64,000 nucleotides of DNA from Christiangramia lutea (lineage in GTDB: Bacteria > Bacteroidota > Bacteroidia > Flavobacteriales > Flavobacteriaceae). The stretch covers positions 62,001 through 126,000 of the forward strand of contig NZ_JAKVTV010000003.1 in the NCBI RefSeq assembly GCF_022489035.1. The letters run 5' to 3'. Position numbers and translations under genes: made by a program. Position 1 is the stretch's first letter; each line of letters starts with the position of its first letter. A model generated the notes under the pieces. It saw only the letters and a program-made list of their open reading frames with translations. It had not been told where the DNA came from and did not search any database. Shown one piece after another: positions 1 to 64,000 of the stretch.

Positions 1-423
1 CTAAATGCCTTCGTGAATGCCGCCTTTACAAAATCTGAATACTTACGATCAGACCAGGTGAATGTGGAAGGAAATGAAGTGGAATTTATTCCGGAGGTAA
101 ATTTAAAAACCGGATTGGATTTTGGCTATAAGAATTTTCTGGCTGGTTTACAGTATACATACTTATCCAGCCAGTATACAGATGCTACAAATGCACCACA
201 AGACAAGACCGAAAATAATCGGGGAATTGAGGGAGAAATTCCAGCTTATGGGATCGTAGATCTTTCAGCTTCCTACAGTTACAGAAAATTCAAACTGGAA
301 GTGGGTGTAAATAATTTGCTGGATAATTCTTATTTTACCCGTAGAGCCACAGGGTATCCTGGGCCTGGAATAATTCCAGCCCAACCGGTAACCTGGTATA
401 CAACCTTACAAATAAAACTGTAA
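1..423 (+). CDS. TonB-dependent receptor, C-terminal part (truncated by window edge)
   Basis: The reading frame is open from base 1, so the N-terminus and plug lie outside the window. About 140 residues remain and look like the last strands of an outer-membrane beta-barrel: alternating aromatic/polar strands (FLAGLQYTYLSS, YRKFKLEVGVNNLLDN) and the VNNLLDNSYFTRR motif typical of the final strands of FecA/siderophore-type receptors. It ends WYTTLQIKL, an amphipathic last strand. The family takes up iron chelates or other large substrates using TonB-ExbBD energy; the substrate cannot be told from this fragment. It converges on the next gene with one base between the stop codons. Confidence 0.85.
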   Translation, partial: LNAFVNAAFTKSEYLRSDQVNVEGNEVEFIPEVNLKTGLDFGYKNFLAGLQYTYLSSQYTDATNAPQDKTENNRGIEGEIPAYGIVDLSASYSYRKFKLEVGVNNLLDNSYFTRRATGYPGPGIIPAQPVTWYTTLQIKL

Positions 424-424
424 T

Positions 425-667
425 CTAGGCAGAAGCCTGTGGAGCCCAATGGTTGCAGAGCATTCCCGGCGCGGCCTTCTTAGGGTTAGCACAGGTAGGT
501 GACTGGTATCTGCCGCAATTAAGACAATTTGGTTCGTTCTTAATGGCCGCTTTCATTTTGAAACTGTCACAGGTATGCTGGAAGCCAACACTGGTTTCAT
601 GTTTTGTACAGAAGTTGTTTTTAAAGCGCTCACAATTCATACAGCTATTTCCTAATCTAATGCTCAT
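425..667 (-). CDS. Small cysteine-rich protein with two CxxC repeats
   Basis: An 80-residue protein with eight cysteines in two similar units (CMNC-x6-C then a later C; CLNC-x6-C then a later C). This is the pattern of a metal-binding, probably zinc, knuckle pair. It has no signal peptide or membrane segment, so it is probably cytoplasmic. I do not recognise a named family. The ATG at 665-667 is the only good start. It faces the TonB receptor tail to tail with one base between, so one transcript must run into the other gene. Cysteine spacing and codon use look like a real gene rather than a shadow. Confidence 0.7.
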   Translation of the reverse strand: MSIRLGNSCMNCERFKNNFCTKHETSVGFQHTCDSFKMKAAIKNEPNCLNCGRYQSPTCANPKKAAPGMLCNHWAPQASA

Positions 668-858
668 GATCTAAAATTTTAGTACCACTAAATTTACAAC
701 CGACCGATTTAAGAAGCAATATAAATAACTTTATTTCAGAAAATTAAGGTCTGAATCTTTCATATTTCGCTCATAGAGCAGGCTTTCGTAAATATTGAAT
801 TTTATACCTGAAAATTATCCTCTCTAAATGATTTAGAGACCCGTTTTCTCAGTAATAA

Positions 859-2367
<1,509 letters not shown>

Positions 2368-2390
2368 AAACAACTATTATAAGTGCATAA

Positions 2391-2421
2391 AAAAAGCTCC
2401 CGGAAACCCGGGAGCTTTTTT
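2391..2421. terminator. Bidirectional terminator between guaB and the Skp gene
   Basis: Ten-base-pair perfect stem AAGCTCCCGG / CCGGGAGCTT with a four-base loop, flanked by an A run on the left and a T run on the right. It can terminate both convergent transcripts. Confidence 0.9.
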
Positions 2422-2437
2422 ATATAAACAGGAGAAT

Positions 2438-2983
2438 TTAATTGTTCTCTACTGTGTTTTCAGCTTCAGGCTGTGGTTCTTTTGGCTCAATTCCCAACTT
2501 GTCCATAACCTTTAAGGTAATATCGTCTTCAGCTCTGGAGAAGGCTAGTCCGCTAGCTCCGGCATGAAAGATCTGGGTAAAGCCTTCTTCGCTGATAACT
2601 TCTTTCATGGCGGCATCTATTTTGTCATATAGCGGCCCGTTCAATTCATTTTGTCTCATTTGCATCATAACCGAAGCTTTCTGGCGGAAACCTTTAATAT
2701 CATTTTCCAGCTCGATGATCTTGTCTTCCTTTTCTTTTTTTGCCTCGTCATCAAGGTCTGCGACAGTATCCTGATAGTCTTTTACTAAACCTTCATATTC
2801 CTGGATGGTCGTTTTTAATTCATCCTGTAGTTCTGTGTTGTAGGCTTCCAGGTTTTTATTTACCTCTACCGTTTCAGGTAATTGGGAAAGAATATATTCG
2901 GCATCAATAGTACCGATCTTAGATTGTGCATTTGATGAGAATGCTATAAACATCAATAGGATCGCTAAACTTAATCGTTTCAT
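2438..2983 (-). CDS. Skp/OmpH family periplasmic chaperone
   Basis: 181 residues. N-terminal signal peptide (MKRLSLAILLMFIAF, cleavage near SNAQ). Then the OmpH/Skp start KIGTIDAEYILSQLPE and a long charged coiled coil (about residues 40-115) that forms the tentacles of this trimeric holdase. The family keeps unfolded outer-membrane proteins soluble in the periplasm on the way to BAM. The C-terminus is Glu/Pro/Asn-rich. It is transcribed alone from a -7 box at 3001-3008 and ends at the terminator shared with guaB. Confidence 0.9.
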   Translation of the reverse strand: MKRLSLAILLMFIAFSSNAQSKIGTIDAEYILSQLPETVEVNKNLEAYNTELQDELKTTIQEYEGLVKDYQDTVADLDDEAKKEKEDKIIELENDIKGFRQKASVMMQMRQNELNGPLYDKIDAAMKEVISEEGFTQIFHAGASGLAFSRAEDDITLKVMDKLGIEPKEPQPEAENTVENN

Positions 2984-3000
2984 TTTGTGTTATTTTTTCG

Positions 3001-3008
3001 CAAATATA
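3001..3008 (-). promoter_or_regulatory. -7 box of the Skp/OmpH gene
   Basis: Minus-strand TATATTTG, 17 bases upstream of the ATG. Exact match to TAnnTTTG. Confidence 0.7.
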
Positions 3009-3053
3009 ACAGCCTGAGTAGAATATATCTAAGAATTTATTTCAAAATAAAAA

Positions 3054-3506
3054 TTACTTGTCCAGCACGCTTTTGCCATCTTCAACAAAGGCTTTGAAGT
3101 CTTCCATATACTTTTTTGATTGCTTTTTAAAAGCTCCAGGCATAAACCATCCTACCAGTTTCATAAAGCCACTGAATTGAAATTCATTTTCTGTGATCCA
3201 CAAGGTACTTTTTTCCAGGGTAGGAGTAAATCTGTTCACCTGGTAATTATAAACCCCTTTAGCCTCGTAAGTAGCGCTATATTCATCTGGAAGATCGTTT
3301 TTTAAAATAGTTTCGGTCATTTCTATTTGCTGCCGCCCCATATCATATTTTAATAGATTTTGTGATCCTTCCTCTCCAAGCTGGCCATTTATAGGTTTCA
3401 TAAAAATAAATCCTTTCTGCCAGTGCTTCATATTTTCGGGGTCTGAGAACTTTGCTATAACCTCTTTTCTAGGCTTATTTATCACAATTTCCTGTTGATA
3501 TTTCAT
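3054..3506 (-). CDS. SRPBCC (START-like) domain protein
   Basis: 150 residues forming one SRPBCC/polyketide cyclase-like fold. It opens with EIVINKPRKEVIAKFSDPEN and ends with a long amphipathic helix (about 118-146). Members bind hydrophobic ligands in a deep pocket; the ligand and role are unknown here. There is no signal peptide. The coding strand follows the Skp gene direction but with its own short intergenic region (70 bases), so co-transcription is possible but not shown. Confidence 0.75.
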   Translation of the reverse strand: MKYQQEIVINKPRKEVIAKFSDPENMKHWQKGFIFMKPINGQLGEEGSQNLLKYDMGRQQIEMTETILKNDLPDEYSATYEAKGVYNYQVNRFTPTLEKSTLWITENEFQFSGFMKLVGWFMPGAFKKQSKKYMEDFKAFVEDGKSVLDK

Positions 3507-3621
3507 AATTGATTGATTTGTTGTCTCTTAAAGATAAGATAGAATTAAATATTTCTAAAATTTATAATTTAAATCTACAGTTTTCGTTATGCCATTAGCT
3601 TGCAGAACCTTAACTAATTCT

Positions 3622-3629
3622 TATTTTTG
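3622..3629 (+). promoter_or_regulatory. -7 box upstream of the foldase operon
   Basis: TATTTTTG, exact match to TAnnTTTG, giving a leader of about 50 bases before the ATG at 3687. A one-mismatch box TTATTTTG also ends four bases before that ATG. Confidence 0.6.
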
Positions 3630-3686
3630 CCCGGATAGAGATTATATATTTTCCGAATAGATCTCTTCTGGCATTTATTTTGAGAA

Positions 3687-4565
3687 ATGCTAAAAAAATT
3701 GATTTTGAAGAAAAGTTTTAGCAGATATATTTTTACCCTTTTTTCTATGATCTTGGTTGGCTGTGACTATTTTCAGCCGTCTGATGATCGCAAGGTAGTG
3801 GTGAGAGTAAATGAATCTTTTCTTTATGAAGATGATATTCAGGCACTAATTAATGAAAATACCTCTCCCGAGGACAGTGCCATTATCGTTTCAAATTATA
3901 TTAACCGCTGGGCAACCCAACAGTTGCTAATAGATCGCGCTGAATTGAATTTACCGCAATCCCAGCAACAGGAATTTGGTGAGCTGGTGAACAATTACCG
4001 CAATGAGCTGTTCACTAATGCCTATACTGAAGCGGTGGTATTGAGAGATCTTGATACCTCTTTAAACCGCGAGGAAGTAGAAAATTATTATGAAAAGAAT
4101 AAAGAGAACTTTATACTGAATGAGGATCTGCTTAAATTAAGGTATATCAATATTGCCAAAAACAGCAATAATCTGGATGATATCAAGAGAAAAATCGAGA
4201 GATTCAATGAAGAAGATCAACAGGATCTTTTGAATATGGCCCTTCAGTTCAAGAATTATTCATTAAACGATTCGGTTTGGGTGAAGACCAAAACAGTTTA
4301 TGACAAAATAGGACCTCTTTCCGTAGAGGATAGATCAAGCCTGCTTAAGAAATCTAATTTTATGGAATTACAGGATTCGCTAAATGTGTATCTTGTGTAC
4401 GTAAAGGACGTTCTAAGCCGAAATGAGCAGGCACCCATGGAATACGCTTCGGCAACTATACGCGAAATTTTGCTTAACAAGCGAAAACAGGCGTTAATTA
4501 AGGAACTAGAAAAAGATATTACTAAAGATGCAATTAAGAATAATGAATTTGAAATCTTCAATTAA
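3687..4565 (+). CDS. Parvulin-like peptidyl-prolyl isomerase lipoprotein
   Basis: 292 residues. The N-terminus has a basic stretch, a hydrophobic core and lipobox LVGC (Cys at about residue 26), so it should be a lipoprotein. The body resembles the SurA/PpiC N-terminal chaperone region (VVRVNESFLYEDDIQALI, NRWATQQLLIDRAEL). It has a much weaker PPIase region than its neighbour, so catalytic activity is doubtful. The role inferred is folding of exported proteins. The 3' end overlaps the start of the next foldase, which suggests translational coupling. Confidence 0.8.
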   Translation: MLKKLILKKSFSRYIFTLFSMILVGCDYFQPSDDRKVVVRVNESFLYEDDIQALINENTSPEDSAIIVSNYINRWATQQLLIDRAELNLPQSQQQEFGELVNNYRNELFTNAYTEAVVLRDLDTSLNREEVENYYEKNKENFILNEDLLKLRYINIAKNSNNLDDIKRKIERFNEEDQQDLLNMALQFKNYSLNDSVWVKTKTVYDKIGPLSVEDRSSLLKKSNFMELQDSLNVYLVYVKDVLSRNEQAPMEYASATIREILLNKRKQALIKELEKDITKDAIKNNEFEIFN

Positions 4566-5976
4566 ACCTGTTTTAGCAGGCTTGGGTGTTATGTTTTCCA
4601 CAATTAGTTACGGTCAGGAAGTGATCGTAACAGATAGTACTTCTATACAACCAGATGCCGAAGTTAAAAATGTGGAAAAGGATCAGCAGGGTGTACAGCG
4701 AAAAAAGGTAGATGGAATCGCCGCCGTTATTGGTGAATATATTATTCTTGAGAGCGACATAGATCTTATGTATAAGGATATGCAGAGCCAGGGGATGTCT
4801 ACCGGAGAGGTGACCGATTGTAATCTTGCCGGTTCATTAATGGAAAATAAGTTATACGCACACCATGCGATTCAGGATAGTATAATAATTACAGATGCCC
4901 AGATAAACGGGATTGTAGATCAGAGACTTCAGGGTCTGGTGCAGCAAGCAGGTTCCATGGAAAAGATCCTGGAATTTTATAACAAGGAAAGCGAGGCTGA
5001 ACTTAGGGAGGAGATTTTTGAACTTACCAAGCAAAATCAACTTACGCAAAGAATGCAGCAAAAGATCATCGAAGATATCGAGGTGACTCCGGAAGAGGTG
5101 AGGCAGTACTACAATAAAATGGAAGAAAAGCCCATGTTCGGTACAGAGGTGGAACTTTCACAGATCGTGATCGAACCGGAAATACCAGAGTCTGAAAAGC
5201 AAAAGATTATTGATCGTTTAAATGAATTCAAGGCCGATATCGAAGATAACGGTGCTAGTTTTTCTACCAAGGCGGTATTGTATTCTCAGGATCCGGGGAC
5301 TGCGCCAGATGGAGGTAGAATAACCTTAACTCGAAAAGATGCCTTCGTAAAAGAATTTAAAGACGTGGCTTTCAGTCTTCAGGAGGGCGAAATTAGCGAA
5401 CCTTTTGAATCTGAATTTGGATACCATATCATTCAGGTAGATAAGATTAGGGGACAAACAGTTGAATTAAGACATATTCTTCTGATACCAGATGTAACTA
5501 ATGCTTCTGTTGAAGCTGCCAGGAAGGAAATTGATACCGTAAGAAGTAAGATAATTGCCGGTGATCTTGAATTTGCCAAGGCTGCCAGAGAAGTTTCTGA
5601 TGAAGAGGAGACCAAGAGCGAAGGAGGTAAACTGATTAATCCTAGAACTGGAGATACAAGATTTGAACTCACTAAAATAGATCCTGAGTTGTTTAAGCAG
5701 GTTGAAGGTCTGGAAGAAGGGGAAGTTTCCTTAGTATTAACTCAGCAGGATAGAACGGGAAGACCTCAGTATAAAATAATAAAGGTAACGAAGAAGATTC
5801 CAGAGCATGAAGCAGATTATGCTACAGATTTTCAGAAAATTAAAGAACTGGCTCTTCGTGACAAGCAGCTTGATGCTATTGAAGAATGGCAAAAAGAAAA
5901 GATCAATGACACTTATATTAAAGTAAACGGTAAATTCCGTGATTGTGATTATACCAGTGATTGGGTTAAAAACTAA
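4543..5976 (+). CDS. SurA-like periplasmic peptidyl-prolyl isomerase
   Basis: 477 residues from the ATG at 4543; an in-frame ATG at 4528 would add five residues before the signal peptide. Signal peptide ends near ISYGQ. A SurA-type N-terminal region (about 50-165: IAAVIGEYIILESDIDLMY) is followed by two parvulin (PpiC) domains, about 175-280 (SQIVIEPEI, YSQDPGTAPDGG) and about 285-390 (LRHILLIPD, EGGKLINPRTG). The family isomerises and chaperones outer-membrane proteins in the periplasm. It overlaps the upstream foldase gene by 23 bases and lies 8 bases before moxR, giving a three-gene operon. Confidence 0.9.
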   Translation: MNLKSSIKPVLAGLGVMFSTISYGQEVIVTDSTSIQPDAEVKNVEKDQQGVQRKKVDGIAAVIGEYIILESDIDLMYKDMQSQGMSTGEVTDCNLAGSLMENKLYAHHAIQDSIIITDAQINGIVDQRLQGLVQQAGSMEKILEFYNKESEAELREEIFELTKQNQLTQRMQQKIIEDIEVTPEEVRQYYNKMEEKPMFGTEVELSQIVIEPEIPESEKQKIIDRLNEFKADIEDNGASFSTKAVLYSQDPGTAPDGGRITLTRKDAFVKEFKDVAFSLQEGEISEPFESEFGYHIIQVDKIRGQTVELRHILLIPDVTNASVEAARKEIDTVRSKIIAGDLEFAKAAREVSDEEETKSEGGKLINPRTGDTRFELTKIDPELFKQVEGLEEGEVSLVLTQQDRTGRPQYKIIKVTKKIPEHEADYATDFQKIKELALRDKQLDAIEEWQKEKINDTYIKVNGKFRDCDYTSDWVKN

Positions 5977-5984
5977 AGTATTCT

Positions 5985-6935
5985 ATGTCTGATGTTGCAC
6001 TTGTAGAGAAGTTAGTAGATAAACATCGTGATCTTAAGAATGAGATCGCCAAAGTTATCGTAGGCCAGGATGAGGTGGTGAACCAGATCCTGCTCTCTAT
6101 TTTTTCTGGTGGACATTCGCTCCTCATTGGAGTACCCGGGCTAGCAAAAACATTAATGGTTAATACCATTGCTCAAGCACTTGGCTTACATTTTAAAAGA
6201 ATTCAGTTCACTCCAGATCTTATGCCCAGTGATATTCTTGGGGCAGAGATCCTGGATGAGAATAGAAAATTCAAATTCATAAAGGGTCCTGTTTTTACCA
6301 ATATCCTGCTTGCAGACGAGATAAACAGGACTCCTCCAAAAACCCAGGCTGCCTTACTTGAGGCGATGCAGGAAAGAGCTGTCACTGTGGCTGGTCATCA
6401 TTATAAACTGGATCTGCCATATTTTGTACTGGCCACTCAGAACCCCATAGAGCAAGAAGGGACTTATCCCTTACCGGAAGCTCAGCTGGACAGATTTATG
6501 TTCGCGATCAACTTGGATTACCCAAGTTTTGAGGAAGAGGTGGATGTAGTTAAAACGACCACCACAGATGAACTAAAGCAAGTTGATCCATTATTCAGCG
6601 CTCAGGAAATTTCAGATATTCAAAAGGTGATACGTCGTATTCCGGTGCCCGATAATGTAGTGGAATATGCGGTGAGGCTGGTGGGGAAAACCCGTCCTCA
6701 AAATGGTGCGCCAGATCTTATAAAGAATTATGTAGATTGGGGAGCCGGACCAAGAGCTTCTCAAAATCTAATTATGGCTGCAAAAACCAATGCTGCCGTT
6801 AATGGCAAATTCTCTCCAGATATTGAGGATGTTCAGGCAGTGGCTTTTGGAATTCTACGACACAGGATCATCAAGAATTACAAGGCAGAAGCTGAAGGTA
6901 TTACCGAGGAAGAGATCATTAGAAAGCTTTTTTGA
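5985..6935 (+). CDS. MoxR family AAA+ ATPase
   Basis: 316 residues with Walker A GVPGLAKT, Walker B ILLADEIN followed by the RTPPKTQ segment, and the LPEAQLDRF sensor region typical of MoxR proteins, then the lid domain. MoxR ATPases act as cytoplasmic chaperones, often for von Willebrand factor A-domain partners; no such partner gene lies here. It is last in the foldase operon, 8 bases after the SurA-like gene. The linkage to protein folding is contextual only. Confidence 0.9.
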   Translation: MSDVALVEKLVDKHRDLKNEIAKVIVGQDEVVNQILLSIFSGGHSLLIGVPGLAKTLMVNTIAQALGLHFKRIQFTPDLMPSDILGAEILDENRKFKFIKGPVFTNILLADEINRTPPKTQAALLEAMQERAVTVAGHHYKLDLPYFVLATQNPIEQEGTYPLPEAQLDRFMFAINLDYPSFEEEVDVVKTTTTDELKQVDPLFSAQEISDIQKVIRRIPVPDNVVEYAVRLVGKTRPQNGAPDLIKNYVDWGAGPRASQNLIMAAKTNAAVNGKFSPDIEDVQAVAFGILRHRIIKNYKAEAEGITEEEIIRKLF

Positions 6936-7013
6936 TCTATCTAAAGGCTGGAAATTTCAGCTAATTCATAATCAGTCTAAAAAGGCATTATACTTAATCC
7001 CCTTTATAAATTT

Positions 7014-7108
7014 TGATAAATTCTCAATTTATCATCTGAATATTGCTTTTTACTGAATTTTTGGAGGTAAAAATTTTAATTTCAGAAATTATTTATACTT
7101 ATTTCTGA
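7014..7108. repeat. Two inverted repeats in the moxR-acn intergenic region
   Basis: TGATAAATT/AATTTATCA (7014-7034, 3-base spacer) and TCAGAAAT/ATTTCTGA (7082-7108). The rest of the 250-base gap is AT-rich and holds no gene I can support. Neither repeat has a clean U-tract. They could be weak terminators or regulator sites for acn. Confidence 0.4.
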
Positions 7109-7145
7109 GTATTGCTTCTAATTTTCAAAATCCCCTAGAAATCCT

Positions 7146-7153
7146 TATTTTTG
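7146..7153 (+). promoter_or_regulatory. -7 box of aconitase promoter
   Basis: TATTTTTG, exact TAnnTTTG match, 33 bases before the ATG at 7187. It excludes the in-frame TTG at 7151 as a start. Confidence 0.7.
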
Positions 7154-7186
7154 CAAGACTTTTTTAGAACAAAAAACACACAGAAT

Positions 7187-9454
7187 ATGGCATACGATAT
7201 TGATATGATCAAAAAGGTGTATAGCCACATGGCCGAAAGAGTAAATACTGCTCGTGAGGTTGTTGGAAAGCCTTTGACACTTTCAGAAAAAATACTTTAC
7301 TCTCACCTATGGGATGGTCAGGCGACCGAAGCTTACAAAAGAGGTAAAGATTATGTTGAATTTTCACCAGACAGGATTGCCTGCCAGGATGCTACAGCGC
7401 AAATGGCTTTATTGCAATTCATGCAAGCCGGTAAGAAAAAAGTTGCAGTACCAACCACTGTTCACTGTGATCACCTGATCCAGGCGAAGATGGGAGCTGC
7501 GATCGACCTTCAGTCGGCTAACAAATCAAGTAGTGAGGTTTTCGACTTTCTGGAATCAGTATCAAACAAATATGGAATTGGATTCTGGAAACCGGGTGCA
7601 GGTATTATTCACCAGGTTGTTCTTGAAAACTATGCATTCCCTGGCGGAATGATGATCGGTACCGATTCTCACACAGTGAATGCTGGTGGATTAGGAATGG
7701 TAGCGATTGGTGTTGGTGGAGCCGATGCGGTTGATGTAATGGCAGGAATGCCATGGGAGCTTAAATTCCCGAAACTTATTGGAGTAAAGTTAACCGGAAA
7801 ACTTTCCGGATGGACCGCTCCTAAAGATGTGATCTTAAAAGTTGCTGGTATCCTAACTGTAAAAGGTGGTACCGGAGCAATTATCGAATATTTCGGAGAA
7901 GGTGCACGTAGCATGTCTTGTACAGGTAAAGGAACTATCTGTAACATGGGGGCTGAGGTTGGTGCAACTACTTCAACTTTTGGGTATGACGACTCTATGG
8001 AGCGTTACCTGAAAGCTACAAACCGTGAAGATGTTGCGAACGCGGCTAACGAAGTTCGTGAGCACTTAACAGGTGATGATGAGGTTTATGCAAATCCGGA
8101 ACAATATTTTGATGAGGTTATCGAGATCAATCTTTCTGAATTGAAACCTCACCTTAACGGACCGTTTACTCCAGACCTTGCGACTCCTATTTCTGAAATG
8201 GGATCTAAAGCTAAAGAGCATGACTGGCCAATCAATGTAGATTGGGGGCTTATCGGTTCTTGTACTAACTCTTCTTACGAGGATCTTACAAGAGCAGCTT
8301 CTATTGCAAAACAGGCGGTAGATAAAAAAGTTAAAGCAAAATCTGATTTCGGAATCAACCCGGGGTCTGAACAAATTAGGTTTACAGCAGAAAGAGACGG
8401 ATTGCTTCAGATCTTTGAGGATCTTGATGCAACTATTTTTACCAACGCCTGTGGACCATGTATCGGTCAGTGGGATCGTTCAGATAGAAAAGGAGAAGAG
8501 AAAAACACTATCGTTCACTCTTTTAACCGTAACTTCTCTAAGCGTGCCGATGGTAACCCGAATACCCATGCATTTGTAGGTTCTCCAGAAATGGTTGCGG
8601 CAATTGCAATTTCCGGCCGTCTTGATTTTGATCCTACTCGTGATAAGTTAATGAACGAGGATGGTGAAGAAGTGATGCTTGACGAACCTCAAGGGATTGA
8701 ACTTCCAACGAAAGGTTTCGCTGTGGAAGATGCGGGATACATTGCTCCAAAGGAAGACGGTAGCAGCGTTGAAGTTAAAGTTGCTGAAGATTCTGAAAGA
8801 CTTCAGTTATTGACTCCATTTGAGCCATGGGACGGAAAGAATCTAACCGGAGCAAAACTACTTATAAAAGCTCATGGAAAATGTACTACCGACCATATTT
8901 CTATGGCTGGACCATGGTTACGTTACCGAGGGCACTTAGATAACATTTCTAACAACTGTTTGATTGGTGCGGTGAATGCCTTCAATATGAAAACAAACTT
9001 TGTGAAGAACCAGCTGACTGGTGAGTACGATGGTGTACCGGCAGTACAGAGAGAGTATAAGAAAGAAGGAATTCCAACTGTGGTTGTGGGAGATCATAAC
9101 TATGGTGAAGGTTCTTCCAGAGAGCATGCGGCTATGGAGCCTAGACATTTAGGTGTAAAGGTTGTATTGGTGAAATCTTTCGCTCGTATTCACGAAACAA
9201 ACCTTAAGAAGCAAGGTATGTTAGGTCTTACTTTCGCGAATGAGAACGATTACGAGCTTATTCAGGAAGACGATACTTTTAACTTTGTAGATCTTGAAGA
9301 CTTTGCTCCAGACAAGCCATTAACGATCGAGATCGTTCATGCAGATGGTAGCAAGGATACGATTAAGGCAAATCACACTTATAACGCTCCTCAGATCGAG
9401 TGGTATAAGCATGGTTCAGCACTTAACCTTATCAAAAAGCAAAATGCAGCTTAA
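7187..9454 (+). CDS. Aconitate hydratase (mitochondrial-type)
   Basis: 755 residues, matching mitochondrial-type aconitase in length. Interconverts citrate and isocitrate in the TCA cycle using a [4Fe-4S] cluster. The three cluster ligands are visible: Cys359 in GSCTNSS and Cys422/Cys425 in ACGPCIGQW. Substrate-binding segments such as [13 protein letters not shown] and the swivel-domain motif [11 protein letters not shown] are intact. Start ATG at 7187 was chosen because an upstream in-frame TTG lies in the promoter. Monocistronic, ending at a hairpin. Confidence 0.96.
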
Positions 9455-9478
9455 TTAAAGCTGAAATTATAAAAAGAA

Positions 9479-9503
9479 AACTCCCTTTTCAGGGAGTTTT
9501 TTT
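9479..9503 (+). terminator. Terminator of aconitase
   Basis: Stem AACTCCCT / AGGGAGTT with loop TTTC, followed by a T tract. The next promoter starts seven bases later. Confidence 0.85.
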
Positions 9504-9509
9504 ATGTCT

Positions 9510-9517
9510 TAACTTTG
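9510..9517 (+). promoter_or_regulatory. -7 box of the TlpA-like gene
   Basis: TAACTTTG, exact consensus, 22 bases before the ATG at 9540. The -33 region would fall inside the preceding terminator. Confidence 0.65.
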
Positions 9518-9539
9518 CAGAAATTCAGTCTCACAACCC

Positions 9540-10100
9540 ATGAAACTATTCAAGAACCAGTGGTCTAATATTATTTTTATTGTGATCATCCTTGCCATGA
9601 TCATTCCCCAGACCAGGAAACCAATACAGATCTTCGTAAACAAGCTTATTTCTTTTGCGCCGTCAGTAAATGATGAAGAAGACAGAGAAAAATTAGCTGA
9701 TTATAATTGGGTGCTGGAAAATGTAAGAGGTAAGCGTGTCGAATTTTCAGAATTTGAGAATCAAGTGGTCATCGTGAATTTCTGGGCAACCTGGTGCCCA
9801 CCCTGTATCGCTGAAATGCCAAGTTTCCAGGAACTATATGAAGATTATGGAGACAAGGCTACTTTCTTATTTGTTTCAAGTGAACAACATGAGACTGTAG
9901 ATGGATATATGAAGCGGAAGCGTTTCACCTTACCTTCTTATAAAATGCTTACCAAAGCTCCGAAACCCATGGATGGAAGAACTCTGCCAACTACCTATGT
10001 GATCTCAAAAAAGGGTAGTATCGTGGTAGATAAGGTTGGTTCTGCCGACTGGAACAGCGATAGTTTCAGGCAAACTCTGGATAAGCTTATCGCAGAGTAA
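9540..10100 (+). CDS. TlpA/ResA-like membrane-anchored thiol-disulfide oxidoreductase
   Basis: 186 residues. One N-terminal membrane segment (about residues 9-25, IIFIVIILAMII) anchors a periplasmic thioredoxin domain. Active site WCPPC with Cys86 and Cys89; the cis-proline loop TLPTTYVI is also present. The family reduces or exchanges disulfides in exported proteins, for example cytochrome c maturation, but the target here is unknown. Its stop codon abuts the stop of crtY on the other strand (10100/10101), so the two genes converge with no gap. Confidence 0.9.
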   Translation: MKLFKNQWSNIIFIVIILAMIIPQTRKPIQIFVNKLISFAPSVNDEEDREKLADYNWVLENVRGKRVEFSEFENQVVIVNFWATWCPPCIAEMPSFQELYEDYGDKATFLFVSSEQHETVDGYMKRKRFTLPSYKMLTKAPKPMDGRTLPTTYVISKKGSIVVDKVGSADWNSDSFRQTLDKLIAE

Positions 10101-11237
10101 TTATATTTTTTTGAAAAAGGATTTCAGAAATTGTGGGTGGAACAGTGATTTCATGATCTTTAGTTCCTCTGAAATTTTTGTTTCTTCATCGAGAAATCTG
10201 AAAATATCCTGGATAGTATTTTTTGTGTATAATTTGGTGAATACCTCTTCTCCAAGGTCATTTCTTTTCTCAAGGACATCCAGGAAAATAGCGTCATATT
10301 TTCTGAATTTTTTATTTTGAAGCTTATGAGAAGGAACCAGGCCACTTTTAATATTATCGATTAATAGGTCTATTTTCTTTTCAGTATTTTTAAATGAATA
10401 TCCAGACGAAGCCTTTACCCAGCCACCGGCGGTGCCAATCTTCGTGATATATTCTGTGTTTTGTTTATGAAACGAATAATCGGTCATGGGGATCAAGCCT
10501 TTTTCCGATTCAATAACCTTATAATCTTCGATTTTTAAGATATCTGAAATATAGCGTTGAAGATATTTGTCGTATTCATCATCCTCTACTGTGAAGGGCG
10601 TGAAAAAAGTGAATTCAACCAGGGCTTCATTTTTAGATACCGGAAGAACATAGGTGAAACTTGTAGAATTCTGATATTTGATACGGTAATCCATCATCGT
10701 GAAATTCCTATCATCAAATTTCTCATTTTTAGTTTTGATCTTCCAGCCCTTAAAATGTTGAAATATCTTTGTTGATTTTGTATCCTTAAGATAATGTTCA
10801 GGGGGTCTACTGTCAAAAAAATGGGTGGCCGTATAGTTTCTTTTTTTGCCAATGGCTGTCCTGGTGACCTGGTCTATCTTTTCAATTTCATCTTTTGCGA
10901 AGGTGACGTGTTCTGACTTTTCTAATTTTTCCCTGATGAATCTATAGAAATCCAGGGATCGAAGCATTTTATAGGAATATGGTTCAAGGTTCAAAGTTTC
11001 CTTTGCACCAGAGGAAATGAATTCGGCCTTGCTCCAGCTCTTATGGATTAAATGATCCCAGTTACCTTTACCATTTTCCCAGAAACACCAGGTTTTGTCA
11101 TTTTTAGATTTATCTGAAGGATCGATAATGACGATCTTTTTCCCTTTAAAAAAAACATCATTACTTATGCTGTAGGCCAACTGTAAACCAGCCAGACCAC
11201 CGCCAACAATGGCGTAGAAATAATCTGGCGTTATCAT
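10101..11237 (-). CDS. crtY: Lycopene beta-cyclase
   Basis: 378 residues with the N-terminal FAD/NAD(P)-binding motif VGGGLAGLQLA and the CrtY/CrtL signature region (KTWCFWENG, then VLPVSKNEALVEFTFF). Converts lycopene to beta-carotene by forming both ionone rings. It is the last gene of the minus-strand carotenoid operon, 13 bases after crtZ. Length and motifs are normal for the bacterial CrtY group. Confidence 0.93.
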   Translation of the reverse strand: MITPDYFYAIVGGGLAGLQLAYSISNDVFFKGKKIVIIDPSDKSKNDKTWCFWENGKGNWDHLIHKSWSKAEFISSGAKETLNLEPYSYKMLRSLDFYRFIREKLEKSEHVTFAKDEIEKIDQVTRTAIGKKRNYTATHFFDSRPPEHYLKDTKSTKIFQHFKGWKIKTKNEKFDDRNFTMMDYRIKYQNSTSFTYVLPVSKNEALVEFTFFTPFTVEDDEYDKYLQRYISDILKIEDYKVIESEKGLIPMTDYSFHKQNTEYITKIGTAGGWVKASSGYSFKNTEKKIDLLIDNIKSGLVPSHKLQNKKFRKYDAIFLDVLEKRNDLGEEVFTKLYTKNTIQDIFRFLDEETKISEELKIMKSLFHPQFLKSFFKKI

Positions 11238-11250
11238 CTAGCGAAGATCT

Positions 11251-11700
11251 CTATTTTTTGAAGTATTTGAATGGCACGAAAAGCATTCCGAAACATTCAC
11301 CATCATCTTTTCCAAGATGTTTATGATGCATTTTATGGGCTCTTCTTATTCCTTTTGCGTATTTATTATTGGCATTCCTAAACAACTTGAATCGCTGGTG
11401 AATAAAGATATCGTGCACGGTAAAGTAAGTGATCCCATAAGCAAGAATTCCAAGACCTATAGGAAGTCCAATCCAAACATCTTCATATTTCCATAAAAGA
11501 AAACAGCCAATACTAACCAGGGCATAAAAAACAAAGAAAAGGTCATTTCGTTCCCACCAGCTGCTGTGGTCTTTCCTGTGATGATCTTTGTGTAATTTCC
11601 AGAGGAAACCATGCATCACATATTTATGAGTAAACCAGGCCATACCTTCCATGATTATAAAGGTGCCTAGAAAAACTGCGATCCATATTAAAACATTCAT
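11251..11700 (-). CDS. crtZ: Beta-carotene 3-hydroxylase
   Basis: 149 residues, a di-iron membrane hydroxylase. The histidine boxes are intact: HKYVMH, HKDHH, HDIFIH and HKMHH. About three or four membrane segments. Adds 3-hydroxyl groups to the rings of beta-carotene, giving zeaxanthin. It sits 11 bases downstream of crtB and 13 bases upstream of crtY, clearly in the same operon. No ketolase (crtW) is present in the window, so the expected end product of this cluster is zeaxanthin. Confidence 0.93.
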   Translation of the reverse strand: MNVLIWIAVFLGTFIIMEGMAWFTHKYVMHGFLWKLHKDHHRKDHSSWWERNDLFFVFYALVSIGCFLLWKYEDVWIGLPIGLGILAYGITYFTVHDIFIHQRFKLFRNANNKYAKGIRRAHKMHHKHLGKDDGECFGMLFVPFKYFKK

Positions 11701-11711
11701 CGTTCTTTATT

Positions 11712-12551
11712 TTATATAAGATTCAATCTATAAGAAATATAAGATTTTGCTAGCAGGCCAGCCTTTTGATAATTTGGAACTCTAATCCTTCGTTTTCTTA
11801 TTTCCAGTGATGGAATCCTTTTTAATTTTTGTAATAATTTTCGATAGTAAATATAAGCAGTATAAACTCCAAATTTAGCCTCGACCGGAAGATTACTTAT
11901 ACCTTTTAATCCTTTATGAAAATCTTCCTCAATTTCTCTAATGATCTGCTCTTTATTCATCTCATTCAATTGGGAAAGATCAACATTAGGAAAATAGCTT
12001 CTGCTAAGATCTTCGTAATCGGCTTTTAGATCCCTTAAAAAGTTCACTTTCTGAAAGGCCGAACCCAGACTCATCGCGCTCTTTTTTAGTTCTTCATATT
12101 TCTGTTGATCGCCATCTACAAAAACCTTTAAGCACATTAGGCCTACCACATCTGCGCTTCCATAGATATACTGCCGGTATTCTTCCATAGTTAGGTATTC
12201 AGACTTATGAAGGTCCAGACGCATGCTCTTCATGAAGGCATCATAAAGTTCTGTTTCAATACCATATTTATGAACTGTTTCCTGAAATGCGTTGAGAATA
12301 GGATTTAAAGATATACGTGCTTCAATAGCATTATAAAGATCTCTTTCAAAATCATTAAAAAGTTTCTCTTTATCATAATCATGAAATGTATCCACGATCT
12401 CATCTGCGAACCTTACAAAACCATAGATGTTATAGATATCCTGTCTTATAGATGGAGCCAACATCTTCGTAGCTAATGAAAAAGAGGTGCTGTAGGAGTT
12501 TGTAACCGTACGGCTGCAGGATCTGGATACATTGTCAAAAAGCGCTTTCAT
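11712..12551 (-). CDS. crtB: 15-cis-phytoene synthase
   Basis: 279 residues of the squalene/phytoene synthase family. Condenses two geranylgeranyl diphosphates to phytoene. The two Asp-rich Mg-binding motifs are present, DEIVD and DLKAD, with RSYFP after the second. ATG at 12549-12551 was chosen: it begins one base after the crtI stop and gives the MKALFDN start expected for flavobacterial homologues. An ATG five codons earlier overlaps crtI. Needs a GGPP synthase, which is not in this window. Confidence 0.93.
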   Translation of the reverse strand: MKALFDNVSRSCSRTVTNSYSTSFSLATKMLAPSIRQDIYNIYGFVRFADEIVDTFHDYDKEKLFNDFERDLYNAIEARISLNPILNAFQETVHKYGIETELYDAFMKSMRLDLHKSEYLTMEEYRQYIYGSADVVGLMCLKVFVDGDQQKYEELKKSAMSLGSAFQKVNFLRDLKADYEDLSRSYFPNVDLSQLNEMNKEQIIREIEEDFHKGLKGISNLPVEAKFGVYTAYIYYRKLLQKLKRIPSLEIRKRRIRVPNYQKAGLLAKSYISYRLNLI

Positions 12552-12552
12552 A

Positions 12553-14019
12553 TTATTTCTTTTCATTTTTATCGATTAGACCTGCTGCCAGTTTACCTGA
12601 AATTAAGGATGGTGGAACCCCCGGGCCTGGTACGGTTAGCTGTCCAGTAAAATATAGATGTTCAACCTTCTTGCTTCTTAATTTTGGCCTTAAAAATGCA
12701 GTTTGAAAAAGTGTATTTGCCATTCCATAGGCATTTCCTTTATAGGAATTATAAGCGTCTTTGAAATCTTTCACACAAAAGGACTTTTTAAATATAATAT
12801 TATTTTTAATTTTTTGTCCGGTAATTCTTTCAAAACGATCAATGATAATATTGAAGTAACGTTCTCGAATCTCCTCGGTATCTTCCAGGTCTGGAGCTAA
12901 AGGTATCAGGAATATGCCTGCTTCTTTGTCATTTGGAGCGCAGGATTCATCGGTAATCGAAGGAAAACTCGCGTAGAATAATGGGTTTTCCGGCCATTTT
13001 GGGTCGTCATAAATATTCTTTGCATGTTCTTTAAAGTCACTGTCGAAGAAAAGGGTATGATGAGAAACGTTTTCCAGCTTTTTATCAAATCCAACGTAGA
13101 ATAAAAGAGATGAGGGAGCGAAAGTCTTTCTTTTCCAGTAATCTTTCGAATACTGTCTAAGTTCTTCAGGCAATAATTGCTCTGAATGATGATAATCTGC
13201 TCCAGTAAGGACAATATCAGCATGGTGTTCCTGACCATCTACCACGATTCCTTTGGCTTTGCCATTTTCAGTGATAATTTGATCTACGGGTGAATTGAGG
13301 TGAAAAATAACTCCCAGGGATTCAGCAAGATCCTTTATACCTTCAATCACCTTGTACATTCCCCCTTTGGGATGCCAGGTTCCTAATCCAAAATCGGCAT
13401 AGTTCATAAAATTATAAAAGGCCGGGGTATCACTTGGTTTCGCTCCCAGGAATAATACAGGAAATTCCAGTATTTGCCTCAATTTATTGCTTGTGAAATC
13501 CTTTCGAACATCTGCGCTTATGTTGGTAAAGAATCTAGATATTCTGGTTGCGGTTGCAGGAGTAACCAACTCCATCGGTGATATCCCAGGACGATAAACC
13601 AGGTCCTTGATCGCAATGTCGTAGTTGTCTTTCGCCTTCGTTATAAAGTTTTCAAGTTTTCTAGAACTTCCGGACTCAACTTTTTCGAAATTGTTATAAA
13701 TCTCGTTTAAAGACCCGGGTATTAAAACTGAATCATTTTCTCCGAAGTAAACCTGATAGGCAGGATCGAGTTTTTCCAGTTGGTAAAAGTCAGAAGTTTT
13801 TCTATTGAAATCGGAAAAAAACCTCTCAAAAACATCAGGCATCCAATACCAGGTAGGGCCAATATCGAAAGTAAAACCTTCTTTTTTGAATTGCCTGGCT
13901 CTGCCACCAACCGTGCTGTTTTTTTCAAAAACTTCAACTTTATAGCCTGCTTTGGCCAGGTAACAGGAAGCGGCGAGAGATGAGAAACCTGAGCCAATTA
14001 TTTTAATTGTCTGGGGCAT
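12553..14019 (-). CDS. crtI: Phytoene desaturase
   Basis: 488 residues. N-terminal dinucleotide-binding motif IIGSGFSSLAAS followed by the GGRARQF segment; C-terminal CrtI signature near FTGQLTVPGPGVPPSLISG. Introduces four double bonds into phytoene to give lycopene, using FAD at the membrane. It follows merR by 9 bases and precedes crtB by one base, so it is the first structural gene of the operon. Confidence 0.95.
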   Translation of the reverse strand: MPQTIKIIGSGFSSLAASCYLAKAGYKVEVFEKNSTVGGRARQFKKEGFTFDIGPTWYWMPDVFERFFSDFNRKTSDFYQLEKLDPAYQVYFGENDSVLIPGSLNEIYNNFEKVESGSSRKLENFITKAKDNYDIAIKDLVYRPGISPMELVTPATATRISRFFTNISADVRKDFTSNKLRQILEFPVLFLGAKPSDTPAFYNFMNYADFGLGTWHPKGGMYKVIEGIKDLAESLGVIFHLNSPVDQIITENGKAKGIVVDGQEHHADIVLTGADYHHSEQLLPEELRQYSKDYWKRKTFAPSSLLFYVGFDKKLENVSHHTLFFDSDFKEHAKNIYDDPKWPENPLFYASFPSITDESCAPNDKEAGIFLIPLAPDLEDTEEIRERYFNIIIDRFERITGQKIKNNIIFKKSFCVKDFKDAYNSYKGNAYGMANTLFQTAFLRPKLRSKKVEHLYFTGQLTVPGPGVPPSLISGKLAAGLIDKNEKK

Positions 14020-14028
14020 TGTAAAGGT

Positions 14029-14931
14029 TTATAGTTGGTTTATAAATTCATTCAGGTTTGATTGAATTTTTACGTTTTCTGCCATTTTTGATTTGTCAAT
14101 TTCCTTGGTTCTCTGGCCAAAAAGAAGTAATTCGTGGTTCTTTTTCCCACAGATCTTTTCCTGAAATTCTTCTACAAATTCATGAATATCTGTATTTACC
14201 GGTGATACCGTAAGGTAACTTACGAAAACGAGGTTCTTATGGATTTTCATCAGGTAATCCATATTGTCTAGAGGTAAACTGGGACCTAGATAAACAGCAT
14301 TCTTTCCTGCATTAAGCAATTCATAATTCAGGTAAAGAATTCCCAAATCATGAATTTCATTAGTTGGAAGGAATAGCACATACAGTTTTTCATCCTCCTC
14401 ATTAATCATTTCAGATCTTAGGTCGGCTATATTAAGGTAAATTTTTTGTTTTATGAGTTCAACTATATAGTGCTCATGAATAGGCTTTATAGTATCTGTT
14501 TGCCATAGCAGCCCGATTTCTTCGAGTAGGGGAAGAAAAACATCATGGAACACCTCTCTAAAGCTTCGCTTTTCTCTTAGTTTATTGTAAGTCTGCTGAA
14601 AAAGCCTGTCATCGAAATTCATCATAGCAAGCTTAAAAGAGTTTTTTGACCTGTTTTCTTCGCTCGAGGAAGCTGAAATTCGTTTAACCAGGTCGTTGAT
14701 CTCTTCTTCCTTCATTTTTGAGATACGGGAGATCTTATACCCATGGCTGTTTAAAAAGGCAATATTCAGAAGTTTTTGAAGATTTTCGCCATTATAGGTT
14801 CTAATATTGGTGTCTGTTCTTTCTGGATTCAGAATATCGTAGCGTTTTTCCCATATTCTAATAGTATGAGCCTTAATCCCGCTAAGGTGTTCCAGGTCTT
14901 TTATGCTAAAGTTTTGTTTAATGTGTTCCAT
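14029..14931 (-). CDS. MerR-family regulator with CarH/LitR-type cobalamin-binding domain
   Basis: 300 residues. MerR winged helix at about 8-75 (FSIKDLEHLSGIKAHTIRIWEKRY), a helical B12-cap region (about 100-170) and a Rossmann B12-binding domain (about 182-280). The cap keeps Trp143, Glu153 and His154 with the W-x9-EH spacing of CarH. The binding domain has E192-I-H194-D-L-G, matching the ExHxxG cobalamin-ligand motif, then SYL near 238-240. CarH/LitR proteins repress carotenoid genes in the dark when bound to adenosylcobalamin and release DNA in light. This gene leads crtIBZY in one operon, which fits that role; light response itself is inferred. Confidence 0.88.
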   Translation of the reverse strand: MEHIKQNFSIKDLEHLSGIKAHTIRIWEKRYDILNPERTDTNIRTYNGENLQKLLNIAFLNSHGYKISRISKMKEEEINDLVKRISASSSEENRSKNSFKLAMMNFDDRLFQQTYNKLREKRSFREVFHDVFLPLLEEIGLLWQTDTIKPIHEHYIVELIKQKIYLNIADLRSEMINEEDEKLYVLFLPTNEIHDLGILYLNYELLNAGKNAVYLGPSLPLDNMDYLMKIHKNLVFVSYLTVSPVNTDIHEFVEEFQEKICGKKNHELLLFGQRTKEIDKSKMAENVKIQSNLNEFINQL

Positions 14932-14951
14932 GATTCTTCATAGGGATTAAA

Positions 14952-14959
14952 CAAATCTA
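14952..14959 (-). promoter_or_regulatory. -7 box of the merR-crt operon
   Basis: Minus-strand TAGATTTG, exact TAnnTTTG match, about 20 bases before the merR ATG. The inverted repeat 14981-15011 begins 21 bases upstream, exactly where a -33 element would lie. Confidence 0.65.
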
Positions 14960-14980
14960 AAGAATTAAAGTAAGTAAAAG

Positions 14981-15011
14981 CTTTATTAAAATGTTAAAAT
15001 GTTTAATAAAG
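14981..15011. promoter_or_regulatory. Perfect 10-bp inverted repeat, candidate operator of the MerR/CarH-like regulator
   Basis: CTTTATTAAA and TTTAATAAAG separated by 11 bases, overlapping the expected -33 region of the merR-crt promoter. A direct repeat ATTAAACAAA flanks the area (14946-14955 and 15022-15031). Position and symmetry fit an autoregulatory MerR operator; binding is inferred. Confidence 0.55.
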
Positions 15012-15126
15012 AAATTAAAAAATTAAACAAAAATGAAACTTGAAAAGAATATAGGGGTGTAATCTAAATTAAAGAGTAGATCTTATTAATTAAGGAAAAA
15101 AAAGTGATTGAATAAAAATGAAGTAG

Positions 15127-15210
15127 TACCCGAGGCGGGACTTGAACCCGCACGTCCTAATGGACACATGGCCCTCAACCATGCCTGTCTACCAATTCCA
15201 GCACTCGGGT
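15127..15210 (-). tRNA. tRNA-Leu (GAG)
   Basis: Class II tRNA of 84 nt with acceptor stem ACCCGAG/CTCGGGT, anticodon loop TTGAGGG (anticodon GAG), a variable arm and T arm GCGGGTTCAAGTCCCGC. No encoded CCA. Confidence 0.93.
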
Positions 15211-15280
15211 TTGAGATTATGGAAAAGCTCCATAGGCTGGTAATAAAAAACCGGAGGGATTCCGGTGCAGAACTTAGAAG

Positions 15281-15353
15281 TGATCTGGCTGGGGCTCGAA
15301 CCCAGGACCCTCTCCTTAAAAGGGAGATGCTCTACCAACTGAGCTACCAGATC
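15281..15353 (-). tRNA. tRNA-Lys (TTT), copy 1
   Basis: 73 nt; acceptor GATCTGG/CCAGATC, anticodon loop CTTTTAA (anticodon TTT), T loop TTCGAGC. Sequence identical to the copy at 15387-15459. No encoded CCA. Confidence 0.95.
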
Positions 15354-15386
15354 TTGAACAAAACGATATATTTTGAACTTATTTAG

Positions 15387-15459
15387 TGATCTGGCTGGGG
15401 CTCGAACCCAGGACCCTCTCCTTAAAAGGGAGATGCTCTACCAACTGAGCTACCAGATC
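15387..15459 (-). tRNA. tRNA-Lys (TTT), copy 2
   Basis: 73 nt, identical to copy 1 at 15281-15353 and separated from it by 33 bases. It is the first of the three-tRNA minus-strand cluster Lys-Lys-Leu, probably one transcript. Confidence 0.95.
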
Positions 15460-15548
15460 AATAAAAAGCATCCGTCTTTTTGCGAATGCGGGTGCAAATA
15501 TACACTCATTAATTTATTTTTCAAGCCTAAATTGCTATAATTTTATCA

Positions 15549-15556
15549 TAGTTTTG
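15549..15556 (+). promoter_or_regulatory. -7 box of aroK
   Basis: TAGTTTTG, exact TAnnTTTG match, 29 bases before the ATG. Confidence 0.6.
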
Positions 15557-15585
15557 CGTTTTACTCATTTTAAGCAGATTAACAC

Positions 15586-16107
15586 ATGAAAATTTTTTTA
15601 CTGGGCTACATGGGATCCGGGAAATCTTTTATTGGAAAGCGATTAGCGGAAAGAATTGGGCAAGAATTTATAGATTTTGATGAGGAAATCGAAAAAAGAG
15701 AAAAATCTACAATTTCAGATATTTTTCAGCAGAAAGGAGAGATCTATTTCCGTAAACTGGAGCTTAAGGTTCTAAAGGAAATGATAGCGCTGGAAAAAAG
15801 TGTTGTTGTTTCACTTGGTGGAGGAACTCCTTGCTATGGTGATAATATGGAATTGATTAAAGCAGCTGAAGATATAGAATCGATTTATCTGAAACTTAAT
15901 ATCGAGAACTTGACCAACAGGCTTGAAAAAGAGAAGGAGAAGCGCCCCTTGATAAGTCATTTAAAGAAAAGGGAAGACCTTGAAGATTTTATCAGGAAAC
16001 ATCTTTTTGAAAGAGGATTTGTTTATAGCCAAAGCCAACACATCATTAATTGTGATTCAAAGACTGCTGAGGAAATAATTAATGAAATTGAAGATAGGCT
16101 AAAATAA
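15586..16107 (+). CDS. aroK: Shikimate kinase
   Basis: 173 residues, the usual size. P-loop GYMGSGKS at residues 5-12, shikimate-binding DFDEEIEKR, the VSLGGGTP glycine motif and the lid arginines near KEKRPL. Phosphorylates shikimate at O3 with ATP in aromatic amino-acid synthesis. Its 3' end overlaps the convergent phosphoribosyltransferase gene by nine bases. Confidence 0.95.
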   Translation: MKIFLLGYMGSGKSFIGKRLAERIGQEFIDFDEEIEKREKSTISDIFQQKGEIYFRKLELKVLKEMIALEKSVVVSLGGGTPCYGDNMELIKAAEDIESIYLKLNIENLTNRLEKEKEKRPLISHLKKREDLEDFIRKHLFERGFVYSQSQHIINCDSKTAEEIINEIEDRLK

Positions 16108-16599
16108 TTCAACTCTCTCTTTTCCTTTTTCGAAGCTGACTTTTACTGTTTCACTTAGTGAAGTTGAAAGGGAGATGCCTTTAAAATCTGCCTTTACAGG
16201 GTATTTCTTATGATTTCTATCTACTAATACGGCGGTGTTAAAATGCTTCAAAGGTACTTCCAGAAAGTGACGTACGCCGTAGATCAAGGTAGTGCCGGAA
16301 TTCAGGACATCATCTACAAGTATAATCGACTTGTTTTTATATTGCTCTGGGGATAATGAGGTCTTAATTTCTCCTAGAGGATTCTTTTTATCCATTTCTA
16401 CCTTACACAAAATAATTTTCAGAGGAGAAATTTCTTTAAGTTCAGTCTCTATTTTCTCAGCCAGGATAAATCCATTTTTTGCAATTCCTGCAATTATGAT
16501 TTCCTGCTCCTCAATATTGCTTTCGTAAATCTGGTAAGCAATCCTTCTTATCTTATGTTTGATCTGTTCCTGATCTAAAATTGGATGACGATCCTTCAT
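16099..16599 (-). CDS. Phosphoribosyltransferase (PyrR-like type I PRTase)
   Basis: 166 residues with the PRPP-binding motif IILVDDVLNSGTTL near the middle and an N-terminal substrate hood region. It resembles the PyrR/hypoxanthine PRTase branch. Whether it transfers phosphoribose to uracil or a purine, or regulates pyrimidine genes by RNA binding, cannot be told from sequence. It overlaps aroK tail to tail by nine bases and follows the TPMT-like methyltransferase by 3 bases, so it is last in a three-gene minus-strand operon (S4 protein, methyltransferase, PRTase). Confidence 0.85.
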   Translation of the reverse strand: MKDRHPILDQEQIKHKIRRIAYQIYESNIEEQEIIIAGIAKNGFILAEKIETELKEISPLKIILCKVEMDKKNPLGEIKTSLSPEQYKNKSIILVDDVLNSGTTLIYGVRHFLEVPLKHFNTAVLVDRNHKKYPVKADFKGISLSTSLSETVKVSFEKGKERVELF

Positions 16600-16602
16600 C
16601 GG

Positions 16603-17178
16603 TTATTTTTTTCTGAATTTAAAAAACAATTCATTTCCCTGTCTTGGAGGAATGGAATTATAGCAGCGTTCAAAAATATCTATTTTGAAGTAAGGGCTAA
16701 AATACGTTAAATATTCTTCTTTTGATCCACCGTAAGGAGGGCCGTTTGGTTTTAATTCAAAATCGAAGAAAAGGCCTGAAATTGTACCGTTTTCAGATAA
16801 TAGCTCAAAAACTTTCTTCGCGTAATCTGGTCTTTTCTCAACCGGGATGGCACAAAAAAAGGTTTGCTCCAGGATAAGGTCAAATTCATTCTCCAGTTCA
16901 AAAAAGTCCTTTTGCAGCAACTGGTTTTCAGGAAATAAGGGAACCCTGCTTTTTAGGTTCCTTAAAGGCTCTTTGGCGATATCACACACGCTTATATTTC
17001 TATATCCATTCTCAAAAAGATATTCGGCTTCATAAGAATTGCCTGCTCCCGGAATAAGGATCCTAAGGTTCTTATCCCTAAGTTGGTCTATATAATTCTT
17101 TAGTGGTGTTGATATTGATCCTATATCCCAACCTGTATTTTTTTCTTTATAACGCCGGGACCAGAAATCTTCATTCAT
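16603..17178 (-). CDS. TPMT-like SAM-dependent methyltransferase
   Basis: 191 residues from the ATG at 17178, which overlaps the end of the upstream S4 gene by eight bases. SAM motif I ILIPGAGNSYEAEYL, then EQTFFCAIPVEKR, a hallmark of the thiopurine/thiocyanate methyltransferase family, and the late GPPYGGSKEEY segment. Members methylate sulfur, selenium or halide substrates; the native substrate here is unknown. Middle gene of a minus-strand operon. Confidence 0.85.
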   Translation of the reverse strand: MNEDFWSRRYKEKNTGWDIGSISTPLKNYIDQLRDKNLRILIPGAGNSYEAEYLFENGYRNISVCDIAKEPLRNLKSRVPLFPENQLLQKDFFELENEFDLILEQTFFCAIPVEKRPDYAKKVFELLSENGTISGLFFDFELKPNGPPYGGSKEEYLTYFSPYFKIDIFERCYNSIPPRQGNELFFKFRKK

Positions 17179-17578
17179 TCTCCTTGTTTTTTTCCTTATT
17201 AACTTTATCTGCAGCATTCTCGAACCAATCGTCTATATCGCGACGATCCTTTTTGGTTGGCCTTCCGGTTCCTTTCTTGCGGTAATAATCCTTTGAATAT
17301 TTTAGAAGGTCTAGTTTTTCAAAAGCCTCTTTTGGTGTTTTATCATTTATATACAAATTGACAAGTTTTGCGCCAACACGGCTTTTTGGGATGTCCAGGA
17401 TTTCAATTTCATAATTTATCTGGTTCTTTCGAACTCTTAACTGATCCCCTGGAAATACATCTTTTGAAGGTTTTAGGATCTCATCTCCCAACCTTACTCT
17501 TCCTTGTTTACATGCATTTGTAGCAATACTTCGGGTCTTAAAATATCGAACACACCATAAAAACTTATCAACTCTCAT
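17171..17578 (-). CDS. S4-domain RNA-binding protein (Hsp15/HslR-like)
   Basis: 135 residues from ATG 17578. MRVDKFLWCVRYFKTRSIA opens the S4 RNA-binding domain (residues 1-65), followed by a basic C-terminal tail (KDYYRKKGTGRPTKKDRR). HslR binds stalled 50S subunits with attached peptidyl-tRNA in E. coli. An upstream in-frame extension to 17734 crosses the promoter box and the divergent lipoprotein start, so it is rejected. First gene of the operon with the TPMT-like enzyme and PRTase. Confidence 0.88.
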   Translation of the reverse strand: MRVDKFLWCVRYFKTRSIATNACKQGRVRLGDEILKPSKDVFPGDQLRVRKNQINYEIEILDIPKSRVGAKLVNLYINDKTPKEAFEKLDLLKYSKDYYRKKGTGRPTKKDRRDIDDWFENAADKVNKEKNKENE

Positions 17579-17611
17579 AATTTGACCACTAAATCCACGT
17601 TTATAATGAAG

Positions 17612-17619
17612 CAAAAATA
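17612..17619 (-). promoter_or_regulatory. -7 box of the S4-TPMT-PRTase operon
   Basis: Minus-strand TATTTTTG, exact consensus, 33 bases before the ATG at 17578. Confidence 0.65.
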
Positions 17620-17658
17620 CAAGAATATTGTATCTTGCGGCTCCAAAATAAAATTCTG

Positions 17659-18600
17659 ATGAGATTAAACAAAATAATGATGATTTGCCTAACGGCTTTT
17701 CTTGTTTTTTCATGTGATAATGATGATGATACACCAGAAATTGTTCCGCCTAGGGATAGAGGTGAACAGGCCATAGAAGACGATCAGGCATTAATAGATT
17801 ACATGTCTTCACATTTCTATAATTACGAGGAGTTTGAAGATCCGGCAGAAGATTTTGACTATGTAGTAAGATTCGACTCGATCACTGGTGAGAATCAGGA
17901 TAAAACTCCAATTATTGAGTCTGAGAATCTTGTTACCAAAACGGTTAACTTTGAAGGTGTAGACCAACTATTATATGTATTAGTAGTTAGAGAAGGGGAA
18001 GGGCCTAAACCATCTTTTGCCGATTCTACCTTTGTAACCTACAGAGGACAGTTATTGAATGATGTTGTTTTTGATAGCAGGTTAAAATCACCAAGCTGGT
18101 TTAATTTAACCTCTTATTATGTACAAGGTCCTAACGGGCCTTCCCTAGTGCCGGGACCTGTAAAAGGTTTTTCAGAAGGACTTCAAGAATTTAGAGCCGC
18201 TACTGGTTATACCATTAATCCTGATAATACCATTCAATGGAATAATGATTTTGGAGTTGGTGCTATTTTGATGCCTTCGGGACTGGCATATTTCAATAAT
18301 TCTCAGTCCACTATTCCTGCATATTCTCCACTTATCTTCAGCATAAACATGTATCAGGCAAAAGAGGCCGATCATGATCGGGATGGAATTCTATCTTTAA
18401 CAGAAGATATAGATGAAGATGAAAGTATTTATAATGATGATACCGATGGAGATGGTTTTCCAAATTTCTCTGACCCAGACGATGACGGAGATGGAACCCC
18501 AACTCGTGACGAAATTGTAATCAATGAGGACGGATCTGTCAGTTTTCCTGATTCCAATGGTAACGGTACTCCAGATTATCTAGATCCGGATACTTTTTAA
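17659..18600 (+). CDS. FKBP-type peptidyl-prolyl isomerase lipoprotein with Asp-rich calcium-type repeats
   Basis: 313 residues from ATG 17659. Lipobox VFSC near residue 19 makes it a lipoprotein. The centre (about 110-230) is an FKBP-like fold (FVTYRGQLLNDVVFDSR, then VKGFSEGLQEF and VGAILMPSGLAY). The C-terminal 80 residues carry DxDxDG-type motifs (DRDGILSLTED, DTDGDGFPNFSDPDDDGDG, DSNGNGTPDYLDPD) like thrombospondin type-3 repeats that bind calcium. GldI in gliding motility is also an FKBP lipoprotein, but I cannot claim orthology. Confidence 0.85.
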   Translation: MRLNKIMMICLTAFLVFSCDNDDDTPEIVPPRDRGEQAIEDDQALIDYMSSHFYNYEEFEDPAEDFDYVVRFDSITGENQDKTPIIESENLVTKTVNFEGVDQLLYVLVVREGEGPKPSFADSTFVTYRGQLLNDVVFDSRLKSPSWFNLTSYYVQGPNGPSLVPGPVKGFSEGLQEFRAATGYTINPDNTIQWNNDFGVGAILMPSGLAYFNNSQSTIPAYSPLIFSINMYQAKEADHDRDGILSLTEDIDEDESIYNDDTDGDGFPNFSDPDDDGDGTPTRDEIVINEDGSVSFPDSNGNGTPDYLDPDTF

Positions 18601-18620
18601 AATATAGTTTTTCAAGCAAT

Positions 18621-18652
18621 AAAAAAACCCGGAAATTATTCCGGGTTTTTTA
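18621..18652. terminator. Bidirectional terminator between two convergent lipoprotein genes
   Basis: Stem AACCCGGAA / TTCCGGGTT with loop ATTA, A run on the left and T run on the right. Confidence 0.88.
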
Positions 18653-18670
18653 TTGTAATGCATTCAGTTT

Positions 18671-19441
18671 TTATTTTCCTCCAATGGATTGCAGGTCGCC
18701 AATACAGGCATCTTCCAGTCCCGGTATTTCAGAACCTTCAATAACATCCAATACCCCGTTTCCAAACTCGATAGAAGCTCTCATTAAACAACCTTCCACC
18801 GCACAGTGACCTTTATTTTCCTGGTCTTCGTGATCTGTAACTGGGGGTGTACCCAGGTTTACAAGTCCAAATAAATGTCCGAATTCGTGATTCAGGGTGG
18901 CGGCCTCTATTACGGCTCTATCTGGAGCGCCGGAACGGTTTGAAAAATCTCTTATGGTTTTGCCGTAGACGATAATAGAGGTATTCCTGAAGGCGGATCC
19001 CAGGGTAATTGTATTTTCCTTTTCCTCATCCTTTTCTCCATCTGCAAAATAGATCCAAACCGCAATTTCATCTCCTACGTTGTATAGAGTTCGTGTTTCA
19101 TTTTCTACCGCTTTAATATCTTCCTCATCAAATGGGGATCTGTTTGAAGATTCTGTAGAACGCAGGTTAATTTTTATACCATCAGGTTTAAAAGTCCTTG
19201 CTTCAAGAAAACTTCTGAACTGGTTTATGGCTTCGTCCGTAGGCCTGAATCCTTCAGCATATACAACCTCAATGTTCATTGAAGTATATTCCATATCACT
19301 CAACAGGTCTGAGCCTGAAGAACCTGTGACTTTAAGGTTTGGAGCTCTTTTGTCCGTTGGGTTATCTGAAGTTTCCGTAGAACAGGAAATCACAAAAACG
19401 AGCGAGACAATTAATAGGAAAAACCTGTTAAATCTGATCAT
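18671..19441 (-). CDS. Zinc metalloprotease lipoprotein (metzincin-like)
   Basis: 256 residues from ATG 19441; the longer frame to 19465 starts inside the promoter box. Lipobox VISC near residue 18. The zinc motif HEFGHLFGLVNLG fits HExxHxxGxxN, as in membrane-associated metalloproteases of Bacteroidota, with conserved Cys pairs later (HCAVEGCLM). It would be attached to a membrane and act on extracytoplasmic substrates, which are unknown. Confidence 0.85.
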   Translation of the reverse strand: MIRFNRFFLLIVSLVFVISCSTETSDNPTDKRAPNLKVTGSSGSDLLSDMEYTSMNIEVVYAEGFRPTDEAINQFRSFLEARTFKPDGIKINLRSTESSNRSPFDEEDIKAVENETRTLYNVGDEIAVWIYFADGEKDEEKENTITLGSAFRNTSIIVYGKTIRDFSNRSGAPDRAVIEAATLNHEFGHLFGLVNLGTPPVTDHEDQENKGHCAVEGCLMRASIEFGNGVLDVIEGSEIPGLEDACIGDLQSIGGK

Positions 19442-19462
19442 GATAAAATATATGAATTGAAT

Positions 19463-19470
19463 CAAAAGTA
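19463..19470 (-). promoter_or_regulatory. -7 box of the metalloprotease gene
   Basis: Minus-strand TACTTTTG, exact consensus, 21 bases before the ATG at 19441. Confidence 0.65.
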
Positions 19471-19547
19471 TAAAAAATCCCGGTTTAGTTGAGGTTTTTG
19501 GCTTTATTAAAGAAATATTAGCTTATTAACCGGGTATTTTGAAGCTT

Positions 19548-20249
19548 TTATTTCATTCTCAAACAGGCCAAGAATTCATAGTTCTCTCCCTGCTTAATGA
19601 TTTCACAGGAAAAACCATTTTGTTCAGCCTTTTCTTTCAGCAATTCGGGGTCGATATAAAGCCAGTCGAAATAGTCAGATTTAACCCCTTTATAGCTCAC
19701 GCTGTATTCCAGTTCACCATAATAATGATTATCTTCTGTGATTTCCTCATCAAATAGGTAAATAAGATCTGAAGAATCTAATAAGATTTGGCCGTTTTCA
19801 GTTAAAAGGGTCTTTGCATGCTGGAAGAAATTCCCAAGTTTATCCAATTTTCCAATAATTCCGCTTCCATTCATAAGCATGAGAATAGTGTCGTATTTAT
19901 TGTCCTTTAATTTGAAAAAATCTCTGCAAACCGCATTTTTGACTCCTCTTTTTCTGGCGATCTCTATTGCCATGGGCGAGGTGTCTAAGCCCAGAACCTT
20001 GAGATTTTTTTTGTCCTGAAGATATAATGAGTGGCTCCCGGCACCGCAGCCTACGTCCAGCAAATTACCCTTACTCAATTCTAACGCTTCTTGTTCTATT
20101 TCCGGCATCTGACTAAAATCTCTGAATAGATAATCTACAGGAATAATATCATCATCGAAATCTGGTGAATGTACTATGATATCGGTTTTGTCATGATCTT
20201 CATAAAATGCCTTGATGGCCATGCCGAATATATCCTTATTTTTATCCAA
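19548..20249 (-). CDS. Class I SAM-dependent methyltransferase
   Basis: 233 residues. SAM motif I LLDVGCGAGSHSLYL, then LGLDTSPMAIEIARKRG and DTILMLMNGSGIIG. The substrate is unknown. I take TTG at 20247-20249 as start because it keeps the KDIFGMAI N-terminus that seems shared by this group; ATG at 20222 is the alternative. The TTG shares one base with the ATG of the divergent ykgJ-like gene, so promoters must lie inside coding sequence. Confidence 0.82.
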   Translation of the reverse strand: MDKNKDIFGMAIKAFYEDHDKTDIIVHSPDFDDDIIPVDYLFRDFSQMPEIEQEALELSKGNLLDVGCGAGSHSLYLQDKKNLKVLGLDTSPMAIEIARKRGVKNAVCRDFFKLKDNKYDTILMLMNGSGIIGKLDKLGNFFQHAKTLLTENGQILLDSSDLIYLFDEEITEDNHYYGELEYSVSYKGVKSDYFDWLYIDPELLKEKAEQNGFSCEIIKQGENYEFLACLRMK

Positions 20250-20740
20250 TGGAAGAGATTCTTAAGAGTTTACCTGATAGGGCCAAAGATAAGAAGAAGG
20301 AGAACAGGAAGTTCTTTTCAAAGCTAAAGAAAAGACCACCTAAAAATTTAGATTCTTTAATGCTTGAACTTCACGAAGATGAGTTTTCCAGAACCGACTG
20401 CCTTACCTGTGCAAATTGTTGCAAAACAACGGGTCCCTTATTTACTCAGAAAGATATTGAAAGAATAAGCCGTCATTTTAAAATGAAACCGGGAGAATTC
20501 ATCGATGCTTATTTGAGAGTTGATGAAGATAATGACTTTGTACTACAACAGGTGCCATGCCCGTTCTTGGGAGAAGATAACTATTGCTCTATCTACGAAA
20601 AGCGTCCGAAAGCTTGTAGGGAGTACCCGCATACAGATAGGAAAGATTTCCATAAGATCTCAAATATCACCATTAGAAATACAGCAGTATGTCCTGCGGC
20701 TTTCAATATTGTTGAGGAGATGAAGAAAAGGATCAAATGA
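20249..20740 (+). CDS. YkgJ family cysteine-cluster protein
   Basis: 163 residues with the CxxCxxCC-type cluster (CLTCANCC) and later CPFLGEDNYC, KACREYPH and AVCPAA cysteines, the pattern of the YkgJ/zinc- or iron-chelating CxxCxxCC family. It has no signal peptide. Function is not established. Its ATG overlaps by one base the TTG of the divergent methyltransferase, and it ends two codons' width from the decayed PLDc_N gene on the other strand. Confidence 0.85.
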   Translation: MEEILKSLPDRAKDKKKENRKFFSKLKKRPPKNLDSLMLELHEDEFSRTDCLTCANCCKTTGPLFTQKDIERISRHFKMKPGEFIDAYLRVDEDNDFVLQQVPCPFLGEDNYCSIYEKRPKACREYPHTDRKDFHKISNITIRNTAVCPAAFNIVEEMKKRIK

Positions 20741-20931
20741 TCAACCTATGTTTCTTGCAAGAATCACGTATAAAAGCGTTCCCAGTAAGGGTGCTAATAA
20801 GATATAGACCAGCCAGATAATTTTTTCAGTGAGGCTCAGGTATTTTTAACGATTTCGAGAATAGCCCAGATCACAAAGCACATGCCTAAGATGATCATGA
20901 AAATGATAAAAGACAGGGTTGTTTCTTCCGT
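20741..20931 (-). pseudogene. Decayed PLDc_N-domain small membrane protein (frameshift and lost start)
   Basis: Two frames together spell a 62-residue protein typical of the phospholipase D N-terminal membrane domain. First frame: ETTLSFIIFMIILGMCFVIWAILEIVK. After a one-base slip in an A5 run (20843-20847 on the plus strand): SLTEKIIWLVYILLAPLLG and TLLYVILARNIG. The family marks W, P, G and Y are all kept. With six A residues the frame would be open. The start codon position holds ACG exactly where TAATG coupling to the preceding namZ stop would place ATG (TAACG). Two independent lesions favour a pseudogene over a sequencing error. Confidence 0.75.
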
Positions 20932-22166
20932 TAATAAATAAGGTATTTTTGTCTTGTTGAGGCATAATCTTCAAGTCCAGGTTCCCATGTTGCTCTTATT
21001 TTTTCAGCGCTCATACCTTCTTCTATTTGTTTCTGAAGTTTTTCAGTCCCGGCTAGCTTGGTGAAAAACTGGTTGAAGAATTCATTTTTATCTGAAGTGT
21101 TCTCATAAGCTTCAATAAGCCAATCCAGGTTGAGGTTGTTTAAATGATCGGTATCTGTAAGATTCTTTCCATAACATTTCTCACCCAGGTGTTTTGGGTT
21201 TTTTGCACCATCTTTCGATTCTGGAGTATAGGCAAAATTAAAATAGTTCTTATCCAGGAAAGGAGATCCAAATACCTGAAATTGATGATCTGTACCTCGG
21301 CCTGCATTCACATTGGTTCCTTCAAAAAAGCATAAACTGGGATATAAGTTTATAGATTTATCATTAGGAAGATTAGGCGAAGGCTTAATTGGGAGAGAAT
21401 ATTTTTTGGAATGATCGTAATTCTTCATTTCAATTACTTCAATTTCACATTGAATTCCGTTTTTAAGCCACTTTTCACCATTGATCATTTTCGCATATTC
21501 TCCTATGGTCATGCCATGGACTACAGGAACAGGATGCATCCCTACAAAACTGCTAAATTCAGACTCAAGGATAGGACCATCTATATAATGCCCGTTGGGA
21601 TTTGGCCTGTCCATGATGAGTAATGAAATTTCATTTTCCGCACAAGCTTCCATTAAATAATGAAGCGTTGAAATATAGGTGTAGAACCTGGCACCAACAT
21701 CCTGGATATCGAAGATCATCAGGTCGATCTTTTTCAAAGTTTCGGCTGATGGTTTTTTGTTTTTTCCATATAAGGAGACTACTGGCAAGCCAGTTTTGGT
21801 GTCTGTACCATCTTTAATTACTTCGCCAGCATCTGCAGTTCCCCGAAAACCATGTTCAGGGGCGAATACTTTCTGAATATCGATATCCAAATTAACCAGT
21901 GAATCGACCAAATGCGTATAATCGCCTGTTTCGGTTTTAATAACTGAAGTTTGGTTTCCTACGACCCCGATTCTTTTATCTCTTAATAAAGGTAAATATT
22001 CCTCTGTTCGATTTGCACCAGTGATAATTTCTGAATTTTGGTTTGGTACTGGTTCAGAATCTGAATTATTTTCAGATAATTTCTCAGATCCTTTGTTGGT
22101 GTTTCCACAGGAAAGAATTCCGATAAGAAAGAATAAAAATGTACTTTTGAGCAATCTCTTAATCAT
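20931..22166 (-). CDS. namZ: DUF1343 / NamZ-type exo-beta-N-acetylmuramidase lipoprotein
   Basis: 411 residues. Lipobox GILSC near residue 20. DUF1343 hallmarks: RIGVVGNQTSV, VFAPEHGFRG, LMIFDIQDVGARFYTYISTL, MDRPNPNG, then a C-terminal domain with GRGTDHQFQVFGSP. The characterised member NamZ removes terminal MurNAc from peptidoglycan fragments. This would put the protein in cell-wall recycling on the cell surface or periplasm. It starts only six bases from a divergent permease gene. Confidence 0.85.
   Translation of the reverse strand: MIKRLLKSTFLFFLIGILSCGNTNKGSEKLSENNSDSEPVPNQNSEIITGANRTEEYLPLLRDKRIGVVGNQTSVIKTETGDYTHLVDSLVNLDIDIQKVFAPEHGFRGTADAGEVIKDGTDTKTGLPVVSLYGKNKKPSAETLKKIDLMIFDIQDVGARFYTYISTLHYLMEACAENEISLLIMDRPNPNGHYIDGPILESEFSSFVGMHPVPVVHGMTIGEYAKMINGEKWLKNGIQCEIEVIEMKNYDHSKKYSLPIKPSPNLPNDKSINLYPSLCFFEGTNVNAGRGTDHQFQVFGSPFLDKNYFNFAYTPESKDGAKNPKHLGEKCYGKNLTDTDHLNNLNLDWLIEAYENTSDKNEFFNQFFTKLAGTEKLQKQIEEGMSAEKIRATWEPGLEDYASTRQKYLIY
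22142..22149 (+). promoter_or_regulatory. -7 box of the LolE-like permease gene, inside namZ
   Basis: TACTTTTG, exact consensus, located in the signal-peptide codons of the opposing namZ gene and 23 bases before the TTG start at 22173. Confidence 0.6.
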
Positions 22167-22172
22167 AGAATA

Positions 22173-23405
22173 TTGAATTTCGAGTATTTTGTAGTCAAAC
22201 GGCTAATCAGCACTAAAAAATATAAAAGTAGCATATCTGCCCCTATAATAAAAATAGCAATTACGGCAATTGCTATCGGGGTTGTTATGATGCTTGTATC
22301 TTTCGCAACCGGCCTTGGACTACAGGAGAAAATTCGAGATAAGATCGCTGCTTTCAATGGTCACATCAATATCTCCAGTTACGATAATAACAGTTCCAAA
22401 GTATCCCTAATTCCAGTTTCAAAAGACCAGGACTTTTATCCAAATTTCAACTCTGTTGAGGGGATAGACCATGTACAAGCCGTGGCCACGATCTTCGGGG
22501 TAATAAGGACTGAGGAAGATTTTGAAGGTGTGATCGTTAAAGGGGTTGGAGATGATTATAACTGGGAATACTTTGAAGATTTTATCAGAAATGGCCGACT
22601 TCCAGATTTTTCGGAAGGACTGAATGACGAAATACTTATTTCTCAATATCTGTCTAACCGGCTTCAACTTAAGGTTGGAGATAGAGTTCCTACTTATTTT
22701 CTCAGGGATGAAAGTGACAGGCCTATTGCCCGTGGATTTGAAGTTGTTGGGATTTATGAATCCGGATTCCAGGAATTCGATGAATTATACCTACTGGCTG
22801 ATATAAGACATATACAGCGCATCAATAAGTGGGAGGATGACCAGGTTGGTAATTTCGAAGTTTTTGTAGATGATTTCGATGAGCTGGATCAAAAAGGTAA
22901 TGAAGTTTATGAGAATACAGGTTCCTTTCTGGATACTCAAACCATTAGTCAGAAATACTATTCCATTTTCGAGTGGTTGTCGCTTTTCGACTTCAATATA
23001 GCTCTGATCATTGGGATCATGATATTGGTCGCCGGAATAAATATGATCACAGCATTACTGGTTTTGATCTTAGAGCGTACACAAATGATTGGTATTCTCA
23101 AAGCTCTTGGTTCTGCAGACTGGAGCATAAGAAAGATTTTTCTCTATAACGCGGGATACCTTATCATACTTGGTCTTTTCTGGGGGAATTTGATAGGGGT
23201 AGGTCTACTTGTGATACAGAAATATTTTAAGGTGGTTCCACTAGATCCACGAACTTATTATGTCACCGAGGTACCAATTTACCTGAACTGGGATTATATT
23301 CTTGCTGTAAATATTGGAACCTTGCTTTTGTGTATTCTCATGTTGTTAATTCCATCTCTTATTATTTCAAAAATTTCTCCTGTAAAGGCAATTAAATTCG
23401 AGTAA
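22173..23405 (+). CDS. LolE/FtsX-type ABC transporter permease
   Basis: 410 residues with a TTG start (MNFEYFVVKRLI), which gives the normal family N-terminus. TM1 at about 25-47, a large periplasmic MacB_PCD-like domain (about 48-265), then three membrane segments (about 275-300, 320-350, 375-400). These subunits pair with an ATPase to move lipoproteins or act on the envelope. No ATPase gene lies nearby. Followed by the CBS-type enzyme, which has its own promoter. Confidence 0.85.
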   Translation: MNFEYFVVKRLISTKKYKSSISAPIIKIAITAIAIGVVMMLVSFATGLGLQEKIRDKIAAFNGHINISSYDNNSSKVSLIPVSKDQDFYPNFNSVEGIDHVQAVATIFGVIRTEEDFEGVIVKGVGDDYNWEYFEDFIRNGRLPDFSEGLNDEILISQYLSNRLQLKVGDRVPTYFLRDESDRPIARGFEVVGIYESGFQEFDELYLLADIRHIQRINKWEDDQVGNFEVFVDDFDELDQKGNEVYENTGSFLDTQTISQKYYSIFEWLSLFDFNIALIIGIMILVAGINMITALLVLILERTQMIGILKALGSADWSIRKIFLYNAGYLIILGLFWGNLIGVGLLVIQKYFKVVPLDPRTYYVTEVPIYLNWDYILAVNIGTLLLCILMLLIPSLIISKISPVKAIKFE

Positions 23406-23462
23406 TATTCTCCTTCGGAATATAAGCCTCTCTAATCCTTGGTATAAGCCTTAAGGATTTTT

Positions 23463-23470
23463 TACATTTG
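23463..23470 (+). promoter_or_regulatory. -7 box of the cystathionine beta-synthase-type gene
   Basis: TACATTTG, exact consensus, 18 bases before ATG 23489. It makes the in-frame TTG at 23483 an unlikely start. Confidence 0.7.
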
Positions 23471-23488
23471 CAGTCCTAAAAATTGAAA

Positions 23489-24469
23489 ATGGAATACGCT
23501 GAAAATATACTGGGTACCATAGGGAACACCCCCTTGGTTAAAATGAATAAGATCGTAGAGGAGATCGATGCCCTTGTACTTGCTAAATATGAAACCTTCA
23601 ATCCCGGAAATTCTGTAAAGGACAGAATGGCCGTTAAAATGGTAGAGGAGGCCGAAGAGAAAGGTTTGCTGAAACCAGGAGGAACTATTATCGAGGGAAC
23701 CTCCGGAAACACTGGAATGGGACTTGCTCTTGTCGCTATTGTTAAGGGGTATAAGATGATCTGCGTGATGAGCGATAAACAGAGCAAGGAAAAAATGGAT
23801 ATCCTTAAAGCAGTAGGAAGCGAGGTTGTAGTTTGTCCTACTGATGTGGAGCCAGACGATCCCAGGTCTTATTATTCAACTTCAAGGAGGCTTGCTGAAG
23901 AAACGCCTAATTCATGGTATGTGAATCAGTATGACAATCTTGCCAACCGCAAAGCTCACTACGAAACCACAGGACCTGAAATATGGAGACAAACAGATGG
24001 GAAAGTGACCCATTTTGTAGTAGGAGTTGGAACCGGAGGCACTATTTCTGGAGTTGGGAAATATTTGAAAGAGCAAAACCCAAATATTAAAGTTTGGGGT
24101 ATTGATACCTACGGATCTGTTTTTAAAAAATATCATGAAACCGGTATTTTCGACGAAAAAGAGATCTACCCATATGTTACCGAAGGAATAGGAGAGGATA
24201 TTCTTCCTAAAAATGTAGATTTTGATGTGATCGATGGATTTACCAAGGTTACTGATAAGGATGCAGCGGTTTATACCCAGAAGCTTTCCAAGGAAGAAGG
24301 TTTTTTCCTGGGTAATAGTGCCGGTGCTGCAGCAAAAGGCCTACTTCAGCTAAAAGATCATTTTAAAAAGGATGATGTGGTTGTGGTGTTATTTCATGAT
24401 CACGGGAGTCGTTATGTAGGGAAAATGTACAATGACGACTGGATGAGAAAAATGGGATATATCGAATAA
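23489..24469 (+). CDS. PLP-dependent cystathionine beta-synthase / cysteine synthase family enzyme
   Basis: 326 residues. PLP lysine in NPGNSVKDR at Lys44; phosphate loop GVGTGGTISG; substrate loop EGTSGNTGMG. The late part (TYGSVFKKYHETG, EGIGEDILP) resembles cystathionine beta-synthase more than CysK, though regulatory CBS domains are absent. The reaction is beta-replacement on serine or O-acetylserine with homocysteine or sulfide; the choice is not settled by sequence. It is followed 48 bases later by the first AGCS chimera. Confidence 0.88.
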   Translation: MEYAENILGTIGNTPLVKMNKIVEEIDALVLAKYETFNPGNSVKDRMAVKMVEEAEEKGLLKPGGTIIEGTSGNTGMGLALVAIVKGYKMICVMSDKQSKEKMDILKAVGSEVVVCPTDVEPDDPRSYYSTSRRLAEETPNSWYVNQYDNLANRKAHYETTGPEIWRQTDGKVTHFVVGVGTGGTISGVGKYLKEQNPNIKVWGIDTYGSVFKKYHETGIFDEKEIYPYVTEGIGEDILPKNVDFDVIDGFTKVTDKDAAVYTQKLSKEEGFFLGNSAGAAAKGLLQLKDHFKKDDVVVVLFHDHGSRYVGKMYNDDWMRKMGYIE

Positions 24470-24517
24470 ATTCCCCAAATTCATCTGGTCCTTTCAGTTT
24501 AATTAAATTTAAATTAT

Positions 24518-26626
24518 ATGGTAAAGAACTATTGGTTATTCACCAGTTTATTTTTTTTAATAACACTTTTCACAAACGCTCAAGATAAGCAAAGCGAAAC
24601 TTCAGATATGGAAGTTTCATTAAAGCTCATTAATCCTACACGTGAGATCAATGACGGAGAAGCCCGCGTGAAGGTTGAGGGTGGTCAGCCTCCTTATCAA
24701 TACAAATGGAGTAAACAGAATATTGCTTTGGAATCTAAAGAAGCCAAAGGTATTGTAGAAGGCCTTGATTATACCGTTACAGTTTCCGATTCTGATGGAA
24801 ACACAGTAAAAAAGGATTTTACTATTCCTGCAAACTCTATTACCGAAACTTTTAATAGTAAGGTGCAACCAGCGGTAGATTTCCTTGGTGGTATACTTTT
24901 CTGGGATCCTTTTGAAGCTATAGGGATTTACGATCCTGTTGTTTATACAGACCAGAAGGAAATCCCGGTTCCGAACTGGGATGCAACTACAAGTAATGTA
25001 TTTACACTTAAAAAATGGCTGGTCTCTGAAGGTTCATCAGTAAGTGAAGGTGATAAAATTGCCATAGTTCAAAAAGATTCAGGAGAAGAAATAGAAGTTT
25101 TTACTGATGCTGCAGGGAAGTTGAATTACCTGGTTCAGGAAGGTAATGAGATCTTCAATCCAAATATTAAGGAAGACGTTATCGAGCAGAATGCTCATAT
25201 GGTTGCCCAGGTTGAGTATGATGACCCGCAGCCACTGTATCATCCTAATGGAGATATTAGAAAAAATTCAATTCCATTTATTGTAATCTGGCTAATCCTG
25301 GGTAGTATCTTTTTTACTCTAAGGCTTGGATTCGTAAATATTAGGGGATTCAAACATTCAATTGAGCTTGCCAAAGGAAAATTTGATAACCCAGATGCTC
25401 CTGGTACGATTACTCACTTCCAGGCCATGGCTACGGCAGTTTCGGCTACCGTTGGTTTAGGAAATATTGCCGGGGTTGCCGTTGCGATTTCTCTGGGTGG
25501 TGCCGGAGCAACTTTCTGGATGTTCACCGCCGGTTTCTTTGCGATGTCATTAAAATTTACAGAATGTACTCTGGGTGTGAAGTATCGTAAGATCAAGGAA
25601 GATGGAAGAATATTTGGTGGTCCCATGAATTACCTGCGTTACGGTCTTGAGAAAAGGAATATGAAAGGGCTGGGTAAATTTCTAGCTGCGTTATTCGCCG
25701 TACTTGGAATTGGAGCGTCTTTTGGTGGAGGTAATATGATACAGTCTAATCAGGCCTTCAAAATTGTATCCGAACAACTTCCATTCTTGCAGGGATACGG
25801 ATTCTGGTTCGGAATAGGCTTTGCAGTGCTGGTTGGAGTCGTTATCCTGGGGGGTATTAACAGTATTGCACGAGTAACCAGTAAGGTGGTACCTGTAATG
25901 GCTGTTATCTATATCCTGGGTTGCTCCGTGGTTATTGGAGTAAATTTTGAAAACATTGGCGGTGCCTTTTCCGCTATTTTCAATGGAGCGTTATCTGCCA
26001 GTGCTATGAAAGGAGGATTTATTGGAGTTCTTATCATTGGTCTGCAAAGGGCAGCCTTCTCCAGTGAAGCCGGGGTTGGATCTGCGGCGATCGCTCATAG
26101 TGCCACTAAAACCGAAAATCCTATTGCAGATGGTTTTACTTCTTTGGTTGAACCCTTTATAGATACTATGGTAGTTTGTACCATGACTGCACTGGTATTA
26201 ATTTTTACCGGAATGCACGAAGTTGGCGGCGGAATGCAGGGGGTGGAATTAACAGCAGATGCCTTTGGTAGCGTGATCTCCTGGTTTCCTGCTGTACTTG
26301 CTTTAGCAGTTTTCCTTTTCGCGTTTTCCACGATGATTTCCTGGTCTTACTACGGGATGAGATCCTGGACCTACCTGTTCGGGCAAAGTAAAAAGTCTGA
26401 GATCATTTATAAGGTTTTATTCCTGCTTTTTGTAGTAGTGGGGGCCTCGGTAAGTCTTGGAGCCGTATTGAGTTTCTCAGATATGATGATCCTGGCCATG
26501 TCTTTCCCTAATATTATCGGACTGTATATTATGTCTTCTGAAGTTAGGGGAGATATGAAAGAGTACTGGAATAAACTGAAAAATGGAGAATTATTCATAA
26601 ATCCAAAATTCAGGAAGGCAGACTAA
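24518..26626 (+). CDS. AGCS sodium:amino-acid symporter with N-terminal SprB-like and lipoyl-like domains (paralogue 1)
   Basis: 702 residues, about 250 longer than a plain AGCS carrier. Signal peptide 1-21 (ends TNAQ); SprB-like repeat about 38-100 with GGQPPYQYKWS and YTVTVSDSDGNTV; a linker with LFWDPFEAIGIYDP; a lipoyl/biotinyl-like barrel about 158-235 (LKKWLVSEGSSVSEGDKIAIV, then TDAAGKLNYL); then the transporter from TM1 at about 252, with ATAVSATVGLGNIAGVAVAI. The family moves alanine or glycine with Na+. The extra domains should be periplasmic. A lipoyl-type lysine is not clearly kept and periplasmic lipoylation is unexpected, so a structural or sensing role is inferred. Confidence 0.9.
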   Translation: MVKNYWLFTSLFFLITLFTNAQDKQSETSDMEVSLKLINPTREINDGEARVKVEGGQPPYQYKWSKQNIALESKEAKGIVEGLDYTVTVSDSDGNTVKKDFTIPANSITETFNSKVQPAVDFLGGILFWDPFEAIGIYDPVVYTDQKEIPVPNWDATTSNVFTLKKWLVSEGSSVSEGDKIAIVQKDSGEEIEVFTDAAGKLNYLVQEGNEIFNPNIKEDVIEQNAHMVAQVEYDDPQPLYHPNGDIRKNSIPFIVIWLILGSIFFTLRLGFVNIRGFKHSIELAKGKFDNPDAPGTITHFQAMATAVSATVGLGNIAGVAVAISLGGAGATFWMFTAGFFAMSLKFTECTLGVKYRKIKEDGRIFGGPMNYLRYGLEKRNMKGLGKFLAALFAVLGIGASFGGGNMIQSNQAFKIVSEQLPFLQGYGFWFGIGFAVLVGVVILGGINSIARVTSKVVPVMAVIYILGCSVVIGVNFENIGGAFSAIFNGALSASAMKGGFIGVLIIGLQRAAFSSEAGVGSAAIAHSATKTENPIADGFTSLVEPFIDTMVVCTMTALVLIFTGMHEVGGGMQGVELTADAFGSVISWFPAVLALAVFLFAFSTMISWSYYGMRSWTYLFGQSKKSEIIYKVLFLLFVVVGASVSLGAVLSFSDMMILAMSFPNIIGLYIMSSEVRGDMKEYWNKLKNGELFINPKFRKAD

Positions 26627-26650
26627 ATTAATTTCTTGCTTAAAACTATT

Positions 26651-26684
26651 AAAAGCTTCGCCTCACCGGGCGAAGCTTTTTTTT
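26651..26684 (+). terminator. Terminator after AGCS paralogue 1
   Basis: Ten-base-pair stem AAGCTTCGCC / GGCGAAGCTT with a six-base loop, followed by eight T residues. Confidence 0.88.
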
Positions 26685-26762
26685 GCTAAGAAAAGGCTAA
26701 ACCTGTTGGATTTATTTTACATTAATATCAAATATTCTATTTTCAGGGAATAAAATTGAAAT

Positions 26763-27458
26763 ATGAAGAAAATTTACCTTTTACTCCTCGGTCTTATTTT
26801 ATTCTCTTGTAGTTCTACCTTAGATGTAACCGATAACCAGGAGCCGGAAAATCCTAATTTTACCTATCTCGCTTTAGGTGATTCTTATACAATTGGAGAA
26901 AGTGTTATGGAAACCGAACGCTGGCCGGTGCAACTCGCCGAGCAGCTTAGAGATAGGAATTATAAAATGGCGGCGCCTAAGATCATCGCCAAAACCGGAT
27001 GGACTACCGGTGACCTGTTGAGAGGTATGGATAATGAACTTAGTATTCAGCGGGATTTCGACTTAGTCTCTATATTGATAGGTGTTAATAATCAATATCA
27101 AGGCAAGCTTATCACGGAATATGAAGAAGAGCTCCGTAGTATTTTCCGTAGAGCGATCAATCATTCAAAAACCAGGGAGAATGGAGTATTTGCGGTAAGT
27201 ATTCCCGATTACGGGTATACTCCATTCGGGTCGGCGAATCAGGAAGAGATCAGTGCAGAGATCGATAGATATAACGAAGTTTTCCGAAGAGTGGCTGCAG
27301 ACTTTAATGTACCTTTTTATAATATAACTCCAATCTCCAGAAACGCGGGGGAAAACCCTGAGCTTATTGCTAGTGACGGTCTTCATCCAAGTGGATTAAT
27401 GTATAAATACTGGGTTGACCAAATTGTAAATCAGGTAGCTGAAAAACTTCCCGAATAA
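26763..27458 (+). CDS. SGNH/GDSL hydrolase lipoprotein
   Basis: 231 residues. Lipobox LFSC (Cys about 16). SGNH block I ALGDSYTIGE with the nucleophile Ser, block III with the GVNNQY asparagine, block V DGLHPSG with the catalytic Asp-His pair. An esterase, lipase or carbohydrate deacetylase acting outside the inner membrane; substrate unknown. A one-mismatch -7 box TAAAATTG ends four bases before the ATG (26751-26758). Confidence 0.88.
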   Translation: MKKIYLLLLGLILFSCSSTLDVTDNQEPENPNFTYLALGDSYTIGESVMETERWPVQLAEQLRDRNYKMAAPKIIAKTGWTTGDLLRGMDNELSIQRDFDLVSILIGVNNQYQGKLITEYEEELRSIFRRAINHSKTRENGVFAVSIPDYGYTPFGSANQEEISAEIDRYNEVFRRVAADFNVPFYNITPISRNAGENPELIASDGLHPSGLMYKYWVDQIVNQVAEKLPE

Positions 27459-27494
27459 AATTTTATAACCCTCATTTTCAATTGTTTAATTTGA

Positions 27495-27502
27495 TACATT
27501 TG
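27495..27502 (+). promoter_or_regulatory. -7 box placed for a leaderless DUF2851 transcript
   Basis: TACATTTG ends four bases before the GTG start at 27507. With usual Bacteroidota spacing the transcript would begin at or next to the start codon. The -33 match is weak. Confidence 0.5.
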
Positions 27503-27506
27503 AAAG

Positions 27507-28790
27507 GTGAGGGAAGACTTTCTATATCATATCTGGAAGTTTCGGAAATTTAGAACCGAAGCTTTAGAAACCACAGACGGGGACTATATTGATATAGTAC
27601 ATCCGGGAGTTCAGAATGAGCTAGCCGGCCCAGATTTCTTCAATGCGAAAATTCAGGTAGGTGATCAGCTTTGGGCTGGAAATGTGGAAATGCATATTAA
27701 GTCTTCAGACTGGTATTTTCATAATCACGAAACCGATCCTAATTACGATAATGTCATTGTTCATGTAGTTTGGGTACATGATGTCGAGGTATATAGGATG
27801 GATGGTTCTACTATTCCAACCATCGAATTGAAAGGAAAGGTTGATGCCGAACTATTGGAAGCCTACTTTTCCCTGCTAGAAAAGAAACATATTCAGATAA
27901 ATTGCGAGAACGATTTTAAAGATTTTTCAGAATTTCAGTTGCAACACTGGCTTGAGAGACTGTATTTCGAAAGACTGGAAGCTAAATCAGAAAAGATCCT
28001 TCAGATTTTATCGGGAACTGGAAATAATTGGGAGTGGGTTCTATTTATTATGCTCTCTAGAGGTTTTGGCCTGAATGTGAATGCTGAATCCTTTACACAG
28101 CTGGCTAGTAATATCGATTTCAGGATCGTACAGAAATTATTTAGAAAACAACTCTCACTGGAAGCTTTGCTGTTAGGGCAGGCAGGATTGATGCAGGAGA
28201 CTGATAATTATGGGAAAAACTTATCTGAGGAATATAATTTCCTGAGGAATAAATTTTCATTGAATGATAACTATTCGGAGAAACCACAATTTTTCAGATT
28301 AAGACCAGATAATTTTCCAACTATCAGGTTGGCACAATTGGCCGCTCTTTACGCAGAAAAGAATAACTTCTTTCAGAGCATTATACAGTGCGATAATATT
28401 ATAGATTTGAGAACCCTTTTTCAGGTTAATGTTTCGGAATACTGGAAAACACATTATAACTTCGGAAAAAAGCATAAAACCCGTACTAAAAATCTATCAA
28501 ATAATTTTATTGATCTTATCCTGATAAATTGTGTTATTCCTCTACGACATTGTTATGCGAAATATATCGGAAAGGATGAGGTGCAGTTAATCCAGGATTT
28601 TATTTCTGCCGTCAAACCAGAGAAAAATTCAGTAATAAAGATCTTTGATGATTTACGCCCTGGAACAGCGAGCAATGCCTTGCAGTCTCAGGCTCTGTTG
28701 CAATTAAAAAATGAATATTGTAATTTGAATAACTGTCTGCAATGTGAATTGGGTGCTTCTTTATTGAAAAAGTCTCCCAAATACATTTAA
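27507..28790 (+). CDS. DUF2851 family protein
   Basis: 427 residues with a GTG start; MREDFLYHIWKFRKF is the normal opening of this Bacteroidota family. Conserved features include VHPGVQNELAGPDFFNAKI, GNVEMHIKSSDW, HVVWVHDVEV and a cysteine-containing C-terminus (NCLQCELG). Function is not known. No signal peptide. It lies ten bases before the PspC gene, whose promoter overlaps its stop codon. Confidence 0.85.
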   Translation: MREDFLYHIWKFRKFRTEALETTDGDYIDIVHPGVQNELAGPDFFNAKIQVGDQLWAGNVEMHIKSSDWYFHNHETDPNYDNVIVHVVWVHDVEVYRMDGSTIPTIELKGKVDAELLEAYFSLLEKKHIQINCENDFKDFSEFQLQHWLERLYFERLEAKSEKILQILSGTGNNWEWVLFIMLSRGFGLNVNAESFTQLASNIDFRIVQKLFRKQLSLEALLLGQAGLMQETDNYGKNLSEEYNFLRNKFSLNDNYSEKPQFFRLRPDNFPTIRLAQLAALYAEKNNFFQSIIQCDNIIDLRTLFQVNVSEYWKTHYNFGKKHKTRTKNLSNNFIDLILINCVIPLRHCYAKYIGKDEVQLIQDFISAVKPEKNSVIKIFDDLRPGTASNALQSQALLQLKNEYCNLNNCLQCELGASLLKKSPKYI

Positions 28791-28795
28791 ATTTG
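28788..28795 (+). promoter_or_regulatory. -7 box overlapping the DUF2851 stop codon, placed for a leaderless pspC-like transcript
   Basis: TAAATTTG begins in the TAA stop of the upstream gene and ends four bases before the ATG at 28800. A TTG at 28764-28766 lies 21 bases upstream, a good -33 element. Confidence 0.6.
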
Positions 28796-28799
28796 TGAC

Positions 28800-29030
28800 A
28801 TGTCTAACTTCATATCTGATATTCGGTATTATCTGGAGAAACATGGGTTCTATGTTTCTACACGTATGGCAGATAAATTGGGAATGCGCGCCAAGAACGT
28901 AAGGTTGTTCTTTATATATGCGTCGTTTTTTACCATGGGAGTTGGCTTTATAGTATACCTCGTATTAGCCTTCTGGCTTAAATTGAAAGATCTAATTTAC
29001 ACCAAGCGAACTTCGGTATTCGATCTATGA
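28800..29030 (+). CDS. PspC-domain small membrane protein
   Basis: 76 residues forming one PspC domain: a soluble N-terminal half (IRYYLEKHGFYVSTRMADKLG) followed by one membrane hairpin region (about 36-60, FFIYASFFTMGVGFIVYLVLAFWL). PspC-type proteins take part in membrane-stress sensing or toxicity control in other bacteria. It overlaps the K+ channel gene by four bases (ATGA), so the two are co-translated. Confidence 0.85.
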   Translation: MSNFISDIRYYLEKHGFYVSTRMADKLGMRAKNVRLFFIYASFFTMGVGFIVYLVLAFWLKLKDLIYTKRTSVFDL

Positions 29031-30037
29031 GAGAGCTGATAGATTCAAAATTAAGACTGGCCGTTGTGTTAATCATTTTGGTATTTATAACCGGAGTGAT
29101 TGGTTTTCACTTCCTATATGATTATACCTGGATAGATGCCTTGTACATGACTATTATCACCATAAGCACTGTGGGATATGGCGAAGTACAGCCAATGGGG
29201 ACCTACGGCAAACTATTTACCTCGGTATTTATTATTACTGGACTTTTTATTTTCGGTTTTGGATTATCAACCATAACTGAATACGTGCTAAACAAGAACA
29301 ATATTGGTAATCTAAAACGTAATAAAATGAAAAAAAGAATTGATTCTTTTAAAGATCACATCATTGTTTGCGGGTACGGGCAAAATGGTAAGGAAGCGGT
29401 TCAAAAGTTATTGGATTACCGGAAGAATTTTGTGATCATAGATGATAATGAAGAAGTTTTTCAAGGAATCGATGATGACAGGCTAATTTATATTGTTGGG
29501 AATGCTACCGAAGATGAGGTTCTTATTAGCGCAGGAGTGGAAAGGGCTTCTACACTTATTTGTGCCTTACCCAGGGATGCCGATAATTTATTCATTGTTC
29601 TCTCTGCAAGGCAGTTAAAAAAAGATCTTAAGATCATAAGCCGGGCTACTGAAGAGAACAGTTATAAGAAATTAAAACTTGCGGGAGCAGATAATGTGAT
29701 CATGCCAGATAGGATAGGAGGTAGCCATATGGCTTCTTTGGTGGTAGTTCCAGACCTGGTAGAATTTCTCGATAACCTTTCAGTTTCTGGAGAGCATGAT
29801 AGTATAAACGTGGAACAGATACCTTTCACCAAAGTCTGTTCAGATGGCATAGAGAAGACGATTGCCGAAACCGATATTCGTAGAAAAACAGGATGCTCTA
29901 TTATTGGGTATAAATCACCTTCCGGAACTTATGTGGTAAATCCAGAACCTTCTTTAAAACTAGAGAAAGAATCTAAATTGATCATGATTGGAAGACCGGA
30001 ACAAATAGAAAGTCTAAAAAAATATTATTCGGTATAA
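29027..30037 (+). CDS. Two-TM potassium channel with RCK/TrkA domains
   Basis: 336 residues. TM1 about 11-30, pore loop with selectivity filter TVGYG at about 48-52, TM2 about 66-83. A cytoplasmic RCK_N domain follows with the nucleotide motif VCGYGQNGKEA at about 114-124, then TrkA_C at about 250-336. Forms a tetrameric K+ channel gated by ligand or ions. Overlaps pspC by four bases. Confidence 0.92.
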   Translation: MRELIDSKLRLAVVLIILVFITGVIGFHFLYDYTWIDALYMTIITISTVGYGEVQPMGTYGKLFTSVFIITGLFIFGFGLSTITEYVLNKNNIGNLKRNKMKKRIDSFKDHIIVCGYGQNGKEAVQKLLDYRKNFVIIDDNEEVFQGIDDDRLIYIVGNATEDEVLISAGVERASTLICALPRDADNLFIVLSARQLKKDLKIISRATEENSYKKLKLAGADNVIMPDRIGGSHMASLVVVPDLVEFLDNLSVSGEHDSINVEQIPFTKVCSDGIEKTIAETDIRRKTGCSIIGYKSPSGTYVVNPEPSLKLEKESKLIMIGRPEQIESLKKYYSV

Positions 30038-30183
30038 TATGAGATGGCTAAAAAAGGTATTGCAGATTCAAATTCTATTTAACAATAAATTCACAATTTA
30101 ACTCCCAAAAGTTTGATATAGCCCATTTTTTTAGCATATTCACCGGCTGGAAATTTAACTTTAAATAAATAACGCAAAACTAT

Positions 30184-32268
30184 ATGAGAAAGTATTTGCT
30201 TTCAATGTTCTTTTTATTTTCAATTTTTGGATTGTCTGCACAAGAACTGGACGTAAAAGCCAATATTGGTAATCCTTCAAACGTCATTAATAACGGGTTC
30301 ATCGAATTGGATGTAACCGGTGGTACTCCTCCTTATCAATATAAATGGTCTAACCAGTCTACCAGCCTTGAATCTAACAGGGCTGAAGGTCTAACTGAAG
30401 GAATTTCTTATGAAGTTGTTGTTACCGATAGCCAGGGAAAATCGGTTGAAAAATCTTACACCGTAAAAGCTGAAGCTATTACCGAACATTTTAATGGAAC
30501 TTTTGCCCCTATAGTTGAAAATATGGGTAATGTGCTTTTCTGGGATCCATTCTCTGCAATTGGGATCTATGATCCGGTAGTATATGCAGACTTAAAAAGG
30601 ATCGAAGCCCCTGAATGGGATGCAACCGAGAAGGTAAAGTATGTTCTTAAAGAATGGCTGGTTGAAGAAGGTGAGCATGTCACCGAAGGTGATCCTGTAG
30701 CTATCGTTACTAAAAATGGTGAAGAAATTACAGCTAATGCAAACGCCGAAGGTTCTTTAAAGCATTTTCTTGATGAAGGTGAAGTCATTTATGATTCAGA
30801 GAATAAAGAGGACGTTATTGAGCAGGGAGCTCAGTATTTTGCGAGCATAGAATATGATGAGCCGGTTGCGTTATTACATCCTAACGGAGATCCTCAAACT
30901 AAAAATATTCCATTTATTGTGGTTTGGTTGGTGCTAGGAGCATTGTTCTTTACGCTTCGTCTTGGATTTATTAATATTAGAGGTTTTAGACACTCTTTAC
31001 AACTTGCTAAAGGTAAATTTGACGATCCAAACGCCCCAGGTCAGGTAACCCACTTCCAGGCTTTGGCAACTGCCGTTTCTGGTACCGTAGGTCTTGGTAA
31101 TATCGCCGGTGTAGCTGTAGCTATCTCACTTGGAGGTGCTGGAGCAACTATGTGGATGATCCTTGCGGGACTTCTAGGGATGTCTTCGAAATTCGTAGAA
31201 TGTACCCTGGGTGTAAAATACAGGTTTATTAATTCTGAAGGACGTGTTTTTGGTGGGCCAATGAACTACCTTAGATACGGTCTTGAAAAAAGAAATAAAA
31301 GAGGCCTTGGTAAATTTCTTGCCGGCTTCTTCGCCATCCTGGCAATTGGTGCTTCCTTTGGTGGAGGAAACATGTTCCAGGCTAACCAGTCTTTCTCAAT
31401 CCTTGCAGGGGAATTCCCGATGTTGGCTGGAAATGGATTCTGGTTTGGTATCGTAGTAGCAGTTCTTGTAGGGATTGTTATTATAGGTGGTATTAGTAGT
31501 ATTGCAAAAGTAACTGGGAAGATCGTACCTATTATGGCGGCGGTTTATGTGATTGGTGCATTTGTGGTTATTGGAGTGAACTTCGGAAATATTGGTCCTG
31601 CTTTTTCTGCGATCTGGGATGGAGCATTTAGTCCTAGTGCATTAAAAGGTGGAGTTATCGGAGTTTTGATCGTTGGATTCCAGAGAGCGGCCTTCTCAAA
31701 TGAGGCCGGTGTTGGATCTGCAGCTATTGCTCACTCGGCAGCAAAAACAAATTATCCTCCATCTGAAGGTTTTGTTGCTCTTCTTGAACCATTTATCGAT
31801 ACCGTGGTAGTATGTACCCTAACAGCTTTAGTGCTTATCTTTACCGGTATGCACGAAGTTGAAGGTGTAGGAGGAGTTGAACTTACTTCTACTGCATTTG
31901 GAAGTGTGATCTCTTGGTTCCCATATGTACTTGCAACTGCAGTATTCCTTTTTGCTTTTTCTACCATGATTTCTTGGTCTTATTACGGAATGAGAGCCTG
32001 GACTTATCTGTTCGGAAAAAGCAAGAAAAACGAAATGATCTATAAATCTCTTTTCCTTGTGTTTGTTGTTGTTGGAGCATCTGTTAGTTTAGGAGCTGTC
32101 CTTGACTTCTCAGATATGATGATCCTTGCTATGTCTTTCCCTAATATCATCGGATTATACTTCATGATTGGTGAGGTTAGTGATGATCTTAAGGAATACA
32201 CCCACAGGTTAAAAGCTGGGGAGTTATTTCACAAAACTGAAAAGAAAGAAGCTGAAGCGGCCTCTTAG
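30184..32268 (+). CDS. AGCS sodium:amino-acid symporter with N-terminal SprB-like and lipoyl-like domains (paralogue 2)
   Basis: 694 residues, same domain order as the protein at 24518: signal peptide 1-20 (LSAQ), SprB-like repeat about 28-93 (GGTPPYQYKWS, YEVVVTDSQGKSV), LFWDPFSAIGIYDP linker, lipoyl/biotinyl-like fold about 152-225 (LKEWLVEEGEHVTEGDPVAIV, ANAEGSLKHF), transporter from about 242 (IPFIVVWLVLGALFFTLRL). The transporter halves are very alike, the extra domains much less so. It has its own 146-base upstream region and is followed 13 bases later by the helix-hairpin-helix gene. Confidence 0.9.
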   Translation: MRKYLLSMFFLFSIFGLSAQELDVKANIGNPSNVINNGFIELDVTGGTPPYQYKWSNQSTSLESNRAEGLTEGISYEVVVTDSQGKSVEKSYTVKAEAITEHFNGTFAPIVENMGNVLFWDPFSAIGIYDPVVYADLKRIEAPEWDATEKVKYVLKEWLVEEGEHVTEGDPVAIVTKNGEEITANANAEGSLKHFLDEGEVIYDSENKEDVIEQGAQYFASIEYDEPVALLHPNGDPQTKNIPFIVVWLVLGALFFTLRLGFINIRGFRHSLQLAKGKFDDPNAPGQVTHFQALATAVSGTVGLGNIAGVAVAISLGGAGATMWMILAGLLGMSSKFVECTLGVKYRFINSEGRVFGGPMNYLRYGLEKRNKRGLGKFLAGFFAILAIGASFGGGNMFQANQSFSILAGEFPMLAGNGFWFGIVVAVLVGIVIIGGISSIAKVTGKIVPIMAAVYVIGAFVVIGVNFGNIGPAFSAIWDGAFSPSALKGGVIGVLIVGFQRAAFSNEAGVGSAAIAHSAAKTNYPPSEGFVALLEPFIDTVVVCTLTALVLIFTGMHEVEGVGGVELTSTAFGSVISWFPYVLATAVFLFAFSTMISWSYYGMRAWTYLFGKSKKNEMIYKSLFLVFVVVGASVSLGAVLDFSDMMILAMSFPNIIGLYFMIGEVSDDLKEYTHRLKAGELFHKTEKKEAEAAS

Positions 32269-32281
32269 GTCCTTTTAAATA

Positions 32282-33148
32282 ATGAAATTCTTTAAATCCC
32301 ATTTTGCGCTTTCCAGAAGTCAGCAAAATGGGATTTTTGTTTTAATTCTGGCCATTATCACTCTACAGGTGATCCTCATTGTAGATTTCTCCGCTGAACC
32401 TGAGTTAGATCCGGCAGAAACTACACAGGTTGAAGCTTTCCAAAAAGAACTTGATTCTTTAAATCAGGTCTCTGTTATTAATAAAAAGGATACAATTTAT
32501 CCGTTCAATCCTAATTACCTGACAGATTTTAAAGGATATCAGCTAGGCCTGAGTGTCGAAGAGATTGATAGGCTTCTTGCCTACAGGGCGCAGGAAAAAT
32601 GGGTGAACTCAGCCAGGGAATTTCAGGAAGTAACCGGCGTGTCTGATAGTCTTTTGAAAAAGATCTCGTCGTATTTCAGGTTTCCAGAATGGGTAGAAAA
32701 AAGGAATATTTACAAATCTGAAGTAAAAGATCCCAAAACAGACGATGTAGTTCTTGATCTTAATTCTGCTTCTGCTGAAGAAATTAAAAGAGTCAATGGG
32801 GTAGGTGAGGTGCTTTCAGAAAGGATTGTAAAATATAGAAATAGTATCGATGGTTTTATGGATCCCGTTCAGCTAAATGATGTTTATGGCTTAACGCCTG
32901 AAGTAATCTCCAGAATTAATCTAAAATTTAAGATACTTTCAAAACCTGATAGAACCATAAAAAATATCAATTCAATTTCTGAAGCCGAGTTGGCGGAAAT
33001 ACCATATTTTAAAGCTGATGTTGCCAAAAAAATAATAAGCTATCGTAAGCTTCATGAAGGCATTACTAGTTTTGAGGAATTAATAGAAATTGAGGGGTTT
33101 CCTTACGATAAAATCGATAGAATTAAATTATATTTGGCCATAGAGTAA
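32282..33148 (+). CDS. Helix-hairpin-helix (ComEA-like) protein
   Basis: 288 residues. One N-terminal membrane segment (about 18-36, IFVLILAIITLQVILIV), then three HhH units, the clearest at about 158-215 (DLNSASAEEIKRVNGVGEVLSERIVKYR) and about 230-285 (INSISEAELAEIPYFKADVAKKII). ComEA-like HhH domains bind DNA without sequence preference in uptake systems, but other HhH proteins are structural. It is close behind the AGCS gene, so readthrough expression is likely. Confidence 0.82.
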   Translation: MKFFKSHFALSRSQQNGIFVLILAIITLQVILIVDFSAEPELDPAETTQVEAFQKELDSLNQVSVINKKDTIYPFNPNYLTDFKGYQLGLSVEEIDRLLAYRAQEKWVNSAREFQEVTGVSDSLLKKISSYFRFPEWVEKRNIYKSEVKDPKTDDVVLDLNSASAEEIKRVNGVGEVLSERIVKYRNSIDGFMDPVQLNDVYGLTPEVISRINLKFKILSKPDRTIKNINSISEAELAEIPYFKADVAKKIISYRKLHEGITSFEELIEIEGFPYDKIDRIKLYLAIE

Positions 33149-33237
33149 AATTTGGAATAAAAAGCTATCCAGATTATTAAAAATATAATTCAGAAATACC
33201 ACTTATTTCAAAATAAAAGTGGTTTAAAAATATTAGG

Positions 33238-34404
33238 ATGAGTAGATATTTTACCGAGGAACATGAATTGTTCAGGAAGAGTTTTCAGGAATTTCTGCAA
33301 AAGGAAGTCGTGCCTCATATAGAGAATTGGGAGGAGACCGGAACCATAGAAAGATTTATATGGAAGAAGTTTGGTGAGATGGGATATTTTGGGTTGAATC
33401 AGCCTGAAGAATATGGTGGAATGGGTCTTGATCTTTTCTATACCGTAATTTTTCTGGAGGAACTTCAGAAGATCAATTCCGGAGGTTTCGCCGCTGCAAT
33501 GTGGGCACATGCTTATTTGGCTATGACTCATGTAAAGGTGGAAGCAGATCACGATTTGAAGGAGAAATATTTAACTCCTGCCATTGAAGGTGAAAAAATT
33601 GGATGTCTTTGTGTTTCAGAACCTTTTGGAGGTTCAGATGTTGCAGGGATGAAAACCACTGCAACTAAAAAAGGTGATAAATATGTTATCAATGGTTCAA
33701 AAACCTTTATCACAAATGGTGTTTATGCCGACTTTTACGTGGTTGCTGCCAAAACAGATCCTGAGAAAGGAAACAAAGGAATGAGTATTTTCCTCCTTGA
33801 TAAAGATTTTAAAGGAATCTCTGCAACCAAATTGAATAAACTAGGATGGAGAGCATCAGATACTGCTGAAATTGCTTTTGATAGTGTAGAAGTTCCCGAA
33901 GCAAACCTACTGGGAGAAGAAGGTAAAGGTTTTAGTTATATCATGCAGCATTTTGCAATGGAGCGTTTGATTATGGGTATTAATGCTCATGCTCGTTCCG
34001 AGTTTGCTTTGGAGTATACGATGGGTTATATGAAAGAAAGAGAAGCTTTCGGAAAAACACTTGATCAATTCCAGGCCTTGAGGCATTCAATTGCAGAAAT
34101 GGTTAGTGAAGTGGAAGTGATCAAAGAATTCAACTACGCGACAGCTCAACGACTGAATGACGGAGAATATGTAGTAAAAGAGGCAAGTATGTCTAAAATG
34201 CTGGCAACTAAAATTGCAGATGAGGTAATGTATAAATGCCTTCAAATGCTGGGAGGTTATGGATATATGGAAGATTATCCAATGGCAAGAATGTTTAGAG
34301 ACAGTAGACTTGGACCCATAGGAGGTGGAACTTCTGAAATCCTGAAAGAGATTATCGCCAAAATGGTGATTGATCAGAAAGAATACAAGCCAGCTGCTAA
34401 GTAA
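33238..34404 (+). CDS. Acyl-CoA dehydrogenase
   Basis: 388 residues, standard length. N-terminal helical domain, middle beta domain with FAD loop CVSEPFGGSDVAGMKTT, C-terminal helical domain with LQMLGGYGYMEDYPMARMFRD and GGTSEI. Oxidises the alpha-beta bond of acyl-CoA, passing electrons to ETF. Chain preference is unknown. The catalytic Glu is expected near the C-terminal MLGGYGYMED region. Its last 16 codons and stop lie in the first unit of an 80-bp tandem repeat. Confidence 0.93.
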   Translation: MSRYFTEEHELFRKSFQEFLQKEVVPHIENWEETGTIERFIWKKFGEMGYFGLNQPEEYGGMGLDLFYTVIFLEELQKINSGGFAAAMWAHAYLAMTHVKVEADHDLKEKYLTPAIEGEKIGCLCVSEPFGGSDVAGMKTTATKKGDKYVINGSKTFITNGVYADFYVVAAKTDPEKGNKGMSIFLLDKDFKGISATKLNKLGWRASDTAEIAFDSVEVPEANLLGEEGKGFSYIMQHFAMERLIMGINAHARSEFALEYTMGYMKEREAFGKTLDQFQALRHSIAEMVSEVEVIKEFNYATAQRLNDGEYVVKEASMSKMLATKIADEVMYKCLQMLGGYGYMEDYPMARMFRDSRLGPIGGGTSEILKEIIAKMVIDQKEYKPAAK

Positions 34405-34548
34405 GAATTTTGGCGAAAATTGTTTTCAAGATTATCGCCAAAATGGTGATCGATCAGAAAGAATGCAAGCCAGCTGCTAAGTAAGAATTTTGGCGAAAAT
34501 TGTTTTCAAGATTATCTCCAAAATGGTGATCGATCAGAAGGAATATAT
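34351..34548 (+). repeat. 80-bp tandem repeat covering the end of the acyl-CoA dehydrogenase gene (about 2.4 copies)
   Basis: Unit 1 at 34351-34430, unit 2 at 34431-34510 (two differences from unit 1) and a partial unit 3 from 34511. Unit 1 contains the real 3' codons and stop TAA; units 2 and 3 repeat them as non-coding copies. Arms ATTTTGGCGA and TCGCCAAAAT (34407-34416, 34435-34444) form a hairpin across the unit junction. The 34405-34610 gap holds only this repeat and its unique tail. Confidence 0.92.
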
Positions 34549-34610
34549 GGATGCGTCTCATCAGAAATTTGGTCTGAGTAGAATCGATATCCAGAGAATG
34601 GTTAGAAGTA

Positions 34611-34643
34611 AAAAGATCCTGGGTTATCCCGGGATCTTTTTTT
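34611..34643 (+). terminator. Terminator downstream of the 80-bp repeat
   Basis: Twelve-base-pair stem AAAGATCCTGGG / CCCGGGATCTTT (one T-G pair), loop TTAT, then a T run. It serves the acyl-CoA dehydrogenase transcript. Confidence 0.85.
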
Positions 34644-34699
34644 GAGGCCATTCAGAATGAAATAAGTAATAAAAATATTGGGGGTTAATATAAATGCAT

Positions 34700-34707
34700 T
34701 ATCTTTG
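34700..34707 (+). promoter_or_regulatory. -7 box of rpsU
   Basis: TATCTTTG, exact consensus, 34 bases before the rpsU ATG. Confidence 0.7.
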
Positions 34708-34726
34708 CATCCGATTCCAAAAGAAG

Positions 34727-34735
34727 GGAGGTGAT
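34727..34735 (+). promoter_or_regulatory. Strong Shine-Dalgarno sequence of rpsU
   Basis: GGAGGTGAT is nine bases of perfect complement to the 16S rRNA 3' end, six bases before the ATG at 34742. Other starts in the window lack such a site. In Flavobacterium the anti-SD is sequestered on the ribosome with bS21, and rpsU keeps a strong SD that allows autoregulation. Confidence 0.9.
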
Positions 34736-34741
34736 GACACT

Positions 34742-34936
34742 ATGTTAATTATACCAGTTAAAGACGGAGAAAATATAGATAGAGCTCTTAAGCGTTTTAA
34801 GCGTAAGTTCGACAAAACCGGAACTATGCGTCAGCTAAGAGATCGTCAGCATTTTACAAAACCTTCTGTAGAGCGTAGAGCTCAAATTCAGAAAGCTGAG
34901 TACATCCAGCACCTGAGAGACGCAGAAGATATCTAG
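34742..34936 (+). CDS. rpsU: 30S ribosomal protein bS21
   Basis: 64 residues, MLIIPVKDGENIDRALKRFKRKFDKTG, the normal bS21 opening, with a basic C-terminal half. The longer in-frame ATG at 34694 precedes the -7 box and is excluded. bS21 sits at the 30S platform near the 16S 3' end. In Bacteroidota it helps hide the anti-SD. The perfect SD before this gene would be used by ribosomes that lack bS21. Ends with a long hairpin that holds the xerC promoter. Confidence 0.96.
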   Translation: MLIIPVKDGENIDRALKRFKRKFDKTGTMRQLRDRQHFTKPSVERRAQIQKAEYIQHLRDAEDI

Positions 34937-34974
34937 TATTATCTAGAGATTGTAAGATCGATCTAAAATTATAG

Positions 34975-35024
34975 AACTGTTGATAGATCAAAGTTTGCTA
35001 ACTTTGTTTATCAACAGTTTTTTT
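34975..35024 (+). terminator. Nested-stem terminator of rpsU with the xerC -7 box in the loop
   Basis: Outer stem AACTGTTGATA (34975-34985) / TATCAACAGTT (35009-35019); inner stem CAAAGTT / AACTTTG; then seven T residues ending at the base before the xerC ATG. The xerC -7 box TAACTTTG lies in the inner stem. Confidence 0.85.
34999..35006 (+). promoter_or_regulatory. -7 box of xerC
   Basis: TAACTTTG, exact consensus, with a TTG 16 bases upstream (34980-34982). It ends 18 bases before the ATG at 35025 and lies within the rpsU terminator hairpin. Confidence 0.65.
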
Positions 35025-35915
35025 ATGCCTTATTCTTCCTTTCTTGATTATCTTCAACTTGAAAAGAATTACTCTGTTCACACCATTACGGCTTACGAAG
35101 CAGATCTCCGTAGATTTCAGGAATTCTTAGAGGAAACTTATTCTGAAACAGAGCCGAAGAGAGTTAATTATGCTCAAATACGTAGTTGGATCGTGACTTT
35201 ATCGGAATCGGGTATCTCGAATAGAACGATCAACCGAAAATTATCTTCCCTAAAATCATATTATAGGTTTCTTTTAAAAACCGGGCAGATCGAGGTTTCG
35301 CCTTTGATAAAGCATAAGGCATTGAGGACTTCCAAGAAGGTACAGATTCCTTTTTCAGAAAATGAGATAGTAGAAGTGCTTGAAAATATCGACGATACTG
35401 CTTTTGAAGGAGCGCGAGACAGGTTCATGATTGAGCTTTTCTATTCTACAGGAATAAGAAGGATTGAGTTGATAAATACAAAGCTTAGTAATCTTGACCT
35501 GGAAGGGAGAGTGCTAAAAGTTCTTGGGAAGCGAAACAAGGAAAGGTATGTACCTTTGATTGGTTCGGTGGTTGAGACCGGTAAAGCCTACCTGAAAGTG
35601 CGAAAACAGCTTCCGGGAAGTGAGGAAAACGATTATCTTTTTTTAACCTCGAGCGGTGATAAAATCTATGAAAGTTTTGTTTATAGAGTTATAAATAATT
35701 ATTTTAGTGAGGTGTCTGGCAAACTAAAAAAGAGCCCGCATATCCTGCGGCATTCGTTTGCTACTCATTTATTGAACCAGGGAGCTAATTTAAACGCGGT
35801 AAAAGAATTACTTGGGCACTCCAGCCTTGCGGCGACTCAGGTATATACTCACAACAATATTGCCGAGCTAAGCAAAATTCACCAAAAGGCTCATCCCCGG
35901 AACAATAAGAAATAA
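35025..35915 (+). CDS. xerC: Tyrosine recombinase XerC-type
   Basis: 296 residues from ATG 35025 (upstream in-frame starts fall in the promoter hairpin). N-terminal SAM-like core-binding domain (about 1-88), catalytic domain with the R-H-R-H-Y set: R in STGIRRIEL, HILRHSFATHLL, GHSSLAATQVYTH with the tyrosine. Resolves chromosome dimers at dif with a partner. There is no adjacent mobile element, so I read it as the housekeeping enzyme. Confidence 0.93.
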   Translation: MPYSSFLDYLQLEKNYSVHTITAYEADLRRFQEFLEETYSETEPKRVNYAQIRSWIVTLSESGISNRTINRKLSSLKSYYRFLLKTGQIEVSPLIKHKALRTSKKVQIPFSENEIVEVLENIDDTAFEGARDRFMIELFYSTGIRRIELINTKLSNLDLEGRVLKVLGKRNKERYVPLIGSVVETGKAYLKVRKQLPGSEENDYLFLTSSGDKIYESFVYRVINNYFSEVSGKLKKSPHILRHSFATHLLNQGANLNAVKELLGHSSLAATQVYTHNNIAELSKIHQKAHPRNNKK

Positions 35916-35949
35916 TTTAATCTTTTTGTTTAATTAAATTCTACTGGAT

Positions 35950-36252
35950 ATGAAAATGAATCTGCAGTCTGTGAACTTCAATGCCGATCAAAAACTGATT
36001 GACTTCACGCAAAAGAAACTCGATAAGTTAGAAAACTATTTTGATAAGATTATTTATGCTGATGTGTTTTTTAAAGTGCAGAACACGAGTGGAAAGGAAA
36101 ATAAAATTACAGAGATCTTAATCAGTGTTCCAGGTGGAGATTTAATTGTGAAAAAGACCTGCAATAAATTTGAAGCATGTGTAGATGAATGTGTTAATGC
36201 ATTACAACGACAGCTTATTAAGCGTAAAGAAAAATTAAGTGCTCATGTTTAG
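35950..36252 (+). CDS. hpf: Ribosome hibernation-promoting factor (short HPF/RaiA)
   Basis: 100 residues, the short form without the C-terminal dimerisation domain. MKMNLQSVNFNADQKLIDFTQKKLDKLENYF opens the beta-alpha-beta fold that sits in the 30S decoding channel during stationary phase. 34 bases after xerC, so probably co-transcribed with it. Followed by a GAAA-capped terminator that overlaps the next promoter. Confidence 0.92.
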   Translation: MKMNLQSVNFNADQKLIDFTQKKLDKLENYFDKIIYADVFFKVQNTSGKENKITEILISVPGGDLIVKKTCNKFEACVDECVNALQRQLIKRKEKLSAHV

Positions 36253-36296
36253 GTGAATTTTTTTCAAATTATTTTTTGATAAAGGAAATATTTATA

Positions 36297-36304
36297 TACA
36301 TTTG
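36297..36304 (+). promoter_or_regulatory. -7 box of the tRNA-tuf-rpo cluster
   Basis: TACATTTG with TTTG at 36275-36278 (18-base spacer) as -33 element. Transcription would begin near 36309-36311, inside the 5' arm of the hpf terminator. Confidence 0.7.
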
Positions 36305-36305
36305 C

Positions 36306-36332
36306 AGTCCGTTAGAAATAGCGGACTTTTTT
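36306..36332 (+). terminator. Terminator of hpf overlapping the start of the tRNA-tuf transcript
   Basis: Nine-base-pair stem AGTCCGTTA / TAGCGGACT (one T-G pair) closed by a GAAA tetraloop and followed by six T residues. Confidence 0.85.
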
Positions 36333-36355
36333 ATGCTGAAAAAGTGGCATAAAAG

Positions 36356-36429
36356 GCCGATGTAGCTCAGCTGGCTAGAGCAGCTGATTTGTAATCAGCA
36401 GGTCGTGGGTTCGAGTCCCTCCATCGGCT
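36356..36429 (+). tRNA. tRNA-Thr (TGT), copy 1
   Basis: 74 nt; acceptor GCCGATG/CATCGGC, anticodon loop TTTGTAA (TGT), T loop TTCGAGT. Identical to the copy at 57741-57814. Confidence 0.95.
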
Positions 36430-36629
36430 CTTGAAATACTGAAAACACCGAAGTTTCGAAGGTAATTTGAAATTTAAATCATTGTGATTTAAGTGATTGA
36501 GAAATAATCTTCAGAAATTTTAAAAAATGCTTTGGATGGTGCTTATAATTTGCTTTAATTTGCAGCCGTTTTAAAAACCACCAGAGCTTAGCTTTATCGG
36601 CTATGGTTCTATGAAATAGTGGTAAAATT

Positions 36630-36712
36630 GGGGAGATACTCAAGCGGCCAACGAGGACAGACTGTAAATCTGTTGTCTTTCGACTTCGCAGGTTCGAATC
36701 CTGCTCTCCCCA
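36630..36712 (+). tRNA. tRNA-Tyr (GTA)
   Basis: 83 nt class II tRNA; acceptor GGGGAGA/TCTCCCC, anticodon loop CTGTAAA (GTA), long variable arm. Confidence 0.95.
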
Positions 36713-36777
36713 CAAAGATTTTAAAATAAGCGGTTGTCAAAAGCTTGCTTTTGTAAAATTGCGTTTTTAAAATCAGT

Positions 36778-36795
36778 GTTCGGGGCCACCCGAAC
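36778..36795 (+). repeat. Hairpin between tRNA-Tyr and tRNA-Gly
   Basis: GTTCGGG GCCA CCCGAAC, a seven-base-pair perfect stem without a T tract; possibly a processing signal in the tRNA precursor. The rest of the spacer shows no gene. Confidence 0.5.
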
Positions 36796-36847
36796 GGATC
36801 ATCGAGCAAAGCGAGATAATCCAGAGACTTAGATCTGAAATGGAAAT

Positions 36848-36920
36848 GCGGGAGTAGCTCAGTTGGTAGAGCGTCAGCCTTCCAAGCTGAATGTCGCCGG
36901 TTCGAACCCGGTCTCCCGCT
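36848..36920 (+). tRNA. tRNA-Gly (TCC)
   Basis: 73 nt; acceptor GCGGGAG/CTCCCGC, anticodon loop CTTCCAA (TCC), T loop TTCGAAC. Confidence 0.95.
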
Positions 36921-37061
36921 CTAAATAAATTGAATCAGGATATTCCCCGGTCGTAGAATAGTTCAAATTTAAAGGTTTTTATTCCTTTTGTATTTTGAGC
37001 TGTTTATTAGGTTATCTAATAATGGGTTATCTCGGCAGTATTACCTCGGTCCTGATCTTTT

Positions 37062-37085
37062 CCATAAACCCTTGTAGGTTTATGG
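37062..37085 (+). repeat. Hairpin between tRNA-Gly and tRNA-Thr(GGT)
   Basis: CCATAAACC / GGTTTATGG with a six-base loop, nine base pairs. Not followed by a strong T tract; role unknown. The 36921-37115 spacer shows no gene. Confidence 0.55.
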
Positions 37086-37115
37086 TTATTGCTGTTTAAA
37101 ACAGTCAATTGTCTG

Positions 37116-37187
37116 GCCGACGTAGCTCAGGGGTAGAGCGTTTCCTTGGTAAGGAAGAGGTCACGGGTTCAATTCCCGTCGTTGGCT
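37116..37187 (+). tRNA. tRNA-Thr (GGT)
   Basis: 72 nt; acceptor GCCGACG/CGTTGGC (one G-T pair), anticodon loop TTGGTAA (GGT), T loop TTCAATT. It lies 57 bases before tuf. Confidence 0.95.
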
Positions 37188-37244
37188 CTAGTTTTGTATA
37201 AAATTGAACACTAATATATAACTAAGATTAAATAAGTATTAATT

Positions 37245-38432
37245 ATGGCAAAGGAAACTTATGATCGTTCCAAACCGCACCTAAATATTGGTACAATTGG
37301 ACACGTAGATCACGGAAAAACTACTTTAACTGCAGCTATTACTAAAGTATTAGCTGAAGCTGGATATTCAGAAGCTAGTGCGTTCGATCAAATCGACAAC
37401 GCTCCAGAAGAAAAAGAAAGAGGTATTACTATTAACTCTTCTCACGTAGAGTATGCGACTGCAAATCGTCACTACGCTCACGTTGACTGTCCTGGTCACG
37501 CCGATTATGTTAAGAACATGGTAACTGGTGCTGCTCAGATGGACGGTGCTATCCTTGTTGTAGCTGCGACTGATGGTCCTATGCCACAAACTCGTGAGCA
37601 CATCCTTCTTGGACGCCAGGTTGGTATTCCAAGAATCGTTGTATTCTTGAATAAAGTTGACCTTGTTGATGATGAGGAGCTTTTAGAGCTTGTTGAAATG
37701 GAAGTAAGAGATCTTCTTTCTTTCTACGAGTATGATGGTGACAATGGTCCTGTAATTTCAGGTTCTGCGCTTGGAGCTCTAGAAGGAGATGAAAAATGGT
37801 CTAAGACCGTTCTTGATCTTATGGAAGCTGTAGATGAGTGGATTGAACTTCCTCAGCGTGATGTAGATAAAGACTTCTTGATGCCTATCGAAGATGTATT
37901 CTCTATTACAGGTCGTGGTACTGTTGCAACTGGGCGTATCGAGACTGGTGTTGCTAACACTGGAGATCCTGTAGAGATTATTGGTATGGGAGCTGGAAAA
38001 CTTACTTCTACTATTACTGGAGTTGAGATGTTCCGTAAGATCCTAGATAGAGGTGAAGCTGGAGATAACGTTGGTATTCTTCTAAGAGGTATTGAAAAGA
38101 CTCAGATCTCAAGAGGTATGGTAATTACCAAGCCTGGATCTGTAACTCCTCACGCTAAATTCAAAGCAGAGGTTTATATCCTTAAGAAAGAAGAAGGTGG
38201 ACGTCACACTCCATTCCACAATAACTACCGTCCGCAGTTCTACGTACGTACAACAGACGTAACTGGAACTATCAATCTTCCTGATGGAGTTGAGATGGTA
38301 ATGCCTGGTGATAACCTTACTATTACAGTAGAGCTTATCCAGCCAATTGCAATGAATGTTGGTCTACGTTTCGCTATCCGTGAAGGTGGTAGAACTGTAG
38401 GTGCTGGTCAGGTAACTGAGATTCTAGACTAA
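37245..38432 (+). CDS. tuf: Elongation factor Tu
   Basis: 395 residues. GTPase domain with G1 GHVDHGKT, G2 region RGITI, G3 DCPGHADY, G4 NKVD and G5 SGSAL; domains 2 and 3 follow ([18 protein letters not shown]). Delivers aminoacyl-tRNA to the ribosome. The gene lies downstream of four tRNA genes and upstream of tRNA-Trp-secE-nusG. Its coding strand uses strongly biased, codon-optimised triplets typical of highly expressed genes. Confidence 0.99.
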
Positions 38433-38451
38433 GAATCATCTTAATATATAA

Positions 38452-38478
38452 AGGTATCCCGTGAGGAGCGGGGTACCT
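38452..38478 (+). terminator. Hairpin between tuf and tRNA-Trp
   Basis: Stem AGGTATCCCG / CGGGGTACCT (one T-G pair), seven-base loop. The following T content is modest, so it may be a partial terminator or an RNase processing site. Confidence 0.6.
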
Positions 38479-38490
38479 TCACTTATATTT

Positions 38491-38563
38491 ACGGGTTTAG
38501 CTCAGTTGGTAGAGCACTGGTCTCCAAAACCAGGTGTCGGGAGTTCGAGCCTCTCAACCCGTG
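38491..38563 (+). tRNA. tRNA-Trp (CCA)
   Basis: 73 nt; acceptor ACGGGTT/AACCCGT, anticodon loop CTCCAAA (CCA), T loop TTCGAGC. Lies 19 bases before secE. Confidence 0.95.
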
Positions 38564-38582
38564 CAAATATTTTTTTTGAAAA

Positions 38583-38780
38583 ATGGCAGGAATTGGTAAT
38601 TACATATCAGAATCATATAACGAGTTAAGAAACCACGTTACCTGGACAAGCTGGTCTGAAGCGCAAAGGCTTACAGTGCTTGTAGCTGTGTTCTCGATTA
38701 TTTTTTCATTAGCAATTTGGGGTGTTGATACGCTTTTTAGTGGAGCTATCGAGCAATACTTCGAATGGGTTAAATCATAA
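38583..38780 (+). CDS. secE: Preprotein translocase subunit SecE
   Basis: 65 residues, the short bacterial form with one membrane segment (about 31-54, TVLVAVFSIIFSLAIWGV) after an amphipathic helix (YNELRNHVTWTSWSEAQRL). Stabilises SecY in the export channel. Position between tRNA-Trp and nusG is the usual one. Confidence 0.96.
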   Translation: MAGIGNYISESYNELRNHVTWTSWSEAQRLTVLVAVFSIIFSLAIWGVDTLFSGAIEQYFEWVKS

Positions 38781-38791
38781 TTAAAATAGCG

Positions 38792-39343
38792 ATGGCAGAA
38801 GCAAAGGAAAAAAAATGGTATGTGGTTCGTGCCGTTAGCGGACAAGAGAATAAGGTTAAGGACTATATAGAGAAGGAGATTTCTCACCAGGGTCTTGAAG
38901 ATTTTGTGGATCAGGTTTTAGTTCCTACAGAAAAAGTGATTCAAATTCGTAACGGAAAGAAAGTGAACAAAGAACGTGTTTACTTTCCTGGTTATGTAAT
39001 GATACAGGCGAATATTGCCGGAGAGATTCCTCATATTATTAAAGGAATTAATGGAGTTATTGGATTTCTGGGTGAAACTAAAGGAGGAGATCCTGTGCCA
39101 CTTAGGAAATCTGAAGTGAACAGAATGTTAGGGAAAGTAGATGAACTTTCTGTGAAAGCTGATAATGTTGCAATTCCGTTCACAATAGGGGAGACTATTA
39201 AAGTTATTGACGGACCGTTCAATGGGTTTAATGGCACAGTGGAGAAGATAAATGAAGAAAAGCGAAAGCTAGAGGTAATGGTGAAGATTTTCGGAAGAAA
39301 AACTCCACTTGAGCTTAGCTATATGCAAGTAGAAAAAGTTTAA
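38792..39343 (+). CDS. nusG: Transcription termination/antitermination factor NusG
   Basis: 183 residues. NGN domain (KKWYVVRAVSGQENKVKDYIE, later FPGYVMIQ) and a C-terminal KOW domain (GETIKVIDGPFNGFNGTVEKI). Binds RNA polymerase and couples transcription with ribosomes or Rho. Eleven bases after secE, same transcript. Confidence 0.97.
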   Translation: MAEAKEKKWYVVRAVSGQENKVKDYIEKEISHQGLEDFVDQVLVPTEKVIQIRNGKKVNKERVYFPGYVMIQANIAGEIPHIIKGINGVIGFLGETKGGDPVPLRKSEVNRMLGKVDELSVKADNVAIPFTIGETIKVIDGPFNGFNGTVEKINEEKRKLEVMVKIFGRKTPLELSYMQVEKV

Positions 39344-39416
39344 TAATAACTGTTACATATTTTTTGATTGTTTTTTAAGCTTCCACTCAACAAACGATCA
39401 TTTAAAAATTTGAAAA

Positions 39417-39854
39417 ATGGCAAAAGAAGTAAGTAAAGTTGTAAAACTACAAGTTCGCGGAGGTGCTGCTAACCCATCACCACCAGTTGGACCTGCTTTA
39501 GGTGCTGCCGGAGTGAACATCATGGAATTCTGTAAGCAATTCAATGGTAGAACTCAGGATAAGCAAGGAAAGGTACTTCCAGTTGCAATTACTGTGTATT
39601 CAGATAAGTCTTTTGATTTTGTGATCAAGACTCCACCTGCAGCAGTACAATTGATGGAAGCGGCGAAGACTAAAAAAGGTTCTGGTGAGCCGAACAGAAA
39701 AAAAGTAGCTAGTGTTTCTTGGGATCAGGTTAAAGCGATTGCAGAAGACAAGATGCAGGATCTTAACGCATTTACTGTAGAGTCTGCAATGAAAATGGTT
39801 GCCGGAACAGCTCGTTCGATGGGAATAACTGTAAAAGGTAATGCACCGTTTTAA
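39417..39854 (+). CDS. rplK: 50S ribosomal protein uL11
   Basis: 145 residues. [27 protein letters not shown] is the usual L11 opening, and the C-terminal rRNA-binding domain ends [10 protein letters not shown]. Part of the GTPase-associated centre. It lies 73 bases after nusG and 19 before rplA. Confidence 0.98.
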
Positions 39855-39873
39855 TCCAAAAAGATATTAAGAA

Positions 39874-40572
39874 ATGGCAAAATTAACTAAAAAGCAAAAA
39901 GAAGCTCAGTCTAAGATTGAGAGCGGCAAGACTTATACAGTTGCCGAAGCTTCAGCTTTGATAAAAGAAGTTTCCAACGAAAACTTTGACGCTTCTGTAG
40001 ATCTTGCAGTTCGTTTGAACGTAGATCCACGTAAAGCTAATCAGATGGTAAGAGGGGTTGTAACTCTTCCTCACGGAACTGGTAAGGATGTTAAGGTTTT
40101 GGCTCTTGTAACTCCAGATAAGGAAGAAGAGGCTAAAGAAGCTGGTGCAGATTACGTTGGATTAGATGAATACCTGGATAAGATCAAAGGAGGTTGGACA
40201 GATGTTGATGTGATCATCACTATGCCAAGCGTTATGGGTAAACTTGGGCCGCTAGGACGAGTTCTAGGACCAAGAGGTTTAATGCCTAACCCAAAGACCG
40301 GTACTGTAACTATGGATATCGCAAAAGCGGTTTCTGATGTGAAAGCTGGTAAGATCGACTTTAAGGTTGACAAAACTGGAATTGTACACGCTGCTGTTGG
40401 AAAAGCATCTTTCGATGCTGAGAAAATCGCAGGTAACGCAAGAGAATTATTAACTACGCTGGTAAAATTGAAACCTCAGGCAGCTAAAGGTGTTTATATA
40501 AAGAGTATTTATATGACCACTACTATGAGCCCGAGTGTAGCAATAGATACTAAAAGGTTTACTGAGCAATAA
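39874..40572 (+). CDS. rplA: 50S ribosomal protein uL1
   Basis: 232 residues, full length, with the L1 signature around [35 protein letters not shown]. Forms the L1 stalk; in many bacteria also represses its own operon by binding the rplK leader. I did not find a convincing mimic site here. Confidence 0.98.
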
Positions 40573-40581
40573 TTTAAGATT

Positions 40582-41103
40582 ATGACAAGAGAAGAGAAAT
40601 CACAAGTTATAGAAGATTTAACTGCCCAGTTAGCCGGAACTTCAACTATCTATTTGGCTGACATTTCTGGCCTGGACGCTGGAACCACTTCTAACTTACG
40701 TAGAGCTTGCTTTAAAGCTGATGTAAAGTTATCGGTAGTTAAAAATACATTGCTTGCTAAAGCTATGGATGCTGCAGATAAAGATTTTGCAGACCTTCCA
40801 TCAGTTTTAAAAGGCAATACCTCAATCATGCTTTCTGAAACCGGAAATGCTCCGGCGAAAGTGATCAAGGAATTTAGAAAGAAATCTGATAAACCTCTAC
40901 TAAAAGGAGCTTTTGTAGAAGAAGCTGTATATGTAGGTGATGACTACCTTGAAACGCTTGTTAATATCAAGTCTAAAGAGGAAGTTATCGGGGATATTGT
41001 TGGGTTACTTCAATCTCCTGCTAAGAATGTTGTTTCTGCGCTTAAATCAGGTGGAGGAAAACTTGCAGGAATCCTTAAGACTCTTTCAGAAAAAGAGGGA
41101 TAA
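40582..41103 (+). CDS. rplJ: 50S ribosomal protein uL10
   Basis: 173 residues. Rossmann-like N-terminal domain binding 23S rRNA (REEKSQVIEDLTAQLAGTSTIYLADISGL), C-terminal helix that anchors L7/L12 dimers. Nine bases after rplA. Confidence 0.97.
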   Translation: MTREEKSQVIEDLTAQLAGTSTIYLADISGLDAGTTSNLRRACFKADVKLSVVKNTLLAKAMDAADKDFADLPSVLKGNTSIMLSETGNAPAKVIKEFRKKSDKPLLKGAFVEEAVYVGDDYLETLVNIKSKEEVIGDIVGLLQSPAKNVVSALKSGGGKLAGILKTLSEKEG

Positions 41104-41160
41104 AATAGTACGCACTTTTTAACAATTATATATTAAAGAACTTTTTAAAAACGATAGAAA

Positions 41161-41535
41161 ATGGCAGATTTAAAAGATTTCGCAGAACAATTAGTTAATC
41201 TTACTGTAAAAGAAGTAAACGAATTAGCTGATATTTTAAAAGAAGAATATGGTATCGAACCTGCTGCTGCTGCAGTAGCTGTTGCTGGCGGTGCTGCTGG
41301 TGGTGGTGAAGAAGCTGAAGAGCAAACTGAATTCGACGTAATTCTTAAAGCTCCGGGTGGATCTAAGCTTGCAGTAGTTAAACTTGTAAAAGAACTTACT
41401 GGACTAGGTCTTAAAGACGCTAAAGAATTAGTAGATGGTGCTCCAAAACCAGTAAAAGAAGGAGTAGCTAAAGACGAAGCAGAAGCTCTTAAAAAGCAAT
41501 TAGAAGAAGCAGGAGCTGAGGTTGAGCTTAAATAA
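41161..41535 (+). CDS. rplL: 50S ribosomal protein bL7/bL12
   Basis: 124 residues: N-terminal dimer helix, Ala/Gly-rich hinge ([15 protein letters not shown]), C-terminal factor-binding domain ([34 protein letters not shown]). Acidic as expected. Followed by a long hairpin before rpoB. Confidence 0.98.
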
Positions 41536-41559
41536 GCTTAACACAAGCAATATTATTTA

Positions 41560-41597
41560 GGTTTAGACCTCAGGAATTACTCCTGGAGGTCTAAACC
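41560..41597 (+). promoter_or_regulatory. Long hairpin between rplL and rpoB, candidate attenuator or RNase III site
   Basis: GGTTTAGACCTCAGGA pairs with TCCTGGAGGTCTAAACC through 16 base pairs with one bulged G and a short loop. No U-tract follows, so full termination is unlikely. E. coli has an attenuator and RNase III site at this place. Confidence 0.65.
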
Positions 41598-41667
41598 ATT
41601 TTGCGTATATGAAACCTAAGGTTTAAAAGCGCAGCATTTTTTATATAAATTATAATCCCGTCCATTG

Positions 41668-44600
41668 ATGTTAGCAAAGCAAACTGAAAGATTGAGTTTC
41701 TCTTCTGTTAAGAATAAGCCTGCTTATCCGGACTTTCTGGATCTGCAGATTAAGTCTTTTCAGGACTTCTTTCAATTAGAGACAAAATCAGAAGAGCGGG
41801 GAAATGAAGGTCTTTACAACACCTTCCTAGAAAACTTCCCCATTACGGACACCCGTAATCAATTTGTACTAGAATTCTTAGATTATTTTGTGGACCCGCC
41901 AAGATACTCCATCCAGGAGTGTATCGAACGCGGTTTGACCTACAGTGTACCGCTTAAGGCAAGACTTAAGTTATACTGTACCGACCCTGAACACGAAGAT
42001 TTTGAAACCATCGTACAGGACGTATACTTGGGAACTATCCCTTATATGACACCTAGCGGAACTTTCTGCATCAACGGTGCCGAGCGAGTAGTAGTATCTC
42101 AGCTACACCGTTCACCGGGGGTTTTCTTTGGACAGTCTTTCCATGCTAATGGAACTAAATTGTATTCAGCCCGTGTAATTCCTTTCAAAGGTTCATGGAT
42201 TGAATTTGCTACCGATATCAACAGCGTAATGTACGCGTATATCGATCGTAAGAAAAAATTACCTGTTACTACTCTTTTTCGTGCCATTGGATTTGAGCGT
42301 GATAAGGATATCCTTGAGATCTTTGACCTTGCAGAGGAGGTTAAAGTTTCTAAGACAGGACTTAAAAAATATCTTGGTCGTAAACTTGCGGCTAGAGTAC
42401 TTAACACATGGTATGAAGATTTCGTAGATGAAGATACTGGTGAAGTTGTTTCTATCGAGCGTAACGAGATCGTTCTGGACCGTGATACAGAACTTGAGAA
42501 AGATCACATAGAAGAAATTCTTGAAACCGGAAGTAAAACTATCCTTCTTCATAAAGAGGATAACCAGACCGGGGACTATGCGATCATTCATAATACATTA
42601 CAAAAAGATCCTACCAACTCTGAAAAGGAAGCGGTAGAACATATCTATCGTCAGCTTCGTAATGCTGAACCGCCAGATGAGGAAACTGCTCGTGGAATTA
42701 TCGACAAGCTTTTCTTTTCAGATCAGCGTTACAGCCTTGGAGAAGTTGGTAGATATAGAATGAACAAGAAACTTGGTCTTGATGTTGAAATGGATAAGCA
42801 GGTGCTTACCAAGGTAGATATCATCACCATTGTTAAATATTTAATCGAGCTTATTAATTCTAAAGCTGAGATCGATGATATTGATCACTTATCTAACCGT
42901 CGCGTTAGAACTGTAGGTGAGCAATTATCTCAGCAATTCGGTGTTGGTCTTGCGCGTATGGCAAGAACGATCCGTGAGAGAATGAACGTTCGTGATAACG
43001 AGGTGTTTACACCGATAGATTTGATCAACGCGAAGACACTTTCTTCTGTGATCAACTCTTTCTTCGGAACAAACCAGTTATCTCAGTTCATGGATCAGAC
43101 TAACCCTCTCGCAGAGATCACGCATAAGCGTAGACTTTCAGCGTTAGGACCAGGTGGTCTATCCAGAGAAAGAGCAGGTTTCGAGGTACGTGATGTTCAC
43201 TATACTCACTACGGAAGACTTTGCCCGATTGAAACTCCTGAAGGTCCGAACATTGGTCTTATTTCTTCACTTTCTGTTTATGCAAAAGTGAACGGCATGG
43301 GATTCATTGAAACTCCTTACCGAAGTGTAACAGACGGTAAGATCAACATTTCAGAAGAGCCAATCTATCTGAGTGCTGAAGAGGAAGAAGGTAAGAAGAT
43401 TGCTCAGGCGAATATCCCATTAAAGGATGACGGAACTATAGAAAGTGATCGTGTAATTGCACGTATGGAAGGTGACTTCCCGGTTGTGGATCCAAAAGAG
43501 GTTCATTATACCGATGTTGCTCCAAACCAGATCTCGTCTATTTCGGCTTCATTGATTCCATTCCTGGAACATGATGATGCGAACCGTGCACTGATGGGAT
43601 CCAACATGATGCGTCAGGCAGTACCGCTTTTAAGAACAGATTCTCCTATTGTTGGAACTGGTCTTGAAAGACAGGTAGCTACAGATTCTCGAGTATTGAT
43701 CAATGCTGAAGGAGAAGGAGAAGTAGAATATGTAGACGCTAATAAGATTATTATTAAGTACGATCGTACGGATGAGGAAAGAATGGTAAGTTTTGATGAT
43801 GATTCTAAAACTTATGACCTTATCAAATTCCGTAAGACTAACCAGGGAACCTGTATCAACCTGAAGCCAATCGTAAGTGTTGGTGACAGGGTAACTAAAG
43901 GTCAGGTACTTTGCCAGGGTTATGCTACTGAAGCAGGTGAACTTGCACTAGGTAGGAACATGAAGGTTGCCTTTATGCCTTGGAAAGGTTACAACTTTGA
44001 GGATGCGATCGTGATTTCAGAAAAAGTGGTTAGAGATGATATTTTCACCTCTATCCATATAGATGAGTACTCTCTTGAAGTAAGAGATACAAAACTAGGT
44101 AACGAAGAATTAACTAATGACATTCCAAACGTTTCTGAAGAGGCTACAAAAGACCTTGATGAGCATGGTATGATTAGAGTTGGTGCTGAAGTGAAGCCTG
44201 GTGATATTCTTATAGGTAAGATCACTCCTAAAGGGGAAAGCGATCCAACTCCGGAAGAAAAACTTTTACGTGCGATCTTTGGTGACAAAGCTGGTGATGT
44301 AAAAGATGCTTCTCTAAAAGCTTCTCCATCATTAAGTGGTGTGGTTATAAACAAGAAATTGTTCGCAAGAGCAATTAAAGATAAGCGTAAGAGAGCACAG
44401 GATAAAGAAGATGTTGCGGCATTAGAGAAGAAATACGATGCTAAATTCGCTAATCTTAAGGCTGAACTTGTTGAGAAACTTTTCGCTATTATAGGTGGAA
44501 AAACAGCTCAGGGAGTACAGAACGATCTTGGCGAAGAAGTAATGCCAAAAGGTAAGAAGTATACTCTTAAGATGCTGAACGCTGTAGACGATTACACTCA

Positions 44601-45480
44601 CTTAACTAGTGGAACATGGACTACAGATGATCATCTTAACGCTCTTGTTGCAGACCTTATCCACAACTATAAGATTAAAGAAAACGATCTTCAGGGTAAC
44701 CTGAGGAGAGAGAAATTCACCATTTCTGTTGGAGATGAACTTCCATCAGGAATTCTTAAACTGGCTAAAGTTTACATTGCTAAGAAACGTAAGCTGAAGG
44801 TTGGTGATAAGATGGCAGGACGTCACGGTAACAAGGGTATTGTTGCTAGAATCGTTCGTCAGGAAGATATGCCATTCCTTGAAGACGGAACTCCGGTAGA
44901 CATTGTGTTGAACCCACTTGGGGTACCATCACGTATGAACATCGGTCAGATCTACGAAACAGTTCTTGGATGGGCAGGACAGAAGAATGGTAAGAAATAT
45001 GCCACTCCTATTTTTGACGGTGCTACTATCGATGAGATCAATGAGCTTACCGATAAAGCAGGAATCCCAAGATACGGTCATACTCACCTTTATGATGGTG
45101 GAACCGGTGAGAGATTCGACCAGCGTGCAACTGTTGGTGTGATCTATATGCTTAAGCTTGGTCACATGATCGACGATAAGATGCACGCCAGATCTATCGG
45201 ACCATACTCACTTATTACTCAGCAGCCGCTTGGTGGTAAGGCACAATTTGGTGGTCAGAGATTTGGAGAGATGGAGGTTTGGGCTCTTGAAGCTTACGGA
45301 GCATCTAGTACTCTAAGAGAAATCTTAACCGTGAAGTCAGATGACGTGATCGGAAGAGCTAAAACTTATGAGGCTATTGTTAAAGGTGAGCCAATGCCAG
45401 AACCTGGATTGCCGGAATCTTTCAACGTACTTATGCACGAATTGAAAGGTCTAGGATTGGATATTAAACTTGAAGAATAA
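41668..45480 (+). CDS. rpoB: DNA-directed RNA polymerase subunit beta
   Basis: 1270 residues from ATG 41668 (a TTG lies one codon upstream). All main regions are visible: the rifampicin region [27 protein letters not shown], then [14 protein letters not shown], the [12 protein letters not shown] motif near the active site and the C-terminal [24 protein letters not shown]. Forms the catalytic core with beta'. Confidence 0.99.
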
Positions 45481-45493
45481 AAAAATAGTTTGT

Positions 45494-45549
45494 AGTATTC
45501 AGTAGCTAGTCTGCAGTGACTTTCTACTGAATACTCAATACTGAATACT
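45494..45549. repeat. Perfect 12-bp inverted repeat plus a third copy between rpoB and rpoC
   Basis: AGTATTCAGTAG (45494-45505) and CTACTGAATACT (45524-45535) with an 18-base spacer; TACTGAATACT recurs at 45539-45549. It fills most of the 75-base gap. Confidence 0.85.
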
Positions 45550-45555
45550 ATAAGT

Positions 45556-48500
45556 ATGGCTAGAAATAATGATAAAAATACAGTACAGAGGTTCAACCAG
45601 ATCTCTATAGGTTTAGCTTCTCCAGAGTCTATCCTCGCGGAATCTCGTGGTGAAGTTCTTAAGCCTGAAACGATCAATTACCGTACGCACAAACCAGAGC
45701 GTGACGGATTGTTCTGTGAGCGTATTTTTGGTCCTGTAAAGGATTATGAGTGTGCCTGCGGAAAATATAAGAGAATTCGATACAAAGGGATCGTTTGTGA
45801 CCGTTGTGGTGTAGAAGTTACTGAAAAGAAGGTGCGTAGAGACCGTGTTGGTCACATCAACCTTGTTGTTCCTGTAGCTCATATCTGGTATTTCCGTTCT
45901 TTACCTAACAAAATTGGTTATTTGCTAGGTCTTCCTTCTAAGAAACTGGACATGATCATCTACTACGAAAGATATGTAGTGATCCAGCCAGGTAATGCGA
46001 AGAATGAAGAAGGGGAACCATTAAAGAAAATGGATTTCTTAACTGAAGAAGAGTATCTGAACATCTTAGATGAACTTCCTCAGGAAAATCAATATTTAGA
46101 AGACAGCGACCCAAACAAGTTTATCGCTAAGATGGGAGCTGAATGTCTTATCGAAATTCTTAAGAGAATCGATCTTGATGATCTTTCTTATGAATTGAGA
46201 CATAAGGCAAACAACGAAACTTCAAAGCAACGTAAAACTGAGGCTCTCAAGAGACTTCAGGTTGTGGAAGCACTTCGTGACGCAAACAAAAATCGTGAGA
46301 ACAACCCAGAGTGGATGATCATGAAGGTAGTACCGGTTATTCCACCGGAACTAAGACCTCTTGTACCTCTTGATGGTGGTCGTTTCGCGACTTCAGATTT
46401 AAACGATCTTTACCGTCGTGTAATTATTCGTAACAACCGTCTGAAAAGATTAATGGAGATCAAAGCTCCTGAAGTAATTTTACGTAACGAGAAACGTATG
46501 CTTCAGGAATCTGTGGATTCATTATTCGATAATACTAGAAAATCATCAGCAGTTAAGACTGACTCTAACCGTCCGCTTAAATCCCTTTCAGATTCATTGA
46601 AAGGTAAGCAAGGACGTTTCCGTCAAAACCTGCTTGGTAAACGTGTGGATTATTCTGCGCGTTCGGTAATCGTTGTAGGACCAGAATTGAAAATGTTCGA
46701 GTGTGGTCTTCCAAAGAACATGGCAGCTGAACTTTACAAGCCTTTTATCATCAGAAAACTGATCGAAAGAGGTATCGTAAAAACAGTGAAGTCTGCGAAG
46801 AAGATTATCGATAAGAAAGAACCTGTAGTTTGGGATATACTAGAGAACGTATTAAAAGGACATCCGGTATTATTGAACCGTGCTCCTACGCTTCACCGTC
46901 TGGGTATCCAGGCATTCCAGCCTAAACTTATTGAAGGTAAGGCAATTCAGCTTCACCCGCTTGCGTGTACTGCATTCAACGCAGATTTCGATGGTGACCA
47001 GATGGCGGTGCATTTACCTCTTGGGCCAGAAGCTATTCTGGAAGCACAGCTATTGATGCTTGCTTCTCATAACATATTGAACCCTGCAAATGGTTCTCCT
47101 ATTACAGTACCATCTCAGGATATGGTACTTGGTCTTTACTATATGACCAAGCACAAGAAATCTACAGATGAGGAAACTGTAAAAGGTGAAGGGCTAACTT
47201 TCTATTCTGCGGAAGAGCTTGTAATTGCTTACAACCAGAAGAGAGTAGATCTTAATGCAGGAATCAAGATTAGAACCAAAGATTATAATGAGGCAGGTGA
47301 ATTAGTTTACCAGATTATTGAAACTACTGTTGGTAGAGTATTGTTCAACGAAGCAGTACCAGAAAAAGCAGGATATATCAATGAGGTATTAACTAAGAAA
47401 TCTCTTCGTGAGATCATTGGTAAGATTCTTAAAATTACCAGTGTACCAGAAACTTCTGAGTTCCTTGACCAGATCAAGCAACTTGGTTACGGATTCGCAT
47501 TCCGTGGAGGACTTTCTTTCAGCCTAGGTGATATTATCATCCCTGAAGAGAAACAATCTATGATCGATGAAGCTAACGAGCAGGTTGAAGGTATCATTGG
47601 TAACTATAATATGGGGCTTATTACCAATAATGAACGTTATAACCAGGTAATTGACATTTGGACTTCGACCAACGCTGGTCTAACTGAATTGGCTATGAAG
47701 CGAATTCGTGAAGACAAGCAAGGATTCAACTCTGTATATATGATGCTTGATTCTGGTGCGCGTGGTTCGAAAGAGCAGATCCGTCAGTTAACAGGTATGC
47801 GTGGTCTTATGGCCAAGCCGAAGAAATCGAATTCTGGTGGTGGTGAAATTATCGAAAACCCGATTCTTTCTAACTTTAAGGAGGGTCTTTCGATTCTTGA
47901 ATACTTTATCTCTACTCACGGTGCTCGTAAAGGTCTTGCCGATACCGCACTTAAAACGGCCGATGCTGGTTACCTAACCCGTCGTCTGGTAGATGTATCT
48001 CAGGATGTGATCGTAAATGAAGATGACTGTGGAACTCTTAGAGGTGTTGAAGTTAGACCACTTAAGAAAAACGAAGAAATCGTAGAATCTTTAGGAGAAA
48101 GAATCCTTGGACGTATTTCCCTGAATGATGTTGTAAATCCATCAACAGATGAACTTCTTGTTGGTGCGAATGAAGAAATAACTGAAGAAATTGTTGCTAA
48201 GATAGAGGACGCGCCAATTGAGAGTGTTGAAGTACGTTCACCACTTACCTGTGAGGCGAAGAAAGGTATCTGTATCAAGTGTTACGGTAGAAACCTTGCA
48301 ACTAACAAGATCGTTCAAACAGGTGAAGCTGTTGGTGTTGTTGCTGCACAGTCTATTGGAGAGCCTGGTACACAGCTTACACTACGTACTTTCCACGTGG
48401 GTGGTATTGCAGGTAACATTTCTGAAGATAACAAACTTGAAGCTAAGTTTGATGGTATCGCTGAGATCGAAGATCTTAAAGTTGTTAAAGGTGAAGCCCC

Positions 48501-49857
48501 TGATGGTGGAACTGCAGACATCGTGATCTCCCGTACTGCTGAACTGAAGATAAAAGACAAGAAAACAGGAGTTGTATTAAGTAACAACAACATTCCTTAC
48601 GGTGCTCAGATCAATATTAATGACGGAGCAACTGTATCAAAAGGAGATGTGATCTGTACTTGGGATCCATATAACGGTGTAATTATTTCTGAATTCGCCG
48701 GTAAGATCAAGTACGAAAACGTTGAGCAAGGTGTTACTTATCAGGTTGAGATCGATGAGCAGACAGGATTCCAGGAAAAAGTAATTTCTGAATCTCGTAA
48801 CAAGAAACTGATCCCAACGCTTCATATTCTTGGTAAGAAAGACGAAGTGATTCGTTCTTATAACCTTCCGGTTGGAGCTCACCTTATGGTGGACAATGAA
48901 GAGAAGATCGGGGTTGGTAAGATTTTGGTTAAGATTCCACGTAAATCTTCTAAAGCAGGGGATATTACGGGTGGTCTTCCAAGGGTAACCGAGCTTTTCG
49001 AAGCGCGTAACCCATCTAACCCGGCTGTTGTATCTGAGATCGATGGTGTTGTTTCTTTTGGTAAGATCAAAAGAGGTAACCGTGAGATCATCGTTGAGTC
49101 TAAACTTGGTGAGGTTAAGAAGTATCTTGTTAAGCTTTCTAACCAGATCCTTGTTCAGGAGAATGACTACGTAAGAGCGGGTATGCCATTATCTGATGGT
49201 TCTATCACTCCGGAGGATATCCTGAACATTAAAGGGCCTAACGCTGTACAACAGTATCTTGTGAACGAAGTTCAGGAGGTATACCGTTTACAGGGTGTGA
49301 AGATTAACGATAAGCACTTCGAGGTTGTGGTAAGACAAATGATGCGTAAAGTAAGAATCGTTGATCCGGGTGATACAATCTTCCTAGAGAATCAGCTTGT
49401 TCACAAAGATGATTTCATCGATGAGAACAATAAGTTGTTCGGAATGAAGGTGATCGAAGATGCTGGTGATTCTGAAAAGCTGAAAGCCGGACAGATCATT
49501 ACTCCAAGAGATCTTAGAGACGAAAACTCTATTCTTAGAAGGGAAGACAAGAACCTTGCTACCGCAAGAGACGTAATCACGGCAACTGCAAATCCGGTAC
49601 TTCAGGGTATTACTAGAGCTTCACTTCAGACTAAGTCATTCATCTCGGCTGCTTCCTTCCAGGAAACAACTAAGGTATTGAACGAAGCTGCAGTAAGCGG
49701 TAAGATCGATGAACTAGAAGGATTGAAGGAAAATGTAATTGTAGGACACAGAATTCCTGCAGGTACAGGTATGAGAAAATACGATAGCATTATTGTTGGT
49801 TCTAAAGAAGAATTCGACGAAATGCTTGAGAGAAAACAGGAAGTTAATTATAACTAA
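45556..49857 (+). CDS. rpoC: DNA-directed RNA polymerase subunit beta'
   Basis: 1433 residues. N-terminal zinc site ([20 protein letters not shown]), catalytic [12 protein letters not shown] with the three Mg-binding Asp residues, bridge helix and trigger-loop region ([18 protein letters not shown]), second zinc cluster ([15 protein letters not shown]). Ends at a strong terminator. Confidence 0.99.
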
Positions 49858-49874
49858 TTCCTGTTAATAATAAG

Positions 49875-49908
49875 AAAAAAGGCTCCGCTCACCGCGGGGC
49901 CTTTTTTA
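49875..49908 (+). terminator. Terminator of the rpoBC operon
   Basis: AAGGCTCCGC / GCGGGGCCTT stem (one T-G pair) with loop TCACC, A run before and T run after. Confidence 0.9.
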
Positions 49909-49928
49909 TTTATACCGATATTTGAGAT

Positions 49929-50384
49929 ATGAAAGATTATTTTAAAGAGTTACTGGAATATTCACATTATTACAATCTGGCGATCATTAAAAAGTTTAAT
50001 GATGGAGATTTAGAATTCATGATTCCAGAAAGAGCAATTGAGTTATTATCTCATATTTTAAATGCTCAGAAGATATGGAATGAGCGCCTAAAGGGTAATA
50101 GTGATATTATAAAAGTCTGGGAAGTACAGAAGGCTGATAAACTTGAAACCTTCGAAAAGGAGAACTTTCAGGAAACACTAGACATTCTTGAGAAGGAAGA
50201 TCTTGAGAGAATTGTGAGTTTTAAGAACACTAAAGGCGAGAGTTATCAGAATGTAGTAAAGGATATCATTTTTCATATAGTGAATCATTCTACCTACCAC
50301 CGTGGCCAGATCGCTACGGAATTAAGGGCACAGGGAATAGATCCAATTGTATCAGATTTTGTGTATTATAAACTAGGGAAATAG
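49929..50384 (+). CDS. DinB-like four-helix-bundle protein
   Basis: 151 residues, DinB superfamily. The metal-site histidines appear in YSHYYN, LLSHILNAQ and HIVNHSTYHRGQI. Some relatives are thiol S-transferases (bacillithiol or mycothiol dependent), many unassigned. No signal peptide. A one-mismatch -7 box (GATATTTG, 49917-49924) ends four bases before the ATG, so the mRNA may be leaderless. Confidence 0.85.
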   Translation: MKDYFKELLEYSHYYNLAIIKKFNDGDLEFMIPERAIELLSHILNAQKIWNERLKGNSDIIKVWEVQKADKLETFEKENFQETLDILEKEDLERIVSFKNTKGESYQNVVKDIIFHIVNHSTYHRGQIATELRAQGIDPIVSDFVYYKLGK

Positions 50385-50425
50385 AATTTTAGATAATAAA
50401 TATTAAATTGAAGAAAATCTCAATC

Positions 50426-50746
50426 ATGGAAGACGATAAAAAAAATAAGAACCAAAAAGGGAAAATAAATATAGAGTTAGATGAAGCGGTGGCTGAAGGA
50501 ACCTATTCAAATCTTGCCATAATCAACCATTCTGTTTCAGAATTTGTAGTGGATTTCGTGAATATCATGCCAGGCAGACCAAAAAGTAAGGTGAAATCGA
50601 GAATTATCCTTACACCCCAACATGCTAAAAGACTTTTAAAAGCATTAGGCGATAATATCAATAAATTCGAACAGGCTCACGGTGAAATTAGGGATTATGA
50701 CAAGTCTCCCTTGCCATTGAATTTTGGGCCTACGGGACAGGCTTAA
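50426..50746 (+). CDS. DUF3467 family protein
   Basis: 106 residues from ATG 50426; a TTG six codons earlier is less likely. Conserved block INIELDEAVAEGTYSNLAIINHSVSEFVVDFVNIMPG and LTPQHAKRLLKAL is typical of DUF3467, common in Bacteroidota and without known function. Cytoplasmic by sequence. Confidence 0.85.
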   Translation: MEDDKKNKNQKGKINIELDEAVAEGTYSNLAIINHSVSEFVVDFVNIMPGRPKSKVKSRIILTPQHAKRLLKALGDNINKFEQAHGEIRDYDKSPLPLNFGPTGQA

Positions 50747-50774
50747 TTTAAGTCGACGATAATAGTTATTATAA

Positions 50775-50856
50775 AAAAGAGATTTCTCATTCGCTATACT
50801 CATTCGAAATGACCTGATTTGTAAAGTCATTTCGAGCGAAGCGAGAAATCTCTTTT
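50775..50856. repeat. Long imperfect inverted repeat (intergenic palindrome)
   Basis: Outer arms AAAAGAGATTTCTC / GAGAAATCTCTTTT are perfect and 14 bases long; inner arms TCGAAATGAC / GTCATTTCGA pair again. It looks like a dispersed flavobacterial intergenic repeat and could also terminate the two convergent genes. Confidence 0.8.
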
Positions 50857-50894
50857 CTAATTAAAGATGATTATTGAAATTCAATTATCAATTA

Positions 50895-52265
50895 TCAAGG
50901 AGTATATTTCGCGAAATAGATCTTCGCAGCTTTCATTACTCTAGGAGCCAGAATTAGGGTTGAGATCATCGTTGGGATGGCCATTAAAGCAAAGAATCCG
51001 TCAATCAAGTTCAGAATAAAACTTAGAGAGGTTGTCGCCCCAATGATAATACTTAGAATGTAGATCCAGTTATAATATTTTTTGTTTTCTGCCCCAATTA
51101 GAAATGAAAGACATTTTGTTCCGTAGTAGGAATATGAGAAAAGTGAAGAAATACTGAAGGCGAGAATACATAATAATAGAAGGTAATTCCCAACATAAGG
51201 AATTGCCTGATCAAAAGCGGCGGCGGTAAGGCTAACACCATTTACGTCTGTGCTTTGCCAAACTCCAGTTACCAGAATCGCCATGGCGGTAAGTGTACAA
51301 ACTACCAGTGTATCGATAGCCGGGCCTAACATGGCGATTAATCCTTCACGGATAGGTTCTGAAGTTTTACTCGCTCCATGAGCCATAGTAGCGGTTCCGA
51401 TCCCTGCTTCGTTTGAAAAAGCTCCCCGTCTAATTCCTAATAAGATCAATCCACCTAAAACTCCGCCAAGTAATGGATCACCTTTATAATTGTTTGCAGC
51501 GAAAGCATCGGTAAAGATCATTCCAAAATAATGGAGAACAACATCATAATTAACGAGAAGAATAGTCACAACAGAAAGGAAGTATAGTGCCACCATTGCG
51601 GGCACAAGTTTGGACACAGTTTTACTAATTCTGTCCAAACCTCCAACTATTACGATTGTGGTTATTATGGTTAAGAATATTCCAATGATTAGGCTGGACA
51701 TAAAGCCAGTTTCAATATTATTTGGTTCCAGCAGAATATAATTGATCGCCTGGGTCAATTGGTTTACGTTAAAAACCGGTAAGGCACCAACGAGTCCGGA
51801 AACAGCGAAAAATATTGCCAGAGGTTTCCATTTTTTTCCAAGTCCTTCTACGATAAAATACATAACCCCACCCTGTATCTTTCCTTCAGAATCTTTTCCA
51901 CGATACATCACCGCTAAGCTATTAGTAAAGAATTTTGTTGCCATTCCAACTACAGCGCTAACCCATAACCAGAAAATAGCTCCTGGGCCTCCTAAAGCTA
52001 TCGCTACGGCCACTCCGGCAATATTTCCCATTCCCACGGTGGAGGAAAGAGCGGTAGACAATGCCTGGAAATGATTAATATCTCCCGGGTCGTCAGGATT
52101 GTTATATTTACCTCGAAGAACCTCGATAGAATGGCCAAGATATCTGAAGGGCAAAAATCGAGAATAAATTAGTAGAAAAATTCCACCTCCTATTAAAAGG
52201 ATAACTAAGGGAATTCCCCATACGGCGGAAGCAAAATCTGCAATAAACTGATCAATTTGGGACAT
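50895..52265 (-). CDS. AGCS family sodium:alanine/glycine symporter (plain form)
   Basis: 456 residues, standard AGCS length, without the extra periplasmic domains of the carriers at 24518 and 30184. About ten membrane segments. Family motifs LSSTVGMGNIAGVAVAIALGGPGAIFWLW, GVMYFIVEGLGKKW and RRGAFSNEAGIGTATMAHG are present. Should import alanine, glycine or a similar amino acid with Na+. Upstream 52266-52481 holds only repeats. Confidence 0.93.
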   Translation of the reverse strand: MSQIDQFIADFASAVWGIPLVILLIGGGIFLLIYSRFLPFRYLGHSIEVLRGKYNNPDDPGDINHFQALSTALSSTVGMGNIAGVAVAIALGGPGAIFWLWVSAVVGMATKFFTNSLAVMYRGKDSEGKIQGGVMYFIVEGLGKKWKPLAIFFAVSGLVGALPVFNVNQLTQAINYILLEPNNIETGFMSSLIIGIFLTIITTIVIVGGLDRISKTVSKLVPAMVALYFLSVVTILLVNYDVVLHYFGMIFTDAFAANNYKGDPLLGGVLGGLILLGIRRGAFSNEAGIGTATMAHGASKTSEPIREGLIAMLGPAIDTLVVCTLTAMAILVTGVWQSTDVNGVSLTAAAFDQAIPYVGNYLLLLCILAFSISSLFSYSYYGTKCLSFLIGAENKKYYNWIYILSIIIGATTSLSFILNLIDGFFALMAIPTMISTLILAPRVMKAAKIYFAKYTP

Positions 52266-52351
52266 AGAGAAACTTTGCTCCCGAAAATAGTAAATTTTGC
52301 GGGTGTAACTATTGATTTAAATAGACCAATTTTAGTTTTGCACATAAATAT

Positions 52352-52409
52352 GTCATGCCGAACTTGGTCTTGCATTTGTGGAAAGACCCTGAAACAAGTT
52401 CAGGGTGAC
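52352..52409. repeat. Imperfect inverted repeat, GTCATGCCGAACTTG type
   Basis: GTCATGCCGAACTTG pairs with CAAGTTCAGGGTGAC with three mismatches. It resembles the abundant intergenic repeats of flavobacterial genomes. Confidence 0.7.
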
Positions 52410-52438
52410 GGATTTTTCTGAATTAAATTAATTTGTCT

Positions 52439-52457
52439 TGCTGAATTTGGTTCAGCA
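52439..52457. repeat. Short palindrome TGCTGAA / TTCAGCA
   Basis: Seven-base-pair perfect arms with a five-base loop, 30 bases from the repeat at 52352 and sharing its TGAA/TTCA core. Could serve as prfC terminator. Confidence 0.6.
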
Positions 52458-52481
52458 TCTCAACTAAAAATTACTGAAGCC

Positions 52482-54071
52482 TTAAAATTCTGAAGTGAAA
52501 TGGAATTTTATTGAAGGATATTTCTGCTGGGTCATCTGTAAAGAGAACTGAGAATCAGCCAAAAATACCAGTTGGCCAGATTTATCTTTAGCCAGGTATT
52601 TAGATTTAACCCTTTTGAAATCCTTGAATTCTTCGCTCTTTTCATCCTCGGGTTCAACCCAGGTAGCTTTATGAACGTTCAGGTTTTCGTAGGTACACTT
52701 TGCCCCATACTCGTGTTCCAATCTATATTGAATAACTTCGAATTGCAGTGCTCCAACGGTTCCTATTATTTTTCTACCGTTCATTTCAAGAGTAAATAGC
52801 TGTGCTACCCCTTCATCCATTAACTGATCGATACCTTTTTCCAGTTGCTTGGATTTCATAGGATCGGCATTGTTAATATATCTAAAGTGTTCAGGAGAGA
52901 AACTTGGAATTCCTTTATACATCAATGTTTCTCCCTGGGTAAGAGTATCACCGATTTTGAAATTCCCAGTATCGTGAAGCCCTACAATATCACCAGGATA
53001 GGAAACATCTACGATCTCTTTCTTTTCGGCAAAAAAAGCGTTTGGAGAAGAAAACTTCATGTTTTTATTATTCCTAACATGCAGGTAATTCTTATTTCTT
53101 TCGAATTTCCCTGAAACTATCTTTACGAAAGCCAGGCGGTCACGGTGTTTTGGATCCATATTGGCGTGGATCTTAAATACGAACCCGGTAAAATCTTTTT
53201 CGTCTGGTTTTACAACTCTGGTGTCGCTTTCCTTAGGTCTTGGTGGAGGAGCGATTTTAATAAAGCAATCCAGTAATTCACGCACTCCAAAGTTATTAAG
53301 GGCAGAACCAAAGAATACAGGTTGTAATCTTCCGCCGAGATAGGCTTCCCTGTCAAATTCTGGATATACACCCTGGGCAAGTTCCAATTCGCCTCTTAAA
53401 GTATCGGCTGCTTCATTACCAATTAATTCATCTAATTCTTTAGATTTCAGGTCACTGATTTCAACCGTTTCTTCGATATCTTTTCTTGGATCACCGGTGA
53501 ATAGGTTTACATTCTTTTCCCAGATATTATAGATGCCTTTGAAGTCATATCCCATTCCAATAGGGAAGCTTAAAGGAGTAACTGTAAGGTTCAGCTTCTG
53601 TTCAATTTCATCAAGAAGTTCAAAGGCGTCTTTACCCTCTCGATCCAGTTTATTTATAAAAACGATCATCGGGATGTTACGCATCCTACAAACTTCCACC
53701 AACTTTTCAGTTTGTTCCTCTACACCTTTGGCAACATCTATTACAACGATCACACTATCCACTGCGGTAAGAGTTCTAAAGGTATCTTCAGCGAAATCCT
53801 TGTGCCCCGGAGTATCCAGGATATTGATCTTTATATCCTTATATTCAAAAGCAAGTACAGAAGTCGCAACCGAGATCCCCCTTTGTCTCTCGATCTCCAT
53901 AAAGTCACTGGTAGCACCCTTCTTAATTTTATTAGATTTAACCGCACCGGCTTCCTGTATCGCTCCACCAAAAAGTAATAGTTTTTCAGTAAGCGTTGTT
54001 TTACCGGCATCGGGGTGTGAGATGATACCAAATGTTCTTCTTTTGTTGATCTCTTTTTGATAATGCTTCAT
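52482..54071 (-). CDS. prfC: Peptide chain release factor 3
   Basis: 529 residues, normal size. GTPase motifs ISHPDAGKTTLTEKLL, RGISVATSVLAFEY, DTPGHKDFAEDT and NKLDR; then RF3-specific domains. Removes RF1/RF2 from the ribosome after termination. Start ATG 54071 lies 20 bases downstream of a -7 box. Monocistronic. Confidence 0.97.
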   Translation of the reverse strand: MKHYQKEINKRRTFGIISHPDAGKTTLTEKLLLFGGAIQEAGAVKSNKIKKGATSDFMEIERQRGISVATSVLAFEYKDIKINILDTPGHKDFAEDTFRTLTAVDSVIVVIDVAKGVEEQTEKLVEVCRMRNIPMIVFINKLDREGKDAFELLDEIEQKLNLTVTPLSFPIGMGYDFKGIYNIWEKNVNLFTGDPRKDIEETVEISDLKSKELDELIGNEAADTLRGELELAQGVYPEFDREAYLGGRLQPVFFGSALNNFGVRELLDCFIKIAPPPRPKESDTRVVKPDEKDFTGFVFKIHANMDPKHRDRLAFVKIVSGKFERNKNYLHVRNNKNMKFSSPNAFFAEKKEIVDVSYPGDIVGLHDTGNFKIGDTLTQGETLMYKGIPSFSPEHFRYINNADPMKSKQLEKGIDQLMDEGVAQLFTLEMNGRKIIGTVGALQFEVIQYRLEHEYGAKCTYENLNVHKATWVEPEDEKSEEFKDFKRVKSKYLAKDKSGQLVFLADSQFSLQMTQQKYPSIKFHFTSEF

Positions 54072-54091
54072 TCCTGTTGCTATTGGAGCGG

Positions 54092-54099
54092 CAAAAATA
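54092..54099 (-). promoter_or_regulatory. -7 box of prfC
   Basis: Minus-strand TATTTTTG, exact consensus, 20 bases before the prfC ATG. The remaining 54100-54349 gap shows only a weak 49-codon frame. Confidence 0.65.
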
Positions 54100-54349
54100 C
54101 TATTATTTTCAGGAATTTTCTATATGCAGACCGGCATTCATCGTTTATTATTTGGCTATACTCAGTATAAAAAAGATGGGACACACTCGTATCCCATCAA
54201 CTTTCTCATAGCAACGATCTCCCGATCATCACTCGAAGATACCTACGAAAAACAGATGATAGTGGTTTCGTAATCTTTTTGTACTCAATAAATTATTTGG
54301 GTTTTACACTTTTTGTCCGACCTTTATAAAAATTACCTGCTAAGAAATT

Positions 54350-55957
54350 ATGGGTTTTTCCCTGCAAAACCGAACTATATTCGCAATGCTCATTGCGGTA
54401 ATCCTTCTTTATGGCAATTTCAGCTTTTCACAGAATAGAAAAGAGATAATTGCCAAAGGGAGTTATGCAATTAATATGGGGCTAACTCCTCAAACCCATG
54501 CAAATGCCTTAAAACCTTATGGTTTTATATATGATCTGCTGCTTGAGTTTCCGGTGGAAGTAAAATGGGTGATCAATAATGAAAAACAAAAGGATGGGAT
54601 CGATTTCGTCATTGGAGAGGAGGTTTTTAGATCGGGCTCTTTTGTTATCCCGGTCTCATATATTACGGAACCTCTAAGACAAAGAATCGAAATTTGGGAA
54701 AATAGAGGCGTAGTTGGAACCTATTTTGAAGAAGATCAGGAATTACCAGTTTTTACAAATCTTTCAGTTGCACCAAAGTGGACACTGGACAAGCAAAATG
54801 GTAGCATAGCTCTTACTTATTTTCGGGCTGCTGGAATTCCCGGTTCTGCCCATGGAGGTTATGATTCTAAAAATTGGAAAACCCCAGATGAGCTTGGGGT
54901 ATGTGATGATCTTTTTGTTATGCCTCATGCCCAACCAAAATTTGAGACTCATAAAAACCTGTATTTCTGGAATAGAAAATTGAAGGGAGCTATATGGGCG
55001 GGATGTCATGCTGGAAGTCTGCTTGAAAATTTATACGGAACGGTTCCCAACGGCGATACAACTGAAGTACTACAATTGAATTTTCTGTCTGAAGGAGCGG
55101 CTGGAGCCCGAACTACCGGTCTAATACCTTTTTATGAGCACAGGTATGCCACACCACCATATACTCATCAACTTCCAGCCGATCCTGTTTCACAATATTT
55201 AGGGAAAAGTGATAAAGCGCTGATCAACGGATCTGAACGTATTTTCTACCCGAAAAAGGCTAATGTATGGAGGCAAACCACTAAAACCATAATTGTAGAT
55301 CCTTCGGCTCCGGATGTTCCGTCGCTTTCCAAAGGTCCCGGAGCGATTATAGTATACGGGAATGGCTTTGGAAGAAAAGAAAACGGACTTGTAATGTACC
55401 AGGCATCTCACGATTTTTCTGGAGAAACTCCAGAGAATATTGCTGCAATGAGAGCATTCTTTAATTGGAGTTTCTACGCCACAGAGGTAAAAAGAAGGGA
55501 GAATATTATACTCTTTCAAAATTTTGAAGGAGATAAGATCTTTGCGGCACGAGTTGGAGATGATCTGGCCAAAATGCTGAATCTGGATCCAATTCTATTC
55601 GACCTTGATAAGGCAGAGATAAAGCCTCAGGCTGCCAGCCAACTTGATGAGATCGCTGCCTATATGGCGGAATACCCTGAATTGCTTATAGATATTAGGT
55701 CTCACACAGACAGCAGAGCAGATGACGATTACAACCTCAGGCTCTCCCAGGAGCGAGTTGATGTAACCCGCGAATACCTGATAAATCTGGGAGTGGACGA
55801 GAGCAGGATCTCAGGTAGGGGATATGGTGAAACTGAATTAGTCAATAATTGCAGGAATAATATCTTATGTTCTGAAGTTCAGCACGAGAAAAACCGCAGG
55901 TCTGAATTTATTCTTTCCATTAACTGTGACATTTATACCGGTAGATTAAAACTTTAG
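54350..55957 (+). CDS. OmpA C-terminal domain fused to an uncharacterised N-terminal domain
   Basis: 535 residues. Signal peptide about 1-27 (LLYGNFSFS). Residues about 35-395 form a conserved domain with WVINNEKQKDGIDFVI, DDLFVMPHAQPKFETHKNL and IWAGCHAGSLLENL (Cys219 in a nucleophile-elbow-like GCHAGS). I recall similar segments in large flavobacterial surface proteins, but no function is known. Residues about 410-525 are an OmpA-type peptidoglycan-binding domain (FDLDKAEIKPQAASQLDEIA, HTDSRADDDYNLRLSQERV). There is no beta-barrel, so it is probably periplasmic and wall-bound. Confidence 0.85.
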   Translation: MGFSLQNRTIFAMLIAVILLYGNFSFSQNRKEIIAKGSYAINMGLTPQTHANALKPYGFIYDLLLEFPVEVKWVINNEKQKDGIDFVIGEEVFRSGSFVIPVSYITEPLRQRIEIWENRGVVGTYFEEDQELPVFTNLSVAPKWTLDKQNGSIALTYFRAAGIPGSAHGGYDSKNWKTPDELGVCDDLFVMPHAQPKFETHKNLYFWNRKLKGAIWAGCHAGSLLENLYGTVPNGDTTEVLQLNFLSEGAAGARTTGLIPFYEHRYATPPYTHQLPADPVSQYLGKSDKALINGSERIFYPKKANVWRQTTKTIIVDPSAPDVPSLSKGPGAIIVYGNGFGRKENGLVMYQASHDFSGETPENIAAMRAFFNWSFYATEVKRRENIILFQNFEGDKIFAARVGDDLAKMLNLDPILFDLDKAEIKPQAASQLDEIAAYMAEYPELLIDIRSHTDSRADDDYNLRLSQERVDVTREYLINLGVDESRISGRGYGETELVNNCRNNILCSEVQHEKNRRSEFILSINCDIYTGRLKL

Positions 55958-56001
55958 GATTTGCTTAATCAGCTTATTTGTGAAAGGAAACACTGTTTTT
56001 G

Positions 56002-56009
56002 TACATTTG
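56002..56009 (+). promoter_or_regulatory. -7 box of the idi operon
   Basis: TACATTTG with TTTG at 55977-55980 (21-base spacer), 16 bases before the ATG at 56026. One of the best promoter matches in the window. Confidence 0.75.
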
Positions 56010-56025
56010 AATCTCAATTAAAAAA

Positions 56026-56544
56026 ATGGCAGAAGAAAAAGTAATTTTAGTTAACGAAAAGGACGAGCAAATAGGGCTCATGGAGAAGATCGAAGCCCAC
56101 GAAAAAGCATTGCTCCACCGTGCCTTTTCAGTTTTTGTTTTCAATGATAAACAGGAACTAATGATACAACAAAGGGCACTTTCCAAATATCATTCTCCTG
56201 GTTTATGGACCAATACCTGTTGTAGTCATCAAAGAGAGGGAGAATCCAATATTGAAGCTGGAAAAAGAAGATTGCAGGAAGAGATGGGTTTCTCTACAGA
56301 CTTGAAAGACACGATATCGTTTATTTATAAGGCTCCTTTTGATAATGGTTTAACCGAACATGAATTCGATCATATTCTTGTTGGTAATTTTGAAGGAAAA
56401 CCAGATCTTAATCCTGATGAGGTAGCTGCCTGGAAATGGGTTTCATTAGAAGATCTTCAGGTAGATATGAAGAAGAACCCTCATGTTTATACTGAATGGT
56501 TCAAGATCATTTTTGATAAATATTATTCACATATACAGCAATGA
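56026..56544 (+). CDS. idi: Isopentenyl-diphosphate delta-isomerase (type I)
   Basis: 172 residues, Nudix-like fold. Active-site Cys in TNTCCSHQREGE, Nudix-box-like GKRRLQEEMGF and a late E-x-E-like metal site (GLTEHEFDHIL). Interconverts IPP and DMAPP, feeding carotenoids and quinones. First of idi-queD-like-bcp; overlaps the next gene by four bases. Confidence 0.95.
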   Translation: MAEEKVILVNEKDEQIGLMEKIEAHEKALLHRAFSVFVFNDKQELMIQQRALSKYHSPGLWTNTCCSHQREGESNIEAGKRRLQEEMGFSTDLKDTISFIYKAPFDNGLTEHEFDHILVGNFEGKPDLNPDEVAAWKWVSLEDLQVDMKKNPHVYTEWFKIIFDKYYSHIQQ

Positions 56545-56951
56545 GAATAACGGTCCACAGGAAAGCACATTTTAATGCTGCTCATCGTCTTTTCAGGAAG
56601 GAATGGGATGACGAGCGTAATTTTGAGGTTTTTGGTAAATGCAGTAATCCTCACTACCATGGGCATAATTATGAATTAATTGTTTCTGTGACCGGGCAGC
56701 CAGATCCCAGGACCGGTTTTGTAATGGACTTAAAAGACCTGAAAAATCTCATTTTAAAGGAAGTTGAAGAGCCATTCGATCATAAGAATTTGAATATTGA
56801 AGTACCGGAGTTTAGTGATTTAATTCCCACCGCTGAAAATATAGCAGTAGTTATATGGAATAAGCTGCGAGGTAAGATCAAGGAAGGTCATGACCTTGAA
56901 GTAACCCTTTATGAAACACCAAGGAATTTTGTAACCTACAAAGGCGAATAA
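56541..56951 (+). CDS. 6-carboxytetrahydropterin synthase / PTPS-family protein (QueD-like)
   Basis: 136 residues. Zinc histidines in HFNAAHRLF and HYHGHNYEL, catalytic Cys in GKCSNPHYHGH, and the late Glu in VTLYETPRN. The family makes 6-carboxytetrahydropterin for queuosine or tetrahydropterins; the CSNPHYHGH form fits either. Coupled to idi by an ATGA overlap. Confidence 0.9.
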   Translation: MRITVHRKAHFNAAHRLFRKEWDDERNFEVFGKCSNPHYHGHNYELIVSVTGQPDPRTGFVMDLKDLKNLILKEVEEPFDHKNLNIEVPEFSDLIPTAENIAVVIWNKLRGKIKEGHDLEVTLYETPRNFVTYKGE

Positions 56952-56952
56952 T

Positions 56953-57405
56953 ATGAAGATAGGAGAGGAAGTTCCACAATTACAATTAAAGGATCAGGAC
57001 GGAAAAACTTTTGATTTTTCGGCTTTGAAAGGTGAAAAATCATTTGTGGTCTACTTTTATCCCAAAGATTTTACTCCGGGTTGTACAAAAGAGGCCTGTA
57101 GTTTCAGAGATAGCTATGAAGAATTTAAGGATCTGGGTGCCGAGGTAATAGGAATTAGTGCCGATTCTTCATCGTCCCATTCAAAATTTGCCAATAAATA
57201 TGATCTTCCATATATCTTTCTATCAGATCCAGAGAAAAAGGCCAGGCAGGCTTTCGGCGTAAAACCAAATTTGCTGGGGCTAATACCCGGCCGGGAAACC
57301 TTTGTTTTTGATAGAGAAGGTAAACTGCTGCATAAATTCAATAGTATGAGTGCAAAAAGGCATATGCCCGAGGCTCTAAGCGTTCTGAAAAAAAATCAGA
57401 ATTAA
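56953..57405 (+). CDS. bcp: Peroxiredoxin, BCP/PrxQ type
   Basis: 150 residues. Peroxidatic Cys in FTPGCTKEACSFRD, with the resolving Cys five residues later as in atypical 2-Cys PrxQ proteins. Reduces H2O2 and organic peroxides with thioredoxin. One base after the PTPS-like gene, so it is third in the operon. Confidence 0.95.
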   Translation: MKIGEEVPQLQLKDQDGKTFDFSALKGEKSFVVYFYPKDFTPGCTKEACSFRDSYEEFKDLGAEVIGISADSSSSHSKFANKYDLPYIFLSDPEKKARQAFGVKPNLLGLIPGRETFVFDREGKLLHKFNSMSAKRHMPEALSVLKKNQN

Positions 57406-57467
57406 TTTTACCGAATTCATTTTCCTTTCAAAAAATAGTTTAAATTCGCAGCCGAAATTTATTGAAA

Positions 57468-57734
57468 ATGGCGAGTAAAAGATTGCTTAAAAAAGATGTG
57501 AATTATGTAATGGGAGACATCATAGATGCTGCCTACATTCACCAGATGGCTAATCCAAAAGAAGACCCGGCTAAGTCTGAGGCGATCGTAGATGAAGCTA
57601 TAAAAGAATATGATGAATTGATCACGAAGATCAACCGTCGTGACGTAGAAAATAAACAAAAACATTTTAAGGAAGTTCAGGCTGAACTTGAGACTAAAGC
57701 AAATGCTTTGATCGAAAAGCTGAACGCGCTTTAA
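57468..57734 (+). CDS. Conserved hypothetical 88-residue protein
   Basis: 88 residues from ATG 57468 (TTG two codons earlier is unlikely). Almost all alpha-helical and charged: RLLKKDVNYVMGDIIDAAYIHQ, then a coiled-coil-like tail (EVQAELETKANALIEKLNAL). No membrane segment or signal. I do not recognise a functional family. A weak -7-like TAAATTCG lies upstream; tRNA-Thr follows after six bases. Confidence 0.7.
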   Translation: MASKRLLKKDVNYVMGDIIDAAYIHQMANPKEDPAKSEAIVDEAIKEYDELITKINRRDVENKQKHFKEVQAELETKANALIEKLNAL

Positions 57735-57740
57735 TAAGTT

Positions 57741-57814
57741 GCCGATGTAGCTCAGCTGGCTAGAGCAGCTGATTTGTAATCAGCAGGTCGTGGGTTCGAG
57801 TCCCTCCATCGGCT
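57741..57814 (+). tRNA. tRNA-Thr (TGT), copy 2
   Basis: 74 nt, identical to 36356-36429, six bases after the preceding gene's stop. The shared terminator suggests co-transcription with the 88-residue protein gene. Confidence 0.95.
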
Positions 57815-57820
57815 CAAGGT

Positions 57821-57854
57821 TAAAAAGCCTCTTCAAATGAAGAGGCTTTTTTTA
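57821..57854 (+). terminator. Terminator after tRNA-Thr copy 2
   Basis: AAAAAGCCTCTTCA / TGAAGAGGCTTTTT, 14 base pairs with a two-base loop apex, T run after. Confidence 0.9.
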
Positions 57855-57879
57855 TGTACTAAGTCATATTCGTGCATAA

Positions 57880-57903
57880 AAAAAGGGATCATTCGATCCC
57901 TTA
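57880..57903 (-). terminator. Terminator of the DUF4369 gene
   Basis: AAGGGATC / GATCCCTT stem with a four-base loop; on the minus strand it is followed by a T run. Confidence 0.8.
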
Positions 57904-57927
57904 AATTATCCTGATATTTTCCTCTTG

Positions 57928-58683
57928 CTAAGAATTTTGATTTTCTGCCTCGGTTTGTTCCTCGACTTTTTCTTCCAGTTTCTCCTGCTTTTTTCTTTCT
58001 TTCAAAAATTCCTTTAGTTCCTCTCCATACTTAGATTTCTTAACCTTCGGCGCAAGGGAAGTATAGATTGTATCCAGATATTTGATATTCGCGTCAAATA
58101 CTTCAGAAAGGGCCAGGTAAGGTGCTATTTCATGATCTTTGTTGTTGATCGCGAAATTCACTGTATATAAATATTTCCTTTTAAGAAGTCGGTCGTATTT
58201 CTGGTCTATCTCGATTAACTTTTCCTCATCCTGGGCTTTTTCAGCGTCAAAGCTTTCTTTGATAAGGTCAAGGTTCTGGTCGTTGAACCTGCTAATCATT
58301 TTACGATATTCAACAAGTTTCTCCTGGTTTGCAGAACCTACGATTTTTGCACTGGTCTCAAATTTTTCCAGTTTGGTGTTGATGGAAACTTCTCCTTTAT
58401 CTGCAAAAAACTCTATACGATCATCATACTGATTGTTGTCTACTTTTTCCAGATACAGATACATGATCTGCGGACTTTGGATATATGTCTCCATGGCAAA
58501 ATTAGGTTCACCGTCAACAACTACAGAGTCTACGTTCACTAAGATAGTATCCTGGATCTTCTGAAGGTATAAGGTTCCTTTCTTAAGACCTTTTACTTCC
58601 CCGCTCACAATAAGATTGCTTTCTTTTTCCGAACAAGCCGTGATGCTTATTAATATGACTAAAAGAAGAGCTAGTTTTTTCAT
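57928..58683 (-). CDS. DUF4369-type lipoprotein
   Basis: 251 residues. Lipobox ITAC (Cys about 17). The beta-rich DUF4369 domain (VSGEVKGLKKGTLYLQKIQDT) spans about 24-110, followed by a charged helical region ending in a Lys/Glu coiled coil. DUF4369 is often found ahead of a thioredoxin (TlpA-like) domain, but no CxxC is present here, so that part is absent. Role unknown; envelope location. Confidence 0.8.
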   Translation of the reverse strand: MKKLALLLVILISITACSEKESNLIVSGEVKGLKKGTLYLQKIQDTILVNVDSVVVDGEPNFAMETYIQSPQIMYLYLEKVDNNQYDDRIEFFADKGEVSINTKLEKFETSAKIVGSANQEKLVEYRKMISRFNDQNLDLIKESFDAEKAQDEEKLIEIDQKYDRLLKRKYLYTVNFAINNKDHEIAPYLALSEVFDANIKYLDTIYTSLAPKVKKSKYGEELKEFLKERKKQEKLEEKVEEQTEAENQNS

Positions 58684-58738
58684 TTTTTGAATTCAGATTT
58701 TTAAGGAGCGCAAATATCTTATATTTTTCTATTTATTA

Positions 58739-60004
58739 CTAACCGCCGGCGGCTATTTGCATTAAAATTGTACACAAAATTGCCCCATAAGTTCCAACCA
58801 CATATCCAAATACCGCAAGTAGTACTCCTACAGTTGCCAAAGAAGGGTGGAAGGCAGCTGCAACAACAGGGGCTGAAGCCGCACCGCCAACATTCGCCTG
58901 GCTTCCTACAGCTAGAAAGAAATAAGGAGCTTTTATAGCTTTTGCCGTACCAAACAGGAATATGATATGAATCAACATCCAAATCAACCCAATTCCAATT
59001 AATCCCGGGTTATCAAAAACCATGGTAAGATCCATTTTCATCCCGATGGTGGCAACGAGGATATAAATGAAAATACTTCCTAATTTACTGGCTCCCGCTC
59101 CTTCATAAGATTTAAATGGAGTAAATGACAGGATGATTCCAATAGCGGTTGCTATGGTGATCATCCAGAAGAACTGGGATGAGAAGGAGGAAAGGGCGCT
59201 TTTTGAATCGTTGAAAACTTCAAAATTAGCAAGCAGGTATTCCGACATATTATCAGCTCCCCAGTGTGCGAAACCAACTGTGCCAAATGCCAGCGCGAGC
59301 ATGATCATATAATCTGATAGTTGAGGGTTTCTTGTAACGCTCTCGGCGTAGTTCGAAACTTTCTCTTTTAGTTCGGTGATGGCTGAGTTATCGGCTTTTA
59401 GCCAGTTATCTAACTGGTCACTTTTCCCGATTCCCATTAGCAGTCCTGCCATAAGAAGGTTGGCAACCACAATATCTACTAGCACCATTCCTCCGTACAG
59501 ATCAGGGTTGTATTCATAGATCTCCAGCATAGCTGCCTGATTGGCGCCACCACCAATCCAGCTACCTGCAATGGTAGATAGTCCTCTCCAAATGGCATCG
59601 GGACCGGCACCACCAACAGTTTCAGGAGAAATTGCCGAAACTATAAGAATGGCAATAGGGCCTCCTATGATTATACCTATCGTTCCGGAGAAGAACATGA
59701 TCAAGGCCTTGGGGCCAAGATTAAAAATTGCTTTCAGGTCTATGCTAAGAGTCATTAAAACGAGAGCGGCTGGTAATAAATATCTACTTGCTACAAAATA
59801 TAATTGGGAAGTTTCGTCATCTATCCAGCCAAAAGAGTTGAAAATAGCAGGGATGAGGTAACACATAAGCAAGGCTGGTACCACTTTGTAAAATTTACCC
59901 CAGAATCCATTCTTTTTTGAAGAGGTATAAAAAACAAAGCCCAGGGCTAACATTAATAGTCCAAAAACAATAGCGTCATTGGTGAAAAGGGTAGATTCTT
60001 CCAT
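58739..60004 (-). CDS. DUF819 family membrane protein
   Basis: 421 residues with about eleven membrane segments. Family motifs: GSWIGGGANQAAMLEIY and the late SQANVGGAASAPVVAAAFHPSLA. Predicted permease-like protein; substrate not known. 55 bases upstream of the DUF4369 gene in reading direction. Confidence 0.87.
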   Translation of the reverse strand: MEESTLFTNDAIVFGLLMLALGFVFYTSSKKNGFWGKFYKVVPALLMCYLIPAIFNSFGWIDDETSQLYFVASRYLLPAALVLMTLSIDLKAIFNLGPKALIMFFSGTIGIIIGGPIAILIVSAISPETVGGAGPDAIWRGLSTIAGSWIGGGANQAAMLEIYEYNPDLYGGMVLVDIVVANLLMAGLLMGIGKSDQLDNWLKADNSAITELKEKVSNYAESVTRNPQLSDYMIMLALAFGTVGFAHWGADNMSEYLLANFEVFNDSKSALSSFSSQFFWMITIATAIGIILSFTPFKSYEGAGASKLGSIFIYILVATIGMKMDLTMVFDNPGLIGIGLIWMLIHIIFLFGTAKAIKAPYFFLAVGSQANVGGAASAPVVAAAFHPSLATVGVLLAVFGYVVGTYGAILCTILMQIAAGG

Positions 60005-60070
60005 AAAATTTGTTCTTGATCGCCGGCAAAATACAATTTTTATTATTTCCGGCTACAGGTTCATATGAAC

Positions 60071-60880
60071 TTAAATTTTAAGGATCTCAGAAATACTTCT
60101 GGCAACTCCATCCTCTTTCCCGGGAGAGGTTACCATATGGGCGATTTCCAGGACTTCAGGCTTGGCATTTCCCACGGCAATCCCCATACCTACGCCTCGA
60201 AGCATTTCAATATCATTGTAATTATCTCCAAAAGCCATGCTTTGAGAAAGTGGAATTCTATAATGATGGTCTAACAGATGTTCTACGGCCGTTAATTTTG
60301 AGATGGCTCGTGGAGCTATCTCAATATAAGTTGGTTTCGAACGATAGAGGTGGAGATCGTTCGGGAAACTTTCCTTTAGGAAATTGAAGATCTTATCTAT
60401 CTTTTCTTCTTCTCCCATGGCCATGATCTTATGGGCTCCCTTCTCTTCTGCATCCCACTTTTTAATAACCTTCTTATTTTCCCGAAATTCCGGTTGCACC
60501 TTCGTGTTATTGATCTCTCTTCGAGTCCAGAAATCATCCCGTGGAACATACCATTCATCATTATGAAATAAACTTAAATGTACGTCATGATCTAAATTAT
60601 AGTCATGAAGGCTTTCAAGAATTTCCAACGGAATTTCTGTTGAATCCAGTGTCTTTCCGTCAGCGAGGATCAGGCCGCCATTATAACTGATAATGGGGAG
60701 ATGTTCAATGTCCATCTTTTTCTGAAGATGTCTCATTGCTGAAGGCATTCGGGAGGAAATAAGGATAAATGGAATATTTTCCTGATTGAGTTTTTTAATG
60801 GTGTTTATCGTTAGTTCTGAAAGATCTCGGTCTGCGTTCAGTAAAGTGCCGTCGATGTCTGAAAATATGATCTTGAACAT
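60071..60880 (-). CDS. Cof-type HAD phosphatase
   Basis: 269 residues. HAD motif I FSDIDGTLLN, motif II ISSRMP, motif III/IV KLTAVEHL and AFGDNYNDIEML. Cof/YidA members hydrolyse sugar phosphates and related compounds. Coupled to the upstream RHH gene by TAATG. Confidence 0.9.
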   Translation of the reverse strand: MFKIIFSDIDGTLLNADRDLSELTINTIKKLNQENIPFILISSRMPSAMRHLQKKMDIEHLPIISYNGGLILADGKTLDSTEIPLEILESLHDYNLDHDVHLSLFHNDEWYVPRDDFWTRREINNTKVQPEFRENKKVIKKWDAEEKGAHKIMAMGEEEKIDKIFNFLKESFPNDLHLYRSKPTYIEIAPRAISKLTAVEHLLDHHYRIPLSQSMAFGDNYNDIEMLRGVGMGIAVGNAKPEVLEIAHMVTSPGKEDGVARSISEILKI

Positions 60881-61050
60881 TATTCTTCCTGCTTTTTATT
60901 TTTGGGGTGTCTTCTGGCTTCTTTCAAAGCTTTGTTAAGCATCCATTCTATCTGCCCATTGGTACTTCTAAACTCGTCTGAAGCCCATTTCTCGATAGCT
61001 TTAAGCATATCTTCATCTACTCTTAATGCGAATGCTTTCTTTTTGCCCAT
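60880..61050 (-). CDS. Ribbon-helix-helix (Arc-like) DNA-binding protein
   Basis: 56 residues, MGKKKAFALRVDEDMLKAIEKWASDEF followed by RSTNGQIEWMLNKALKEARR and a basic tail. The KAFALRVDE strand and two helices fit an Arc/MetJ-type RHH. Its stop TAA shares its last base with the ATG of the HAD gene. It is three bases after the hydrolase stop. Targets unknown; no toxin gene partner is visible. Confidence 0.85.
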   Translation of the reverse strand: MGKKKAFALRVDEDMLKAIEKWASDEFRSTNGQIEWMLNKALKEARRHPKNKKQEE

Positions 61051-61053
61051 AAT

Positions 61054-61992
61054 TTACTCAAGTTCTTTGATAAAATTGGTAATTTCAGGGATCAATTCCG
61101 GATGTAATGGCCTGGAAGGTTCATTATAGGATTTTGTATTTACCAGTTTATCATCGCTCTCCATTTTTCTGAAAATATGGTTCATTTTATCGATTAGTAA
61201 AAGCCTGGAATCTTCACTGGCTTCGTGAAGCATTTGAGCCTGTTCCGGTTCTACCTGGATATCTGAGGTGCCATTGATTATAAGAACTGGAATTTCCAGT
61301 GATCTTATTTCCTTGGAAGGATCATATTTCATCCAGCTGTTCATGTATGGCTGAACGCTTTCTCTGAAAAGGTTTTCCAACATGGGACTATAATTCGTGG
61401 TTTTCCCATCTTCCTTCAACTCATCGAAAGCGGCACGGGCATTTTCCCCGAGCTGAGGTGCCATTTTGTTAACCTGTTCTACAATAATATTATCTATAGG
61501 TTCTCCAGCGCCGGCCAGAGAAATGAAACCGTCTGCTGTTTCTTCTGAAGCGAGCATACCTACCAGTGATCCTTCACTATGACCAGCGATGATAAGGTTT
61601 TCAAAATTCTCCTGATTTTCAAAGTAGGTCAAGATATCCTTTACATCCTGGACAAAATCTTCAAAGCGCAGATTTTCTTCCTTGAGTTTTAGTTCCTGCA
61701 TCTTGAAGATTCGCTTATCAAACCTAAAGGATGCAATGCCATTAGCAGCCAGTTCTCTAGCCATCAGCTTCATACCATCGTTTTTCATCATGGATTGATT
61801 TCCATTTCTGTCGGTTGGACCAGAACCCTGAATGAAAATTATGAGGCTTTCGGCATCTCCCGAGCCAGGTAGCGTGAGAGTTCCCTCAGTAACTTCATTG
61901 ATCTTAAGTTCCTTTTCCTCGAAATTAGTCTCCTGACTTTTTACGGGCTGGCAGAGAATAAATAAGCTTAAAGCGATAAATAGGTATTTCAT
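61054..61992 (-). CDS. Alpha/beta hydrolase with signal peptide
   Basis: 312 residues. Signal peptide about 1-19 (LCQPVKSQ). Serine-hydrolase elbow AGHSEGSLVGM, the oxyanion region IFIQGSGPTDRNGN, and the late catalytic Asp (NGTSDIQVEPEQA) and His (DKMNHIFR) regions. Resembles the S33/dienelactone-type extracellular esterases of Bacteroidota. First of hydrolase-RHH-HAD. Confidence 0.87.
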   Translation of the reverse strand: MKYLFIALSLFILCQPVKSQETNFEEKELKINEVTEGTLTLPGSGDAESLIIFIQGSGPTDRNGNQSMMKNDGMKLMARELAANGIASFRFDKRIFKMQELKLKEENLRFEDFVQDVKDILTYFENQENFENLIIAGHSEGSLVGMLASEETADGFISLAGAGEPIDNIIVEQVNKMAPQLGENARAAFDELKEDGKTTNYSPMLENLFRESVQPYMNSWMKYDPSKEIRSLEIPVLIINGTSDIQVEPEQAQMLHEASEDSRLLLIDKMNHIFRKMESDDKLVNTKSYNEPSRPLHPELIPEITNFIKELE

Positions 61993-62037
61993 GTTTCTTC
62001 AATTTTTTGGTCAAAAGAGATTAGGATAAGGGAAATT

Positions 62038-62898
62038 CTAATGATTTAAAGTTCCGGTATTTACAACGGGTGCAGCATCTCTGTCACCACAAAGAACTAC
62101 CATAAGATTACTTACCATGGCGGCTCTTCTTTCACCATCAAGATCTACAACTTCTTTTCGGCTTAATTCTTCCAATGCCATTTCAACCATGCTCACAGCA
62201 CCTTCTACAATTTTATGCCGAGCAGCCACGATTGCTGTAGCCTGTTGCCTTTTCAGCATCGCACTGGCGATTTCATTGGCATAAGCTAGGTAACCAATAC
62301 GAGCCTCCAGAACTTCTATTCCCGCAATTTGCAATCTTTCTTCCAATTCCTTCTCTAGGGCATCGCTCACTTCATTCATGCTAGATCGAAGCGTTATATC
62401 TTCGTCGAGGCCTTCATCTGCAAAATTATCATATGGATACATACTGGCAAGTTTTCTTACCGCTGCGTCTGTTTGAACCACAACGAAATTCTCAAAGTCA
62501 TCAACATCAAAAGAAGCCTTGAAAGTATCCATGACACGCCAAACAAGAATGGTGCTGATCATCACCGGGTTCCCTAGTTTATCATTTACCTTCAGGCGTT
62601 CACTGTCAAAGTTTCGAGCCCTGAGTGAAATTTTCTTTTTGGTATAGAATGGATTTACCCAGAAAAGACCATTCTTTTTTACAGTTCCTCTGTAGTCTCC
62701 AAAGAGTAATAATACTCTGGATTCATTTGGATTAACCAGTATTAGTCCCGGAAGGATTAATATTGCGATGAGAAATGCAATTCCCCAGATTGGGTTTCCT
62801 GTATTTAAAACGGCTGCTATACTTCCAATAAAGAGGATGAGGAAGACAAATAACATAATATAGCCGTTAAAAGCTGCAATAGTTTTTTCTTGTGTCAT
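62038..62898 (-). CDS. SPFH/stomatin-like membrane protein
   Basis: 286 residues. Two N-terminal membrane segments (about 12-50, MLFVFLILFIGSI and FLIAILILPGLILV), then a band-7 domain (NESRVLLLFGDYRGTVKKNGLFWVNPF through ERLQIAGIEVLEARIGYLAYANEIASAMLKRQQA). SPFH proteins make large membrane microdomain scaffolds. The last 30 residues are Asn/Asp-rich. 45 bases upstream of the hydrolase. Confidence 0.9.
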   Translation of the reverse strand: MTQEKTIAAFNGYIMLFVFLILFIGSIAAVLNTGNPIWGIAFLIAILILPGLILVNPNESRVLLLFGDYRGTVKKNGLFWVNPFYTKKKISLRARNFDSERLKVNDKLGNPVMISTILVWRVMDTFKASFDVDDFENFVVVQTDAAVRKLASMYPYDNFADEGLDEDITLRSSMNEVSDALEKELEERLQIAGIEVLEARIGYLAYANEIASAMLKRQQATAIVAARHKIVEGAVSMVEMALEELSRKEVVDLDGERRAAMVSNLMVVLCGDRDAAPVVNTGTLNH

Positions 62899-62991
62899 AA
62901 TTCTGATAATTGATATTAAAATGATATCATAAATATATAATATTAAATTTAAAATTTTAGTAATCTTAAGAGTTATTTTTTGGAGCTTAAC

Positions 62992-62999
62992 TATCTTTG
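62992..62999 (+). promoter_or_regulatory. -7 box of the S1/P1 nuclease gene
   Basis: TATCTTTG, exact consensus, 19 bases before the ATG at 63019. It shows that the in-frame codon at 62980 is not the start. Confidence 0.65.
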
Positions 63000-63018
63000 C
63001 CGAAAATCACAGATTAAT

Positions 63019-63801
63019 ATGAAGAATTTCCTACTTATCGCATTTTTTATAATCGTTTCTAATGTTAGTTTCGCTTCTGGAGGAGATTGGGGTAAAACAG
63101 GACATAGGGCAACAGCTGAGATAGCAGAGAAACATCTAACAGAAAAAGCTAAAAAGGCAATTAGTTCTCTACTGGATGGATATGGGTTGGCTTTTGTGGC
63201 AAATTATGCCGATGATATAAAAAGCGATCCTGATTATAAAAAATATGGACCTTGGCATTATGTGAATATAGATCCTGGATCAAAGGAATATAAACTAGAA
63301 GATGCAAGCGAAAGAGGAGACCTGGTCCAGGCAATAAGGAAATGTGTAGAAGTTTTAAAAAATAAAAGCTCAACACGAGAAGAAAAGGAATTTCATCTAA
63401 AGATGTTAATTCATTTTGTCGGAGACTTGCACCAGCCATTCCACACGGGACATGCTGAAGATAAGGGTGGAAATGACATACAGGTGAGATGGTTTAATGA
63501 TGGTTCTAATATCCATAGGGTATGGGATAGTGAAATGATTGATTTTTATCAAATGAGCTATACCGAACTGGCTATAAACACCAAAAATTTATCTAAAGCT
63601 GAATTAAAATCGATCAAAAAAGGGAAATTACTGGATTGGGTCTATGAATCCAGAGCAATGGCTGAAGATCTTTACGCCGGAGTTGAAAATGGTGAAAAGC
63701 TTGGTTACTCCTATATGTATGAACACATGCCTACGGTTTTGGATCAATTGCAGAAAGGTGGAATTCGTCTGGCTAAGATCCTGAATGATATTTATTCATA
63801 A
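63019..63801 (+). CDS. S1/P1 family zinc nuclease, secreted
   Basis: 260 residues. Signal peptide about 1-19 (VSNVSFA), mature start near SGGDWGKTGHR. Zinc ligands are present: Trp-Gly with H in TGHR, HYVNIDPG, HFVGDLHQPFHTGHAEDKGGND and HRVWDSEMID. Cleaves single-stranded nucleic acid in the periplasm or outside. In P1 the Trp is the very N-terminus; here three or four residues seem to precede it. Confidence 0.9.
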   Translation: MKNFLLIAFFIIVSNVSFASGGDWGKTGHRATAEIAEKHLTEKAKKAISSLLDGYGLAFVANYADDIKSDPDYKKYGPWHYVNIDPGSKEYKLEDASERGDLVQAIRKCVEVLKNKSSTREEKEFHLKMLIHFVGDLHQPFHTGHAEDKGGNDIQVRWFNDGSNIHRVWDSEMIDFYQMSYTELAINTKNLSKAELKSIKKGKLLDWVYESRAMAEDLYAGVENGEKLGYSYMYEHMPTVLDQLQKGGIRLAKILNDIYS

Positions 63802-63805
63802 CTTA

Positions 63806-64000
63806 TCAAAGAATCTTTCGAAAAGTTAGATTAATTCTTGGGCCAACTTGCCTTTTGGTTTTTGGTAATTGATGCTTCCAGAATTCCTGAGTAGTACCTT
63901 TCATTATTAAAAGACTACCATGTTTTAATTTTATTTTATACCTAGCCGTTTTTATAAATTTATGCTTGAAGTGAAACATACGTTCAGCACCCAGGCTCAC
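63806..64000 (-). CDS. AlkB-like 2-oxoglutarate/Fe(II) dioxygenase, C-terminal part
   Basis: Open to the window's right end, so the N-terminus is missing. 64 residues remain: SLGAERMFHFKHK, YKIKLKHGSLLIMKG, then HQLPKTKRQVGPRINLTFR, the final Fe/2OG-binding half of AlkB homologues (late His and two Arg in R-x5-R). Repairs alkylated bases by oxidative demethylation. Converges on the nuclease gene with four bases between stops. Confidence 0.88.
   Translation of the reverse strand: MSLGAERMFHFKHKFIKTARYKIKLKHGSLLIMKGTTQEFWKHQLPKTKRQVGPRINLTFRKIL

Follow-up and report, generated by a model that had tools for sequence, protein, structure and literature searches.

Two AGCS symporters of Christiangramia lutea with an SprB-type sandwich and a biotinyl/lipoyl-type barrel ahead of the first transmembrane helix

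Two genes and a plain comparison copy

The window (the whole 64-kb stretch of DNA that was analyzed) harbors two genes for symporters of the AGCS family with an extended N-terminus, A (24518..26626, + strand, 702 aa) and B (30184..32268, + strand, 694 aa), as delimited in an earlier note made from the DNA letters. Both proteins show the order signal peptide, SprB-type beta-sandwich, LFWDPF segment, biotinyl/lipoyl-type barrel, and AGCS carrier. The Pfam matches (SprB, Biotin_lipoyl, Na_Ala_symp) follow one another in the same way and thus bear out the domain order first proposed. The signal peptides, as read from the sequence, comprise approximately residues 1-21 in A (24518..24580, + strand; ending in TNA ahead of Q) and 1-18 in B (30184..30237, + strand). 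A plain AGCS, C (50895..52265, − strand, 456 aa), serves as comparison copy; its carrier is 39% identical to that of B.

TM1 and the AGCS carrier span approximately residues 252-691 of A (25271..26590, + strand) and residues 242-680 of B (30907..32223, + strand). Scores for TIGR00835 (agcS) are 377.1 bits (A) and 376.9 bits (B) against a cut-off of 272.65 bits, those for PF01235 are 387.9 and 396.2 against a cut-off of 24. C, too, lies far above the TIGR00835 cut-off, in agreement with the earlier statement that the added domains are dispensable for the basic carrier. The AgcS structures 6cse and 6csf, from Methanococcus maripaludis, share this carrier domain (6cse: E 1.1e-86 with A, 2.9e-87 with B; TMt 0.74 against the full-length model of B, which is of low confidence). 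In 6cse, 16 residues stand ahead of the aligned start, whereas in the A/B type TM1 follows roughly 241 residues that include two domains. B agrees with 6cse at GNIAG, GNMxQxN, and SNEAGxGS (motifs named from the alignment), and paralogue A carries a fixed Asn-to-Ser change, with SSEAG in place of SNEAG. Both are probably Na+-coupled importers of small amino acids; the family assignment would suggest alanine or glycine as substrate. In B coordinates, A and B are 76% identical over the carrier vs. 44% over the SprB region, 63% over the linker, and 49.5% over the barrel region, so the picture of a similar carrier with diverged added domains persists.

The N-terminal domains

The SprB-type beta-sandwich of B comprises residues 23-93 (30250..30462, + strand), as delimited by PF13573 and a structural model. 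Its PF13573 match in the full protein (E 1.2e-7, 31.7 bits) exceeds the curated cut-off of 28 bits. The corresponding region of A, approximately residues 32-102 (24611..24823, + strand), was placed by alignment transfer from the B model, and its PF13573 match at residues 45-65 (E 3.3e-5, 23.9 bits, full protein) remains under that cut-off. The barrel, a biotinyl/lipoyl-type barrel-sandwich hybrid, occupies residues 134-229 of B (30583..30870, + strand), inserted upstream of TM1, and by alignment transfer from B approximately residues 143-239 of A (24944..25234, + strand), with a PF00364 match at residues 158-211 of A (E 5.8e-4) that lies below the cut-off. In the full-length proteins, Biotin_lipoyl is narrowly missed (20.1 bits in A and 21.5 in B vs. 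22.1). Scanned by itself against Pfam, the N-terminal stretch of B exceeds the cut-offs of both PF13573 and PF00364, and each of the 20 aligned N-termini has a match to both at E<=0.01.

AlphaFold2 modeling of B residues 19-241 (mean pLDDT 84.8) yielded a beta-sandwich and a distinct barrel, two well-modeled domains, as expected if the N-terminus holds independent folds. A helix between them (residues 99-118, 30478..30537, + strand) is of low confidence in isolation, with model blocks at pLDDT 58-61. The barrel model superposes on lipoyl/biotinyl domains and on HlyD and thus has the fold of carrier domains of this kind. Of the two domains, it is the barrel whose range the fold search covered well; the intimin rows of that search, possibly sandwich-related, are weak. 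PF13573 represents repeats of gliding adhesins of Bacteroidota. The likeness consists in the sequence match of the 20 N-termini; the difference is that a single copy precedes a transporter here, whereas the same query finds many copies in a 1923-aa ORF elsewhere in the genome.

Biotinyl/lipoyl carrier domains differ from this barrel by the conserved lysine of their hairpin and by its insertion ahead of a transmembrane helix. Among the 57 aligned proteins, no conserved modifiable hairpin lysine is found, since positions 176-182 are variable (Lys in 11/57 at 177 and in 11/57 at 180). For this reason, neither lipoylation nor biotinylation is accepted as the function; judged from the alignment, the barrel is unable to carry either lipoate or biotin in the usual manner. 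HlyD-type adaptor barrels are unmodified, and the barrel resembles them in lacking the lysine. An adaptor-like contact, in which a barrel of HlyD/RND style would connect the symporter with a partner in the outer membrane or peptidoglycan, is considered improbable. Neither the hairpin nor the beta-barrel domains of HlyD/RND adaptors were detected in Pfam at E<=1 or in the model of B 19-241.

The barrel is poorly conserved (4/93 columns invariant) and under purifying selection, as estimated after exclusion of L110 and L112, which show a late stop or frameshift in the carrier. Overall, the N-terminal modules are under moderate constraint and change faster than the carrier. Such constraint would suit accessories for folding, stability, or oligomer formation devoid of a regulatory or partner role, as would the N-terminal domains that differ between lineages. 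This explanation is rather unlikely, though to be taken seriously; against its distinctiveness, the strong conservation of the LFWDPF segment and the PNG loop (see below) fits accessories and a periplasmic cap equally.

The insertion site

The best-conserved part of B beyond the carrier is the segment LFWDPFSAIGIYDPVVY (residues 118-134, 30535..30585, + strand), with a mean column identity of 0.884 and 9/17 invariant columns. Its counterpart in A, LFWDPFEAIGIYDPVVY (residues 127-143, 24896..24946, + strand), is likewise strongly conserved among the 57 aligned proteins. In B, a conserved HPNGD loop (residues 230-241, 30871..30906, + strand) directly precedes TM1. Between the aromatic motif and TM1, plain AGCS show a median of 3 residues, signal-peptide-only forms 11, forms with SprB alone 34, and those with SprB and barrel 124, which identifies the barrel as an insertion of about 90 residues at one site. 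In 109 barrel rows, the spacing amounts to 121-124. These values stem from a profile-anchored count that replaced a loose-pattern count with scattered values; of the barrel-less proteins, it misses some, namely L209, L211, and L218 (LLGDPF instead of FWDPF), and L205 and L220 are likewise absent from its 14 rows. The LFWDPF segment, indeed present in both proteins, had been described as a linker between the added domains. The spacing to TM1 favors another reading, in which it corresponds to the ordinary N-terminal aromatic-proline segment of AGCS and the barrel entered downstream of it.

Membrane topology

Lysine and arginine are distributed unevenly over the carrier loops, with 20 in 127 inside residues vs. 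1 in 81 outside residues (loops set by the author), which supports an outside N-terminus. According to this charge rule and the signal peptide, the N-terminal domains are predicted to reside on the periplasmic side, as the earlier note had assumed. The full-length AlphaFold2 model of B with 56 close relatives is poor (pLDDT 63.7, pTM 0.55), probably due to an alignment too uniform across the carrier, and docking of the domains onto the carrier is therefore left without model support. Of the carrier positions, 46 separate module-bearing from module-less proteins (13/81 outside, 22/95 inside, 11/226 membrane); as they are not concentrated in the outside loops, they provide no evidence for docking.

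Distribution and proposed order of domain gain

The architecture is far from rare, contrary to what had been implied. An N-terminal query matched 1068 protein clusters (all AGCS among the 120 matches listed). In genomes sampled at one per species, it found 365 loci, of which 80 were kept; those with a name are nearly all Flavobacteriaceae. Common as it is, no description of it was found in the open-licence literature, which agrees with its presentation as undescribed, and no transport data on any member were found in the literature searched. B occupies a conserved gene slot, and simpler AGCS are found in the same slot in related genera. The neighboring genes do not differ between forms with and forms lacking the modules and thus suggest no specific partner. 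A riboswitch is not supported, with tRNAs as the sole Rfam matches in the window at gathering scores. A second AGCS is present in 14/80 loci: 12 A-type copies, a split B (L112), and a signal-peptide-only form (L164). At the L164 locus of a MAG, module-bearing and signal-peptide-only AGCS adjoin; the gene with the modules could therefore be a long-standing duplicate rather than the resident gene.

In a quick carrier tree, the barrel rows form one clade within the SprB group, and the barrel clade of the thinned tree, with 24 rows, includes no barrel-less row. The carrier tree was derived from a short search with a long-branch warning and no bootstrap; near-identical rows were thinned for the trees (86/183 kept in the first). 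The later tree omits L219 (contig end), plain C (a long branch in the first tree), and most other plain rows. Automatic class labels are rough: the 'plain' class took in some long proteins that have other inserts, and a number of full-length ones were labelled signal-peptide-only; L145, shown as a signal-peptide form in the first tree, was relabelled for the later one.

The quick tree supports a stepwise order with a single gain of the barrel, and this stepwise N-terminal gain is what is new beyond the earlier note. Initially, an AGCS of this slot, either the resident signal-peptide form or its tandem duplicate, would have gained the SprB-type sandwich, placed ahead of the FWDPF segment that in plain AGCS leads directly to TM1. 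Later, and probably once, the barrel of about 90 residues would have entered the loop between the FWDPF segment and TM1. Neutral accretion, i.e. tolerated domains acquired by chance, might be read from the simpler forms in the slot of related genera. However, the coherent barrel clade of the thinned tree, the constant spacing of the barrel rows, and purifying selection on the barrel have already weakened this explanation, and it is very improbable.

Possible role of the modules

The earlier note had considered a periplasmic gate, a substrate-capture device, or contact with another envelope protein; the Pfam scans, the lysine columns of the barrel, and the full-length model favor none of the three over the others. 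A partial parallel among known systems is TAXI-GltS, which is reported to be a binding-protein-dependent secondary transporter (PMC12344293). The likeness is an extracytoplasmic domain that cooperates with a secondary amino-acid carrier; TAXI-GltS has a substrate-binding protein, whereas none is detectable by Pfam in the A/B type. Substrate capture, with sandwich or barrel binding alanine, glycine, or a peptide and passing it to the carrier like fused substrate-binding domains, would draw on this known union of binding protein and carrier and on modules that are periplasmic and immediately ahead of TM1. It is nevertheless quite improbable: apart from the lack of a Pfam substrate-binding domain, only the few barrel columns given above are invariant, and the carrier is kept where modules are swapped or lost, as is unlikely for a dedicated amino-acid receptor. 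L225 and L226 bear another N-terminal domain in place of SprB and no barrel; L224 lacks SprB and shows a different insert at the site of the barrel.

The explanation tentatively preferred, at somewhat less than an even chance as a whole, is a two-step build-up of an importer whose periplasmic modules are non-catalytic and serve as a cap or for contact. The two domains would form this cap, held at the membrane via the FWDPF segment and the PNG loop, and may adjust the carrier or tether it to another envelope component; the cap and contact role is guessed from the anatomy. A doubtful extension supposes that this secondary symporter family repeatedly grew interchangeable periplasmic domains, at one point ahead of TM1 as well as, in other Bacteroidota, within the TM8-TM9 loop, thereby joining an envelope-spanning assembly in which the barrel acts as a cis adaptor.

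Secondary carriers are mostly thought of as bare transmembrane bundles. Related bacteria provide natural forms with none, one, two, or swapped modules, several of them in one conserved slot. These relatives, together with simple trims, allow the effect of extracytoplasmic domains on a LeuT-fold carrier to be tested, and substrate or ion preference can be probed directly, as a second test, through the Asn-to-Ser change of paralogue A.

Architecture and distribution

In the AGCS symporters A (24518-26626, 702 residues) and B (30184-32268, 694 residues), a signal peptide, an SprB-type sandwich, an LFWDPF segment and a biotinyl/lipoyl-type barrel precede the carrier; with the plain AGCS C (50895-52265), they are the only three AGCS genes recovered by a search of the genome, all within the window. 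This architecture, claimed in the earlier note, is real and common in one lineage. The N-terminal part of B matched 1068 clusters among 2154 candidates (E<=1e-3), and the AGCS Pfam family was present in 120/120 of the matches listed (best 120 of 1068; the clusters beyond these could include other SprB proteins). The N-terminal part of A matched 245 clusters of 2138 candidates (120 among the matches listed). In a one-genome-per-species scan, 365 loci encode a relative of the N-terminal part, matched nearly end to end in all of the best 80. Among the matches listed, nearly all named rows belong to Flavobacteriaceae genera; the exceptions are Pontixanthobacter in the protein search with B, Brumimicrobium in that with A, and one Cytophaga label and Bacteroidetes MAGs in the species scan. 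The closest named matches are mostly Christiangramia, although the top protein match to the N-terminal part of B is labelled Pontixanthobacter gangjinensis.

Some AGCS is encoded by 118 of 120 Flavobacteriaceae genomes (one per genus). The whole N-terminal part is matched in 19 and the SprB-linker part only in 2; any N-terminal match occurs in 65/120, the remaining listed ones being short, in the SprB stretch and mostly in long ORFs. In the phylum sample, AGCS is found in 217/395 genomes and the whole N-terminal profile (E<=1e-12) in 8/395, all in the window's family. Barrel-bearing forms extend to two further families of the order (L221, L227 and L228 as read, L223 from its length). The architecture had also been proposed as undescribed: no description was found in the open-licence papers searched, but it is widespread in Flavobacteriaceae, as the protein search and the species scan show.

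Insertion site and order of gain

The architecture and its insertion site are firmly established. Median motif-to-TM1 spacing is 3 residues in plain, 11 in signal-peptide-only, 34 in SprB-only and 124 in SprB + barrel proteins (121-124 in 109 barrel rows). Natural intermediates include relatives with only a signal peptide and a short helix, and two with the sandwich and no barrel, L053 and L067 (identical to the database copy P0240, labelled uncultured Nonlabens). A barrel-less query against 296 genomes of the order yielded 17 further relatives (L204-L220) in three more families, in which the match spans SprB into TM1 and leaves no space for a barrel. In two proteins of family f59, another N-terminal domain replaces SprB and the barrel is absent (L225, with a Pfam hint of Lipocalin_4 below the cut-off, E 0.0069; L226, whose domain gave no match in a Pfam scan). 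L224 (family f65) lacks SprB, and its FWDP segment is followed by a different insert before TM1 (spacing 97).

Other AGCS variants were seen as well. Four Bacteroidota proteins (L054, L056, L058, L063) carry an insert of ~90 residues in the TM8-TM9 loop, predicted to be periplasmic by the topology used for B and to represent another periplasmic elaboration of AGCS. In signal-peptide-only proteins (e.g. L184-L191), the inside loop TM1-TM2 is longer than in A and B and ends in GEVSHF.

The carriers of 79 thinned rows were placed on a tree by a short search that used no bootstrap and gave long-branch warnings. A single branch sets the 24 barrel rows apart (SH-aLRT 95); they fall within a larger group of SprB-bearing rows (42 rows, 97), with the barrel-less L053 as their sister (97). 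On the plainest reading, SprB would have been gained first and the barrel later, once; this order is well supported. Since A-type proteins are nested in the barrel clade (SH-aLRT 100), the A/B duplication is placed after gain of the barrel.

Gene neighbourhood

B adjoins a K+ channel gene with TrkA domains (29027-30037). Across 80 architecture-bearing loci, some ending early at contig ends, an acyl-CoA dehydrogenase match lies near B in 79, a helix-hairpin-helix gene in 78, XerC in 73, DUF2851 in 67, the channel in 42 and an A-type second copy in 12. With only 32-37% identity, 21 of the 79 dehydrogenase matches may represent a different member of the enzyme family. In 20 hand-picked loci with a simpler AGCS (18 signal-peptide-only, 2 SprB-only), DUF2851, helix-hairpin-helix, dehydrogenase and XerC matches occur in 20/20 and the channel in 17/20. 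Given these shared neighbours, the modules were either added to the resident gene or arrived with a duplicate that replaced it. The MAG contig L164 bears on this choice: a module-bearing and a signal-peptide-only AGCS adjoin there, flanked by the channel on one side and the helix-hairpin-helix gene on the other.

Divergence of A and B

Twenty-seven positions distinguish, at >90% each, 99 A-like rows, among them both window A and the database copy of it, from 134 B-like rows. One of them is the Asn position of the carrier motif SNEAG (A residue 516, B residue 506), which is Ser in 99/99 A-like and Asn in 134/134 B-like rows. Of 213 AGCS rows taken from the retrieved loci, counting the window copies, 146 have Asn, 16 have Ser and 3 have Pro at this position, while 48 were unreadable by pattern. 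The fixed split, together with the separating positions, suggests that A and B may differ in function.

Constraint and proposed role of the modules

In an 11-helix layout placed by eye on the predicted model of B, Lys and Arg make up 20/127 residues of inside and 1/81 of outside loops; this bias and the putative signal peptide support a periplasmic location of the N-terminal domains. The would-be lysine hairpin of the barrel is variable (Lys in 11/57 aligned proteins at position 177 and 11/57 at 180), and the barrel is predicted from its residues to carry no lipoyl/biotinyl cofactor. Across 21 pairs drawn from seven close B genes, pooled pN/pS falls from 0.188 in the barrel through 0.151 in the sandwich and 0.096 in helix + linker to 0.057 in the carrier, ratios that are rough because silent sites are near saturation. 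Conservation outside the carrier is highest in the LFWDPF-GIYDPVVY segment. Three B orthologues (L035, L110, L112) show an in-frame stop or frameshift in the carrier part, by sequencing error or in a broken gene.

Against a role as a cap or contact module stand the poor full-length model of B (pLDDT 63.7, pTM 0.55), in which domain docking is not visible, and the lack of bias to outside loops among module-linked carrier changes when positions were compared between module-bearing and module-less proteins. The best reading, guessed from anatomy, is still that sandwich and barrel would form a non-catalytic periplasmic cap or contact module.
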